From NCBI GenBank assembly GCA_013298985.1, contig JAAFJS010000012.1:1-47930 (forward strand): 47,930 nucleotides of DNA, given 5' to 3'. This document shows, in pieces, positions 1-47,930 of this stretch (within the stretch, counting starts at the first letter, position 1; each line of letters begins with the position of its first letter). Position numbers and translations under genes: made by a program. The stretch is from Cytophagales bacterium. GTDB lineage: Bacteria > Bacteroidota > Bacteroidia > Cytophagales > Thermoflexibacteraceae. The notes under the pieces were generated by a model. That model had not been told where the DNA came from, did not search any database, and saw nothing but the letters and a program-made list of their open reading frames with translations.

Positions 1-62
1 AAATCGCCTTTTAAAAAGCGTTTTACTGTTTTATGAAGTTTTTTTATAGTTTTGCATAAGAG

Positions 63-154
63 AAATGTTTGTTGTTTGACCACGCAAAGGTATAGCTTTG
101 CTATACCTTTTGCAAACATTTATCGCCATAAGTATCTGAAATAATGATACTTAT
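63..154. other. Nested hairpin cluster
   Basis: Three inverted repeats lie together at the left edge. AAATGTTTG (63-71) pairs with CAAACATTT (113-121). Inside it, positions 84-96 pair with 100-113 around a TTT loop, with one bulged base. A separate stem, ATAAGTATC (128-136) with GATACTTAT (146-154), follows. No gene covers positions 1-250. The inner stem could be a terminator read in either direction, but no long T-run follows it. Function is not known. Confidence 0.5.
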
Positions 155-250
155 AGCTCCTTTAATAACAACAAGTTAATGAGTGAATATAACAAATAGA
201 CAAGCTACATATATAAAAGTTGCTAACAGGAATATTTTTATTTTTAATTT

Positions 251-286
251 TTATTCTTTCTCTGTATCCGCTTTTACTTCTTCTTG
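251..286 (-). pseudogene. Duplicate of the AsmA gene's C-terminal tail
   Basis: Read on the minus strand, these 36 bases encode QEEVKADTEKE and a stop. The AsmA-like gene 1.2 kb away ends KEEVKADTVKE and a stop. Most of the base differences are synonymous (gca/gcg, acg/aca, aag/aaa, gag/gaa and the stop codon). An in-frame stop lies directly upstream, so only the tail survives. This looks like the last remnant of a second AsmA-type gene, or of a tail duplication that now brackets the intervening secreted-protein gene. The similarity is seen directly; the history is inferred. Confidence 0.5.
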
Positions 287-298
287 TCATATTGATTT

Positions 299-1480
299 TT
301 ATTTTTTTCGCTGCCAAAGCCAAAGGTTTAGCAACAAGCTAAGAAATAAAATTATCACAAATGCAACTTGTTTTTTATCTATTTGAAAAGGAGAGGGTTG
401 TGCTTTATTTTTTGCAATTTCCTTATGAATCATATCATATTCTAAATCTCCATAGTTAGAGATAACTACATTGCTATCAGGAATAAACATTGCTTTGTGT
501 GTAGAATAAGAGCCATCTAAATAGAGTGTAATTTTGCGTATATTGTCATATTCTTCATTGTATCTTAGTATGGGCGGTCTTTGTAGTGCCATATCTCTAA
601 TCACAAATGCACCTTTGGCGTGTTCTTCAGGATAAGGAGGGAGGTAGTAGAACGTACTGTCATTGGTAAATATAAAACAGTGATGATAATACCCTTCAGG
701 AAAGAAGATTTCAAAAACATTATCGACAATTAAAGTATCTCTACCTACAAATTTTTTTATTGCATATTCATTTTTCCTTTCAGAAAAATCGCCATGAGTG
801 CTAATATTATAAAAATAAAACTTCCCATTTTGAAAAAAGTAATCAAATCTTTTTCGTCCCTCTTTATCTATTTTAGAGCTGTCCCCCTCAAACTTCCAAA
901 AGATTCGGTGAATCTTATTTTTGAGTACATTATCAACGATTTTACTTTTAGAAGTCAGGTATTTTTTGACCTCTGAGGCAGGAATAGAATAAAGCGTATC
1001 AATCTCACGGCCGTATGCATCTCTTTTTTTGATGAATGTTTCTTTCTGATTGGCTTTGATGTAGGCAAGTTGCTCTATGGAAGCGTTTACAAAGTTTAGT
1101 ATCTGACTGATATTCAACATTCTATCATTAATCACAAATTTTAAACCTTCCGTTGTTATCTTCGCACTACTATAATAACCTTGCTTACATTTCTTGGAAT
1201 GTTCAAACTTCCCAAAACTTACTGTATAGTAGCTGCTGTCCCTATCCCCTATTCCTGATTCAAAAAAAAGGTATATCTCCAAATCTGTATCTTTTCTCTG
1301 TTGTAAGAGTGTATCTAAAAGTTGTGCTAATATGTGAATCTTACCATTTATTTCGAGTTCCTCATAGCCTAACTCATATTCAATATGGACTTTTTCAGTG
1401 TTAAGATATACAACAATATAAGGAGTAGCACACACTACTGTTGAAATCAAAACGAACAAGATGACAAATGCTTTTTTCAT
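299..1480 (-). CDS. Hypothetical membrane-anchored exported protein
   Basis: This 393-residue protein is not recognised. It begins with a typical signal peptide (MKKAFVILFVLISTVVCA), which fixes the start. It ends with a hydrophobic segment of about 16 residues followed by QRKK, a C-terminal membrane anchor with its tail in the cytoplasm. The body between is rich in charged and aromatic residues with several Tyr/Phe beta-strand-like stretches, and is presumably periplasmic. It lies 18 bp downstream of the AsmA-like gene on the same strand, so the two are probably co-transcribed. The tail-echo pseudogene just past its stop suggests this gene was inserted behind, or duplicated with, an AsmA gene. 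Confidence 0.75.
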   Translation of the reverse strand: MKKAFVILFVLISTVVCATPYIVVYLNTEKVHIEYELGYEELEINGKIHILAQLLDTLLQQRKDTDLEIYLFFESGIGDRDSSYYTVSFGKFEHSKKCKQGYYSSAKITTEGLKFVINDRMLNISQILNFVNASIEQLAYIKANQKETFIKKRDAYGREIDTLYSIPASEVKKYLTSKSKIVDNVLKNKIHRIFWKFEGDSSKIDKEGRKRFDYFFQNGKFYFYNISTHGDFSERKNEYAIKKFVGRDTLIVDNVFEIFFPEGYYHHCFIFTNDSTFYYLPPYPEEHAKGAFVIRDMALQRPPILRYNEEYDNIRKITLYLDGSYSTHKAMFIPDSNVVISNYGDLEYDMIHKEIAKNKAQPSPFQIDKKQVAFVIILFLSLLLNLWLWQRKK

Positions 1481-1498
1481 TTCAATATTTTTTCATTT

Positions 1499-4400
1499 TC
1501 ACTCCTTCACCGTATCTGCTTTTACTTCCTCTTTTCTCACTGTATCAGGCTTTACTTCCTCTTTTTTCTTCCCAAACCCAAAGCGGTTGAATAGCTTATT
1601 GGCGGCATCTTTCACCTTGTCTTTGGCGGTTTCGCCTACGTTTTGGATAACGGAATTGGTCTTGCGAGTGCTGTCGCCTACGCTGGTGCTATCACTTTTC
1701 GTTTTCCCACTAAGTAGCTGATTCAGTGCATCTTTGGCGATGTCTTTTGCTGTTTCTTTGGCGATTTCCTTTGCGACTTCTTTTTCTTGCGCTATCTTTT
1801 GGGCTATTTCCTGTTTAATAGTTTCTGCCGTACCGCCTTTTTCTAATTTGAACTGCGGATTGGTATAAGTTCCTGAAATTCTGAGGTTTACTTGTACGGT
1901 TTGCGCTTGCGACTGTGTACCGCCTGTGATAGCGTCCAATTTTTGGCTCAACTCATTGGCTATCTGGTTTTTAGGCACGTCCATTTTGAGGAAATAATCC
2001 AGCGAACCGTCAAAACCAATGCTCCCTGCGATATTTGCCTTGTAGTCGTTCAGCTTGACATCAAAAGGGTCGACAAACATCTTTCCATTGATGAATTGGG
2101 CTTTGAGCAGTAGATTTTTCAAACTTTGCCCCGAAAAGTCTTTGAGTTTGGTAAACTGACTGATTTTTTCTAACAAACCCGATTTTTTCAAGCCAATTTC
2201 CGCCAAATCGATGAGTCCAGAGCCTGTGAGGGTTGCCAAATCGGGCATGAGGTCGTGTTTTAGTTCTCCTTTGAGGTTCAGGTCGGTAGAAAAGAAACCC
2301 GTTGCACCATTGGCGACAGGGGCGAAGGTCTTGACCGAAGTGAAGTTCGTAAAGGCAGAAGGAATCCCTAAGTCCTTGATAGAGAAGCCAAAATCGAACA
2401 AGGGGTGCGCCAAGTTGCGTGGGTCATACGTGCCTTTGGTGATGAAGTTGCCACCAAGCATCGAGAAATTAAAATTATCCAATTTCATTACCCCATCTCT
2501 GACCGTAACCATGCCTTTGTTGTTTGTCATTTTGTAATTGGAATATTGCATTTCTCCCACATTGGCATTGAAAACGAAATCCACATTTTTAGGAACTTCT
2601 ATCACCTGCAAAGGAGGACTTTGGGCAGTATCAGGCTTTGCTTTGTCGCTCATCCACTCATTTGCGTCTATTTTTTGGGAAATAAGGTTCAAATTTCCTT
2701 TCAAAACACCATCTTTTTTCAAAATAAAAGCAATGTAATTGGTAATCTCTCCTGTCATGTTTACATCACTTTTGCCCAAGTAACCTTTGTACTTTTCCAA
2801 GATTATTTTTTGCGGCGTAAAAGTCATCACTCCTTCGTCTATTTTGACGGGTTGCGCCACCGAAGGGCTGGTATAGACCAAGTTTTGGACTTCCATCGTG
2901 CCGCTTGTAGGCAGTTTTTCGTAGCGTTGTGCCTGAGCATCAGAAAGTTTGCCTTTCGTTGCCAAGTCCGCTTTGATGTTGCCTTTGACGGTCATATTTT
3001 CCAAAGGATAAATTTTCGTGATTTTTTCCAAATCTATTTCCCCTTTTGCAGTGAGGTCGTACTCCAAGTCGTCAAAGTTTTTGAATGTCCCTTTTGCCTC
3101 GAAGGGCTTGCCTTCCAAGAGGATAGAAGACTTTTGGAGGTTCACGTAGGTATCTTTCATCTTGCCTGTTTCGTTTTTGGCAAGTGCCTGAACGTTAATG
3201 TTTTCTATGGGCAAAGGATAGCTTTCGGACTTCACAAAACCATTGGAGAGGTTCATTTGTGCGTCTATTTTGGGAATGATTTTTAGCTTGTCATCATAAT
3301 CTCCATTGGCAATGAGGCGCAAGTCAAACAAGCCCTTCAAGGTCATGCCTTTGATAGGAAAAACCTGCGTGATTTCCGCCAAATTGACTTTTGCTTTCAC
3401 GTCTGCGGAAAGATTGTACTTGGTTAAACCCTTGATTCTCAGCTTTCCATTGATAGGATTTGCGCCCAAGTCCATGCTAAATCGGCGAATATCCACTACA
3501 TTTTTCTCTAAAATACCGTATTTGTTGTCTATTTCCATATCCACGTTGATATTGGTAACGGGCATGGGCAGGCTTGGGTACTGGAACATCGCATCAAACG
3601 CCTGTAAACGAATGTTGTACTTGGGCAAACGCTTGTCATTGAACACGCCACTCACCATGCCCTCAAAGGCGACCTTGCCTTCGGTCTTGATGTCTTTGAA
3701 ACTTTCGGTGTAAATACTTGGCATTAAGGATAATAGCGTTTTAAATTCGGTTTCTTTGGCGTTAAAATTAATGTCCATGTCAAAGCCGTCTTGGAGCATC
3801 TGAAACCAGCCGCCAAAAGCGAACTTAAAATCATTGATTCGGGATTGGTTGTCTTTGAAGGTAAACTTCATATCCTTCATGTTTGCTTCTAAGGTCATGC
3901 CTATTTCTATTTGCTTCTTATTCAAATAGTTAGTTTTTTCATAGCTTGCCGTAAAGCTATCTACCTTTGCTTTCAGGTCGAGGTCAAACAAATCGCTCTC
4001 AAAGTCGCCACTGCCTTCGTGGTTAAAGCCTTGCATTTTCACAAAGGTCTGATAAACAGCATCATCATAGATAATCAAGCCGTCTTTTATTTCCCAGTGG
4101 TCTATTTTGGCAGAAAAAGCGGACTTGGTGGTATCTACCTCTGTTTCAGGGGCTTCTTTGGCGATATTGTAATTGGCATCGCCATTTTTCAACACCTTGA
4201 CGTGAATTTTGGGCTGATTGAGCGTTAATCCATTGATTTTGAACTCTTTTTCAAACATACTCCAAAAGTCAATGCCCACGCCAAAACTTTGGGCAGAGAG
4301 CAAGGTATCGCCCTCAAAAGGCGCAAGGTTCACCACGCCAAAGTCGTCCAAAGAGGCGGTGAGGTTCGGGAAATCTCGGAAAATACTCAACCCAAAATCG

Positions 4401-4546
4401 CCAAAATAGACCTTGGCGTTCACATTTTTGTTGATTTCCTCGTTGATTTTTGCTTTGATGTCGTCCTCGTAAATGACGGGCAAAATAATCGCTGCCAAAA
4501 GGACTACATTTATGAGAATGAGGGAGATAAGGATAAATTTTTTCAT
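1499..4546 (-). CDS. AsmA family protein
   Basis: The 1015-residue protein has one N-terminal transmembrane helix (residues 4-23) followed by a very long periplasmic region. AsmA-type sequence is seen at the N-terminus (for example DFPNLTASLDDFGVV near residue 60), with repeated beta-strand blocks and a C-terminal AsmA-like section (about residues 700-890: GSGLIDLAEIGLKKSGLLEK, then KDFSGQSLKNL). Proteins of this family form long beta-groove bridges linked to lipid transport and outer-membrane homeostasis; that role here is by homology. The last 110 residues are Lys/Glu/Ala-rich and end in near-repeats (KEEVKPDT, KEEVKADT). The start is ATG at 4546. A CAAAGATA at 4585-4592 is a good minus-strand -7 box, but I see no -33 box at proper spacing. 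Confidence 0.9.
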   Translation of the reverse strand: MKKFILISLILINVVLLAAIILPVIYEDDIKAKINEEINKNVNAKVYFGDFGLSIFRDFPNLTASLDDFGVVNLAPFEGDTLLSAQSFGVGIDFWSMFEKEFKINGLTLNQPKIHVKVLKNGDANYNIAKEAPETEVDTTKSAFSAKIDHWEIKDGLIIYDDAVYQTFVKMQGFNHEGSGDFESDLFDLDLKAKVDSFTASYEKTNYLNKKQIEIGMTLEANMKDMKFTFKDNQSRINDFKFAFGGWFQMLQDGFDMDINFNAKETEFKTLLSLMPSIYTESFKDIKTEGKVAFEGMVSGVFNDKRLPKYNIRLQAFDAMFQYPSLPMPVTNINVDMEIDNKYGILEKNVVDIRRFSMDLGANPINGKLRIKGLTKYNLSADVKAKVNLAEITQVFPIKGMTLKGLFDLRLIANGDYDDKLKIIPKIDAQMNLSNGFVKSESYPLPIENINVQALAKNETGKMKDTYVNLQKSSILLEGKPFEAKGTFKNFDDLEYDLTAKGEIDLEKITKIYPLENMTVKGNIKADLATKGKLSDAQAQRYEKLPTSGTMEVQNLVYTSPSVAQPVKIDEGVMTFTPQKIILEKYKGYLGKSDVNMTGEITNYIAFILKKDGVLKGNLNLISQKIDANEWMSDKAKPDTAQSPPLQVIEVPKNVDFVFNANVGEMQYSNYKMTNNKGMVTVRDGVMKLDNFNFSMLGGNFITKGTYDPRNLAHPLFDFGFSIKDLGIPSAFTNFTSVKTFAPVANGATGFFSTDLNLKGELKHDLMPDLATLTGSGLIDLAEIGLKKSGLLEKISQFTKLKDFSGQSLKNLLLKAQFINGKMFVDPFDVKLNDYKANIAGSIGFDGSLDYFLKMDVPKNQIANELSQKLDAITGGTQSQAQTVQVNLRISGTYTNPQFKLEKGGTAETIKQEIAQKIAQEKEVAKEIAKETAKDIAKDALNQLLSGKTKSDSTSVGDSTRKTNSVIQNVGETAKDKVKDAANKLFNRFGFGKKKEEVKPDTVRKEEVKADTVKE

Positions 4547-4632
4547 AAACCAAAGACATTGAGATTTGTTCGTTTTATTTCAGACAAAGATAAAATAATT
4601 TTGCTTATTCTACTAACGAATCAAATGACTGA

Positions 4633-4663
4633 TTTGGAGAGAAATTTAAAAACTTTAACTTTG
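4633..4663 (+). promoter_or_regulatory. Bacteroidota-type promoter of the TPR gene
   Basis: TTTG (4633-4636), 19 bases, then TAACTTTG (4656-4663) matches the Bacteroidota sigma consensus TTTG-N19/20-TAnnTTTG. Transcription would start near 4670, giving a short leader of about 23 nt before the ATG at 4693. An earlier ATG at 4681 is followed at once by a stop codon. Confidence 0.6.
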
Positions 4664-4692
4664 TAAAAAACAAATAAAGAATGGATTAGGCT

Positions 4693-5691
4693 ATGCAATA
4701 CACACTCAAAGACTTATTGGCTCTGATAGATGAAGATAATATCGTAAAATTAGTAGAAATCATAGATGATTTAAGAATCGCTGACCCTGCTTATGAAAGG
4801 TTAAAAAAGGAGTTCATACAGGGTGTAAGCAAGCACGACATTGATTTTCACAATCGATGGAAGGTTTTTATCCGCACCGAGAACGTAAAAAAGGCATTAA
4901 ACATTTTTTCAACTAAGCAAACTACCGATGAAAAGAATGTTGAATTTTATTTTAAGCAAGCAAATCAAAAGAATAAGTTACAAGACTATCAAGGTGCAAT
5001 TCAAGATTATACTAAGGCAATTCAAATTGATGCAAATGATGCTGTTGCCTATTTTAATAGAGGAAATGCAAAAGAAGAGTTACAAGACTATCAAGGTGCA
5101 ATTCAAGATTATACTAAGGCAATTCAAATTGATTCAAATTATGTTAATGCTTATGCCTATTTTGGTAGAGGATTTGTAAAATGTAAATTGCAAGATTATC
5201 AAGGTGCAATTCAAGATTATACTAAGGCAATTCAAATTGATTCAAATTATGTTAATGCCTATGGCAATAGAGGAAATGCAAAAATAGAGTTGCAAGATTA
5301 TCAAAGCGCAATTCAAGATTATACTAAGGCAATTCAAATTGACCCTAACAATCGTACTTCCTATTTTAATAGAGGAAATGCAAAGCTTGAGTTACAAGAC
5401 TATCAAGCTGCTATTCAAGACTATGATAAAGTGATTCAACTTGATACAAATTATATTGATGCCTATTATGGTAGAGGAAATGCAAAATATAATTTACAAG
5501 ATTATCAAGGTGCAATACAAGATTATAACAAGGCGATTGAATTAGATTATACTTACTCAAATGCTTACTATAATCGTGGTTTAATAAAACAAAAATTAAA
5601 AGATATGCAAGGTGCTTGTTTTGATTGGAAAATGGCAAAGCAGTTTGGACATAAAAAAGCAGAGGAGATTTTAGCAGAATATTGTAAATAA
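4693..5691 (+). CDS. TPR protein with possible effector-associated-like head
   Basis: This is a 332-residue cytoplasmic protein without a signal peptide. Residues 1-72 form an all-helical head. Its pattern (YERLKKEFIQGVSKHDIDFH, then NRWKVFI) resembles the small effector-associated adaptor domains (EAD11-like) that sit in front of signalling or conflict proteins; this match is by eye and weak. From about residue 83 there are seven TPR units of 34 residues, six sharing LQDYQxAIQDYxKAIQ; one has a two-residue insertion (NAYAYF). The last repeat ends in a GACFDWKMAKQFG-type segment and a terminal YCK. TPRs bind peptides, so the protein is probably a scaffold or adaptor. No effector gene lies next to it. 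Confidence 0.85.
   Translation: MQYTLKDLLALIDEDNIVKLVEIIDDLRIADPAYERLKKEFIQGVSKHDIDFHNRWKVFIRTENVKKALNIFSTKQTTDEKNVEFYFKQANQKNKLQDYQGAIQDYTKAIQIDANDAVAYFNRGNAKEELQDYQGAIQDYTKAIQIDSNYVNAYAYFGRGFVKCKLQDYQGAIQDYTKAIQIDSNYVNAYGNRGNAKIELQDYQSAIQDYTKAIQIDPNNRTSYFNRGNAKLELQDYQAAIQDYDKVIQLDTNYIDAYYGRGNAKYNLQDYQGAIQDYNKAIELDYTYSNAYYNRGLIKQKLKDMQGACFDWKMAKQFGHKKAEEILAEYCK
4978..5595 (+). repeat. Tandem 102-bp coding repeats
   Basis: Six repeat units start at 4978, 5080, 5188, 5290, 5392 and 5494. The spacing is 102 bp except one unit of 108 bp. Several units are nearly identical at the DNA level over long stretches, including synonymous sites, which is more similarity than TPR function alone requires. 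This points to recent unit duplication or gene conversion. Confidence 0.8.
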
Positions 5692-5725
5692 TTCATGCGC
5701 TTGACTGTGTTAGTGTGTTTTTAGG

Positions 5726-5760
5726 TACTCTTACCTGAAATAGGGGTAGTGCTAAGAGTA
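5726..5760. other. Inverted repeat between convergent genes
   Basis: TACTCTTA (5726-5733) pairs with TAAGAGTA (5753-5760). It sits between the ends of the convergent TPR gene and DUF2281 gene. There is no T-run, so it is only a weak candidate for a bidirectional stop signal. Confidence 0.35.
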
Positions 5761-5763
5761 AAT

Positions 5764-5982
5764 TCATGGCATATATTCGTTAAAATGGTCTAAGGGAGCG
5801 TCAAAATCATCAGACATTTTGAACTTACCTTTGGCACAACCAAATTTAGGCGTTCTTTTATTAAGATTTTGTTTATCAGCAAATTGCTTTGTCAAAAGAT
5901 AATCAATAAAAAATAATAATTCTTGTTTGAGTGGCTCAGATTGCAACAAGAAAATTTTTGAATATAAGAGTTGGTCTGTCAT
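5764..5982 (-). CDS. DUF2281-like small protein (antitoxin-like)
   Basis: The 72-residue protein starts at ATG 5982 (MTDQLLYSKIF). An upstream in-frame extension exists but is Lys/Ile-rich and unlike the family. The C-terminus FGCAKGKFKMSDDFDAPL, followed by a short acidic tail with EYM, is the hallmark of DUF2281 proteins. These often accompany PIN-domain (VapC) toxins and are thought to be VapB-like antitoxins. No PIN gene is next to it here: the downstream neighbour is the convergent TPR gene and the upstream one is an unrelated divergent gene. It is therefore an orphan, or acts with a toxin elsewhere. The family match is by eye. Confidence 0.7.
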   Translation of the reverse strand: MTDQLLYSKIFLLQSEPLKQELLFFIDYLLTKQFADKQNLNKRTPKFGCAKGKFKMSDDFDAPLDHFNEYMP

Positions 5983-6130
5983 CGTCAATATTTTTTTAGT
6001 AAAAATAATAAATTTTATTGTGTTCTCCTTATTTCGTTTTCTAAATTTCATTGCCAATTTACAAATTTTCCCTCAAAATCTTTCCCTTTTTATTTCAAAA
6101 ATACGTTTATTAGTAAAAATTAAACAAAAA

Positions 6131-6502
6131 ATGAAAGACCTTTCTCCCCAAGCATTGGAATACTACGAGCTGTGGCAAAACACAAGAAGTCCTCATGCCC
6201 AAGCCCGCTTTGCTTACCAAAATCTTCCTGACTCAGCGCGATTGCGCTATACTTTGCTTTCTTGGGAAAACTACATTACCTATCTGCAACTCTTTGAAAA
6301 TGAACCTAATATATACGTAAGTAATCAGTTTAAAAGCAAAGAAAAATTGGACGAGTACGCAGTTGCACTCTTAGAGTTCAACTATTATTCGGGCAAAAGA
6401 GGTGCTTGCGATTGGTTTTTATCTTTGCAAGATGGCACCAAGAACAAAGTACAAGCACAAAGACAGTGGCTTTTTATCAAGAAGTCATGCTTTAAACCAT
6501 AA
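6131..6502 (+). CDS. Hypothetical protein, 123 aa
   Basis: The start at ATG 6131 (MKDLSPQALEYYELWQ) is chosen because the open frame upstream is AT-rich, low-complexity and overlaps the divergent DUF2281 gene. The protein is helical, Tyr/Trp-rich and soluble, without signal peptide or membrane segment. It ends in a basic, aromatic tail (QWLFIKKSCFKP). I do not recognise a family. It stands alone on the plus strand between two minus-strand genes. Confidence 0.6.
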   Translation: MKDLSPQALEYYELWQNTRSPHAQARFAYQNLPDSARLRYTLLSWENYITYLQLFENEPNIYVSNQFKSKEKLDEYAVALLEFNYYSGKRGACDWFLSLQDGTKNKVQAQRQWLFIKKSCFKP

Positions 6503-6616
6503 AGTATTTGACCAAAATTGGTTGAAAAATTTGCTTGCTGCTGCTGCTTGTAAGGGAGTAAGGGGTTGCCACCAAATAAATTAGTAGCAGGGATTTTTAA
6601 ACTTACTATCTCAAAG

Positions 6617-8386
6617 CTAAAATTTATAACCGCAGTACTGCGCCAACTGACTTTTTAGCTCAGGAATCCCTAAGTCGTAGGCACGTTTCCAATCACCGCA
6701 ACACTCTGTAATATTTCCAAGAAAAGCATTTGCAAAGCCTCTGTTGTACAACGCTTTAGCATTATTGGGATTATAAGAAATATAAATGTCTAAGTCTGCT
6801 TTTGCACCCGCATAGTTTTTGATAATCCCACGTGCAATGCCTCTATTCAGATAGGTTTCAATGTCATCGGGGTTCAGAGCCAGTGCTTTTTGGAAATCTT
6901 GTAATGCCTTGTCGTACGCTTTGAGGGTAGCATACGTACTGCCGCGACTCGCATAAGAATACTGATAAGTTGGATTCAGTGCTATGGATTTATCAAAGTT
7001 TACTAAAGCATTTTTGTAATCTTGGAGCGCAAACTGAATTATTCCCAAACTGTGATAAGATTCTCCAATAGTTGAATTTAGTTGGATACTTTTTTGTATA
7101 TAAGGCAGTGCGCTCTGATGTTGTCCACTGTTAATCAGTACATTACCCAACCCAAAAGCACAAAAAGCACATTTTTCATTTTTCTGTATGGCATCAGTCC
7201 AAAGTGTCAAGCCATTTTCCCAAGCGTCAGTGCGCTTGAAACTAATACTTACATAGAGTATAAAAAGAACAGCAAAAACGCCTACATAAATATTTTTAAC
7301 TCTCTCATTTGCAGCAAGATACAGATACGCAAGAAAGAAAAACAAGCCAATCTGCGCTAAGTAAGCATACCTGTCTGCCGCCATGAATTTATTGCCCGTA
7401 GGAATAAAGTTTAGCACCAAACCCAAATGTAAGAGGAAAAACAAAATGCTAAAAATAACTGCGCGATTATTTCTGACTTTGTAGATAAAAAAGCCCAAAA
7501 CGGCTAAAATGAGAGGACTTGCATAGTGTAGCCAGTTTAGCTGCGGTGGAAAATCATAGTAGTTGGAAAGGGAAAAAGGAAAAATACTTTTGAAAAGATA
7601 AAACAAAGGCATATAGCAAACAATGAAGAATCTGTCCACCAGCGAAAATGCTGAAATACCTGTAACCAATACTGTATCAGGTCGTTGGGCGAGTAGCGTA
7701 ATAGCCCCCATTGCCAGCGCAAAGGCAAACAAATGTAATTTTTCTACGATAATTTTAATATTCCATTTTCTTTCTAAAAAATAATCGAGCAACAAACAAA
7801 CCACAGGAAAAGTAACAGCACTTGGCTTAGAAAGTAGCGAAAAAATAAATAAAATAGAACTGAATATCAAGTATTTGACTTTCAAATCGCTTTTCAAGTA
7901 CAAAATATAGGTAAGCATAGCCCCTAAATAAAAAGCAGAGAAAACCACATCTACGCGCGAAGAAGCCCATGCCACAGACTCAACTTTGAGGGGATTGATG
8001 GCAAAAAACAGTGCTACTAAACCACTGACAATCAAATTTTTGCTTAATATTTTTATTATTTGAAAAACAAGAAAAATATTCAATAAGTGAAAGAGCAAAC
8101 TGCTTAGGTGATACCCATACGGATTCAATTCCCAAAGCTGAAAATCAATCATGTAGGTCAGGTAGGTCAGAGGGCGATAAATCTGGGAAGCACCCATTGG
8201 CTCAAAAAATATTTTTTGTAGGCTCTCTAAGGAAAAGCTCTTGATTAAGAGGTTGTTATACACATAAACGTCATCGTCCCAGTTGGTAAAGCCATTGTCC
8301 AATGCACCAGAAAATACAATGAAGGTCAAAAGTAAAATCCCCAAAATAAAATAATTACTTTGATTAAATATAGATTGCTTGCTCAT
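6617..8386 (-). CDS. GT-C type membrane protein with C-terminal TPRs
   Basis: This 589-residue protein starts at ATG 8386 (MSKQSIFNQ); the codons further upstream begin with TTG. Residues 10-395 hold about ten transmembrane helices. The first long loop carries NWDDDVYVYNN, the acidic-pair motif typical of GT-C glycosyltransferases that use lipid-linked sugars, and further on IYRPLTYLTY. Residues 400-589 contain about five TPR units and end in a CCGDWKRAYDLG segment and YCGYKF. The architecture matches bacterial relatives of TMTC-type O-mannosyltransferases. Protein or surface glycosylation is inferred; the substrate is unknown. It follows the GT2 gene by 78 bp on the same strand. Confidence 0.8.
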   Translation of the reverse strand: MSKQSIFNQSNYFILGILLLTFIVFSGALDNGFTNWDDDVYVYNNLLIKSFSLESLQKIFFEPMGASQIYRPLTYLTYMIDFQLWELNPYGYHLSSLLFHLLNIFLVFQIIKILSKNLIVSGLVALFFAINPLKVESVAWASSRVDVVFSAFYLGAMLTYILYLKSDLKVKYLIFSSILFIFSLLSKPSAVTFPVVCLLLDYFLERKWNIKIIVEKLHLFAFALAMGAITLLAQRPDTVLVTGISAFSLVDRFFIVCYMPLFYLFKSIFPFSLSNYYDFPPQLNWLHYASPLILAVLGFFIYKVRNNRAVIFSILFFLLHLGLVLNFIPTGNKFMAADRYAYLAQIGLFFFLAYLYLAANERVKNIYVGVFAVLFILYVSISFKRTDAWENGLTLWTDAIQKNEKCAFCAFGLGNVLINSGQHQSALPYIQKSIQLNSTIGESYHSLGIIQFALQDYKNALVNFDKSIALNPTYQYSYASRGSTYATLKAYDKALQDFQKALALNPDDIETYLNRGIARGIIKNYAGAKADLDIYISYNPNNAKALYNRGFANAFLGNITECCGDWKRAYDLGIPELKSQLAQYCGYKF

Positions 8387-8464
8387 ATAAATCGTTGATT
8401 TCAAATAAGTTAATAAAATTTGCGTGCGTATTTGCTAAAACGACTGCAAAAGTACGGCTTTTTC

Positions 8465-9367
8465 TCAAAAGTTTATAAAACGAAGTGCCAATTTCTTAAT
8501 CCATTTTTTACCAATCATTATTTTGACAAATAGGGTCAATAAACTTATGTCCAAGCCCAGCTTGAAAATTGTTTTGAGCCAAAACTGCAATGCGCCCACT
8601 CTATTGCCATCAATATAGCTATGCACAGCACAAAATTGGTATGTATAACCCTTTAACTGTCTGATTTCCTGCGCGCTAAAAGTCAATTTTTGTTTGATAA
8701 AATCCATTGCTTTTAGCCTTCCTTTGATAGCTTTTTCGTTATTTGCCATAGACCGATTTTCGTGGTTTATAATCGTGATTCCCACACTATCAATCAGGTA
8801 TATTTTGTCATTTTTTAAGTTTGACATATTAAAAATCCAATCTTCACACATGGAAAACTCAGGCGGAAAGAATTGAAAATCTGGGTTTTGTTTCTTCACA
8901 CAAACCATTGTCCCAAACACATTGCCTTTCAAGAGTAAAGTATAGTCATAAAAATCTGCCGCCAAGGTCGCAACCTCGTTCAGAGAGATAACTCCTTGTG
9001 TATCAATTTGATATTTGGTTGCAAAAAAATTACAAGTTGGGTATTGTATGATTGCTTTTTCCAGCTCGGTCAGGTAATGCGGCAACATGAGGTCATCAGA
9101 GTCAAAAAAAACGACATATTCGCCTTGTGAAAGCGTAAAACCTGTATTTCGCGCAATAGAACGTTCCTCATTTTTCTTGCGAATGTAATGAATTTGGGTC
9201 TGAGTGGGGAAATTTACCTCTACTACATCTTCGGTGTCATCAGTGCTACCATCATCAATAATCAAAACCTCAAAGTCTGTAAAATTTTGATTTAGAATAG
9301 ATTGCAAGGTTGGCACTATCAGGTGCGCTCTGTTATAAGTAGGAACTACGATAGAAAAAAACGGCAT
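8465..9367 (-). CDS. Family 2 glycosyltransferase
   Basis: The 300-residue protein begins directly with the GT2 (GT-A fold) signature FFSIVVPTYNRAHLI, followed by LIIDDGSTDDTEDV and, near residue 90, YVVFFDSDDLMLP containing the metal-binding DSDD. The acceptor-side part (CEDWIFN near residue 168) is also present. It transfers a sugar from a nucleotide sugar at the cytoplasmic membrane face; the sugar and acceptor cannot be told from sequence. It lies 12 bp downstream of the FMN reductase gene and 78 bp upstream of the GT-C/TPR gene, so the two glycosyltransferases probably act in one surface-glycan pathway. Confidence 0.93.
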   Translation of the reverse strand: MPFFSIVVPTYNRAHLIVPTLQSILNQNFTDFEVLIIDDGSTDDTEDVVEVNFPTQTQIHYIRKKNEERSIARNTGFTLSQGEYVVFFDSDDLMLPHYLTELEKAIIQYPTCNFFATKYQIDTQGVISLNEVATLAADFYDYTLLLKGNVFGTMVCVKKQNPDFQFFPPEFSMCEDWIFNMSNLKNDKIYLIDSVGITIINHENRSMANNEKAIKGRLKAMDFIKQKLTFSAQEIRQLKGYTYQFCAVHSYIDGNRVGALQFWLKTIFKLGLDISLLTLFVKIMIGKKWIKKLALRFINF

Positions 9368-9379
9368 TATTAGTAGGGT

Positions 9380-9949
9380 TTATGCCTTAGTCAATACTTT
9401 ATCTTTTTGGTTTACAATTGCTTCCGCAAACCACATAAATTCGGTGATGAACTTATCAAAGCCTTTGGCAATAGCGTCGTTGATAAGTACGCCATTTTCG
9501 TCAAAAGCCTCATCTACATAAGGCACAAGCAGTTTGTAAGGCATAGGAAATGCGCCCAGAGAAAGCACCAATAGCTGCATCTGTGTAGAGGCATTTACGC
9601 CGCCAAACTTACCTGTAGTAGCTGTAACCACGCCAATCGGCTTTTTGGCAAACTCTTTCCAGACGTAATCTATGGCGTTTTTGAGTGCGCCAGAGTAACT
9701 TCCGTGGTATTCGGGCGAAACAAAAATCATCGCGTCTGCGGCATCTAATTTTTGAGCAAATGCCTGCAATCCTGCGGGTGGATTGGTGTGATTATTCGCC
9801 GTATCTTCTAACATGGGGAACTTATATTCTGCCAAATCAATGACTTCTGCGTATAGGTCGCGTTTTGCCATGCGCTTGGCAAGCTCTACGGTAGCCCTGT
9901 GCGATAGCCTTCCCACGCGTGTACTTCCTGATATAATAACGATATTCAT
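9380..9949 (-). CDS. NAD(P)H-dependent FMN reductase
   Basis: The 189-residue protein has a flavodoxin-like fold. The N-terminal phosphate loop is ISGSTRVGRLSHR, and the family signature SPEYHGSYSGALKNAIDYVW binds the flavin ring. The usual length of the family is 180-200 residues. Such enzymes reduce FMN, quinones or azo compounds with NADPH. It is the first gene of a likely three-gene leftward operon, with 12 bp to the glycosyltransferase. A functional link to the glycosyltransferases is not obvious. The 235 bp upstream hold no clear promoter match and no other gene. Confidence 0.9.
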   Translation of the reverse strand: MNIVIISGSTRVGRLSHRATVELAKRMAKRDLYAEVIDLAEYKFPMLEDTANNHTNPPAGLQAFAQKLDAADAMIFVSPEYHGSYSGALKNAIDYVWKEFAKKPIGVVTATTGKFGGVNASTQMQLLVLSLGAFPMPYKLLVPYVDEAFDENGVLINDAIAKGFDKFITEFMWFAEAIVNQKDKVLTKA

Positions 9950-10184
9950 GTATATTTTTTGAGTAGTATTTTTATTTCTCTATTTTATTTTTCCAACAGT
10001 TTTACTTATACAAAACAAGAAAATAGGAATAAAGTTCGGACATTTTTTGCAGAGAAGCGAGTTCCTCATTCTCACTTTGGGTAGTAAAATTTCACCACAA
10101 AGCGAGAAGTTGTTTTTATTTTAAACTGCTTTACAGTTTGTACTACTCCATTCAAAAGAGAGAATTTTCTAAAAGTTTAATGCG

Positions 10185-10826
10185 CTAATTCAAAGAAAGA
10201 TACAACAAAAAATTGACCAATTTCATATATCTATCTATCTCTCTTTCACCTACTTGTAGCTTTTCCAGCATTTGCTGGTATTGGTCTATCAGTTCAAAAA
10301 AATGAGGATTATTATTTAGTTTTGCCACAATAATCGCCTTAAAGCAGCGATGCGTTTGGTTATAAACATATTTACTTACTTTGGCAGGTTTTTCATTGAG
10401 CATAGTATCCAAGTTTTTGAGATGCGCGGCATACTCCAAAAACTCAAATCCAGACTCTTGCATAAAATCTCGGATAGCCTCATAGCAAACCTCTACATCT
10501 TCCTCGTGAGCAATCTTATAACGCAAATATTTGGTATCATTGAGCCTCCCAATGGAAGTGATGATGGTATTAGCGTGCTTGCGATACTCAAGTGGAACAT
10601 CTAAAAACTGCTGGGCAAAATCCTCTACTAAATCTACGCGCACCCCGATATTGACCTCTACCCACATCTGGTCTTCATAATTCGAAGAAGAAAGAATAAT
10701 ATTTTGAAAACCCTTTTCCGTTTGCTTACGAAACTGCTTGGATTCAGACAACCAATGAAAGGATTTTTCTACTAAATATTGATTTAAGCTATGATACAAA
10801 GAGATTTCTAAATTTTTCACTGGCAT
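10185..10826 (-). CDS. Hypothetical protein, 213 aa
   Basis: The soluble protein starts with MPVKNLEISLYHSLNQYLVE. It contains a beta-rich middle (MWVEVNIGVRVDLVEDFAQQ) and a helical C-terminal half. The layout, with a modified or Arg/Lys-rich strand followed by an EVNIGVRVD strand, is reminiscent of small DUF4304-type proteins, but I cannot assign it. No signal peptide or membrane segment is seen. It is a single leftward gene, divergent from the SusC operon across a 600-bp spacer. Confidence 0.7.
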   Translation of the reverse strand: MPVKNLEISLYHSLNQYLVEKSFHWLSESKQFRKQTEKGFQNIILSSSNYEDQMWVEVNIGVRVDLVEDFAQQFLDVPLEYRKHANTIITSIGRLNDTKYLRYKIAHEEDVEVCYEAIRDFMQESGFEFLEYAAHLKNLDTMLNEKPAKVSKYVYNQTHRCFKAIIVAKLNNNPHFFELIDQYQQMLEKLQVGEREIDRYMKLVNFLLYLSLN

Positions 10827-11425
10827 AGTTGGTATAAAATAGCATTTGGATAGTAAAACCTAAATTTCATAAGCCATCTCACAAATATTTTATAGAAACA
10901 CTTATTTGGCAACTATGTTTAAAATTTGTCTATAATTTGAAAATGTTAATTTTTATTTGATTTTACTTATCTTAACATCAAATAAATTTTTAGCCCATTT
11001 TTGCAATATTTAGCCTTTGAGGGGATAAAAATAGATTTTATTGCTGACTGATGTTAAATTTTTTACTTAACATAAAAAATTTAATCAAATATTTTGAAGT
11101 TTATGTTAAGAAATATTAACTTGCAAGCGAATTTTTTTAACAAAAATAAGAGTATGATTGTGTTTCAGTTACATTTTTATTATGATTTTGTTACTGAATT
11201 TAACTTGTGAATTTACTAAATTAACTACGCATAATTTTTACAACACATTTCGCTACTTAGGGTGTTTTTTACCCTAATCGCATTTTTTTGACCGACAATT
11301 AATTAAACTAACTTTCAAAATAATTTTTCTTTATTATCAGCTTATGGAAAGTAACTGTTTATAGTTATTACCTTTTTCATTTATTATCAAAACGTACTGA
11401 TTTTCAAACTATTAATTATTAAAAA
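10827..11425. promoter_or_regulatory. AT-rich regulatory spacer upstream of susC
   Basis: There is no gene in these 599 bases. The region contains repeated ATGTTAA/TTAACAT boxes (10943, 10972, 11051, 11067, and TATGTTAA near 11102). Two inverted repeats are built from them or overlap them: TTTATTTGAT (10952-10961) with ATCAAATAAA (10977-10986), and CTTAACATAAA (11066-11076) with TTTATGTTAAG (11100-11110). Such symmetric boxes are typical of binding sites for a dimeric regulator, or of structured leader RNA. A weak -7 box TACCTTTT lies at 11369-11376 without a good -33 partner. The role as operator is inferred. Confidence 0.45.
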
Positions 11426-14400
11426 ATGAAACAACTCTTACTAACAGGAATATTTAGCATATTCCTAATGGCTTGTTTGTTTGCCCAAGACCGTACTATT
11501 TCGGGTACGGTCACTTCGAGTGAAGACAAGGGTGGTCTGCCTGGTGTAAACGTAGTGGCAAAAGGCACTACTGCGGGGGTCATCACTGACGTGCAGGGCA
11601 AGTACAAGCTCGTTGTGCCTGCGGGTACGACCAAGTTGCTGTTCTCTTTTGTGGGGTTTATATCACAAGAGGTAGAAATTGGCAATCAGACTAATATCGA
11701 TTTAGCCTTAGCTCCTGATACGAAGCAGTTGAGTGAGGTGATTGTAACCGCACAAGGTATCGTGCGTGAGAAGCGTGCGTTAGGGTATGCGGTTGCCACT
11801 GTTGATAAAAGTGGTATCGAAGACCGTCCTTTGACTGACGTAGGTCGCGTACTCCAAGGCAAAATCGCAGGGGTAAATATCACACAAACTTCTGGTGTGT
11901 CTGGTACTGGTACAAACATCACGATTCGTGGTTATTCTACGATTACAGGCTCTGTACAGCCTCTATTTGTGGTAGATGGTGTACCTTTTAACTCTGCTAC
12001 TAATTCAAGAGGTGGCTTTACTGGTGGTGGTCAGACTGCCTCCAGCCGCTTCTTGGACATAGACCCCAATAACATTGAGAGTGTAAACGTATTGAAGGGT
12101 TTGGCGGCATCTGTATTATACGGTGACCAAGGACGTAATGGGGTAATTTTGATTACTACTAAAAACTCAAATGCAAAAAACAAACCTGCGGAAATTTCTT
12201 TGACACAATCCATATTTGGTAATAACGCCATTCTTCCTGAGTATCAGAACACCTACGCAGGTGGTTTCCAACAGGCACCAGGGTTTTTCTTTAGTAACTG
12301 GGGTCCTCGATTTGGAGATGAGCTGGGTCCAGACAGGTTATTTAATCCGACCAATAGTGCGCCTGCATTTAGACACCCGTATGCTTCTTTGCAAAATCCA
12401 GAATTGTTGAATGCTTTTACTGATTACGTAACAAATAATCCGTATGAGTTGAAAGCATACAATAACAACGTAAAAGATTTCTTCCGCACAGGCATAGTAA
12501 GTAATACTACACTTAATATGTCAGGGGGAAATTCTTCTGCAAGTTACAATATATCCGTAGGCTACAATCGTGAGCAAGGTTATATTCCAAATAATGATTT
12601 GAAAAGATTGACCTTGGGTTTGGGTGCAAGGGCGCAGGTCATCAAAGGGGTAACTGTAACGACTTCTTTTAACTATACTAATACGGACTTGCAGACTCCT
12701 CCATTGAGTGCTGGTCAAGGAAATAATGCCAATGACTTCCCTTCTGTATTGGCAAACGTGATGTACACACCAAGAAGTGTGGATTTGACTAATTTCCCGT
12801 TTGAAAGCCCAGTAGATGGACGAAGCGTCTATTTTAGGAGTGGTAATGATATTCCTAATCCACGTTGGATTTTGAAAAATTACAAAACGCCAAGTTATGT
12901 AAATCGCTTTTTTACCTCTAATTCTGTGATTGTGGATTTGGCGGAAAATGCTTCTCTTACGTATAGAGTAGGCTTGGATACTTATAACGAAAAGCAAGAG
13001 TTCCAGCTAAACAAAGGTGGTATTGCTTTCGTTAATGGTGCTTACTTCACACGCGATATTACCAATACTATCTGGAATCATGATGTCATCTTTTCTTACT
13101 CCAAACAAATCAATGAAGGTTTTACCTTGGCGGCTAAGTTAGGGGGAAATATGCGAAATGACAGGTATGATGAGCAAGGCATATCAAGTGAGCAGCAACT
13201 AACTTTTGGCTTGATGAGGCACAATAACTTCATTGCTACTGCTGCAAATAGCTTTACGGAAGAACAAACAAGAATGGGGGTTTATGGTGAAGTTACAGCA
13301 GATTACAAAAACTATTTGTTTGCTAATATTGCCGCAAGAAATGACTGGACATCTACTGTAGAGTTAGAGAATCGTCGTATTCTCTACCCTTCTGCCAGTG
13401 TGTCATTCATTCCTACCACAGCCTTTGAAGGAATGCAATCTAACTTTTTGAATTATCTCAAAATCAGGGCTGGTATAGGTACTTCTGCTGGTTTCCCTTC
13501 TCCATACAACACAAGAAATATCTTAACCCAAAATCCAAGAGCATTTTTAGATGGTGGAGGCAGTGTAACTCAAACACATACCGTAGCGAATACATTAGGT
13601 AATCCAAACTTAAAGCCTGAGTTAGTAAGAGAATACGAATTTGGGGTAGAGGGCAAAATTCTCAATAATAAAATTGGCTTTGACTTCACACTTTATCAAA
13701 GAGAAACTACCAATCTGATTACAGCAAGTCCACTTGACCCTTCTACTGGTTATTCAAATACTTTTATCAACATTGGTAAATTGCGTAACTCAGGTATAGA
13801 ATTGGCAATTACAGCCACTCCTTTCAGAAGTGAAAATTTCTCTTGGGAAACAGTGCTGAACTACAGCCGCAACGTGCCTCTGGTGGTAGAACTGGCTGAT
13901 AACCTCAAAGAAGTTCAGGTAGCAAGCCCTAACTCTGGTGGACCAGTATCAGCAGGCTTTGGTAATGCGTTGGGTAACTATGCGATTGCTGGCAGACCTT
14001 TTAACGTCATCAAAGGTTCTTTCTTTCAGCGCAATGCAGAAGGTAAATTCATTGTAGATGGTATAGGGAACTTGGTGCAGGCACCAGGCATTACCGAATT
14101 GGGCAATCCTAATCCTGCCTTCAATAGCTCTTGGATTAATACTTTTACCTATAAGGACTTTAGCTTAAATATTATGGCAGAATATCGTCATGGAGGCGTG
14201 CTATATTCCAGTACAGCAGGTGCTTTGTTAGGTCGTGGAAACACCAAAGATACCGACGCAGGTCTTGATAGAAATAACTCATTCATTTTCCCTGGCGTGA
14301 GGCAAGATGGCACTCCTAATGATATCCAAGTTTCAGCGGCTTCCGCATTTTTTAGTAACTATTACTTTTTTGCAGACCAAGGTCGTATTTTTGATGGTTC

Positions 14401-14650
14401 TACTATTCGTATCAGAGAGATTTCCTTGTCTTATAGCTTCCCAAAGAGTTTGGTAGCAAAAACGCCATTCAAAAGAATTTCTCTCTCTTTGCAAGGAAAT
14501 AACATCTGGTACAGAGCCTTAAACATTCCTAAGTATTTGAGATTGGATACAGACAACTTGGGTCTTGGGGTAGGTAATGGTCTTGGCTTTGAATTCTTGA
14601 CAGGTCCTGCCTCTCGTAGATGGGGTGGCACTTTGAAATTCACTTTCTAA
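11426..14650 (+). CDS. SusC/RagA-like TonB-dependent outer-membrane transporter
   Basis: The 1074-residue protein has a signal peptide (about residues 1-20, MKQLLLTGIFSIFLMACLFA). Next comes a carboxypeptidase-regulatory-like domain (about 24-100: ISGTVTSSEDKGGLPGVNVV). The TonB plug follows (about 105-230), with the family motifs LQGKIAGVNI, GYSTITGSVQPLFVVDG and VLKGLAASVLYGDQGRNGV. The rest is a long beta-barrel ending in WGGTLKFTF, with a terminal Phe as in outer-membrane proteins. Together with the SusD partner it imports large oligomers (glycans or peptides) using TonB energy. The substrate is not predictable; no glycosidase or peptidase gene adjoins. Confidence 0.97.
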   Translation: MKQLLLTGIFSIFLMACLFAQDRTISGTVTSSEDKGGLPGVNVVAKGTTAGVITDVQGKYKLVVPAGTTKLLFSFVGFISQEVEIGNQTNIDLALAPDTKQLSEVIVTAQGIVREKRALGYAVATVDKSGIEDRPLTDVGRVLQGKIAGVNITQTSGVSGTGTNITIRGYSTITGSVQPLFVVDGVPFNSATNSRGGFTGGGQTASSRFLDIDPNNIESVNVLKGLAASVLYGDQGRNGVILITTKNSNAKNKPAEISLTQSIFGNNAILPEYQNTYAGGFQQAPGFFFSNWGPRFGDELGPDRLFNPTNSAPAFRHPYASLQNPELLNAFTDYVTNNPYELKAYNNNVKDFFRTGIVSNTTLNMSGGNSSASYNISVGYNREQGYIPNNDLKRLTLGLGARAQVIKGVTVTTSFNYTNTDLQTPPLSAGQGNNANDFPSVLANVMYTPRSVDLTNFPFESPVDGRSVYFRSGNDIPNPRWILKNYKTPSYVNRFFTSNSVIVDLAENASLTYRVGLDTYNEKQEFQLNKGGIAFVNGAYFTRDITNTIWNHDVIFSYSKQINEGFTLAAKLGGNMRNDRYDEQGISSEQQLTFGLMRHNNFIATAANSFTEEQTRMGVYGEVTADYKNYLFANIAARNDWTSTVELENRRILYPSASVSFIPTTAFEGMQSNFLNYLKIRAGIGTSAGFPSPYNTRNILTQNPRAFLDGGGSVTQTHTVANTLGNPNLKPELVREYEFGVEGKILNNKIGFDFTLYQRETTNLITASPLDPSTGYSNTFINIGKLRNSGIELAITATPFRSENFSWETVLNYSRNVPLVVELADNLKEVQVASPNSGGPVSAGFGNALGNYAIAGRPFNVIKGSFFQRNAEGKFIVDGIGNLVQAPGITELGNPNPAFNSSWINTFTYKDFSLNIMAEYRHGGVLYSSTAGALLGRGNTKDTDAGLDRNNSFIFPGVRQDGTPNDIQVSAASAFFSNYYFFADQGRIFDGSTIRIREISLSYSFPKSLVAKTPFKRISLSLQGNNIWYRALNIPKYLRLDTDNLGLGVGNGLGFEFLTGPASRRWGGTLKFTF

Positions 14651-14733
14651 TTTCATTCAAAATTTAGTACAAAGTATTTGTAACAAAACAACTTTGTAAT
14701 AATTGATGGTCAAACTTTAACAATAATTTTCTT

Positions 14734-16383
14734 ATGATGAAATATATAAAAATATTTTCTTTGGTCATTGGCATTTTGCTAATGAACTCATGCAAGCTGG
14801 ACTTATTAGACAGCCCTAACGTAGTTACGCCAAATAATACAGACCCTAATTTTTTGCTCAATGCCATAGAATTAAATTTTTCTGGCTTTTTTAATCAGGC
14901 AAGTGACCCAGGTATGCGCTTAACTCGTATGCTCAATCAGGGTTCGGCAGGTTATGTGCCAGCTTATGGTTCTCCTGCTGGAAATGGACTTTGGAATAAT
15001 GCTTATTTCAATATCTTGATAGACATCAAGACTTTGTTGCCCATTGTAGAAAGAAATGAGCAGTTTGTTCATGCAGGGATTGCTCGCGTTATTCGGGCGT
15101 ATGTACTGGCTACCATGGTAGATTATTTTAATGAAATTCCTTTTTCTGAAGCATTAGATGCCAACAACTTTAACCCCAAAGTAGATGACGGTGCAGCCGT
15201 TTACACAGCAGCTATAGCAGACTTAGACAAGGCAGTTGAAAACTTTAATGCCACTTCCAGGGCGAATCCTACAAATGATTATTTCTATCGTTCTAACAAG
15301 GACAACTGGATTAGAGCTGCAAATACCATCAAGTTGAAATTGGTGTTGGCTCGCCGTATGGTGGATACTAACGCGGCGGCAACCATCAATAGCTTGATAG
15401 CGACAAATAGATTGATAAGCAATGGCGCACAGAACTTTACCTTTAAGTTTGGTGCTAACTTGTCAAATCCAGACAGTCGCCACCCTCGCTATGCAGGTCA
15501 GTATTCTCCTACTGGTGGTGGGGACTACCAGTCAAATTTCTATATGTGGTCTTTGCAAGATTCTAAGGGATTCCCTGACCCACGTATTCGCTACTACACT
15601 TACCGCCAAGTGCTTAGAAATACCTCAGATGTGAATGAATTGCGTTGTATCACCAACCAAGCACCAGCACATTATCCTGCGAATATGCCTTTCTGCTTTG
15701 GTTCTATAGCCTCTTTGGGCTATTGGGGCAGAGACCACCTAAGCAACGAAGGTATCCCACCAGATGGCTTGCGTCGCACTGCTTGGGGAGTATATCCTGC
15801 GGGTGGTCGTTATGACAACAATTTGGGGCAGGCAGTAGCACAAATAGCAGGCGCACAAGGAGCTGGTATCCACCCTATTATGATGTCTTCTTTTGTAGAT
15901 TTTATGTTAGCAGAGTCTGCTTTGGTGTTAAAAACTACAGGTAACCCAAGAGCCTACTTAGAGGCGGCTATTCGCAAATCTATGGCAGATGTAAGAAGTT
16001 TTTCATTAAGTACCATAGAAAGCGGAACAATCACAACTTTCGAAACAGCACAGAACATCAACTGGGACAATGAGGTAAATAGATACGTTACCAGAGTCTT
16101 AGATATTTATGATGCAGCAGCCACTGATGATGCAAAGCTGGACGTGATAGGGCGAGAATACTGGTTGGCACTCCATGGCAACGGTGTAGAGGCATATAAT
16201 CTATATCGCCGCACTGGGAAGCCTGCCAATATGCAACCTGCTTTAGACTTAAATCCAGGCTCATTTGTTCGTTCTCTATTGTATCCTGATGTTTTTGCTA
16301 CTCGTAATTCTAATGCAAAGCAAAAAACGAGCATAGACCAACCTGTATTTTGGGATAAAAACCCTGCAGGGCTGACAAAATAA
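14734..16383 (+). CDS. SusD/RagB-like nutrient-binding outer-membrane lipoprotein
   Basis: This is a 549-residue lipoprotein. The signal ends in lipobox LMNSC with Cys20 as the acylated residue. Helical TPR-like SusD features are seen, for example ARVIRAYVLATMVDYFNEIP near residue 130, a hallmark of the SusD-like N-terminal domain. The C-terminus contains the usual late helices (EYWLALHGNGVEAYNLYRRT). It forms the lid over the SusC barrel at the cell surface and binds the substrate. It starts 83 bp after susC; ATG 14734 is preferred over the second ATG three bases on only by convention. It is probably co-transcribed with susC and the lipoprotein gene after it. Confidence 0.95.
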   Translation: MMKYIKIFSLVIGILLMNSCKLDLLDSPNVVTPNNTDPNFLLNAIELNFSGFFNQASDPGMRLTRMLNQGSAGYVPAYGSPAGNGLWNNAYFNILIDIKTLLPIVERNEQFVHAGIARVIRAYVLATMVDYFNEIPFSEALDANNFNPKVDDGAAVYTAAIADLDKAVENFNATSRANPTNDYFYRSNKDNWIRAANTIKLKLVLARRMVDTNAAATINSLIATNRLISNGAQNFTFKFGANLSNPDSRHPRYAGQYSPTGGGDYQSNFYMWSLQDSKGFPDPRIRYYTYRQVLRNTSDVNELRCITNQAPAHYPANMPFCFGSIASLGYWGRDHLSNEGIPPDGLRRTAWGVYPAGGRYDNNLGQAVAQIAGAQGAGIHPIMMSSFVDFMLAESALVLKTTGNPRAYLEAAIRKSMADVRSFSLSTIESGTITTFETAQNINWDNEVNRYVTRVLDIYDAAATDDAKLDVIGREYWLALHGNGVEAYNLYRRTGKPANMQPALDLNPGSFVRSLLYPDVFATRNSNAKQKTSIDQPVFWDKNPAGLTK

Positions 16384-16399
16384 TTTTTCATTTATTTCT

Positions 16400-16466
16400 T
16401 GTTCTTCATTTATTTAAAATTTCAATGTGTAAAAATAGCAAGAAAGACAATAATAAATGAAGAACA
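16400..16466 (+). other. Long hairpin between susD and the lipoprotein gene
   Basis: A perfect 15-bp inverted repeat pairs 16400-16414 with 16452-16466 around a 37-nt loop. An alternative inner pairing, TTTCTTG (16395-16401) with CAAGAAA (16440-16446), competes with it. It lies in the 138-nt gap of the operon and has no T-run. It may protect the upstream susCD message or tune expression of the third gene; this is inference. Confidence 0.6.
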
Positions 16467-16521
16467 GAAATACTATTACGGGTAATAATCATTAATTCTT
16501 CACTTTAAATTGATTTTAATT

Positions 16522-17094
16522 ATGAAATACATAAAAATACTTTTTTTAGCGTTGTCTATTAGTCTTCTTACAGGTGCTTGTAAGACAGAGATGATAGAGC
16601 AATTAGATATTTTTAACCTCGAAACAGGGGCTTATATGCGTCATTTGACTCCTTGGCCTTTTGGAACACTTACCTTTTCCAAAGCGGCTTTATCCTCCGC
16701 ACAAACTGAGTTTGCATTGGAGGCAGTAGATGCTCAGAAAGGAAGTTTATTTACCTCTTATGATTTGACAGCAAGGTTTTTAGATAGAACCCCTGCCAAT
16801 GGAGATAAGTCCGTAACTACTTACAGAGCATTTACAAGCATACCAGCGTCTTCTTTTTCGCCTGACCCTCTTACGCAGTACCCAAGAGGCAAAATGACCA
16901 TCACAGCCACTGAGTTGATGAGAGTATTAGGTTTAACAGCCGCAGATGTGTCTGCTACAGACCAGTTCGAGATGCAAGCAGTGATGAAACTTTCTACTGG
17001 CAAGTCTTTTACTTTGAGTAACTCTGACCAAAATATTTTGGGGGGCTTGTACTATCGTTCTCCTTTCTTTTATCGCTTTACTGTTGGTCAGTAA
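16522..17094 (+). CDS. Small lipoprotein of the Sus-like operon
   Basis: This 190-residue protein starts at ATG 16522 (MKYIKILFLALSISLLTGAC); the signal ends in the lipobox TGAC with Cys20. The N-terminal signal resembles that of the SusD gene upstream. The mature part is beta-rich with no motif I recognise. By position it is equivalent to the third, variable surface lipoprotein (SusE/F-like or DUF-type) found after many SusCD pairs, where it helps binding at the surface. Sequence similarity to SusE is not evident. A strong terminator follows 30 bp after its stop. Confidence 0.8.
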   Translation: MKYIKILFLALSISLLTGACKTEMIEQLDIFNLETGAYMRHLTPWPFGTLTFSKAALSSAQTEFALEAVDAQKGSLFTSYDLTARFLDRTPANGDKSVTTYRAFTSIPASSFSPDPLTQYPRGKMTITATELMRVLGLTAADVSATDQFEMQAVMKLSTGKSFTLSNSDQNILGGLYYRSPFFYRFTVGQ

Positions 17095-17123
17095 CAGGCT
17101 TTAAAGGATAATTTTTTTAATGT

Positions 17124-17160
17124 AAAAGATGACATTTGATAAAAATGTCATCTTTTTTTA
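17124..17160 (+). terminator. Rho-independent terminator of the SusCD operon
   Basis: A perfect 14-bp stem (17124-17137 with 17143-17156) closes a five-base loop and runs into a T-run. It sits 30 bases after the lipoprotein stop. It cleanly separates the uptake operon from the retron. Confidence 0.9.
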
Positions 17161-17239
17161 TGCCCCAAAATCCATCTCATTTATGAAAAAATATAATCAA
17201 ATCTTATTTTTTTAATTTTATAAAATATCTTAATAATTA

Positions 17240-17271
17240 TTTGTATTTATTATTTATTATTTTTATCTTTG
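17240..17271 (+). promoter_or_regulatory. Promoter of the retron RNA
   Basis: TTTG (17240-17243), 20 bases, then TATCTTTG (17264-17271) is a full match to the Bacteroidota promoter. The expected start, about seven bases downstream, falls on 17278, exactly where the a1 arm of the retron RNA begins. This coincidence supports both calls. Confidence 0.8.
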
Positions 17272-17277
17272 CTTAAT

Positions 17278-17493
17278 GATTTAAAATACCTTGCTTCCTG
17301 CAAAGGAGGAATGATGTTTCGTCATTCATGTGATTAGCTTTTACATACTTCACTACACACTATCTTTATGATGAAGAACTCACTACCTATGCACATTTAC
17401 AGTTTAAACGCCTTGCGTTTAAATATGCATAGGTAGTGGTTCTTCTGGAGTTGATAGGTATAGTCCTTAGAAAATACGAAGTTGTTTTAAATC
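17278..17493 (+). ncRNA. Retron msr-msd RNA
   Basis: This is the template RNA of a retron. Arm a1 (17278-17292) pairs with a2 (17479-17493) over 15 positions with one mismatch and one G-U pair. G17293, just after a1, is the candidate branching guanosine. The msr shows two stem-loops: CUUCCU/AGGAGG with a GCAA loop (17294-17309) and AAUGAUG/CGUCAUU with a UUU loop (17310-17326). The msd is a long hairpin: 7 bp, one bulged T (17380), 13 bp, an internal loop, and a 9-bp tip stem (403-411 with 415-423 of 17 kb) closed by CTT. A 5-bp base stem (17360-17364 with 17453-17457) may extend it. The reverse transcriptase gene follows. Folding was done by eye. Confidence 0.92.
17373..17445 (+). ncRNA. msd hairpin core
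   Basis: This part of the retron RNA is expected to be copied into multicopy single-stranded DNA. Positions 17373-17379 pair with 17439-17445 and 17381-17393 with 17426-17438, with T17380 bulged. Beyond a loop of 9 and 2 bases, a second stem 17403-17411/17415-17423 forms the tip. In known retrons the msd stem is what the partner effector or the RT complex senses. Confidence 0.85.
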
Positions 17494-17497
17494 TACC

Positions 17498-17530
17498 GCC
17501 CTATAAATCAGTCATTTATAGGGCTTTTTT
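17498..17530 (+). terminator. Terminator after the retron RNA
   Basis: An 11-bp stem (17498-17508 with 17514-17524) with a five-base loop is followed by six Ts. It lies five bases after a2. It should end most ncRNA transcripts and let only a fraction read into the reverse transcriptase, a common way of keeping RNA in excess. Confidence 0.88.
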
Positions 17531-17623
17531 AATCTTAAAAAACTACAAACCCAATCCTATAAAAACGCATCACAATTTTTATACTTTGGAAGGAAATAAA
17601 CAATAAAACACAAAAAACTTCTC

Positions 17624-19149
17624 ATGGCAGCACAGCTCACTCGTCAGCAATTATACGATAGGATTCGAGAAACCTCCAAAGATGCCTACATTTTAGAGGA
17701 AATGAAACGTCTGGGTTTTGGGAAAATACGCCCCAACCTACCGTTTCCGAACTCCTTATTCAGCAGGAAGCAAGCCTCCAAAAAGAACTCAACGAACTAC
17801 TGGAAAAACAGCGCAAGTACGACAGCAGAGAGGCTATGCTCAAAGAAATGCGTGCCGCCAAGCTCAAAGCCTCCAAAGAAAAACAAGCAGAAACCAAGCG
17901 CAAAAATGAGGAGAAAAGCAAGCAAAAAGCCGCCCAGTGGATAGAAAGCCAAGCCCAAAATATTACTTATTTGGGCAAAGAAATTTCCAAAGGACTGAAT
18001 TTGAAAGAGTCAAATCAAGCATTACTGGAAAAAAAACAGCTTCCTTACTTCGAAAATATCAACGTTTTGGCAGCAAAAATGGAACTGACGCTTTCCCAAA
18101 TACGCTTCTTGGCGTTCCATCGCAAAGTAAGTACCATCTGCCACTACAATTATTTCAGTATCCCCAAAAAATCAGGTGGCACTCGCCTTATTTCTGCGCC
18201 CAAAAAGCAACTCAAAAAAGTGCAAAACTGGATTTTAAATGAAATTCTTTACAAAATTACTCCCCAAAATGTGGTGCATGGCTTTGTGCCAAAGCGTTCT
18301 ATCAAGACCAACGCCGAAGCCCATTTGAAGCAAGCCGTAGTCATCAATCTCGACTTGAAAGACTTTTTTCCCTCTATTTCGTACAAAAGAGTAAAAGGAA
18401 TGTTCTGCAAATTGGGGTATTCTGAGCAGATTTCAACTGTTTTTGCGCTACTTTGTACGCAGGCAGAAGTCGACAAAATCAATGTAGATGGGCAAATTTT
18501 TTATGCACAAAAGGGTGACAGATTCTTACCACAAGGCTCGCCAGCCAGTCCTGCAATTACCACGCTGATTTGCCACAAAATGGACTTGCGCTTGAAAGGC
18601 TTGGCACAAAAGTTTGGCTTTTCCTATACGCGCTATGCAGATGATTTGACTTTTTCTGCCCCTATAGCTGATGAAAAAAATAGCAATCTTTTGCTTTGTT
18701 TTATAAAAAAAATAGTTGAAAGTGAGGACTTTACACTTCACCCTGACAAAACTCACGTCATGCGAAATGGCGCACAAAAGAAAGTTACAGGCATCATCGT
18801 CAATGAAAAACCCAACATAGACAGAGATACCATTCGCAAATTTAGGGCATTGCTTCACCAAATAGAACAAACGGGCTGGGCAGGCAAAAAGTGGGGAAAT
18901 TCCGAAAATATCGTCAGTAGCATCACTGGCTACGCCAACTTTATCAGCATGGTCAATCCCGAAAAAGGCAAAATTTTCAAAGACAAAATCAAGGAATTAT
19001 TGGCAAAATTTCCGCACAAAGAGGAGAAAGACGATAATGAAACAGTTTTTCGTGTGAAAACATACGAAAAAGGGACTGAAAAACCAGCACCGCCTATCAA
19101 AAAGGGCGACAAAGCTGGAAATGAATGGTGGGACGTATTTGAAAAGTAA
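17624..19149 (+). CDS. Retron reverse transcriptase, with apparent -1 frameshift
   Basis: The RT copies the msd into DNA that stays branched to the msr. The long frame (437 codons from ATG 17836) shows the retron-specific NAEAH (NAxxH) motif at 159-163, DLKDFF (motif A) at 173-178, QGSPASP at 233-239, the catalytic YADD at 267-270 and VTG at 317-319. The true N-terminus lies in another frame from ATG 17624: MAAQLTRQQLYDRIRETSKD, then ILEEMKRLGF. A -1 shift at GGGTTTT (17713-17719) continues it as WENTPQPTVSELL and restores a 508-residue protein. The heptamer fits the X XXY YYZ slippery pattern in the correct frame, but one lost T or a sequencing error explains it equally well. Residues after 72 form a Lys/Glu-rich helix before the RT domain. 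Confidence 0.92.
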
Positions 19150-19163
19150 AAACTGGATTTTTT

Positions 19164-19217
19164 ACTGGTTTAAGGCTGTGCCTTGAACCTCAAATAATTA
19201 TAAGCCTGTGGCTTGAA
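19164..19217 (+). repeat. REP-like module, left boundary copy
   Basis: This 54-bp module carries two small palindromes: GTTTAAGGC-tgt-GCCTTGAAC (19168-19188) and AAGCC-tgt-GGCTT (19202-19214). It begins 15 bases after the RT stop codon. It matches the right-most copy (about 21962-22016) at all but about two positions. A related copy starts just after the stop of the next gene (20707). Confidence 0.8.
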
Positions 19218-19255
19218 AAATACATAAGTAAATTATAAAGAAGAATTTTAAATTT

Positions 19256-20701
19256 ATGATATATAAAAGTATCACAACTGAATTTATAATTAGTGCAATT
19301 GATAAGGTAAAAGAAAAGTATGATATTTTAGATACAGACCTTAAAACTACAACAATTGAATTTTTCAAAAATTTGACTAATCAAGATATTGATTATGATT
19401 TTGAAAGCATAAAGAATTTGCACATAGATTTTTTTGGCGAAACAAAGTTATTTGAGGAGGGTATGAAAGATTTAATTCCCACAAAAGAAGGAATTTTTTA
19501 CCTATATATATGCGAAAATTTTTTTTGTATTGTTCCCAATGATAAAAATGACTCCATTATTAGCTTAATATCAAAAGATATTGAAGATATAAATTGTACA
19601 ATTCAAAAGTATAACTCTGAATTAGAGCAGTTAAAAGAGGTAAAAGAAGGTAAGCGTTATAAAGAGAGTCTTTTAAAACATTATTTAAAGAAACTTGAAA
19701 ATGCAAAAGAGCAAATCTTACAATTTGTTAAAGATAAATTAGAGATTAGTGTTAAAAAAAATAAATACAAACCTATCCTTCTAAATATATTTGATTGGGG
19801 AATGTATCATTATCATTACTTCCCAGAAACTTATAAAAAAGAATACTTGTCATCAGGACTGTTCCATAAATTAGCTGAACATAGTTTACACAATTTCATT
19901 GGATTAATACAATTATATAAAGAAAAAGGAGATGATATTTTTTGGGATGAGTATAAGAAGCAAGTAGATTTAATTGACTTAATTAATGATGTGAAATTGC
20001 TTTTAAAATGTCACCACAGATTGAGTGAGAGAAAGGATTTTATTGAGCAAGTTTTGCAATTACTTTCAGATGGTACATTAGAACTTTTTTGTAACATAAT
20101 GCCACTCCAAATTGAAGGATTAGTTTATGATTTGTGCTTAGAATTTGACTTAAAAGAATCAGATTTATTTACATCATCTATTACGGATAAAGTGGAAATA
20201 CTTAGAAAAAAAGATTTTTTAGATGATAGTTATTATGAATACTTTGCTTTTGTATTTCCAATAATAAGAAATAGAGTGGCACATGGAAAAAAGATAGAGA
20301 AAAATTTTGAACATTTAAGTTGGGAATTACTTTTAGATTTCAAATCAATTTGTAAACTTTTTTCATCCACAGAACTTCCCATCAATGCAAAATTGAGCCT
20401 AATAAAAATAGCTGATAAAAGCCGTTCTTTAGATAATTTGTTGAGTTTACATGAAGTTTTTAAATTTCAGATTGATACTTTTTATTCTTATGAGTTTAAT
20501 TTAATTGAAGAGTTAAAGAATGATTTAGCTAACAAATTAACAGAAGAAAATTTTAACAACGCCTTTGATTTAAAATCATTAACTGATGAAGAAAAGCACA
20601 AAATCAAGGATAGGATTATAGCTATAAAAGATTTAGATATTAATGCTTTGGTATGCAAAAAGATATTAAGTATATTAAACGTAGAAAAAAAGAAAATCTA
20701 A
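19256..20701 (+). CDS. HEPN-motif protein next to the retron; candidate effector
   Basis: This 481-residue protein has no close family that I can name. Near the C-terminus FPIIRNRVAHGKKI contains R338-x4-H343, the catalytic motif of HEPN ribonucleases, set between predicted helices; the RNRVAHG form also occurs at the end of DUF4209-type abortive-infection proteins. Residues 105-165 are a probable coiled coil. The rest is helical, Lys/Glu/Asp-rich and soluble. The gene is visibly more AT-rich than the RT before it and the WGR gene after it, a sign of separate acquisition. It lies 106 bp after the RT on the same strand, with REP-like modules on both sides. A role as retron toxin is inference; the RNase motif is seen but activity is not proven. 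Confidence 0.75.
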   Translation: MIYKSITTEFIISAIDKVKEKYDILDTDLKTTTIEFFKNLTNQDIDYDFESIKNLHIDFFGETKLFEEGMKDLIPTKEGIFYLYICENFFCIVPNDKNDSIISLISKDIEDINCTIQKYNSELEQLKEVKEGKRYKESLLKHYLKKLENAKEQILQFVKDKLEISVKKNKYKPILLNIFDWGMYHYHYFPETYKKEYLSSGLFHKLAEHSLHNFIGLIQLYKEKGDDIFWDEYKKQVDLIDLINDVKLLLKCHHRLSERKDFIEQVLQLLSDGTLELFCNIMPLQIEGLVYDLCLEFDLKESDLFTSSITDKVEILRKKDFLDDSYYEYFAFVFPIIRNRVAHGKKIEKNFEHLSWELLLDFKSICKLFSSTELPINAKLSLIKIADKSRSLDNLLSLHEVFKFQIDTFYSYEFNLIEELKNDLANKLTEENFNNAFDLKSLTDEEKHKIKDRIIAIKDLDINALVCKKILSILNVEKKKI

Positions 20702-20706
20702 ATTGA

Positions 20707-20864
20707 TTTAAGGCTATGCCTTGAACCCCAAATAATTACAAGACTTATTTTGCTTTATGTAAGCCAAAGGCTTACGAAATATATAGGTACAAGGCTTTTG
20801 TACCAGAAGAAAAGCTGGTTTAAGGCTCTGCCTTGAACCCAAAGCGTAGCAAGCCTTTGGCTTG
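20707..20864 (+). repeat. REP-like palindromes between HEPN gene and RAYT
   Basis: Successive palindromes are seen: AAGGC-tat-GCCTT, GTAAGCC-aaa-GGCTTAC, GGTACAA-ggctt-TTGTACC, AAGGC-tct-GCCTT and GCAAGCC-ttt-GGCTTGC. The last is preceded by the tetranucleotide GTAG (20846-20849), as in classical REP elements. The block begins six bases after the HEPN gene stop. Confidence 0.8.
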
Positions 20865-20894
20865 CAATAGTCTAAATATAAAATACAGAAAACT

Positions 20895-21419
20895 ATGCGA
20901 AGAACTGCTTATTCTACCGAAGCCAATTTTATTACCATGACCGTAGTGGATTGGTTAGATGTATTTACCAGAGTAGAGTACAAAGAAACGATTATCAAGT
21001 CCTTAGAGTTTTGTCGTAAGAACAAGAAAATGAGCATCTTCGCGTATGTACTGATGACCAATCACTTGCACTTAGTCGTACAAACAGATGGTACAAATTT
21101 GAGTGATATAGTAAGAGATTTTAAAAATTTTACAGCAAAAGAAATCATTAGACAAATCGAGAATAACCCACAAGAAAGCCGTAAAGAGTGGCTTCTAAGG
21201 ACTTTTCGTATGCGTGGCAAATACAATCCGTTAAATGAAATATATCAGTTTTGGCAAAATGGCTTTTATCCTGTGGCACTGACTTCTTTTGAAATGATGG
21301 AACAAAAAATAGACTATATTCACAATAACCCTGTGCTTGCAGGCTTTGTAAATGAGCCTTACGAGTGGCTTTATAGCAGTGCAAGTGCATTAAGTCCATT
21401 GAAAGTAGATGAATTGTAG
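20895..21419 (+). CDS. REP-associated tyrosine transposase (RAYT, TnpA_REP)
   Basis: The 174-residue protein belongs to the Y1 (HUH) transposase superfamily. The HUH motif is NHLHLVVQ (about residues 56-63), and the catalytic Tyr lies in KIDYIHNNPV (about 139-148). The N-terminus (TEANFITMTVVDW) and the WQNGFYPVAL segment are also typical of the group. RAYTs nick and rejoin REP palindromes and are usually single-copy, domesticated enzymes flanked by their REPs. Here GTAG-REP-like repeats flank it on both sides: one block upstream and a tandem array downstream. It is complete and appears intact. Confidence 0.93.
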   Translation: MRRTAYSTEANFITMTVVDWLDVFTRVEYKETIIKSLEFCRKNKKMSIFAYVLMTNHLHLVVQTDGTNLSDIVRDFKNFTAKEIIRQIENNPQESRKEWLLRTFRMRGKYNPLNEIYQFWQNGFYPVALTSFEMMEQKIDYIHNNPVLAGFVNEPYEWLYSSASALSPLKVDEL

Positions 21420-21432
21420 TGGTTTTGCTTTT

Positions 21433-22016
21433 GTAAGCCAAAGGCTTACAACATTTTAGGTACAAGGCAGAGCCTTGTACCAGAAGAAAAGCTGGTTTAA
21501 GACTTTGCCTTGAACCCAAAACGTAGCAAGCCTCTGGCTTGAAAATACATAAGCTACAGGCTTATGAAATATTCTGTTACAAGACAGAAGCCTTGTAACA
21601 GAAGAAAAGCTGGTTTAAGGCTCTGCCTTGAACCCCAAAGCGTAGCAAGCCTCTGGTTTGAAAATACATAAGCTACAGGCTTATGAAATATACTGTTACA
21701 AGACAGAAGCCTTGTACCAGAAGAAAAGCTGGTTTAAGGCTCTGCCTTGAACCCCAAAGCGTAGCAAGCCTCTGGTTTGAAAATACATAAGTTACAGGCT
21801 TATGAAATATACTGTTACAAGGCAGAGCCTTGTAACAGAAGAAAAGCTGGTTTAAGAGTTTGCCTTGAACCCCAAGGCGTAGCAAGCCTCTGGTTTGAAA
21901 ATACATAAGTTACAGGCTTATGAAATATACTGTTACAAGGCACAGTCTTGTAACAGAAGAAACTGGTTTAAGGCTCTGCCTTGAACCTCAAATAATTACA
22001 AGCCTGTGGCTTGAAC
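21433..22016 (+). repeat. Tandem array of about 118-bp REP-like units
   Basis: The shared block beginning cagaagaaa recurs at 21481, 21599, 21718, 21836 and 21954, a period of 118-119 bp. Each unit contains four small palindromes: GTTTAAGGC..GCCTTGAAC, a GTAG-preceded CAAGCCtctGGCTTG (GTAG at 21523, 21642, 21761 and 21879; later copies decayed to GGTTTG), an ATAAG..CTTAT palindrome, and ACAAGGCagaGCCTTGT. The array closes with a copy of the left boundary module. It is the likely substrate of the RAYT next to it. It has no gene. Confidence 0.9.
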
Positions 22017-22039
22017 CAAACTAAAAAAAACTGAAAAAT

Positions 22040-25000
22040 ATGAAACTCATACAACAAAACAAACTTTTTTTCAAAGAAGGAAACTCTGACAAGGCGTATG
22101 AAATTGACCTTTGCGAGGTGGGTAGCAATCAGTTTGTGGTCAATTTTCGCTATGGGAAGCGGGGAAGCGCGCTCAAAGAAGGCACAAAAACGCCTACCCC
22201 TGTGGACAGAGATACCGCCGAAAAAGTTTTTGAGGCACTGACTGCGGAAAAGCGCAAAGGGGGCTATCAGTCTGAGGCTGAGATGTTTCAGGTTTTGCCT
22301 GTCCTGACCAGTACCGCGCCAAATACCGTAGAAGGAGCTATCCTACAACGCCTCCAAAATGCGATAGATGGCGTAAATACCTTCAAAACAGTTTGGACAA
22401 CCAGCAGGGTGGCGTGGCGCGTAGGTCAAATCAAATTTGCAGAAGCAGTGCCTTACCTCATCAAGTTGGTGGAAAAAGGCAATGATTTACAGCGTTATTC
22501 CATTCTTTGGGCATTGGCTCGATGCACCGACCAGCGAGCAATTCCTACTTTCCAAGCCTATTTTTCCAATTCGAAATACCCAGCCAATGTGCGTAAAATA
22601 GCAAGCGAAGGGCTTTTGAGAGCATTAAAAGAAGAAGAAAAAAATAAGTTTTTAGGCAGCTTGATAGAAAAACTACCTGAAGAAATTAAGCAATATGTTG
22701 TTAATAATCAAATAGATGCACTCAAAAAATGCGTTTCTGAAAGATTGGAGGAAAAGCAAACAGAATACAATTTTTTGGAAAACTTGTATGCAATAGCTAC
22801 TGAATTTCCTTTGGTACAAAAAACGGTGGCAGCAACTTTGTCTGAAATAGCCCTGCGACCGCCTCATTTTAAGCACATTAGGTCTATTTTCAAAACGGCA
22901 GAACTCCGAGATGATGCCCAAATTTTGGGCGTATTGGCGTACCAATTCGAGAAAACACCTGAAATGTATAAGGGCGTATCAGCGAGCAGTGGCGAAGATG
23001 ACGATTATGGTGATTATTATTTCAAAAAGTATATTCCAGCTCTCAATCAAACCGTTCATATCAAAAAAGAGCTAAAAAAGAGAGATTCCCGCATCGCTTT
23101 TTCAGATAAAACTAAGCTCTACTTCCAAAGGCGAATCGGCAGAAATCTGAGGCAAATAGCTGACAGAGATGCACTTAGCTATGTCAAGTTTGCGACAGCG
23201 ATTCTTTTACAATACAAAAACGAGGACTATACTGCGCCGTATAGCCGTTCGAGTGGGTATTCGGAATACGACAGATTATTACAGAAATATAGGCACACCA
23301 TCATAGAATTTCCTGCGTTGGCAAAATGCGTTTTACTCAATCAAATTCTTTTTGGAAATAATCCCAATATGGTGATGGATTTGAACGGCGCAGTATGCAG
23401 AATGAAAGAAACCAAAGTTGTCTTGACGGATAGTTGGCGTTATAGCGCGAGTGAAGCCACTGAAAATCAGGAAAATACAACTTCTATTATTTCAACGGCA
23501 CTGTCTTGGGTCAAAAATTTATTTGGCTCTATTTCGGCTACGCCCAGCAATAATAATGACAAAAAAGTGAACGAACAAGGGCAAATTGTCCCTGAAAGAC
23601 AGGAACTTTTCCCCGAACATTGGGATAAAATGCCACAGGCTTATTTGCAGTTATTGTTGCAGGCACATTTAGCCATCATCCATGAGTTTGCCTATAAAAA
23701 TCTAAGAAATCATGCTGATTATCAGCTTATTGAGGATAAAATAGACGAAGAAATGGTCATTCGCTTGCTTTCTTCTGATGCTCAAATTCCTGCTTGGTTT
23801 GGGTTGGAAATTGCCAAAAAACGATTGACCGAAAAAACAGATAGAAAGTTCATTTTGTTTCTTTTGGGGACAAAACTCGCCGAAGCAAGACAGTTGGCGC
23901 AGGAATTGATTGAAAAAGAGCCTCAAAGTTTTGTCAGCGAAAGCAATTTTGTTACACATCTGATTTTTAATTCCTATAAAGACGTAAGGATTTGGGCAAA
24001 AAACTTTTTGGCAAAAGTCCAATTTACAGAGGAAATACAAAAAGTAATTGTGGGTAAATCTATCTTGGAAATGCTTGCTATTCAGGAAAATACGCCTGAA
24101 AACAACGAAAAAGTAGCTGATGCCATTGCCATTTTATTGCAAATTGCGCCACAACTTTTGGCATCAGTTTCATGGAAAATGATAGAAGAATTATTGACTT
24201 CGACTTTGGAACAAAATCACGTGCTGGCAAGTGAAATTTTGGTGATGAAACTACGAAATATTGCCGCAGATGAGATTCCATTTTCTATTCTCAATGGATT
24301 TTTTGTGAGTAACTTGGAGGCAATGCGTAAAAATGGAATGACAATTTTTGCCCAATATCCTGAAGAAAAATTATTACAAGCGGCGGAATTATTGGCGCAG
24401 ATGCTGACTTCTCCCCACGAAAATATCAGAAGTGAGGCAAAAAATATAAGCAAAAAACTAATTGATAAAAGCATAGATTTTGCAAAGCAATTAACTGATT
24501 TTATGATAGTTGCCTCTATGAGAAAGGAAACTTACGAAAATTCGCACTTAGACATTTCTGTTTTTGTACTCATAGATTTGAAAAATTATTTGGCACATAT
24601 CAGCCTGAAAACCAGCCTCAAACTCATTTATGGCAACTACCGACAAGGGCAGTTTATTGGTTTTCATATTTTACAAAATCACATCAATCCTGCGGATATT
24701 TCTATTCGTCAGGTGGTCGCGCTTGGGAATCACGAATTGTTGGCGATAAGGCACTGGTGCTTAGACTTTTACAACAAAAACATCTTGCGTATTCGCTATG
24801 AAAGGGAAGAGGCAATTCGCCTGCTTGATGCCAGATGGGACGAGGTACGCTTGGCGGCAATGGACTTTTTTAGAACAAATTTCAGGGAGCAAGATTGGGA
24901 CATAGATAGCTTGGTGAGTGTCGCCGATTCGGTGCGCCCAGAAGTAGAAGCATTTGGTAAAGAGCTGATAACCAGATTTTTTCAAGAGGAAGACGGTAAA

Positions 25001-25363
25001 ACTTACCTCAGCAAACTCAGCCAGCACCCCAGCGTGAATATGCAACTTTTCGCCACCAATTACTTGGAACGCTTTGCTTCTGATGACTTAGAGAGGCTAA
25101 AAACCTTGTCGTTTTATTTCCGTTCGGTGCTGACAAGGGTAAACAAAGCAAGAACTGCCAAAGACCGCATTTTTAGTTTCTTGGAAAAAGAAGCCCTCAA
25201 ATCTGAGCCTACTGCTGCTTGGATAATGCTCATTTTCAATGATATACTGGCGACTAATGCGATTCAAGACAAGGCAAGGTGCATAGAAATCTTACAAAAA
25301 TTGAAGGAAAAATATCCTGATTTGGAAGTGATGATGGAGTTTGAAAGTTTGGAGAATGGTTGA
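22040..25363 (+). CDS. WGR-domain protein with HEAT-like repeats
   Basis: The 1107-residue cytoplasmic protein starts with a WGR domain (residues 1-80): NKLFFKEGNSDKAYEIDL, then FVVNFRYGKRGSALKEGTKT, where YGKRG replaces the name-giving WGRxG. WGR domains bind DNA in eukaryotic PARPs; in bacteria they also occur in large proteins of unknown role. The remainder is alpha-helical with HEAT/Armadillo-like pairs (AEAVPYLIKLVEKGNDLQRY near residue 135 and again after residue 800). A low-complexity linker lies near 490-520. It starts 24 bp after the repeat array; no promoter was recognised. Function is unknown. Confidence 0.82.
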   Translation: MKLIQQNKLFFKEGNSDKAYEIDLCEVGSNQFVVNFRYGKRGSALKEGTKTPTPVDRDTAEKVFEALTAEKRKGGYQSEAEMFQVLPVLTSTAPNTVEGAILQRLQNAIDGVNTFKTVWTTSRVAWRVGQIKFAEAVPYLIKLVEKGNDLQRYSILWALARCTDQRAIPTFQAYFSNSKYPANVRKIASEGLLRALKEEEKNKFLGSLIEKLPEEIKQYVVNNQIDALKKCVSERLEEKQTEYNFLENLYAIATEFPLVQKTVAATLSEIALRPPHFKHIRSIFKTAELRDDAQILGVLAYQFEKTPEMYKGVSASSGEDDDYGDYYFKKYIPALNQTVHIKKELKKRDSRIAFSDKTKLYFQRRIGRNLRQIADRDALSYVKFATAILLQYKNEDYTAPYSRSSGYSEYDRLLQKYRHTIIEFPALAKCVLLNQILFGNNPNMVMDLNGAVCRMKETKVVLTDSWRYSASEATENQENTTSIISTALSWVKNLFGSISATPSNNNDKKVNEQGQIVPERQELFPEHWDKMPQAYLQLLLQAHLAIIHEFAYKNLRNHADYQLIEDKIDEEMVIRLLSSDAQIPAWFGLEIAKKRLTEKTDRKFILFLLGTKLAEARQLAQELIEKEPQSFVSESNFVTHLIFNSYKDVRIWAKNFLAKVQFTEEIQKVIVGKSILEMLAIQENTPENNEKVADAIAILLQIAPQLLASVSWKMIEELLTSTLEQNHVLASEILVMKLRNIAADEIPFSILNGFFVSNLEAMRKNGMTIFAQYPEEKLLQAAELLAQMLTSPHENIRSEAKNISKKLIDKSIDFAKQLTDFMIVASMRKETYENSHLDISVFVLIDLKNYLAHISLKTSLKLIYGNYRQGQFIGFHILQNHINPADISIRQVVALGNHELLAIRHWCLDFYNKNILRIRYEREEAIRLLDARWDEVRLAAMDFFRTNFREQDWDIDSLVSVADSVRPEVEAFGKELITRFFQEEDGKTYLSKLSQHPSVNMQLFATNYLERFASDDLERLKTLSFYFRSVLTRVNKARTAKDRIFSFLEKEALKSEPTAAWIMLIFNDILATNAIQDKARCIEILQKLKEKYPDLEVMMEFESLENG

Positions 25364-25499
25364 GAAATATTTTTGCCTTGGTGTTTTGAAGCAACTTGCT
25401 GATTTTTATCTCAATGCAAGGAGTTTAGCACAAATTGGTTTCGAATCCAACAGCTATCTCCCCCCAAAATAATATAAAAAGACAAAAAAATAAGTAAAT

Positions 25500-27206
25500 A
25501 TGGGAAATGCAAGACAAAATATAACTTTTGATGCTATCGTAATTGGGTCGGGCATCAGTGGTGGCTGGGCGGCTAAGGAGCTTTGTGATAAGGGTTTGAA
25601 AACCTTAGTGCTGGAACGCGGGCGCATGGTGAAACACCGCGACGATTACCCTACTGCCATGAAACACCCTTGGGAGCTGGAAAATCGCGGGCAGGTTTCT
25701 GACAAATTTAAAACGGAAAATCCAATTTTGGATAAATGTTACGCAGTTGATACGGCTACACAACAATTTTTTGTCAAAGATGAGGAACACCCTTATCTCC
25801 AAGAAAAGCCTTTTGACTGGATTCGGGGTTATCAGGTGGGCGGAAAATCATTGATTTGGGCAAGACAAGTGCAGCGTTGGAGTAAGTTTGATTTCGAAGC
25901 CCCCGAACGCGATGGCTATGCAGTGCCTTGGGCGATTAATTATGATGATTTAGCTCCTTGGTACAGTCATGTAGAAAAGTTTGCAGGCATTGCAGGCAAT
26001 AAAGATGGACTCGAAAATCTGCCAGATGGCGAGTTTTTGCCCCCTTTTGAGATGAATTGTGTGGAAAAAGAATTACAAAAAAGCATCATGGGCAATTACA
26101 AAGACCGCCCTGTGATTATTGGGCGTTGCGCGCACCTGACCAAGCCACAGGAAATCCACCTCCAAAACGGTCGCGGGCAGTGCATGGCGCGACACCTATG
26201 CTATCGTGGCTGTCCTTATGGCGCGTATTTTAGCTCAAATTCTTCTACTTTACCTTTTGCTGAAAAAACAGGAAACCTCACCATTCGTCCTGATGCCGTT
26301 GTTCATTCCATTATTTATGACGAAAAAAAGGGCAAAGCAGCAGGCGTGCGCGTCATTGATGCAAATACCAAAGAATCAACGGAATACTTTGCAAAAATTA
26401 TTTTTGTCAATGCCGCCTGCCTCAATACGAACTTAGTTTTGCTAAACTCTACCTCAAATCGCTTCCCCAATGGCTTGGGTAACGACAATGGATTATTAGG
26501 CAAGTATATCGCTTTTCACAATTATAGAGGCTCTATTTCAGCAAGTTATGAAGGCTTTGAGGACAGCATAGAGTATGGTCGTCGTCCTACCATGTGCATC
26601 ATGCCTTCCTTCCGCAATGTCCGCAAGCAAGAAATGGATTTCAAACGTGGCTATTTGGTCGCATTTACAGCAAGTAGGGGCGCAGATTGGGAGAGTGGGA
26701 ATTGGAAAGAAGGATTTGGAGGACAGTGGAAAGATAGCCTTTCTGGTTTTGGCGAATGGAGTATCTATATGATGATGCAAGGCGAAACTCTCCCCAAAGA
26801 AACCAATCACGTCCGCCTCAGCACAGACCAAAAAGACCAATGGGGTATTCCTCTACTCATTACTTCGGTGGGGTATGATGAAAACGACGAAAAACTAATC
26901 AAGGATTTTTTTGAGCAAGGAACGGCAATGCTGGAAAAAGCAGGTGCTAAAAACATCAAAACAAATGACTCTGGACAGGCTCCAGGACTTGATATTCACG
27001 AAATGGGGGGCGTGCGTATGGGCAAAGACCCCAATACTTCCTTGCTTAACAAGTGGAATCAGTTGCATCATTGCAAAAATGTATTTATCACCGACGGGGC
27101 TTGCATGACCTCCACAGGAACACAAAACCCCTCGCTGACTTTTATGGCTTTGACGGCGCGTGCCGCAAACTATGCCGCGGAGGAGTTGAAAAAAGGAAAT
27201 TTGTAA
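25500..27206 (+). CDS. GMC family FAD-dependent oxidoreductase
   Basis: The 568-residue enzyme has the FAD Rossmann motif near the start (VIGSGISGGWAAKEL, then VLERGR). It also has the GMC N-domain (GYQVGGKSLIWARQ) and the C-terminal substrate domain with the catalytic-region His in DIHEMGGVRMGKDP, TDGA and TGTQNPSLT. It oxidises an alcohol or sugar; many Bacteroidota relatives work with a small gluconate-dehydrogenase-subunit-3 partner, but none is next to it here. No signal peptide is visible. It stands alone, with a terminator just downstream. The 136 bp upstream hold no firm promoter. Confidence 0.92.
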   Translation: MGNARQNITFDAIVIGSGISGGWAAKELCDKGLKTLVLERGRMVKHRDDYPTAMKHPWELENRGQVSDKFKTENPILDKCYAVDTATQQFFVKDEEHPYLQEKPFDWIRGYQVGGKSLIWARQVQRWSKFDFEAPERDGYAVPWAINYDDLAPWYSHVEKFAGIAGNKDGLENLPDGEFLPPFEMNCVEKELQKSIMGNYKDRPVIIGRCAHLTKPQEIHLQNGRGQCMARHLCYRGCPYGAYFSSNSSTLPFAEKTGNLTIRPDAVVHSIIYDEKKGKAAGVRVIDANTKESTEYFAKIIFVNAACLNTNLVLLNSTSNRFPNGLGNDNGLLGKYIAFHNYRGSISASYEGFEDSIEYGRRPTMCIMPSFRNVRKQEMDFKRGYLVAFTASRGADWESGNWKEGFGGQWKDSLSGFGEWSIYMMMQGETLPKETNHVRLSTDQKDQWGIPLLITSVGYDENDEKLIKDFFEQGTAMLEKAGAKNIKTNDSGQAPGLDIHEMGGVRMGKDPNTSLLNKWNQLHHCKNVFITDGACMTSTGTQNPSLTFMALTARAANYAAEELKKGNL

Positions 27207-27225
27207 GAAATCTGGCTAAAAAACA

Positions 27226-27264
27226 AAAAACACTTGCCAAATTAATTTTGACAAGTGTTTTTTG
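27226..27264. terminator. Bidirectional terminator
   Basis: A stem with one mismatch (27226-27242 with 27248-27264) starts with six As and ends with six Ts, so it works in both directions. It lies 20 bp after the GMC oxidoreductase stop and 15 bp from the end of the convergent DUF4783 gene. Confidence 0.88.
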
Positions 27265-27278
27265 ATATACAAACGCAA

Positions 27279-27713
27279 TTAATTATTTTCTTTACTAAAA
27301 TCAATCTCATCAATCAAATAGCTTCCTTCGTACTGCTTCAGCTTGAGAAAAACCCTAAAAGTACCTGCTATTTTCCCTGCACTGTCCCTGTACGTATATT
27401 TCCCGATGGCGTATTTCATGCCTTCTTTGGAAGTCCCTTGATGCACATAGATAAAATCTTGTGGCGGATTGTCCTTGAAAAAGCCCTTCAAGACATACTC
27501 AGCCTGTGTTTTGCTATAATTATTGTTGGTAGCATCTACCTCATCATCACTGATTTTTAGCTCTACTGTATTTGGAAAAAACTTGCTCAAATCCTTAGAG
27601 TTGCCTGATTTTAACGCAACTTTTGCAATGCCAATTACTTCATCTTGGGCGAAAGAAACGCCAGTAATCAGCACAAAAAATAGAAGGAACGCACTTGTTA
27701 AGTAAAATTTCAT
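27279..27713 (-). CDS. DUF4783 periplasmic protein
   Basis: The 144-residue protein has a clear signal peptide (MKFYLTSAFLLFFVLITGVSFA) followed by the DUF4783 domain: EVIGIAKVALKSGNSKDLSK, then FFPNTVEL and YVHQGTSKEGMKYAIGKY. The fold of the family is NTF2/cystatin-like, and the family is confined to Bacteroidota. Function is unknown. It lies 86 bp downstream of purN on the same strand. The assignment is by recognition of the characteristic pattern. Confidence 0.85.
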   Translation of the reverse strand: MKFYLTSAFLLFFVLITGVSFAQDEVIGIAKVALKSGNSKDLSKFFPNTVELKISDDEVDATNNNYSKTQAEYVLKGFFKDNPPQDFIYVHQGTSKEGMKYAIGKYTYRDSAGKIAGTFRVFLKLKQYEGSYLIDEIDFSKENN

Positions 27714-27799
27714 AATTAAAGGGTAATTTAATTTGTGAATATTATTGCTAAAATAGTGCCAAGTGTTAAAATATGATTTTTCAAATCTAAAATTAACTT

Positions 27800-28363
27800 T
27801 TACCCATTTTTTACCAATTTTTCTACGATAAGAGGCAGATATTGGTGTTCTAATCCATGAATTTTTTGCGCCAAACTTTCAGGAGTTTCTCCCTCACTTA
27901 CACTACACTTTGCCTGAAAAATCACCTGTCCTTCATCATATTTTTCGCTTACATAATGAATCGTAATTCCACTTTCCTGCGCTCCTGACGCAATCACCGC
28001 CTCATGCACGCGTGCGCCAAACATTCCCTGTCCGCCAAATAGCGGCAATAGCGCAGGGTGCAGGTTGATGATGCTATTCGGAAACTGCTGGATAATATTA
28101 GCGGGAATCAACCACAAAAAGCCTGCAAGCACTATGAAACCCACATTTTCAGCTTTCAAAAAAGCCAAAACCGTTTCATTTTCATAAAAATCTTTCCTCC
28201 CAAAAGTATAGGTTTGTATGCCTAAGTTTTTCGCTTTTTCTAAGACGGGGGCATCTTTTTTATTGGAAAGCACCAAAAACTTGTAGGAAGGTTTATCTTT
28301 GAAATGTTCGATGATTTTTACGGCATTGCTTCCTGTGCCAGAGGCAAAAATTGCGATGGTCAT
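27800..28363 (-). CDS. purN: Phosphoribosylglycinamide formyltransferase
   Basis: The 187-residue enzyme transfers a formyl group from 10-formyl-tetrahydrofolate to GAR, step three of purine synthesis. The N-terminal GAR-binding loop is FASGTGSNA. The catalytic region shows IINLHPALLPLFGG with the expected Asn and His, and the HYVSEKYDEGQVI segment contains the active-site Asp. Length and motifs are normal for PurN. It begins one base after the PolX-type gene's stop, so the two are translationally coupled or at least co-transcribed. Confidence 0.96.
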   Translation of the reverse strand: MTIAIFASGTGSNAVKIIEHFKDKPSYKFLVLSNKKDAPVLEKAKNLGIQTYTFGRKDFYENETVLAFLKAENVGFIVLAGFLWLIPANIIQQFPNSIINLHPALLPLFGGQGMFGARVHEAVIASGAQESGITIHYVSEKYDEGQVIFQAKCSVSEGETPESLAQKIHGLEHQYLPLIVEKLVKNG

Positions 28364-28364
28364 T

Positions 28365-30059
28365 TTATTTGTTTTTGCTTTTAAAGAATTGTTCTATTTC
28401 TTGTAAACTCATGGTATTCAAGATATTAGAAACTGTTGCGCCGCCCTTGCGTGCGACCAAAACACCATAATACATCTCTTTCAAACCATCTATTTCGTGG
28501 GCATCAGGATTAATGCTCAATAGCGCGCCCTTTTCTATGGCATGGTGTACCCATCGCCAGTCCAAGTCCAGTCGCCAAGGGCTGGCATTAATTTCTATCA
28601 CCACATTATTGGCTACGCAAGCATCTATAATTTTTTGAAAATCAAGCGGATAGCCCTCACGCCTGAGCAATAAGCGACCTGTGGGGTGTCCTAAAATGGA
28701 AGTATAAGGATTTTCTATTGCCTTTACCAAGCGATTGGTTGCCTTTTCCTTGTCCATTTTCAAGTTAGAATGGACAGAGGCTACGATAAAGTCAAAAGTT
28801 TTTAAAATATCATCAGGATAATCCAGCCTTCCATCGGACAAAATGTCTGATTCTATACCTTTTAGAATTTTGAATGGGGCTAATTGCTTATTTAACTGCT
28901 CTATTTCTGCGTGTTGCTTAAAAACCCGTTCCTCTGTGAGTCCATTGGCATAAAAAGCGGTCTGGGAGTGGTCGCAGATGCCAAAATATTCCAACTTCAT
29001 CGCGATACAGGCTTGCGTCATTTGCAGTAGCGTATTTTTGCCATCACTGTACGTAGAATGATTATGCAGGCAACCTTTCAAATCACTCATTTCCAGCAGC
29101 TTAGGTGATTCTGTCAGGTCAAACTCAAATGAGCCTTCGCGAAGCTCAGGGACGAGGTATGGCAAGCCTGCGGTCTGATATATTTCTTGTTCTGAGTTAA
29201 AGTGCTGTTTTTTAAGGATTTGTAATAGGTTTTTCCCTGCCATATTTTTGGTCAGGTGGATTGCTGAACCAGAATTGACAAAGACTTGATTTACATAGCT
29301 TTGTGGTTCAGCAAACTTGACCTCTACTTGGAGAGAAGCCGCGCCCTGCTCATTTTTCCAAAAACCACGCCAAGCAAACGGGCTACTCGCTTTGTCATTG
29401 GCTATCAGGTCTTTATGCTGGTTTAGGAACTGAAAAACGGTGTCAAAATTGGTGGCAGAAACGACCAGTTGGAGTTGGTCTATGATTTCCATTCGCCTGC
29501 GAAACTGTCCTGTAAGACTCACATTATCAACCGTATCTATGTTTTTCAAGGCAATTTCCAGCAAGAAAGCAATGGATTCGGCATCAGCATAGTGCATCTT
29601 GTCGGCGTTTGCCTTGCAAAAAGAGATGTCCTTGATGATGGCTTCTTGCGTTTTTTCTCCAAAACCCTTGATTTGGGCGACCTTGCCTGCGTTACAAGCC
29701 TCCAAGAGTTCGTGTATGCTTTCTATACGAAGTTCGTCCCAAAGCATTTTTACTTTTTTGCCCCCCAAACCCTTGATAGAGAGCATTTCAAGTACGCCTT
29801 TGGGAGTTTTATCCACTAACTGTTGCAGGTCTGCAAAACTCCCTGTTTGGACAAACTCAACGATTTTGCTTGCCATTCCTTCGGAAATTCCCAAGCTAAT
29901 GAGTTCATGCTTAGGCTTTTCTGCCAGATTGACTTCTGATTTTTCTATTTGATAAACGGCACTGCCATAAGATTTTGCCTTGAACGGATTTTCTCCATGC
30001 AAGTCCATCAGGGAAGCAGTGAGCTTGAAAGCGTCTGAAATATCGTCGTTGGTAAGCAT
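28365..30059 (-). CDS. PolX-type protein: degenerate polymerase plus PHP domain
   Basis: The 564-residue protein has an N-terminal helix-hairpin-helix region (residues 1-130; GISEGMASKIV, LSIKGLGGKKVK). A polymerase-beta-like section follows, in which the normal metal-binding DxD strand is replaced by MEIIDQLQLVV, so DNA synthesis activity is probably lost. The C-terminal PHP phosphoesterase domain (about 325-560) is intact, with HNHSTYSDGKN, GICDHSQTA, IESDIL, VASVHSNL, LGHPTGR and NPDAHEIDG supplying metal ligands. Family members act in base-excision repair as 3'-5' exonuclease or AP endonuclease. It is upstream of purN with a one-base gap. Confidence 0.92.
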   Translation of the reverse strand: MLTNDDISDAFKLTASLMDLHGENPFKAKSYGSAVYQIEKSEVNLAEKPKHELISLGISEGMASKIVEFVQTGSFADLQQLVDKTPKGVLEMLSIKGLGGKKVKMLWDELRIESIHELLEACNAGKVAQIKGFGEKTQEAIIKDISFCKANADKMHYADAESIAFLLEIALKNIDTVDNVSLTGQFRRRMEIIDQLQLVVSATNFDTVFQFLNQHKDLIANDKASSPFAWRGFWKNEQGAASLQVEVKFAEPQSYVNQVFVNSGSAIHLTKNMAGKNLLQILKKQHFNSEQEIYQTAGLPYLVPELREGSFEFDLTESPKLLEMSDLKGCLHNHSTYSDGKNTLLQMTQACIAMKLEYFGICDHSQTAFYANGLTEERVFKQHAEIEQLNKQLAPFKILKGIESDILSDGRLDYPDDILKTFDFIVASVHSNLKMDKEKATNRLVKAIENPYTSILGHPTGRLLLRREGYPLDFQKIIDACVANNVVIEINASPWRLDLDWRWVHHAIEKGALLSINPDAHEIDGLKEMYYGVLVARKGGATVSNILNTMSLQEIEQFFKSKNK

Positions 30060-30104
30060 GAGTTTTTTAGTTAAAAATCAAAAAAACAATACCCTCTCAA
30101 TTTA

Positions 30105-31298
30105 TTAAAACCTGCCCATAAAAACATCAAAAATAGATTCTTTTTCGCGTTCCTTGTATTCTTTGCGAACTTCTTTGAGGAACTCTTTGAGAATCTTATA
30201 GTCAGTGTGCGTATTGATGGAATCTTGTAAACTATCGACTATGTGTTGGAGTTCCGCCTTTTCCTGTTTAAAAATTCGCTGCGTGGCTTGTGGAGTTGGC
30301 GCGCAGTATTTGTGGTAAATCATGCCCGAAGGACTCCCATAGCCAATCATTCCAAATTTTTCGTGTTCCAATTCCTTGATTTGTTCCTGCAAAAGTTGGT
30401 TATAGCGTTTTAGCTGCTCCTCTACCAGTCCGTCGATTCGTTCGTGCTGGATTTGGTATTCCAGTTGCAACCTGAGCAACTCGAATAGGTCATTTGCCTC
30501 ATACGCCGCCGTTACGCGCTTCATCATTTCAGTTTTGCGCTGACGTTCTTGCTCGTCTTGCTCCAAATCAGGGTGCAGTTCCTTTGCCAAACTCGTGTAA
30601 ATCGTGCGAATATCTTTGGTGAGGACTTTTTTCTCCTCTGCCAGTTTTTCTTCTTTTTCTATTTGTTTTTTGCTCTTTTTACGGTTTGCCTGCTTTTCCG
30701 CAAAGGCAATTTGCTCTTGCTCCAATTCTTGTTGTTTTTTTTCAAAATACGCTGAGGGGTCTTTTCGCAGTTCGTCAAGGTCTATGTCTATTCCCAGCAT
30801 CTTGCTCATCATTTCCTTTGCTGCCCCGTCAATCATTTCGTTCTCTTCTTCAGTGTAGAGCAATGCCTCGTATTTTTTCTGGATTTCTGTAATCGCTTCG
30901 TCCTCAGCTATTTGTTCGCTATCTTCGTATTCAGGCTTGGATAATACGTGTTCGCAAAGCTCCAGAATATGCTCCATCAATGTTTCTGCATCTTTTTTCT
31001 TAAAAAAACCTGATTCGAAGGCAGTATCAAGCAAATGAATGTATTTTTTTTGTTTTTCTTTGACTGTCCCCATCAAAGGAAACAAATCACTCACGACCAG
31101 TAAGCGCGCATATTCCAACTGCTCTTTGATTTTTCCGATTTCTTTTTTTAGACTTTCTATGCGCTTTATTTTTTTGTTGAACTCTGCTTCGTTCTTGGTC
31201 AATATTTTTTCCTTTGCTTTTCCAATCACAGGAACGAAAGAATCAGATTCGGTTTGCACATTGGCAGGTAGCACTTTGGTACTTTTCCTTCTGGGCAT
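30105..31298 (-). CDS. J-domain-containing coiled-coil protein
   Basis: The 397-residue protein starts at ATG 31298 (MPRRKSTKV); upstream codons begin with GTG. It is highly charged with long Lys/Glu coiled coils (residues 30-80 and 190-235). Near residue 245, TSLAKELHPDLEQ carries the HPD tripeptide of a J domain, followed by a helix with MKRVTAAYEANDLFELLRLQ as in DnaJ-like proteins. It may recruit DnaK, but no zinc finger or substrate domain is present. It starts 211 bp from the divergent polyprenyl synthase. Function is otherwise unknown. Confidence 0.8.
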   Translation of the reverse strand: MPRRKSTKVLPANVQTESDSFVPVIGKAKEKILTKNEAEFNKKIKRIESLKKEIGKIKEQLEYARLLVVSDLFPLMGTVKEKQKKYIHLLDTAFESGFFKKKDAETLMEHILELCEHVLSKPEYEDSEQIAEDEAITEIQKKYEALLYTEEENEMIDGAAKEMMSKMLGIDIDLDELRKDPSAYFEKKQQELEQEQIAFAEKQANRKKSKKQIEKEEKLAEEKKVLTKDIRTIYTSLAKELHPDLEQDEQERQRKTEMMKRVTAAYEANDLFELLRLQLEYQIQHERIDGLVEEQLKRYNQLLQEQIKELEHEKFGMIGYGSPSGMIYHKYCAPTPQATQRIFKQEKAELQHIVDSLQDSINTHTDYKILKEFLKEVRKEYKEREKESIFDVFMGRF

Positions 31299-31407
31299 AA
31301 ACACTAAGATTTTATATTATTAAAAAATTGAAAAGACAAATTTATAGCTATTTTCCTAAAAAAACAGTCGAGAGGTTTATAATTTGGAAATTTGCTGTTA
31401 ATATTGT

Positions 31408-31500
31408 AATAGACTTCTCGCAAAAGTATTTTTTATCTGCCTCACCCCCTGCCCCTCTCCTGCTGAGAGGGAAAAAGGCTACTTCCGCAAGAAGTCTAAT
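31408..31500. mobile_element. MITE-like element with 21-bp inverted ends
   Basis: The ends 31408-31428 and 31480-31500 are imperfect inverted repeats, matching at about 17 of 21 positions (each carries AGACTTCT). The interior holds a C-rich stretch and a CCCTCTC/GAGAGGG hairpin (31453-31471). There is no coding potential. It lies 15 bp before the start codon of the polyprenyl synthase and may supply or disturb its promoter. That it is mobile is inferred from its structure alone. Confidence 0.55.
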
Positions 31501-31515
31501 GAATAATGCAAAAAG

Positions 31516-32489
31516 ATGAGTAATTCCTTAGAAAAAATCCAAGCGCCCATCGCGCAAGAAATGATAGGCTTGAAAAAAAATTTCGTGAGTCCGTCAAAAC
31601 TGATGTCTGGCTCTTGGATAATATCATGAACTATACCATTCAAGGCAAAGGCAAGCAGATGCGCCCCATGTTTGTTTTCCTTGCTGCGGGAATGTGTAAA
31701 AGCATCACAGAGGCTACCTATCGTGGCGCGGCAATGATAGAGCTGTTGCATACGGCGACCCTTCTACACGACGACGTGGTAGATGATTCGCACTACCGCA
31801 GGGGCTTTTTTTCCATCAATGCCCTTTGGCGAAACAAGGCTTCGGTGCTTTCTGGTGATTTTTTGCTTGCCAGAGGCTTATTACTTTCGATTGATAACAA
31901 CGATTTTGAGTTGCTCAGAATCATGTCCACTGCCGTTCGCGAAATGAGTGAAGGCGAGCTACTCCAGTTCCAAAAATCACGCACTTTAGACATTACAGAA
32001 GATGTTTATTTCGAAATTATCAGACGCAAAACGGCGACTTTGATTGCCGCCTGCTGTGGTGTAGGCGCAAGCTCATCAGGCGTGGAGCCAGAAATTGTCC
32101 AAAAAATGGTGCGATTTGGCGAAACGATTGGCATTGCTTTCCAAATCAAAGACGACCTTTTCGATTATGGAACTGCGGAAATAGGCAAGCCCGTAGGCAT
32201 TGACATCAAAGAGAAAAAAATGACGCTTCCTTTGATTTTTGCGCTGAATAAAGCAAGCAAAAGTGAAAAAAGACATATTATTAATTTGGTAAAAAACGAA
32301 AGCGAAAAGCCCAAAAAAGTAGCCGAAGTGATTGATTTTGTCAAAAAATCGGGGGGAATAGAATACACCAACGAGGTAATGCACAGATATTATAAGGAAG
32401 CAGAACAAATTTTGGTAGATTTCCCAGATTCCGTTTATAAAACTTCTTTGCGCGACTTGGTCAGGTTTACGATAGAAAGAAGTAAATAA
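31516..32489 (+). CDS. Polyprenyl diphosphate synthase, frame broken near the start
   Basis: The enzyme extends isoprenoid chains (quinone side chain or lipid carrier). The two Asp-rich motifs are LLHDDVVDDSHYRRG and GIAFQIKDDLFDY, and the N-terminal GKGKQMRPMF is the substrate-binding loop. The long frame begins only at ATG 31614, but the conserved N-terminus is encoded from ATG 31516 (MSNSLEKIQAPIAQEMIGL) in another frame. A -1 shift at the A8 run 31573-31580 joins it to EKKFRESVKTDVWLLDNI, giving about 324 residues, the family length. As this is normally an essential gene, an indel error in the A-run is the simplest explanation. Programmed slippage or a real mutation remain possible. Confidence 0.88.
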
Positions 32490-32494
32490 GACAA

Positions 32495-33277
32495 TTAATT
32501 GGGTTTCTTGTAAAAAGACTCAGTGCGATTCTCAAACAAAACGAAGTAATTGCCTGACGCTAAGGCAGAACAGTCCACCTCACTCCCACTTCCTTTGAGG
32601 ATTGGTTTGCGGCTCGCATCTAAGACTTCATATTTGACTACTTTGGAAAAATAAATGGTGGAAGAAACATTTTTGGGATAAAAATAAATTTTTTCCTTGT
32701 CGGAGGTAAACTCCAATTCATCAGAAAAATATGCTTTGCCAGAGCTATCTACATATTTAATCTTGTATTGATTCAGCCCTGTCAAGTGATTGATTTTCAC
32801 GGTATAATTATTAATTCCCTTCGAGCCTTGCGCGGGTACAATTTTTTCTGCCAGCCACGCGCTATTTTTAAACACCTCCACATAATATTGTCCATTTTCG
32901 TTTTCGCCGCGCCCCTCCCAGTACAGCGCGTCAATATCCACCTTCAATTTTCCAAAATGAAAATCGCCTCTTGGGAGCAAAGCATTGGGGTTTAGCACTT
33001 TGGGCGTACATTTTTCTTTATGTATAATTTTAATCTCCACCTTATCGCCTATCTTTAAGCTCGCCAAATCAATGGTAATCAATGTAGTATTAGGTGTTTT
33101 TATTTGCGTATTATTCAGATAAATAGCAGATATACAATAATTATTACTCCCGTTATGTGGGTTTTGAATATGCAAATTAATACCATTATAAACGCCACTG
33201 ACTTTTAGCTCATCAGCAACTACTGACCAGGCAAGACTTAACAGCAAGCATAATATACCCACACCTTTCACATTCAT
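32495..33277 (-). CDS. Secreted protein with sorting-domain-like end
   Basis: The 260-residue protein has a signal peptide (MNVKGVGILCLLLSLAWSVV) and a beta-rich body. Its last about 45 residues (YEVLDASRKPILKGSGSEVD, then SGNYFVLF) resemble the strand pattern of a type IX secretion C-terminal domain, but the usual terminal KxxK-like end is only loosely present (FYKKPN). I do not recognise the rest. It converges with the polyprenyl synthase gene with five bases between the two stops. The start ATG 33277 is fixed by the signal peptide. Confidence 0.75.
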   Translation of the reverse strand: MNVKGVGILCLLLSLAWSVVADELKVSGVYNGINLHIQNPHNGSNNYCISAIYLNNTQIKTPNTTLITIDLASLKIGDKVEIKIIHKEKCTPKVLNPNALLPRGDFHFGKLKVDIDALYWEGRGENENGQYYVEVFKNSAWLAEKIVPAQGSKGINNYTVKINHLTGLNQYKIKYVDSSGKAYFSDELEFTSDKEKIYFYPKNVSSTIYFSKVVKYEVLDASRKPILKGSGSEVDCSALASGNYFVLFENRTESFYKKPN

Positions 33278-33316
33278 AAAATCTTTGTAATAAATTCAGA
33301 TAATACTAAAATTTAG

Positions 33317-33348
33317 TTTGAAATAAACAGCAAAAATAAATAAATTTG
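33317..33348 (+). promoter_or_regulatory. Promoter of the SDR gene
   Basis: TTTG (33317-33320), 20 bases, then TAAATTTG (33341-33348) fully matches the Bacteroidota consensus. The start would be near 33355, about 25 bases before the ATG at 33380. Confidence 0.7.
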
Positions 33349-33379
33349 TGGGGAAATAAAGCTAATAATACGTTAAAAA

Positions 33380-34165
33380 ATGACACCAATATTTAATTTT
33401 TCAAATAAAACTGTAATTGTTACAGGAGCAGGTAGCGGAATTGGCAAAAACATAGCTACACTATTTGCCGCGCAAGGGGCTTTTGTTTATATTTTAGATA
33501 TAAACGCAAATCAGGCAGAAGAAGTTGTGCGTGAGATTCGCGACACAGGCGGCAAAGCAGCAGCTTTTGTCTGCAATATCGCCCAAAAAGCAGATGTCAG
33601 TGCTGTATTTGAGCAAGTTATCAAGGAAACAGGTAGCATTGATGTACTTATCAACAACGCTGGCATTGCCCACATTGGCAATGCGGAAAATACGTCAGAA
33701 AGTGATTTTGAGCGCATTTTTCAGGTCAATGTCAAGGGCGTTTATCATTGTATCCAAGCTGTAATACCTCAGATGAAAGCGCAGGGGGGCGGTGTTATCC
33801 TCAATATGTCTTCGGTGGCGGCAAAGGTAGGGCTTTCAGACCGTTTTGCTTATTCGATGAGCAAGGGCGCAGTCGCAAGCATGACCCTTTCGGTTGCCAA
33901 AGATTATCTACCTTTCAATATTCGCTGCAATAGCATCTCCCCAGCGCGCGTACACACGCCTTTTGTTGATGGCTTCATCTCCAAAAATTACGCAGGTAAG
34001 GAAAGTGAGATTTTTGAAAAGTTATCAAAATCCCAACCGATTGGCAGAATGGGCAAGCCCGAAGAAGTAGCTATGCTTGCTCTGTATCTCTGCTCGGACG
34101 AAGCGGGATTTATCACAGGGACAGATTATCCGATAGATGGGGGTTTTTTAAACTTAAATACTTAG
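33380..34165 (+). CDS. Short-chain dehydrogenase/reductase
   Basis: This 261-residue classical SDR enzyme has the nucleotide-binding TGAGSGIGKN near residue 17, NNAGIAH near 92, the catalytic Ser in LNMSSVAAKVG and the Tyr/Lys pair in YSMSKGAVA. The PIDGG near the end is typical of the FabG-like group. An Asp after the second strand (ILDIN) favours NAD over NADP. The substrate is unknown. It is a single-gene unit with its own promoter; no terminator is seen close to the stop. Confidence 0.94.
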   Translation: MTPIFNFSNKTVIVTGAGSGIGKNIATLFAAQGAFVYILDINANQAEEVVREIRDTGGKAAAFVCNIAQKADVSAVFEQVIKETGSIDVLINNAGIAHIGNAENTSESDFERIFQVNVKGVYHCIQAVIPQMKAQGGGVILNMSSVAAKVGLSDRFAYSMSKGAVASMTLSVAKDYLPFNIRCNSISPARVHTPFVDGFISKNYAGKESEIFEKLSKSQPIGRMGKPEEVAMLALYLCSDEAGFITGTDYPIDGGFLNLNT

Positions 34166-34337
34166 CAGTAAACAAAAAAAGTTATTAGTTTGATATTATG
34201 GATATTCTGTTAGTGAAAAACCTCTAAAAGTAAATTAAAAGCACTTTTTAGTTTGTTTTTAAAAAAAATAACTATTCCTAACTATCCTTTTGTTGAACCT
34301 TCTTGTTTTAAAAATATAAATTTTTTTAACAAGGTTC

Positions 34338-34368
34338 TTGCATGAATCAAAAAAATCTTTTACCTTTG
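34338..34368 (+). promoter_or_regulatory. Promoter of candidate small RNA
   Basis: TTG (34338-34340), 20 bases, then TACCTTTG (34361-34368) matches the Bacteroidota promoter, but no reading frame follows before the terminator at 34433-34473. The expected start is about 34375. Confidence 0.7.
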
Positions 34369-34374
34369 AATTAA

Positions 34375-34473
34375 GATAGTAAATGTTTAGGGTATTGCCT
34401 TAAATATTTCTTTTCATAGCTGGTTGAAAGAACTTGAGGGTTGGGAGAAATCTCACCCTCAAGATTTTTTTTT
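34375..34473 (+). ncRNA. Candidate small RNA of about 100 nt
   Basis: Between a consensus promoter and a strong terminator there is no coding sequence. The predicted transcript has a 7-bp hairpin (34386-34392 with 34398-34404), a 28-nt single-stranded linker and the terminator stem. It resembles no RNA family I can name. It ends 59 bp from the 3' end of the convergent yggS gene, so it could also be only a leftover promoter-terminator pair. Confidence 0.5.
34433..34473 (+). terminator. Rho-independent terminator
   Basis: CTTGAGGGT (34433-34441) pairs with ACCCTCAAG (34455-34463), with a small inner GAG/CTC stem. A run of nine Ts follows one base on. It is oriented on the plus strand and ends the candidate small RNA. 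Confidence 0.88.
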
Positions 34474-34532
34474 GACCATTTATCTCAAGTTATTCACAGG
34501 TTATTCACATTTTTGAGGTTTACTTTTGAGGT

Positions 34533-35198
34533 TTATCGATGCCCAAAAATTTTGCTTCCCACGCGCACCATCGTGCTTCCCTGCTCAATCGCAAGCAAAT
34601 AATCACTACTCATTCCCATAGAAATCTCCTGAAAATCAGCATTTTCTGAGTTAAAATTCAATTTTACTTTTTCAAACAAGTTTTTCAAAGACTGAAACTC
34701 TCGCTTGATTTGGGACAAATTTTCCATATTGGTTGCCATGCCCATCAAGCCTTTCACGCTCACATTTTTCAGTAGTTGAAAATCTGTAGAAGCCAGCAAC
34801 TCAAATAGTTCGGTTTCATCAAGTCCAAATTTGCTTTCCTCTTGGGCGATATAGATTTGCAGCAAACAATCAATGACGCGATTATTTTTGCTTGCTTGCT
34901 TATCCACCTCTTGGAGCAATTTTAAGCTGTCAATCGAATGAATCATGTTTACAAAAGGCGCAATGTACTTGACTTTGTTTGTTTGCAAATGCCCAATTAA
35001 GTGCCATCTGATGTCTTTGGGGAGAGCCTCATACTTGGTGGTCATTTCCTGAACTTTGTTTTCGCCAAACTCGCGCAATCCGCACTGGTAAGCCTCTGCA
35101 AGCACCTCGACGGGCTTGGTTTTGGTAACGGCAATGAGCTTAACGTGAGGAAAAGGAGCTAATTCTTGTTGGATTGATTTGATATTTTCGGGTAGCAT
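34533..35198 (-). CDS. YggS-family PLP homeostasis protein
   Basis: The 221-residue protein starts at ATG 35198 (MLPENIKSIQQ). It has the alanine-racemase-like barrel of the YggS/PROSC family. The PLP lysine is in AVTKTKP, followed by REFGENKVQE, WHLIGHLQTNKVKYI, HSIDS and the phosphate-binding end MGMSSDYLLAIEQGSTMVRV, then GSKIFG. It binds and buffers pyridoxal phosphate and has no known enzyme activity. It begins five bases after the stop of the nuclease-like gene and probably shares a transcript with it. Confidence 0.96.
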   Translation of the reverse strand: MLPENIKSIQQELAPFPHVKLIAVTKTKPVEVLAEAYQCGLREFGENKVQEMTTKYEALPKDIRWHLIGHLQTNKVKYIAPFVNMIHSIDSLKLLQEVDKQASKNNRVIDCLLQIYIAQEESKFGLDETELFELLASTDFQLLKNVSVKGLMGMATNMENLSQIKREFQSLKNLFEKVKLNFNSENADFQEISMGMSSDYLLAIEQGSTMVRVGSKIFGHR

Positions 35199-35203
35199 TT
35201 TTT

Positions 35204-35713
35204 TCAAATAATGATTTCTAAAAGTTGATTTTTCTTTACGAGTTCTTTGCCTATATCTCGCTTAAATTGCTCTTTCAAAGTTCTAAATCTTTGTTCAGCG
35301 TTGGCAGGTACGCTACTGGAAACCATATAAGCATACGTTTTTTCTTTTTGAGGGTTTGTTATTTTGGCTCTCCACCATTTTATTGTAGTGATTAATTGCT
35401 TGTAAGCGTGTTCGATATCTGTGCCTTTTAGTTCTACAAAATATCCTATTTCGCTATCACAATCTATGAAAAGGTAGTCGCATTTGAGTAGTTCTTCATC
35501 ATTGATAAGGCATTTGTCTATTTTGATTTTATAGATTTCATGCTTTGATTGATTACTGATTTTGAATGTTTTACCTTTTTCAGCAACAGGAATAATACTA
35601 TTTTTGCTTTTTTCAAGGCATTTTTCTTGTTCAGCAAATTGTTCTTCTATTTGCTCACAAAGGCACTTATCTTTGGAGTTGGCACTTATTTTTTTGTCTT
35701 TTTTAGATGGCAT
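35204..35713 (-). CDS. PD-(D/E)xK nuclease-like protein
   Basis: This 169-residue soluble protein starts with a Lys/Glu/Cys-rich segment (residues 1-45). Its core shows a restriction-enzyme-like strand pattern: D79 in LKCDYLFID, then YFVELKGTD with E94-x-K96, followed by helix IEHAYKQLITTIKWW. D-x14-E-x-K is the active-site spacing of PD-(D/E)xK nucleases. Nuclease activity is inferred. It starts one base after the ATPase gene's stop, a tight two-gene unit like many ATPase/nuclease defence pairs. Confidence 0.75.
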   Translation of the reverse strand: MPSKKDKKISANSKDKCLCEQIEEQFAEQEKCLEKSKNSIIPVAEKGKTFKISNQSKHEIYKIKIDKCLINDEELLKCDYLFIDCDSEIGYFVELKGTDIEHAYKQLITTIKWWRAKITNPQKEKTYAYMVSSSVPANAEQRFRTLKEQFKRDIGKELVKKNQLLEIII

Positions 35714-35714
35714 A

Positions 35715-36740
35715 TTATTGGTATTTCAAGTCCATTAATTTGTCAAAAGTTTTGCCTAACTCAATGGAAACATCATCAATATTTGATGCGCCAATGGTTC
35801 TAAATTCTTGATTTAGCGTTTTGATTGCCGTTCCATTTGCCACAAAGTAGCAGGAAACGCGCTCAAAATCTACCCAAAGTATGGGTGGAATAATTTTGCT
35901 TACTTCTTCGTGCTTTGTTGGGTGAGTTTCCACCACATTATTTGCCTGAATCAGATTATCAATCGAGGTCAGTACATAAGGGCTGTGTGTGGTAATCACT
36001 AATTTATCGCCTGTTTTTTTAGTTTTTCTTATCAAAAACTCCATTAATTCTTTTTGGACGCTTGGATACAGATTGAGTTCGGGTTCTTCCACCACTATCA
36101 AGTTTCGCATTATGCTTTCCTGCTGACTGGTGTGATTTATCACTAAAAGCAAAGGCAAAATTGATTGCAAACCACTGGCAGCGTTTTCTAACTTGATTTT
36201 TGTATTGTCTTCTAACACCAGAAAATTGCTGCCCTGCTCGTATTGATACTTGACTTTCAAAAAACTAATGTCTAAATTTTTGATTTCTTTTCGAGCCACT
36301 TCAAACTTTGCCCCAAAGTCTTTGAAAGATTTGGTAAGGGCTACATCTTTGCTCAGTAAGCCAAAAATCGTTTCGCCGACCATGGCTGTCAAGATGCGCT
36401 CTGCGGGAATGTATATTGGTTCAAAGAATGTAGGAGAAGAGGTAAAAACATAATTTGTACTTATTTCATCTTTTCTAACCTCCCAATAAAAAATTTCACT
36501 TTCATAACGAATGAGAGTGTGTGTATTTAATTCATAATCAATATTATAATCAGTTAGTAATTGCCTAAACTCAAAAAAACTATTTGATTTAACAAACTCT
36601 ATATTTTTAAAAATAGCTATCAGCTTCGCCAAAGTGCTTTTACCACTTGCGGTATGTCCTATAAAAATATTGATGTCTTTGACTTCAATCTCTGCGGACT
36701 TGATTGCCCCAAAATGTTTGACAATAAGTTTTTCTTTCAT
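35715..36740 (-). CDS. AAA15/OLD-like ATPase
   Basis: The 341-residue protein is an ABC/SMC-type ATPase. Walker A GHTASGKST is at residues 28-36, an SGLQS signature lies near 200 (AASGLQSILPLL), Walker B is LIVVEEPELNLYPS and the His switch is ITTHSPYVLTS. No TOPRIM or coiled-coil hinge region of usual OLD length is seen. Such compact ATPases usually act as sensors or regulators of a partner nuclease; here the PD-(D/E)xK-like protein is encoded directly downstream with a one-base gap. It is the first gene of a three-gene leftward operon ending in yggS. Confidence 0.88.
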   Translation of the reverse strand: MKEKLIVKHFGAIKSAEIEVKDINIFIGHTASGKSTLAKLIAIFKNIEFVKSNSFFEFRQLLTDYNIDYELNTHTLIRYESEIFYWEVRKDEISTNYVFTSSPTFFEPIYIPAERILTAMVGETIFGLLSKDVALTKSFKDFGAKFEVARKEIKNLDISFLKVKYQYEQGSNFLVLEDNTKIKLENAASGLQSILPLLLVINHTSQQESIMRNLIVVEEPELNLYPSVQKELMEFLIRKTKKTGDKLVITTHSPYVLTSIDNLIQANNVVETHPTKHEEVSKIIPPILWVDFERVSCYFVANGTAIKTLNQEFRTIGASNIDDVSIELGKTFDKLMDLKYQ

Positions 36741-36754
36741 TTAAGAATATATTT

Positions 36755-36786
36755 GTTTTCTCCTAACAACAAAGTTAGGAGAAAAC
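36755..36786. other. 13-bp perfect hairpin between operons
   Basis: GTTTTCTCCTAAC (36755-36767) pairs perfectly with GTTAGGAGAAAAC (36774-36786) around a six-base loop. It lies between the metalloprotease stop and the ATPase start, both on the minus strand. No T-run follows on the minus strand. It could stall transcription from the metalloprotease gene or serve as an operator for the ATPase operon. Confidence 0.6.
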
Positions 36787-36808
36787 TACAAAAATCAATG
36801 CCATTTGT

Positions 36809-39800
36809 TTAAAGTTTGCTTATCTTCTTGATTTTCTTGCTATTACTATCTATGATTTCTAAAATATAAATGCCATTTACCAGTGCCTGTAAGTCCAAGT
36901 CTGTTTCAAATCTATTGGCATTTTTGTTGATAGTCAGGCTTTTGTGAATCCTGCCTGTCATGTCATAAATATTGATAGCGACTTCTCCTTGGTAGTTGCT
37001 GAACATACGCAACTTGACCTCGCCATTGCTTGGGTTAGGGAAAATGGTAAAAAAGTCCAGTTCACCATTGGCAGTTACTTGGTCAGAGAAACGTACTACA
37101 AAACGGTCTTTTTGGAAACCTGTATTTGCAACATTGAATTGATATTCAGGATTTTGTGTTAGATTATGAATCACGTCTAAGGCTTTGTCTTCCAGATAAA
37201 CTTGGACATATTTCCTGAAATAGTCAATTTCATTCAGGCGAATGGTATGTGTGCCTCTGTCGTAATTATAGAGGGTGAGTGGAATGGTAAATTCGTCAGA
37301 GAAAGAAGGTAAGCCATTGATTGCCAAATTTTTATTATCTTCGGAAACGGTAAAAATAGAGGGGACAGGCTGAGAATTGTAGCGCGATTTTTCTGCATCA
37401 TATTTATCATAGTTTGCGCTTGCACCTTCCTCAAAATAAATAGCCGTTTCGTCTGAGAATTTGCCTTGGCTGATGCCTAACTTGATGAGTCCGTTGCGTG
37501 GTAATTCATCATTTTCTGTTTTGAAAAAAGTAGGGTTTGTAAAGGTGGTTAATCTGACGGAGTTATCCATCTTGTAAGTTGCATTGTTTTTGACGGCACG
37601 CACAAAGAAACCCTGCCCCATGGCAATTTCGTCAGTGCCTCCATTCATGCCTACGCCTACGGTCATGGGTGAAACAGGTGCAGTAAAGTATGCCCAAGTA
37701 CCAGCGTACTGCCCTGTGGGGATTCTTCGCAAAAATGAGTTTTCTATTTCTGTATCAGGATTTAACGCATTGTTTTTCAGGGCAGTCCACGAAATAGGCG
37801 CAGGGTAAGGGTTGCCCATCAAGTGCCAGCCAGCATTTACAGAAGTGCCTTTTGTTAGGTTAATATTTGTCAGGTTTCCATTATTGAGGTTTCCGAAAAA
37901 ATCTATGGTATTTCCTGCGGAAATATTCATAATGAAGCCCCTGGAAATTGGCAGGGCTTCGCTGGTATTGGCAGGGCTTTCCCAGCCTTTCTCAAAAATA
38001 TCGTTGGGCGCGGTGGGCTGTACTCTATTTTCTACATAACGGTAAAAATTAGGGAATACGCCTGCGTAAGGAGTTACGAAGTCATACGCTGGATTTAGGA
38101 CTAAGCCAACTTCTGAAAGCTCTGCCACCGTAGCTCCTGCGGTAGGTGCAGAAAAATAGTGGTAGCCACCTACGCCCGAATACGCCGCAGGGTAAACCGC
38201 CAAGCCGCCTGTGATGTGTCGATTGACAGTAGCTTCACCTATTACGCTATTTGAGCCGTCTGCTTTTTGGACAACCATCGCAGTTTGGGCGGCAGTGGAT
38301 TCGAGTGTAAGTTTACTATTGGAGATGAGGTCGCCGTTTCGCAGTTCTAACCATCTTTTTACAACGGTGGGGTTGATAAGTGCAACATCTCCTGTATTCG
38401 AAACCATATTGACTGTGCCTGCTTCTTTGCGCGCATCTATGATTAAATTTAGCACTTGGGAAGGAAGCCCATTGCCTGTTTGTTGTGTAGAGCCACTTCC
38501 TTTGTAGATATAGGTAGCATCAGCATTGTATATGCGCGTACCTGTCATGCGAATAGCACCTGCATTGGGGTCTGTGGCGGTGATTCCATTTTTATCGTGA
38601 ATCTCTATGGTAGTACCGCTTTGTAAGGTAAAATTGCCTGTTCCTGTAACCAAATTAAAGTTTGTGAGGAGTTGCCCACCATTTTGGACAATGAAATTCC
38701 CTTCGGCATAAATGCCTCCTGTTAGTGTTAAAATACCTGTAGATGTGATAGTTACGTTGTTATAAGTTCCGCTGGTTGCCACAGGGGTCGATACGACGAG
38801 GTCTGGGGTATTGATTTTGCCCATCGTGGCAGTTTGTTTTCTGAAATCATTGTTATCTACCAATGTTTTTATGCCATTGGGTACGCGTGCCATTGCTTCA
38901 TCTGTGGGGGCTGTCGAGCCACTGCCCGCGGCGGCACCTGCGCTCGTCGCGTCTATGCCTACACGAACTTGGTCTATAATAGTGCCGCTTGGGTCTTTGA
39001 TAGTGAGTATTAAATTTGTATTATTCATTGCATTTGCCGCCGAGCCAGATGTATTACCCAACACTAAATAATCTCCTACTTTGGTGTTTGTAAAAGTACC
39101 ACCAGTAGCACTTATATAGTTAGACGTTTGGAAGCAACCTCCTGTAGCCAAAGTTCCATTGTTTGGCGCATTGCCAGTGAGGTCGCTACTGCCATCATTG
39201 ATTTCAAAGTTCCAGCCTGTCAAATTCATACCTGCGCGTTTAACAAAAAGTTCTACCCACTCGTCTGTAATATTTACTGGTCCCGCACCTGCTACTCCAT
39301 TAAAGAGGTTGGTACTCCAATCTCGTCGTGGTTCAGTAACAAATTCATTAATTACGATGTCGCCAAGTGCAGGGGGAATAATAACATTCATCACATTTCC
39401 AGTAACGGCAGCAGGAAAGGTTACAGCAAACTCCGAACTTCCAGTAACGGCGGCAGTAAAGCCATGCGCGCTGGCTAAAATCTGAAAAGCCAATTTGTCA
39501 TTTTCTGCAAAACCTGTTGTCCCCAAGGTGATTTTTAAGGTAAGGTCTTTATTGGCAGCACTGAGAATTTGTAAATCTGTGCCTGTGATGGCAAAGGTAA
39601 TGGCTGTGGCAGTGATGGTGGGCGTAGCAGTGATTTGCGTAGCTCCATCAAATAGCTTGGCATTGGTGATTTTGCCTATCCAGTTTGCTACTGTATTGCC
39701 TGCACCCTGCCTGATGCGAACTTGGGTAACATTGGTAGGAACTACATCGGCAGAAGCTAAATCTCTGATTTTGAAGCGAAAGGCATTGACATCTACTGTG

Positions 39801-41515
39801 CCAATATTGACACTGGCAGTACCCACTTGGGCGGCGGATGCTTCTACGCGAGAATCTATGTCATTTCCTCCAGAAATATTTAAGGTATAATCTTCGGTTT
39901 CTCCTTGTATGTAGTTTACGCAAGGGTCATCTACTGTACCTTGCGCCCTGTGTCGCGAGCGTACACGCATACGAATCGCACCACTTGCTGCCGCCGCAGG
40001 AATAGTAATAGCACCATTCACAGTGATTTCATTGGTTGCCAAATTGCTTTGGAAAAGTCGTTCGGAAATCTCAAAAGTGCCATTATTATTGGTATCTACC
40101 CAAATAGCGATGTTTTGTGGAAAAAAACTTCCAAAACCACCTGTATTAAAATTGACTGTAAAGTTATAAGTTCCTCCTTTGGCTACATTGGCACTAAGGG
40201 CATTGTAAAATGTATAGTTTCCTGCATTACAATTATTATCAATATTATTGATGTTAGTAACACCATTAAAAGTAAAGTCATCTATCAAAGCATCTGGACA
40301 GGCAATACTGTATGTAGGCGTACAATACACCAAACTCGTAGTGATACTCAACACATTACTAAAATTTGCGGGGGCGTTCACTGGTTTTACCCTATAATAA
40401 TATAAGGTATTAGAAGCAGCAGTATTGTCTATAAAAGTAGTGATATTAGCACTAACCGCGCCGATAGAGGCAAAATTAATATTGTCAATCGAACGTTCTA
40501 TAAAATACCCGATTTCGTTTGCCACGTCCGTCCAGAGTACATTTACTCCTGTGGCAACCATGGTAAGAGAGCTAAGGGTGGGCGCAGTAGGAGTGGTAGC
40601 GGAACAGGTCGCAGCGCTATAATTTCTCGCACCCGCCGCAAAGCCCTGCATACGCGCGAACTGCCCTGCGGTAAAGTCATTTCCACAATTAAAATAATAA
40701 CCCATAATGTTGCTGGTCATGGGGGCATAAGGGTCGCCTGTAGGGTCGAAATTCCCCCCAGTATACACGCAACTGGTCAATATATTTCCGTTCGTTTGCT
40801 CATACGGGTCGGCGGGCGTGTCGCAAAGGTCGTCGCCTTTGTTTGTACAGTTTGCGCCAATCACACGTGCTACCAATTCCCTTTCTGTGAGTGTGGGGTT
40901 ATTGCTGTCCTGAAAGGTATGTAAAAGCCCAAAATAATGACCAAACTCGTGCGGAACGGTTTTGTCGTCATTGGCTTGGCTATTTTTGATAAACATACGT
41001 TCAGGTCCCCCAGGCAGCCACGCGTAGCCCCCTACACTTTTGCCTCCCGAACTGACTGTATTGGCATAATAGACGTTGATTTTGCCTAATTGGAAGTGTG
41101 ATGCTGCCACCAAAGCCCCTTCGTCTGAACTCTTAAAATCTGCATACGTATCATTATCGACATAGTTAAAACCGCCACATACGTAAAACTGCACATCTAA
41201 ATTGGCAAATTGGCGATTGGTTTCTGCCAGTCCGCGCATGACTTCGAGTTCGTTTGCGCCGCCGCTTCCATCTGTTTTGCGGAGAATATAAATTGCTACT
41301 GGAAAGTAAGTAACTACGCCTTCGGTTTTTTCTACTTTACTCGAATTATTTTTGAGCTTGCCCAGCCTCCGTAATAGTTCTTTTTGCTCAGGTGTAGGTG
41401 CGGGCGTTCCACAGCTAAGTGTCTGTGCATAAATTGTTTGTAAACTTAGAAAGCATACAAAAAGACAAATAAGTACATATTTACTTTGAGCAGTAATCGT
41501 ATAGTTTCGTTTCAT
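36809..41515 (-). CDS. Secreted M43-like metalloprotease with T9SS sorting domain
   Basis: This 1568-residue exported protein has a signal peptide (residues 1-30, ending IYAQ). Its catalytic domain carries HEFGHYFGLLH: H189, E190, H193 and H199, the zinc site of pappalysin-type (M43) peptidases. Further domains follow in order: a fibronectin-III-like unit (about 310-395), a GEVED-type beta domain (about 400-560), a lamin-tail-like domain (GDIVINEFVTEPRRDW, about 720-850), a long beta region, and a C-terminal type IX sorting domain (FFTIFPNPSNGEVKLRM to KKISKL). It should be secreted by T9SS and digest protein outside the cell. No inhibitor or partner gene is adjacent. Confidence 0.93.
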   Translation of the reverse strand: MKRNYTITAQSKYVLICLFVCFLSLQTIYAQTLSCGTPAPTPEQKELLRRLGKLKNNSSKVEKTEGVVTYFPVAIYILRKTDGSGGANELEVMRGLAETNRQFANLDVQFYVCGGFNYVDNDTYADFKSSDEGALVAASHFQLGKINVYYANTVSSGGKSVGGYAWLPGGPERMFIKNSQANDDKTVPHEFGHYFGLLHTFQDSNNPTLTERELVARVIGANCTNKGDDLCDTPADPYEQTNGNILTSCVYTGGNFDPTGDPYAPMTSNIMGYYFNCGNDFTAGQFARMQGFAAGARNYSAATCSATTPTAPTLSSLTMVATGVNVLWTDVANEIGYFIERSIDNINFASIGAVSANITTFIDNTAASNTLYYYRVKPVNAPANFSNVLSITTSLVYCTPTYSIACPDALIDDFTFNGVTNINNIDNNCNAGNYTFYNALSANVAKGGTYNFTVNFNTGGFGSFFPQNIAIWVDTNNNGTFEISERLFQSNLATNEITVNGAITIPAAAASGAIRMRVRSRHRAQGTVDDPCVNYIQGETEDYTLNISGGNDIDSRVEASAAQVGTASVNIGTVDVNAFRFKIRDLASADVVPTNVTQVRIRQGAGNTVANWIGKITNAKLFDGATQITATPTITATAITFAITGTDLQILSAANKDLTLKITLGTTGFAENDKLAFQILASAHGFTAAVTGSSEFAVTFPAAVTGNVMNVIIPPALGDIVINEFVTEPRRDWSTNLFNGVAGAGPVNITDEWVELFVKRAGMNLTGWNFEINDGSSDLTGNAPNNGTLATGGCFQTSNYISATGGTFTNTKVGDYLVLGNTSGSAANAMNNTNLILTIKDPSGTIIDQVRVGIDATSAGAAAGSGSTAPTDEAMARVPNGIKTLVDNNDFRKQTATMGKINTPDLVVSTPVATSGTYNNVTITSTGILTLTGGIYAEGNFIVQNGGQLLTNFNLVTGTGNFTLQSGTTIEIHDKNGITATDPNAGAIRMTGTRIYNADATYIYKGSGSTQQTGNGLPSQVLNLIIDARKEAGTVNMVSNTGDVALINPTVVKRWLELRNGDLISNSKLTLESTAAQTAMVVQKADGSNSVIGEATVNRHITGGLAVYPAAYSGVGGYHYFSAPTAGATVAELSEVGLVLNPAYDFVTPYAGVFPNFYRYVENRVQPTAPNDIFEKGWESPANTSEALPISRGFIMNISAGNTIDFFGNLNNGNLTNINLTKGTSVNAGWHLMGNPYPAPISWTALKNNALNPDTEIENSFLRRIPTGQYAGTWAYFTAPVSPMTVGVGMNGGTDEIAMGQGFFVRAVKNNATYKMDNSVRLTTFTNPTFFKTENDELPRNGLIKLGISQGKFSDETAIYFEEGASANYDKYDAEKSRYNSQPVPSIFTVSEDNKNLAINGLPSFSDEFTIPLTLYNYDRGTHTIRLNEIDYFRKYVQVYLEDKALDVIHNLTQNPEYQFNVANTGFQKDRFVVRFSDQVTANGELDFFTIFPNPSNGEVKLRMFSNYQGEVAINIYDMTGRIHKSLTINKNANRFETDLDLQALVNGIYILEIIDSNSKKIKKISKL

Positions 41516-41680
41516 AAATTTTTATTATTTGAGCTTATAGGCTATAACGAAAGATTAAACCAAGATGTTGTTTGGCTTATCTGACAGATTTGAGAAAATT
41601 ATTGGTAAAGATAATGGTTTTGAAAAATTATCTATTAATCTTTTTCCTTTTTTCAAAATATACAAAGCAGGTACTTTTTC

Positions 41681-41711
41681 TTGTAATGTTTACAAAAAAG
41701 TAATAATTTTG
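41681..41711 (+). promoter_or_regulatory. Promoter of the 972-aa TPR gene
   Basis: TTG (41681-41683), 20 bases, then TAATTTTG (41704-41711) matches the Bacteroidota consensus. The transcript would have a leader of about 55 nt. The rest of the 258-bp divergent spacer shows no clear promoter for the metalloprotease. Confidence 0.6.
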
Positions 41712-41773
41712 TCTTTCATGCGTTCTTTTCAGGTAAGTTAGAACAAGACAAATACACTACCCCTTAATTAAAG

Positions 41774-44692
41774 ATGAAATTTTTTACAATTTTATTGCTA
41801 TTCACTATATGCAATGCGTATCGTATTGTAGCACAGCATATTGTGGGTGAAAACAAATACAATACAGCCCTTGCGCTGTTTGAGAAACAAAACTATGCCG
41901 CCGCCCAGCCTCTTTTTGAGCAATATATTAGACACAATGAAGAACGTAGCCACGAAATAACAGTGATAAATGCAAACTGCTGTTTGGTGCTTTGCGCTTT
42001 GTCCCTGAAAAATCCTGATTTCGAAGCCCTCATTGACAGGGTGATAGAAAACTACCCGCATCACCCGCTTGCGCGCGATACTTACAGCAAAATTGGTGCT
42101 TATTTTTTTTCGCAAAACAGTTATAACCAAGCTATTAAATACCTAAAAAAACTAAACCTGAACAAGCCAAACAAACAAAACCTAACGGCAATATACCAAC
42201 TGGCATATAGTTATTTTAATACTAAAAATTACAAAGAAGCAAGCTATTTCTTCAATCTCATCAAAGGCGGCGAACACGAATACGCCTCTTTATCAAGCTA
42301 TTATGTAGGTTATTTGGAGTTTCAGCGCGGTGAATATGCGGCGGCACTGACCAACGTATTGAAGGCAATTTATGACGAAAAAATAAAGCAAGAGGCAGAA
42401 CTGCTCTTGGTTTCGCTTTATTACAAACAAAAAAGGTACAATGACGCGATTAACTATGTTTTGAAAAATAAAAAAACAGAATCACCTGCTTTTGATTTGC
42501 TTCTGGCGGATAGCTATTTGATGCGGGGCGATTCTGCCATTGCTCTTTCTTACTTTGAAAAGTACATCAAACAGAGTAAAACACAGACTGACCGCAATTT
42601 ATTTTATAAAGTTGCCACTGCCTATACCTGCTCCTATGCCAACAAACTATCGCTCTCTGCCTATTATTTTAGCAAGGTAGCCGATGCAGCAGACTCCTTG
42701 GCGCAGCTGGGCGCGTATCAGTTGGGCGTGATTTCGGTCAGGTTGCAGGACAAAACGGCAGCAATTCATGCCTTTGATAAGAGCAGAAAGTTGTCTTTTT
42801 ATAAAGATTTACAAAAATCGGCGGCATTTAATTATGTCAAACTCAATTTTGAAACTGATAATGCCAAAAATGCACTTGAAGGCTGCGTATTTTACGAAAA
42901 AAACTTTCCCAAAGATGATAACTGGAAGGTAATTAATGTGATGCGTAGTGAGGCATATCTAAATACGACCAATCTGGTAACGGCAATGGAGTACATCGAG
43001 CAAATGCAATTCAAAGATGCAAAGGCGCAACTGGCTTACCAGCGCATCTCTTTTAACCATGCGATAGCACTTTTCAATAATAGGGAATATCGGCAGGCTA
43101 AAAATACCTTGAAAAAATCATTGATTTATCCACACAGCCCAGAACTGGTCAGTGCTACTTACTTTACCTTTGGCGAGATTTTTACACAGCTTCACCTGCC
43201 AGATTCTGCGCTTGCTTACTATCAGAAGGTAGCAAAAAACAGTACCTACGCAGATGAAGCGGACTTTGGGATAGCCCAAGCCTATTTTATAAAGCATGAT
43301 TATCCCAATGCTATCCAGTATCTACAAAAGTATATTCAATCGCCTGCCCCTACCCATCTTATCGAAGCCTATTCCAAGTTAGGAGATGCCTATTTCAAAG
43401 AAAAAAACTATACTAATGCTTTCATTAACTATGAGTTATCCTTAAAAAGTGGCTCTACTGATTTCCCTTATAACTATTACCAGCGCGCACTTTGCCTGAT
43501 AGAATTGCGAAGGTTTAATGAGGCAGAAGACCTCCTCGAACATTTTGAGCTACGCCACCCCACCGCTTCATTACTTGACTTGGTGTATTTTCAGCGCGCC
43601 CTCATACACTACCATAATTCACAGAAGAGCTTGGCACTGAACGTATTAAGTCAGATTATAGATAAAGAAAAGCCAAGCAGAGGAGTTTTGCCGTATGCGT
43701 TACTGAAACGTGGCGATATTTATGTGGAAAACGCGGTAATTAACAGGGCTATCAATGACTACAGAACGGTAATTGAGAACTTTGCCGCCACCGAACCCGC
43801 CGAGCAAGCTCAAAAAAGGCTGGAAGAATTGCAGATGAGAGGCATCAATATTCCTAACTTTAACCACCTGATAAGCAGAAATATACGACCTCAATCTGCC
43901 AATCCACTGGCGCAGGAATTTGAGTTACGCAATGCACTAAATTATTTTGAAAATGGAGACTATAAGAGCGCAGTGAATACACTCACTAAGTTTTTGCAGG
44001 GCGCGCCCAAGTCAGAAACGACAAGTGAGGCGGAGTTTTTGTTAGGGCAGAGCTATCAGCAGTTGGGCGAAATGGATAAAGCAAGCACTTTTTTCGAACG
44101 TTCCGACTTGAAAAAAGGGTTTTTGAAGTCTGCAAGTATTGATTTACAAGTTGGGTTTTATCAAAATGCTATTCATAAATACGAGAAAATATTAAAAGAT
44201 TATGCTGAAGAAAGCGAAAGTAGGGAAGCAAAAATAGGCTTGGTTAAAGCGTATTTTGCCCTGAAAAATACTGAAAAAGTGATGTATTATTTGGACGAAC
44301 TGAAAATTAATGCTCTCTCTCAGCCTGTGGCTAATCTATATTTTGGGAAGATTTATTTGGCAGAAGGGCAATACGAAGAAGCGATACAGGCGTTTGGGAA
44401 GGTGATAGAAGCTACGACCGAAGTATATGCCGCCGAAGCGCAGTACCTGATAGGGCTGGCTTACCGACAGCAAGAGTCGTATTTGGTAGCTAATGATGAA
44501 CTGCTCAAAGTGAATGAAAAGTACCCAATACACACCGCTTGGGTGTATGAATCCTTGTTTTTGATGGCTGAAAACCATCTTTCCTTAGACAATTCCTTTC
44601 AGGCAAAAGCCACTATCCAATGGATTATCGATAACAGCCAAGAGGTAAAAATAGTGAATAGGGCAAAGGAAAAACTAAGTGAGTGGAATTAA
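41774..44692 (+). CDS. Large periplasmic TPR protein
   Basis: The 972-residue protein has a signal peptide (MKFFTILLLFTICNAYRIVA) and then about 25 TPR-like helix pairs along its whole length, for example YNTALALFEKQNYAAAQPLF near residue 30 and YEEAIQAFGKVIEATTEVYA near 880. No lipobox Cys or enzyme motif is seen. Bacteroidota carry one or more such giant TPR proteins with BamD/YbgF-like repeats; some related ones serve T9SS (SprE/PorW), but the length and missing lipobox do not favour that. It is probably a periplasmic scaffold. Its last four bases overlap the convergent sensor gene. Confidence 0.88.
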   Translation: MKFFTILLLFTICNAYRIVAQHIVGENKYNTALALFEKQNYAAAQPLFEQYIRHNEERSHEITVINANCCLVLCALSLKNPDFEALIDRVIENYPHHPLARDTYSKIGAYFFSQNSYNQAIKYLKKLNLNKPNKQNLTAIYQLAYSYFNTKNYKEASYFFNLIKGGEHEYASLSSYYVGYLEFQRGEYAAALTNVLKAIYDEKIKQEAELLLVSLYYKQKRYNDAINYVLKNKKTESPAFDLLLADSYLMRGDSAIALSYFEKYIKQSKTQTDRNLFYKVATAYTCSYANKLSLSAYYFSKVADAADSLAQLGAYQLGVISVRLQDKTAAIHAFDKSRKLSFYKDLQKSAAFNYVKLNFETDNAKNALEGCVFYEKNFPKDDNWKVINVMRSEAYLNTTNLVTAMEYIEQMQFKDAKAQLAYQRISFNHAIALFNNREYRQAKNTLKKSLIYPHSPELVSATYFTFGEIFTQLHLPDSALAYYQKVAKNSTYADEADFGIAQAYFIKHDYPNAIQYLQKYIQSPAPTHLIEAYSKLGDAYFKEKNYTNAFINYELSLKSGSTDFPYNYYQRALCLIELRRFNEAEDLLEHFELRHPTASLLDLVYFQRALIHYHNSQKSLALNVLSQIIDKEKPSRGVLPYALLKRGDIYVENAVINRAINDYRTVIENFAATEPAEQAQKRLEELQMRGINIPNFNHLISRNIRPQSANPLAQEFELRNALNYFENGDYKSAVNTLTKFLQGAPKSETTSEAEFLLGQSYQQLGEMDKASTFFERSDLKKGFLKSASIDLQVGFYQNAIHKYEKILKDYAEESESREAKIGLVKAYFALKNTEKVMYYLDELKINALSQPVANLYFGKIYLAEGQYEEAIQAFGKVIEATTEVYAAEAQYLIGLAYRQQESYLVANDELLKVNEKYPIHTAWVYESLFLMAENHLSLDNSFQAKATIQWIIDNSQEVKIVNRAKEKLSEWN

Positions 44693-46713
44693 GCAATTGT
44701 TTTTTCTATTTCTCTAATTTTCAATGCTAATGCTTCTTTTTCTGATTTGGTTTCTTGCTCGCGGCGCGACATTTCTTCTTGTGTAGCTTGGAGTTCTTCG
44801 TAGTTTTGGCGGACTTCTTCTTCTTGGCTTCGCAGGTTTTCCATCATATATTGTGATTCTTCCAACAATTTATTCGTATTGGCGGTAAAGTTGGCAATGG
44901 AAACCGCAGAAGCAAGTAATTCCATTACCTTTAGCATCAATCCTTTTTCATACTCGGCAAACTGATTTGGAGAACTGATTTCTAAGACTCCTTGTATGGC
45001 TTCATTAAATTTGAGTGGCACGATAAATAGGCAAGAAGGCATCATCTCGCCTAATTCTGTGCCTATTTTAATATATTGTGTGGGTACTTTGCTCAGGTAA
45101 ATAGGTGCGCCCTCCTGCCAAGCCTGCCCCACCAGCCCGTCGCCCTCGTACACGCGCTTGCTGGTATATTTCCTGCGCCCATGCACGTAGCACGCGCGAA
45201 GCTCCAAGCATGGCTCTTTTGCCTCGTTTTCGGCGATTAAAAAGATAGCCCCTTGATTGGCACTGACATACAAGACAAGCTCAGACAATACCTGAAAAGC
45301 AAGGTCTTCTATGGTATGGGGATTCAGCTTAATCATGTCATTAAACTTGTTTACGCCCTCATTTACCCACTTGCGCTTGTTTTCTTCTTCGCTAATTTTT
45401 TTGAGGTTATGTCGCATTTCCAGTAGCGCGTTCCCCAGTTCGTCTTGCTTACTGAGTGCAGTATAGTCTGTTTTAAAATTAGCCCTACCCACTTCTTTGG
45501 CAAAGTGAGAGGCACGATTTAGCCTTCCGATAAGTTGATTGATGGCATCAAAGATTTTTCCGTATTCGTCTTTTTGCGTAATTTCTTGTGGTTCGAGTGA
45601 TTTGCCTTGTGCTAACTTGCGGAGGCTGTCCAATATTTTTTTGATGGGCTGAGTGCTAAAAACAAAGCTAAAAAAGGCAAGCACAAGGTTACAAAAGATA
45701 ATAGCAATGACACCACCCAGCACCAGAAAGTTGCGAAGCGAAGCCAATGGCTTGTCCAGTAGCTCTGCCTCTGTAATCACGATGCCCACAAATATATCAA
45801 AAGGCGCATAGTAAGTATAGTATTGATGTTTAGTTATATTTTTGTCGTCTTTATAAAACAGTTTGTGTTGTCCAGTTACATTTTTTACTACACTACGGAA
45901 GGTCGGGCTGTTGTCCTTGCCCAAATCCAGCCCTACATATTTGGGGTTTGGGTGAAAAAGAATGATGCCTTTTTTATTCATCAGGTAGGTAAATCCATTT
46001 TCTCCATATTTTTTTTGAATGATATTTTTCTGGATAGCTTGCTCATCTTCGAGCAAGGAAAAGGAATACAAAACTACTTTTGAGCCTTTATTCGTTGTCA
46101 AATTTTTAGAGGCAACAGTCATAATTTTCTTGGAAACAGAGCCAATAGATGTGCCTATATATGGTGTATCTGCCTTGATTGCTGCCAGAATTGGTTGTTG
46201 AGTAGTAATAGACCCCAGTGTTCTGCTATTGCCAAGTGCTGGTATTTTTGAGGAAGATATGGTGAGATAACCAATTTTTGATGACTGTTCGATACTTAAT
46301 ATATTGCCTGTAAGTGCTTGAAATTCATCTGCTAAGAGAGAATCGCCTTGGAGCAATCTGCCATTCAAGTACCACGCTTTGAGTTTAGTATTTTGCTTAT
46401 TGCCTGTGCTTGGTGCTATGTACGTAAAATCTACCAGTGAATCTGTTTCTACGATTTCACCTTTTGCTTTGATTAGTTTTTCTGCCAGTATCAGAGATAT
46501 TTTTACTTTTTCCTCTTGCGCCTTGCGCTGTTCGTCTATAATACTTACCAAATCAGTTAATTGACTCATAAAACGTATATCATTTTCGGCTATTAGGCTT
46601 GCTTTTTGTTGGAAATAAATAACTGCAATCAGTATTGCAAACACAATACTTAGCGATAATGCACTAATGATAGAAAACTTTACACTAAGGTTTAAGTCTT
46701 TAAATGATTTCAT
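44689..46713 (-). CDS. Cache-HAMP-GAF membrane sensor without output domain
   Basis: The 674-residue protein has a transmembrane helix (about 12-33), an extracytoplasmic Cache-like ligand domain (about 35-325, with YGENGFTYLMNKKGIILFHP), a second helix (about 330-355) and a HAMP linker (about 356-410, QPIKKILDSLRKLAQGKSLE). A GAF domain follows (about 470-605, LYVSANQGAIFLIAENEAKE), then a C-terminal coiled coil (SQEEEVRQNYEELQATQEEM). No kinase, cyclase or methyl-accepting signature follows. The signal must pass through the coiled coil to a separate partner. It overlaps the convergent TPR gene by four bases and follows its paralog by 11 bp. Confidence 0.88.
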   Translation of the reverse strand: MKSFKDLNLSVKFSIISALSLSIVFAILIAVIYFQQKASLIAENDIRFMSQLTDLVSIIDEQRKAQEEKVKISLILAEKLIKAKGEIVETDSLVDFTYIAPSTGNKQNTKLKAWYLNGRLLQGDSLLADEFQALTGNILSIEQSSKIGYLTISSSKIPALGNSRTLGSITTQQPILAAIKADTPYIGTSIGSVSKKIMTVASKNLTTNKGSKVVLYSFSLLEDEQAIQKNIIQKKYGENGFTYLMNKKGIILFHPNPKYVGLDLGKDNSPTFRSVVKNVTGQHKLFYKDDKNITKHQYYTYYAPFDIFVGIVITEAELLDKPLASLRNFLVLGGVIAIIFCNLVLAFFSFVFSTQPIKKILDSLRKLAQGKSLEPQEITQKDEYGKIFDAINQLIGRLNRASHFAKEVGRANFKTDYTALSKQDELGNALLEMRHNLKKISEEENKRKWVNEGVNKFNDMIKLNPHTIEDLAFQVLSELVLYVSANQGAIFLIAENEAKEPCLELRACYVHGRRKYTSKRVYEGDGLVGQAWQEGAPIYLSKVPTQYIKIGTELGEMMPSCLFIVPLKFNEAIQGVLEISSPNQFAEYEKGLMLKVMELLASAVSIANFTANTNKLLEESQYMMENLRSQEEEVRQNYEELQATQEEMSRREQETKSEKEALALKIREIEKTIA

Positions 46714-46724
46714 TGACTACTGTT

Positions 46725-47930
46725 TTAGTTCATTCCTAACGCTTTGATTTTTAGTATTAATTCTTCTTTTTCCAGCTTGGATTCTTGCTCTCTGCGAAAC
46801 ATCTCTTCCTGCGTAGCTTGTAATTCTTCATAGTTTTGGCGCATTTCTTCTTCTTGGCTTCGCAAATTTTCCATCATGTACTGCGCCTCTTGCAACAGTT
46901 TTTTGGTATTTTCATTGAACTTAGCTACAGAAACGGCGGCGGCAAGCGATTCCATGATTTTCAGCATGAAGCTCTGCTCGTCAGGCGTAAATGCTCGGAA
47001 AGAAGATATTTCTAAGATGCCTTGTGCAGATTCATTAAATAGTAAAGGCACTACAAAAAGACAGGCAGGAGGCGCATCACCTAAGCCTGAACCTATGCTG
47101 GCGTACTGTGCGGGTACATTTTTGAGGTAGGTCGGCAATCCTTCCTGCCAAGTTTGCCCCAGCAATCCCTCGCCCCAGTAGATACGTTTTTGTGCATATT
47201 TAGTGCGTTTGTAGGCATGGCTTGCACTCAATACCAAGCAAGGCTCGCGTTTTTCGTCTTCGCCCACCAAAAAGATAGCTCCTTGGTAGGCATGAACATA
47301 GCGGACAAGATGCGCTAATACTTGATTCGTAAGGACTTGTACCTGATTGGCATTCACCCTGATAATTTCATTAAACTTGGCAACACCATTGCTGAACCAC
47401 TGGTGTTGGGTTTCTTTGATGCTGACCTCTTGGAGGTCGTCGCGCATTTCTATCAGTGCATTGCCCAGCTCGTCTTGCGCGCCCAGTGCCAAGTATGGTT
47501 TTTGAAAATTGCCCTTGCCAACTTCTGTGGCAAACTGAGAAGCATTGTTAAACCGTTCGACCAGCAGATTGATTGCCTCGAAGATTTGTCCATATTCATC
47601 TTTTTGCCTGACCTCTTCTATTTGAAGTGGTTTTCCTTTTGCTAATTTGCGTAATTTACTTGCTATCTTCTTGATGGGGCGTGCTGTAAAAATAGTACCA
47701 AAAAAGGCAAGAATGGCATTACAAAATAGTATGGCAAAGATAGCACCTCCTACCAAGAAATTGCGAAAATAGGCAAGCGGCTTGTCCAGCAGGTCTTTTT
47801 TGGGAATTACAATGCTCACAAACATATCAAGTGGCTGATAATAAGTGTAGTATTGGTACTTGGGAACGCCTGCGTTATCCGTATAAAAAAATTTGTGAAG
47901 CCCTGCGGTGTTGCGTATCATATCTGTATA
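46725..47930 (-). CDS. Second Cache-HAMP-GAF sensor (5' part outside window)
   Basis: At least 401 residues are visible. The frame is open to the window edge (YTDMIRNTAG), so the start lies beyond it. The end of the Cache domain (YQYYTYYQPLDMFVSIVI), the second transmembrane helix, HAMP, GAF and the C-terminal coiled coil (RREQESKLEKEELILKIK) all align with the next gene, with similarity close to identity in the coiled coil (MENLRSQEEE, QNYEELQATQEEM). The pair is a tandem duplication in one operon. Like its paralog it lacks an output domain. Confidence 0.9.
   Translation of the reverse strand, partial: YTDMIRNTAGLHKFFYTDNAGVPKYQYYTYYQPLDMFVSIVIPKKDLLDKPLAYFRNFLVGGAIFAILFCNAILAFFGTIFTARPIKKIASKLRKLAKGKPLQIEEVRQKDEYGQIFEAINLLVERFNNASQFATEVGKGNFQKPYLALGAQDELGNALIEMRDDLQEVSIKETQHQWFSNGVAKFNEIIRVNANQVQVLTNQVLAHLVRYVHAYQGAIFLVGEDEKREPCLVLSASHAYKRTKYAQKRIYWGEGLLGQTWQEGLPTYLKNVPAQYASIGSGLGDAPPACLFVVPLLFNESAQGILEISSFRAFTPDEQSFMLKIMESLAAAVSVAKFNENTKKLLQEAQYMMENLRSQEEEMRQNYEELQATQEEMFRREQESKLEKEELILKIKALGMN

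Follow-up and report, generated by a model that had tools for sequence, protein, structure and literature searches.

A Bacteroidota RAYT gene nested in a tandem array of REP-like hairpin units between the genes of a type XIII retron

Retron genes and an enlarged intergenic gap

The window, which is the whole stretch of 47,930 nucleotides that was analysed, contains both genes by which a type XIII retron is recognized. The reverse transcriptase (RT) gene, at positions 17836 to 19149 of the plus strand, matches the PADLOC model RT_XIII with an E-value of 1.7e-173. Its partner, which encodes a WGR protein, lies on the same strand at 22040 to 25363 (WGR_XIII, 1107.7 bits). The N-terminal part of the RT is found in another frame, within an ORF at 17624 to 17944 that also matches RT_XIII (E-value 1.5e-7). 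This apparent frame break could reflect a genuine mutation or an error in the assembly. Upstream of the RT gene, the region from 17330 to 17500 is predicted to fold strongly as RNA (z-score -5.6) with a long stem, and is a candidate msr-msd. No Rfam family reaches its gathering threshold anywhere in the window.

The RT and WGR genes are separated by 2890 bp, whereas the corresponding gap measures 13 to 108 bp in nine relatives. The additional sequence consists of REP units, an orphan gene and an array that holds a RAYT gene. In 20 of 29 related loci, including one from the same family (L084), no WGR match was found within about 1.5 kb downstream of the RT, so other RT/WGR arrangements also exist.

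The orphan gene (19256 to 20701, plus strand) encodes a protein of 481 amino acids that contains the sequence RNRVAHG. This protein has no Pfam match up to an E-value of 5, and no match in PADLOC or NCBIfam. A search of 390 genomes recovered the gene itself and one weak match at 22% identity. Carriage by plasmids was also considered, and the plasmid set contained no match.

The RAYT gene and its protein

The ORF at 20895 to 21419 of the plus strand encodes an intact HUH/Y1 enzyme of 174 amino acids. The protein scores 101.6 bits against the NCBIfam model REP_Tyr_transpos (NF047646), above that model's cut-off of 80, and it also matches the Pfam family Y1_Tnp (PF01797). An AlphaFold2 model built with an alignment of 51 sequences has a mean pLDDT of 94.3. 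The solved structure closest to this model is that of TnpA_REP (4er8; Z 15.2 over 135 residues, rmsd 2.3), a RAYT in complex with a REP hairpin, and the second-best match is IS608 (Z 11.8). Matches below Z 9, to Thg1 and others, were read as a common arrangement only.

The motifs NHLH, FWQ and YIHNNP can be read directly from the sequence, and they fit the row NH[LIV]H / WQ / YIH[QN]NP that a table in PMC6006769 gives for TnpA_Y1 subclass 2.6. That subclass is described there as a Bacteroidetes class of about 179 amino acids, equal to RAYT group 5. By its motifs, family profile and fold, the enzyme is probably a member of this class in Bacteroidota. The span between its HUH and WQ motifs is about 28 residues longer than in 4er8, as calculated from two alignment offsets, and an insertion of about 21 amino acids between alphaC and beta4 is reported for subclass 2.6 (PMC6006769). 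Residues E94, S95 and R96 in the extra stretch are invariant among the 51 aligned sequences.

The genome, a draft of 383 contigs, contains one copy of this RAYT. The next RAYT in the same genome (L052, C95:5342-6326) is 50% identical to it, and the most similar one found in relatives is 53% identical. A partial Y1 relative follows the second RAYT.

Organization of the hairpin array

Palindromes with three-base loops lie on both sides of the RAYT gene, beginning at 20817, 20847, 21429 and 21459, and are repeated farther downstream. A sequence-only reading of this DNA had described a HUH/Y1 enzyme among such palindromes, and both parts of that description hold. The left flank (20815 to 20894, plus strand), delimited by the hairpin list and by unit alignment, is a hairpin doublet. 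Its first hairpin, H1 (20817-20839, plus strand), has the sequence GGTTTAAGGC-tct-GCCTTGAACC, with GCT at the foot and TCT in the loop. The second, H2 (20847-20867, plus strand), is CAAGCC-ttt-GGCTTG, and is preceded by or overlaps the tetranucleotide GTAG. A repeat and hairpin search identified an inverted doublet on the right flank (21420 to 21491, minus strand), which consists of H3' (21429-21453) and H4' (21459-21481). When read on the minus strand, H4' has a TCT foot and a TCT loop. The right flank thus mirrors the left, with 82% complementarity across the 56 nt of the arms at 20815-20870 and 21428-21483.

A full unit of the array comprises H1 and H2 followed by the inverted H3' and H4'. 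When joined, the two flanks of the RAYT gene align as one further unit, U2, so that the gene is nested within a unit of the array. Upstream of U2 is U1 (20703 to 20814), in which H1 and H3' are accompanied by degenerate H2 and H4' hairpins, as seen in the hairpin list and unit alignment. Downstream, tandem-repeat search and unit alignment delimit U3 (21492 to 21609), U4 (21610 to 21728), U5 (21729 to 21846) and U6 (21847 to 21962), and the alignment adds a terminal half unit, U7 (21963 to 22015), with H1 and H2 but no GTAG. All of these units are on the plus strand, and together with U2 they make seven units or half units arranged head to tail from 20703 to 22015. Tandem Repeats Finder (TRF) reports a period of 119 bp, with 4.5 copies and 93% matches, from 21461 to 21992. 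The unit-to-unit spacing of 118 to 119 bp agrees with the downstream 118-bp tandem units proposed in the sequence-only reading. The array, which ends with the half unit at 22015, is also larger than was then recognized, as a truncated copy, U0 (19165 to 19228, plus strand, 83% match), lies just 3' of the retron RT gene. U0 contains H1 and H2 without GTAG. Seven pieces of the array were folded as single-stranded DNA, and their z-scores of -2.9 to -7.8 indicate hairpins beyond chance. Elsewhere in the window, a TPR-type ORF (4693-5691) contains 102-bp tandem repeats at 4948-5538.

Direct REP units flank the 481-aa ORF on both sides, at 19165 and at 20703, which raises the possibility that the gene and the array are one cargo-carrying element whose bracketed gene moves with it. 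The near-orphan status of the gene and the lack of the entire block in the RT-WGR gap of the nine relatives would both suit such an element. However, the bracket is asymmetric, with a truncated unit on the left and a unit directly adjoining the ORF on the right, and this kind of bracket was observed only once. We consider a cargo element of this kind improbable.

Hairpin design at related RAYT loci

The flanks of 111 RAYT loci were compared, of which 31 come from this genome and its relatives and 80 are named loci, almost all from Bacteroidota. A mirrored pair was defined as a left hairpin that matches the reverse complement of a right hairpin in at least 78% of positions over 23 to 24 nt. Mirrored hairpins occur across the gene in 60 of the 111 loci, and the other 51 gave no such pair. 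When left flanks were compared with the right flanks of other loci in 200 permutations, the mean number of pairs was 0.78 and the maximum was 5. Alternative thresholds agree.

Two further features recur in paired hairpins, often a CT at the foot and usually a T as the first base of the loop. The idea was drawn from the first set of loci and then measured on the second. Among the 45 pairs of that second set, the two bases immediately flanking the 10-bp core on the outer side are CT in 16 left and 20 right hairpins, and in 16 pairs this holds for both hairpins; at any other offset CT occurs in at most 6 of 45. The foot is therefore present in only 36 to 44% of paired hairpins. The first loop base is T in 40 of 45 cases on each side. 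After removal of look-alikes, 38 pairs remain, with CT in 12 and 16 of them and T-first loops in 33 and 34. Hairpins without a partner have the CT foot in 15 of 120 cases, and the preference for T is not exclusive to paired hairpins, because 76 of these 120 are also T-first. Positions -8 to -4 outside the core are C-rich, with C fractions of 0.38 and 0.32 compared with 0.13 and 0.19 inside.

Both features have counterparts in characterized enzymes. The TnpA_REP proteins of E. coli and Stenotrophomonas cleave at a CT located 5' or 3' of the REP (PMC8266576), so the CT foot would fit a cut site or a guide. The same source states that a loop T is contacted by IS200/IS605 transposases; ISDra2 is named, and we take the second to be IS608.

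Dispersed hairpins in the genome

Hairpins resembling those of the array are found elsewhere in the genome. The pattern GGTNNAAGSBNNNVSCTTNNACC, which with up to one mismatch accepts both AAGGC stems and sister AAGCG stems, has 60 sites in this genome, and its reversed control has none. Of the 50 sites that were listed, 9 belong to the window array and 18 are AAGGC-type sites elsewhere, and most others are of the AAGCG type, which makes up about half of the dispersed sites among these listed matches. At least one of the listed matches (C105) is no palindrome. In 58 other genomes, the pattern has 0 to 7 sites each, with the exception of G031, which has 15 sites (control 0) and whose RAYT locus L071 carries GGTRCAAGCG hairpins. 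Of 13 sites checked in the window's own genome, 12 are outside any ORF of at least 100 amino acids; these are all six that were checked in the array and six of the seven elsewhere. Two of those seven sites represent one place, and two further loci were too short.

At seven places among the listed matches, an AAGGC hairpin and an AAGCG hairpin are 29 to 31 bp apart. These doublets, such as C67:11276-11327, C72:6067-6118 and C157:37073-37126, constitute a second type of REP doublet, which is absent from the window array. At another locus (L047, C301:18303-18517), four H1-type REP copies at intervals of 39 bp, together with a variant copy, form 13-aa repeats in frame within a stop-to-stop frame of 545 codons on the minus strand.

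Other RAYTs are accompanied by other hairpins. The second RAYT of this genome has a different hairpin, with 14 sites at up to two mismatches and none in the control. The hairpin of the RAYT in genome G073 has only 3 sites, of which 2 adjoin the gene.

The palindromes might instead function mainly as transcription terminators or RNA-stability hairpins that were expanded by slippage between operon genes, with the RAYT as a passive neighbor. They do occur in gaps between genes, including every gap among the RT, the 481-aa ORF, the RAYT and the WGR gene, and the hardly dispersed hairpin family in G073 could be explained in the same way. However, terminators would not account well for hairpins that match across the gene in more than half of the RAYT loci and hardly across loci, or for two RAYTs in one genome that have different hairpins, each with its own set. 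The array in frame within an open frame on C301 also argues against this explanation, to which we assign little likelihood. That the array is mere tandem junk was rejected, because a genome-wide set of the hairpins exists and because hairpins in relatives match across the gene.

The GTAG tetranucleotide

The sequence-only reading reported at least five CAAGCC stems preceded by GTAG and saw in them a GTAG logic conserved in Bacteroidota. Exactly five such stems are present, directly behind GTAG, starting at 20850, 21527, 21646, 21765 and 21883. Four other AAGCC-type stems on the plus strand, at 19201, 20760, 21434 and 21999, lack it, so that GTAG accompanies five of nine. All five GTAG stems are in-register copies of one unit, and they therefore represent one event rather than five. 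The mirrored sister stem has GTTG in place of GTAG, and the array end copies have ATTA.

These five stems, with GTAG exactly at the foot, are a reason to consider a canonical enterobacterial REPtron, in which the enzyme would recognize GTAG at the base of the CAAGCC stems. Residues W94 and Q95 of TnpA_REP are also retained, as W120 and Q121. However, the alignment to 4er8 places P, V and T opposite E100, H101 and R104, three residues that PMC6006769 names when it describes how GTAG is contacted. The GTAG-tagged stem is also hardly dispersed. Genome-wide, the sequence AAGCCNNNGGCTT occurs at 11 sites, of which 6 are in the array and 1 is elsewhere in the window, and its reversed control occurs at 3. 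Within this genome, the H1 (AAGGC) type is found elsewhere, and the GTAG-tagged AAGCC stem is nearly confined to the array.

Comparison with relatives gives no indication of a conserved tag. GTAG or GTGG is found within 6 nt of 14 of the 437 hairpins beside the 111 RAYTs, which is near the chance level by our estimate of roughly 2%, and within 6 nt of none of the 60 paired hairpin cores on either side. PMC6006769 likewise describes the hairpins of the Bacteroidetes subclass 2.6 as lacking GT[AG]G and the corresponding protein region as not conserved. At this locus a GT[AG]G foot is not the rule, and three of the named contact residues are replaced. Hairpins without GT[AG]G and copies elsewhere in the genome, which characterize subclass 2.6, were found, and the five tandem-copied stems are the exception. 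GTAG as a conserved guide was rejected on the grounds of stem dispersal, contact residues, paired cores, the stems that lack the tag and the hairpin count; this RAYT does not seem to use the tag, and a canonical GTAG REPtron is very unlikely. The remainder of the earlier interpretation is retained, namely a RAYT among cognate-looking tandem palindromes, with H1-type copies elsewhere.

Evidence regarding mobility

Several relatives contain RAYT copies that are similar enough to reveal the limits of the shared sequence. In G031, loci L220 and L221, both on one 13-kb contig, are 97.4% identical over 720 bp. The identity starts and stops at hairpins, and the flanks differ. The pair L210/L211, on two contigs, is 94.5% identical over 727 bp, with ends within about 10 bp of hairpins. 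The pair L222/L223, on one contig, shares a 95.2% identical block that ends at hairpins, which have the same orientation; the RAYTs of this pair are only distantly related to that of the window, with 31% identity. Five RAYT copies in G047 are 89.8 to 99.4% identical in the gene. In two of the G047 pairs, L215/L216 and L215/L219, the block reaches the hairpin region at one end only. A third pair, L216/L217, is 99.4% identical, and because the similarity is limited to the gene, this pattern suggests gene conversion better than movement of a whole element. An empty-site query in the genus of G047 used a flank that gave 23 matches in its own genome. The pair L213/L214 in G060 (99.8%) was excluded, as each locus lies at the end of a contig and the two may have arisen by duplication in the assembly.

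Subclass 2.6 averages 1.8 copies per genome and 40.7% identity (PMC6006769), values that are not IS-like. Judging from where their similarity ends, some of the RAYT copies in relatives resemble mobile blocks and others do not. The window's RAYT is a single copy, with the next one only half identical, so that movement of the window element itself is putative.

Proposed function of the units

The RAYTs known so far are mostly domesticated enzymes that are associated with repeats carrying a GTAG tag. The explanation that we favor, and consider probable, is that the window carries a subclass 2.6 RAYT with its own REP family, made up of REPIN-like units that present a T-loop/CT-foot substrate, and that the block was inserted into a retron. 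The basic unit, about 119 bp long, resembles a REPIN and has two hairpins in one orientation followed by two in the opposite one; its outer hairpins (H1 and H4) have CT at the outward-facing foot and a loop that starts with T. The RAYT might bind the T-loop hairpin when it is single-stranded, for example behind a replication fork, and would then cut beside the CT at the outer foot by means of Tyr141. Cleavage could thereby copy or move a doublet, a unit or the gene-bearing element, and the RAYT might be the source of the dispersed copies. Repeated use, or slippage, may have led to tandem growth of the array. The array and the unrelated orphan gene would then occupy what is a short RT-WGR gap in related type XIII retrons, and might have an effect on the retron.

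A bolder possibility, which we hold to be doubtful, is that some subclass 2.6 RAYTs are live, self-moving readers of the T loop and CT foot, half-way between IS200/IS605 and REP systems, whose REP units can bracket passenger genes and bring them into defence loci. Recognition in such elements might perhaps involve the ESR-bearing extra stretch.

The outer CT foot, T-first loop and mirrored hairpins amount to a substrate rule that can be tested in the Bacteroidota class. Gene-bearing and gene-less units are adjacent in one array at this locus, relatives are now identified in which RAYT elements may still move, and a REP/RAYT block is located between two genes of a retron, a phage-defence locus.

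Comparison with known systems

The locus is a true RAYT-REP system that adds a member to an already described class in Bacteroidota, without the GTAG claim. Among the papers listed by a literature search, no title or start of an abstract gave an account of this locus or of the CT/T rule, and a search on retrons with insertion sequences and REP sequences found no paper. Thus, the rule of CT foot, T loop and mirrored hairpins, the nesting of the gene in a tandem unit and the site within a retron were not seen in print.

The closest published relatives are those of subclass 2.6 itself, which share with the window RAYT an origin in Bacteroidota, the motifs, flanking hairpins that generally lack GT[AG]G, and copies elsewhere in the genome (PMC6006769). 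The extra residues ahead of the WQ strand may also correspond to the insertion of that subclass. In the parts of that paper that bear on this class (Quentin et al. 2018), the hairpins are called 'atypical' and are given no foot or loop rule. In contrast, the hairpins described here have an outer CT foot and a T-first loop and are mirrored, and the unit is in tandem around the gene.

The E. coli REPtron (Y and Z REPs, BIMEs; group 2 or subclass 2.2) has the same HUH/Y1 fold, as indicated by the match to 4er8, and also includes inverted REP pairs and arrays around the gene, with CT beside the hairpin. It differs from the present system, which has no conserved GTAG guide, has replacements at three GTAG-contact residues and has the longer HUH-WQ span. 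TIRtrons, with their TIRYT genes, likewise combine RAYT-like genes with inverted, partly self-complementary repeats that bear no relation to GTAG REPs (Di Nocera et al. 2013, PMC3733652). However, TIRtrons share the TIR motif GGGGWSAS, whereas the window has a CT foot and T-loop hairpins, and Bacteroidota are not among the hosts named in the portions of PMC3733652 considered here.

Elements of the IS200/IS605 family (IS608, ISDra2) resemble this locus in having loop-T hairpins and a Y1 enzyme, and the 720-bp hairpin-ended block of one relative adds to the likeness. Unlike in that family, the end hairpins of the window element mirror each other rather than lying on the same strand, and the 383-contig draft does not contain multiple near-identical copies of the gene-bearing element. 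No tnpB was found among the neighboring ORFs that were searched. Finally, the locus is like a type XIII retron in its RT_XIII and WGR_XIII genes, and it is set apart by the apparent frame break in the RT and by the 2.9-kb block of REP units, RAYT and orphan gene between them.
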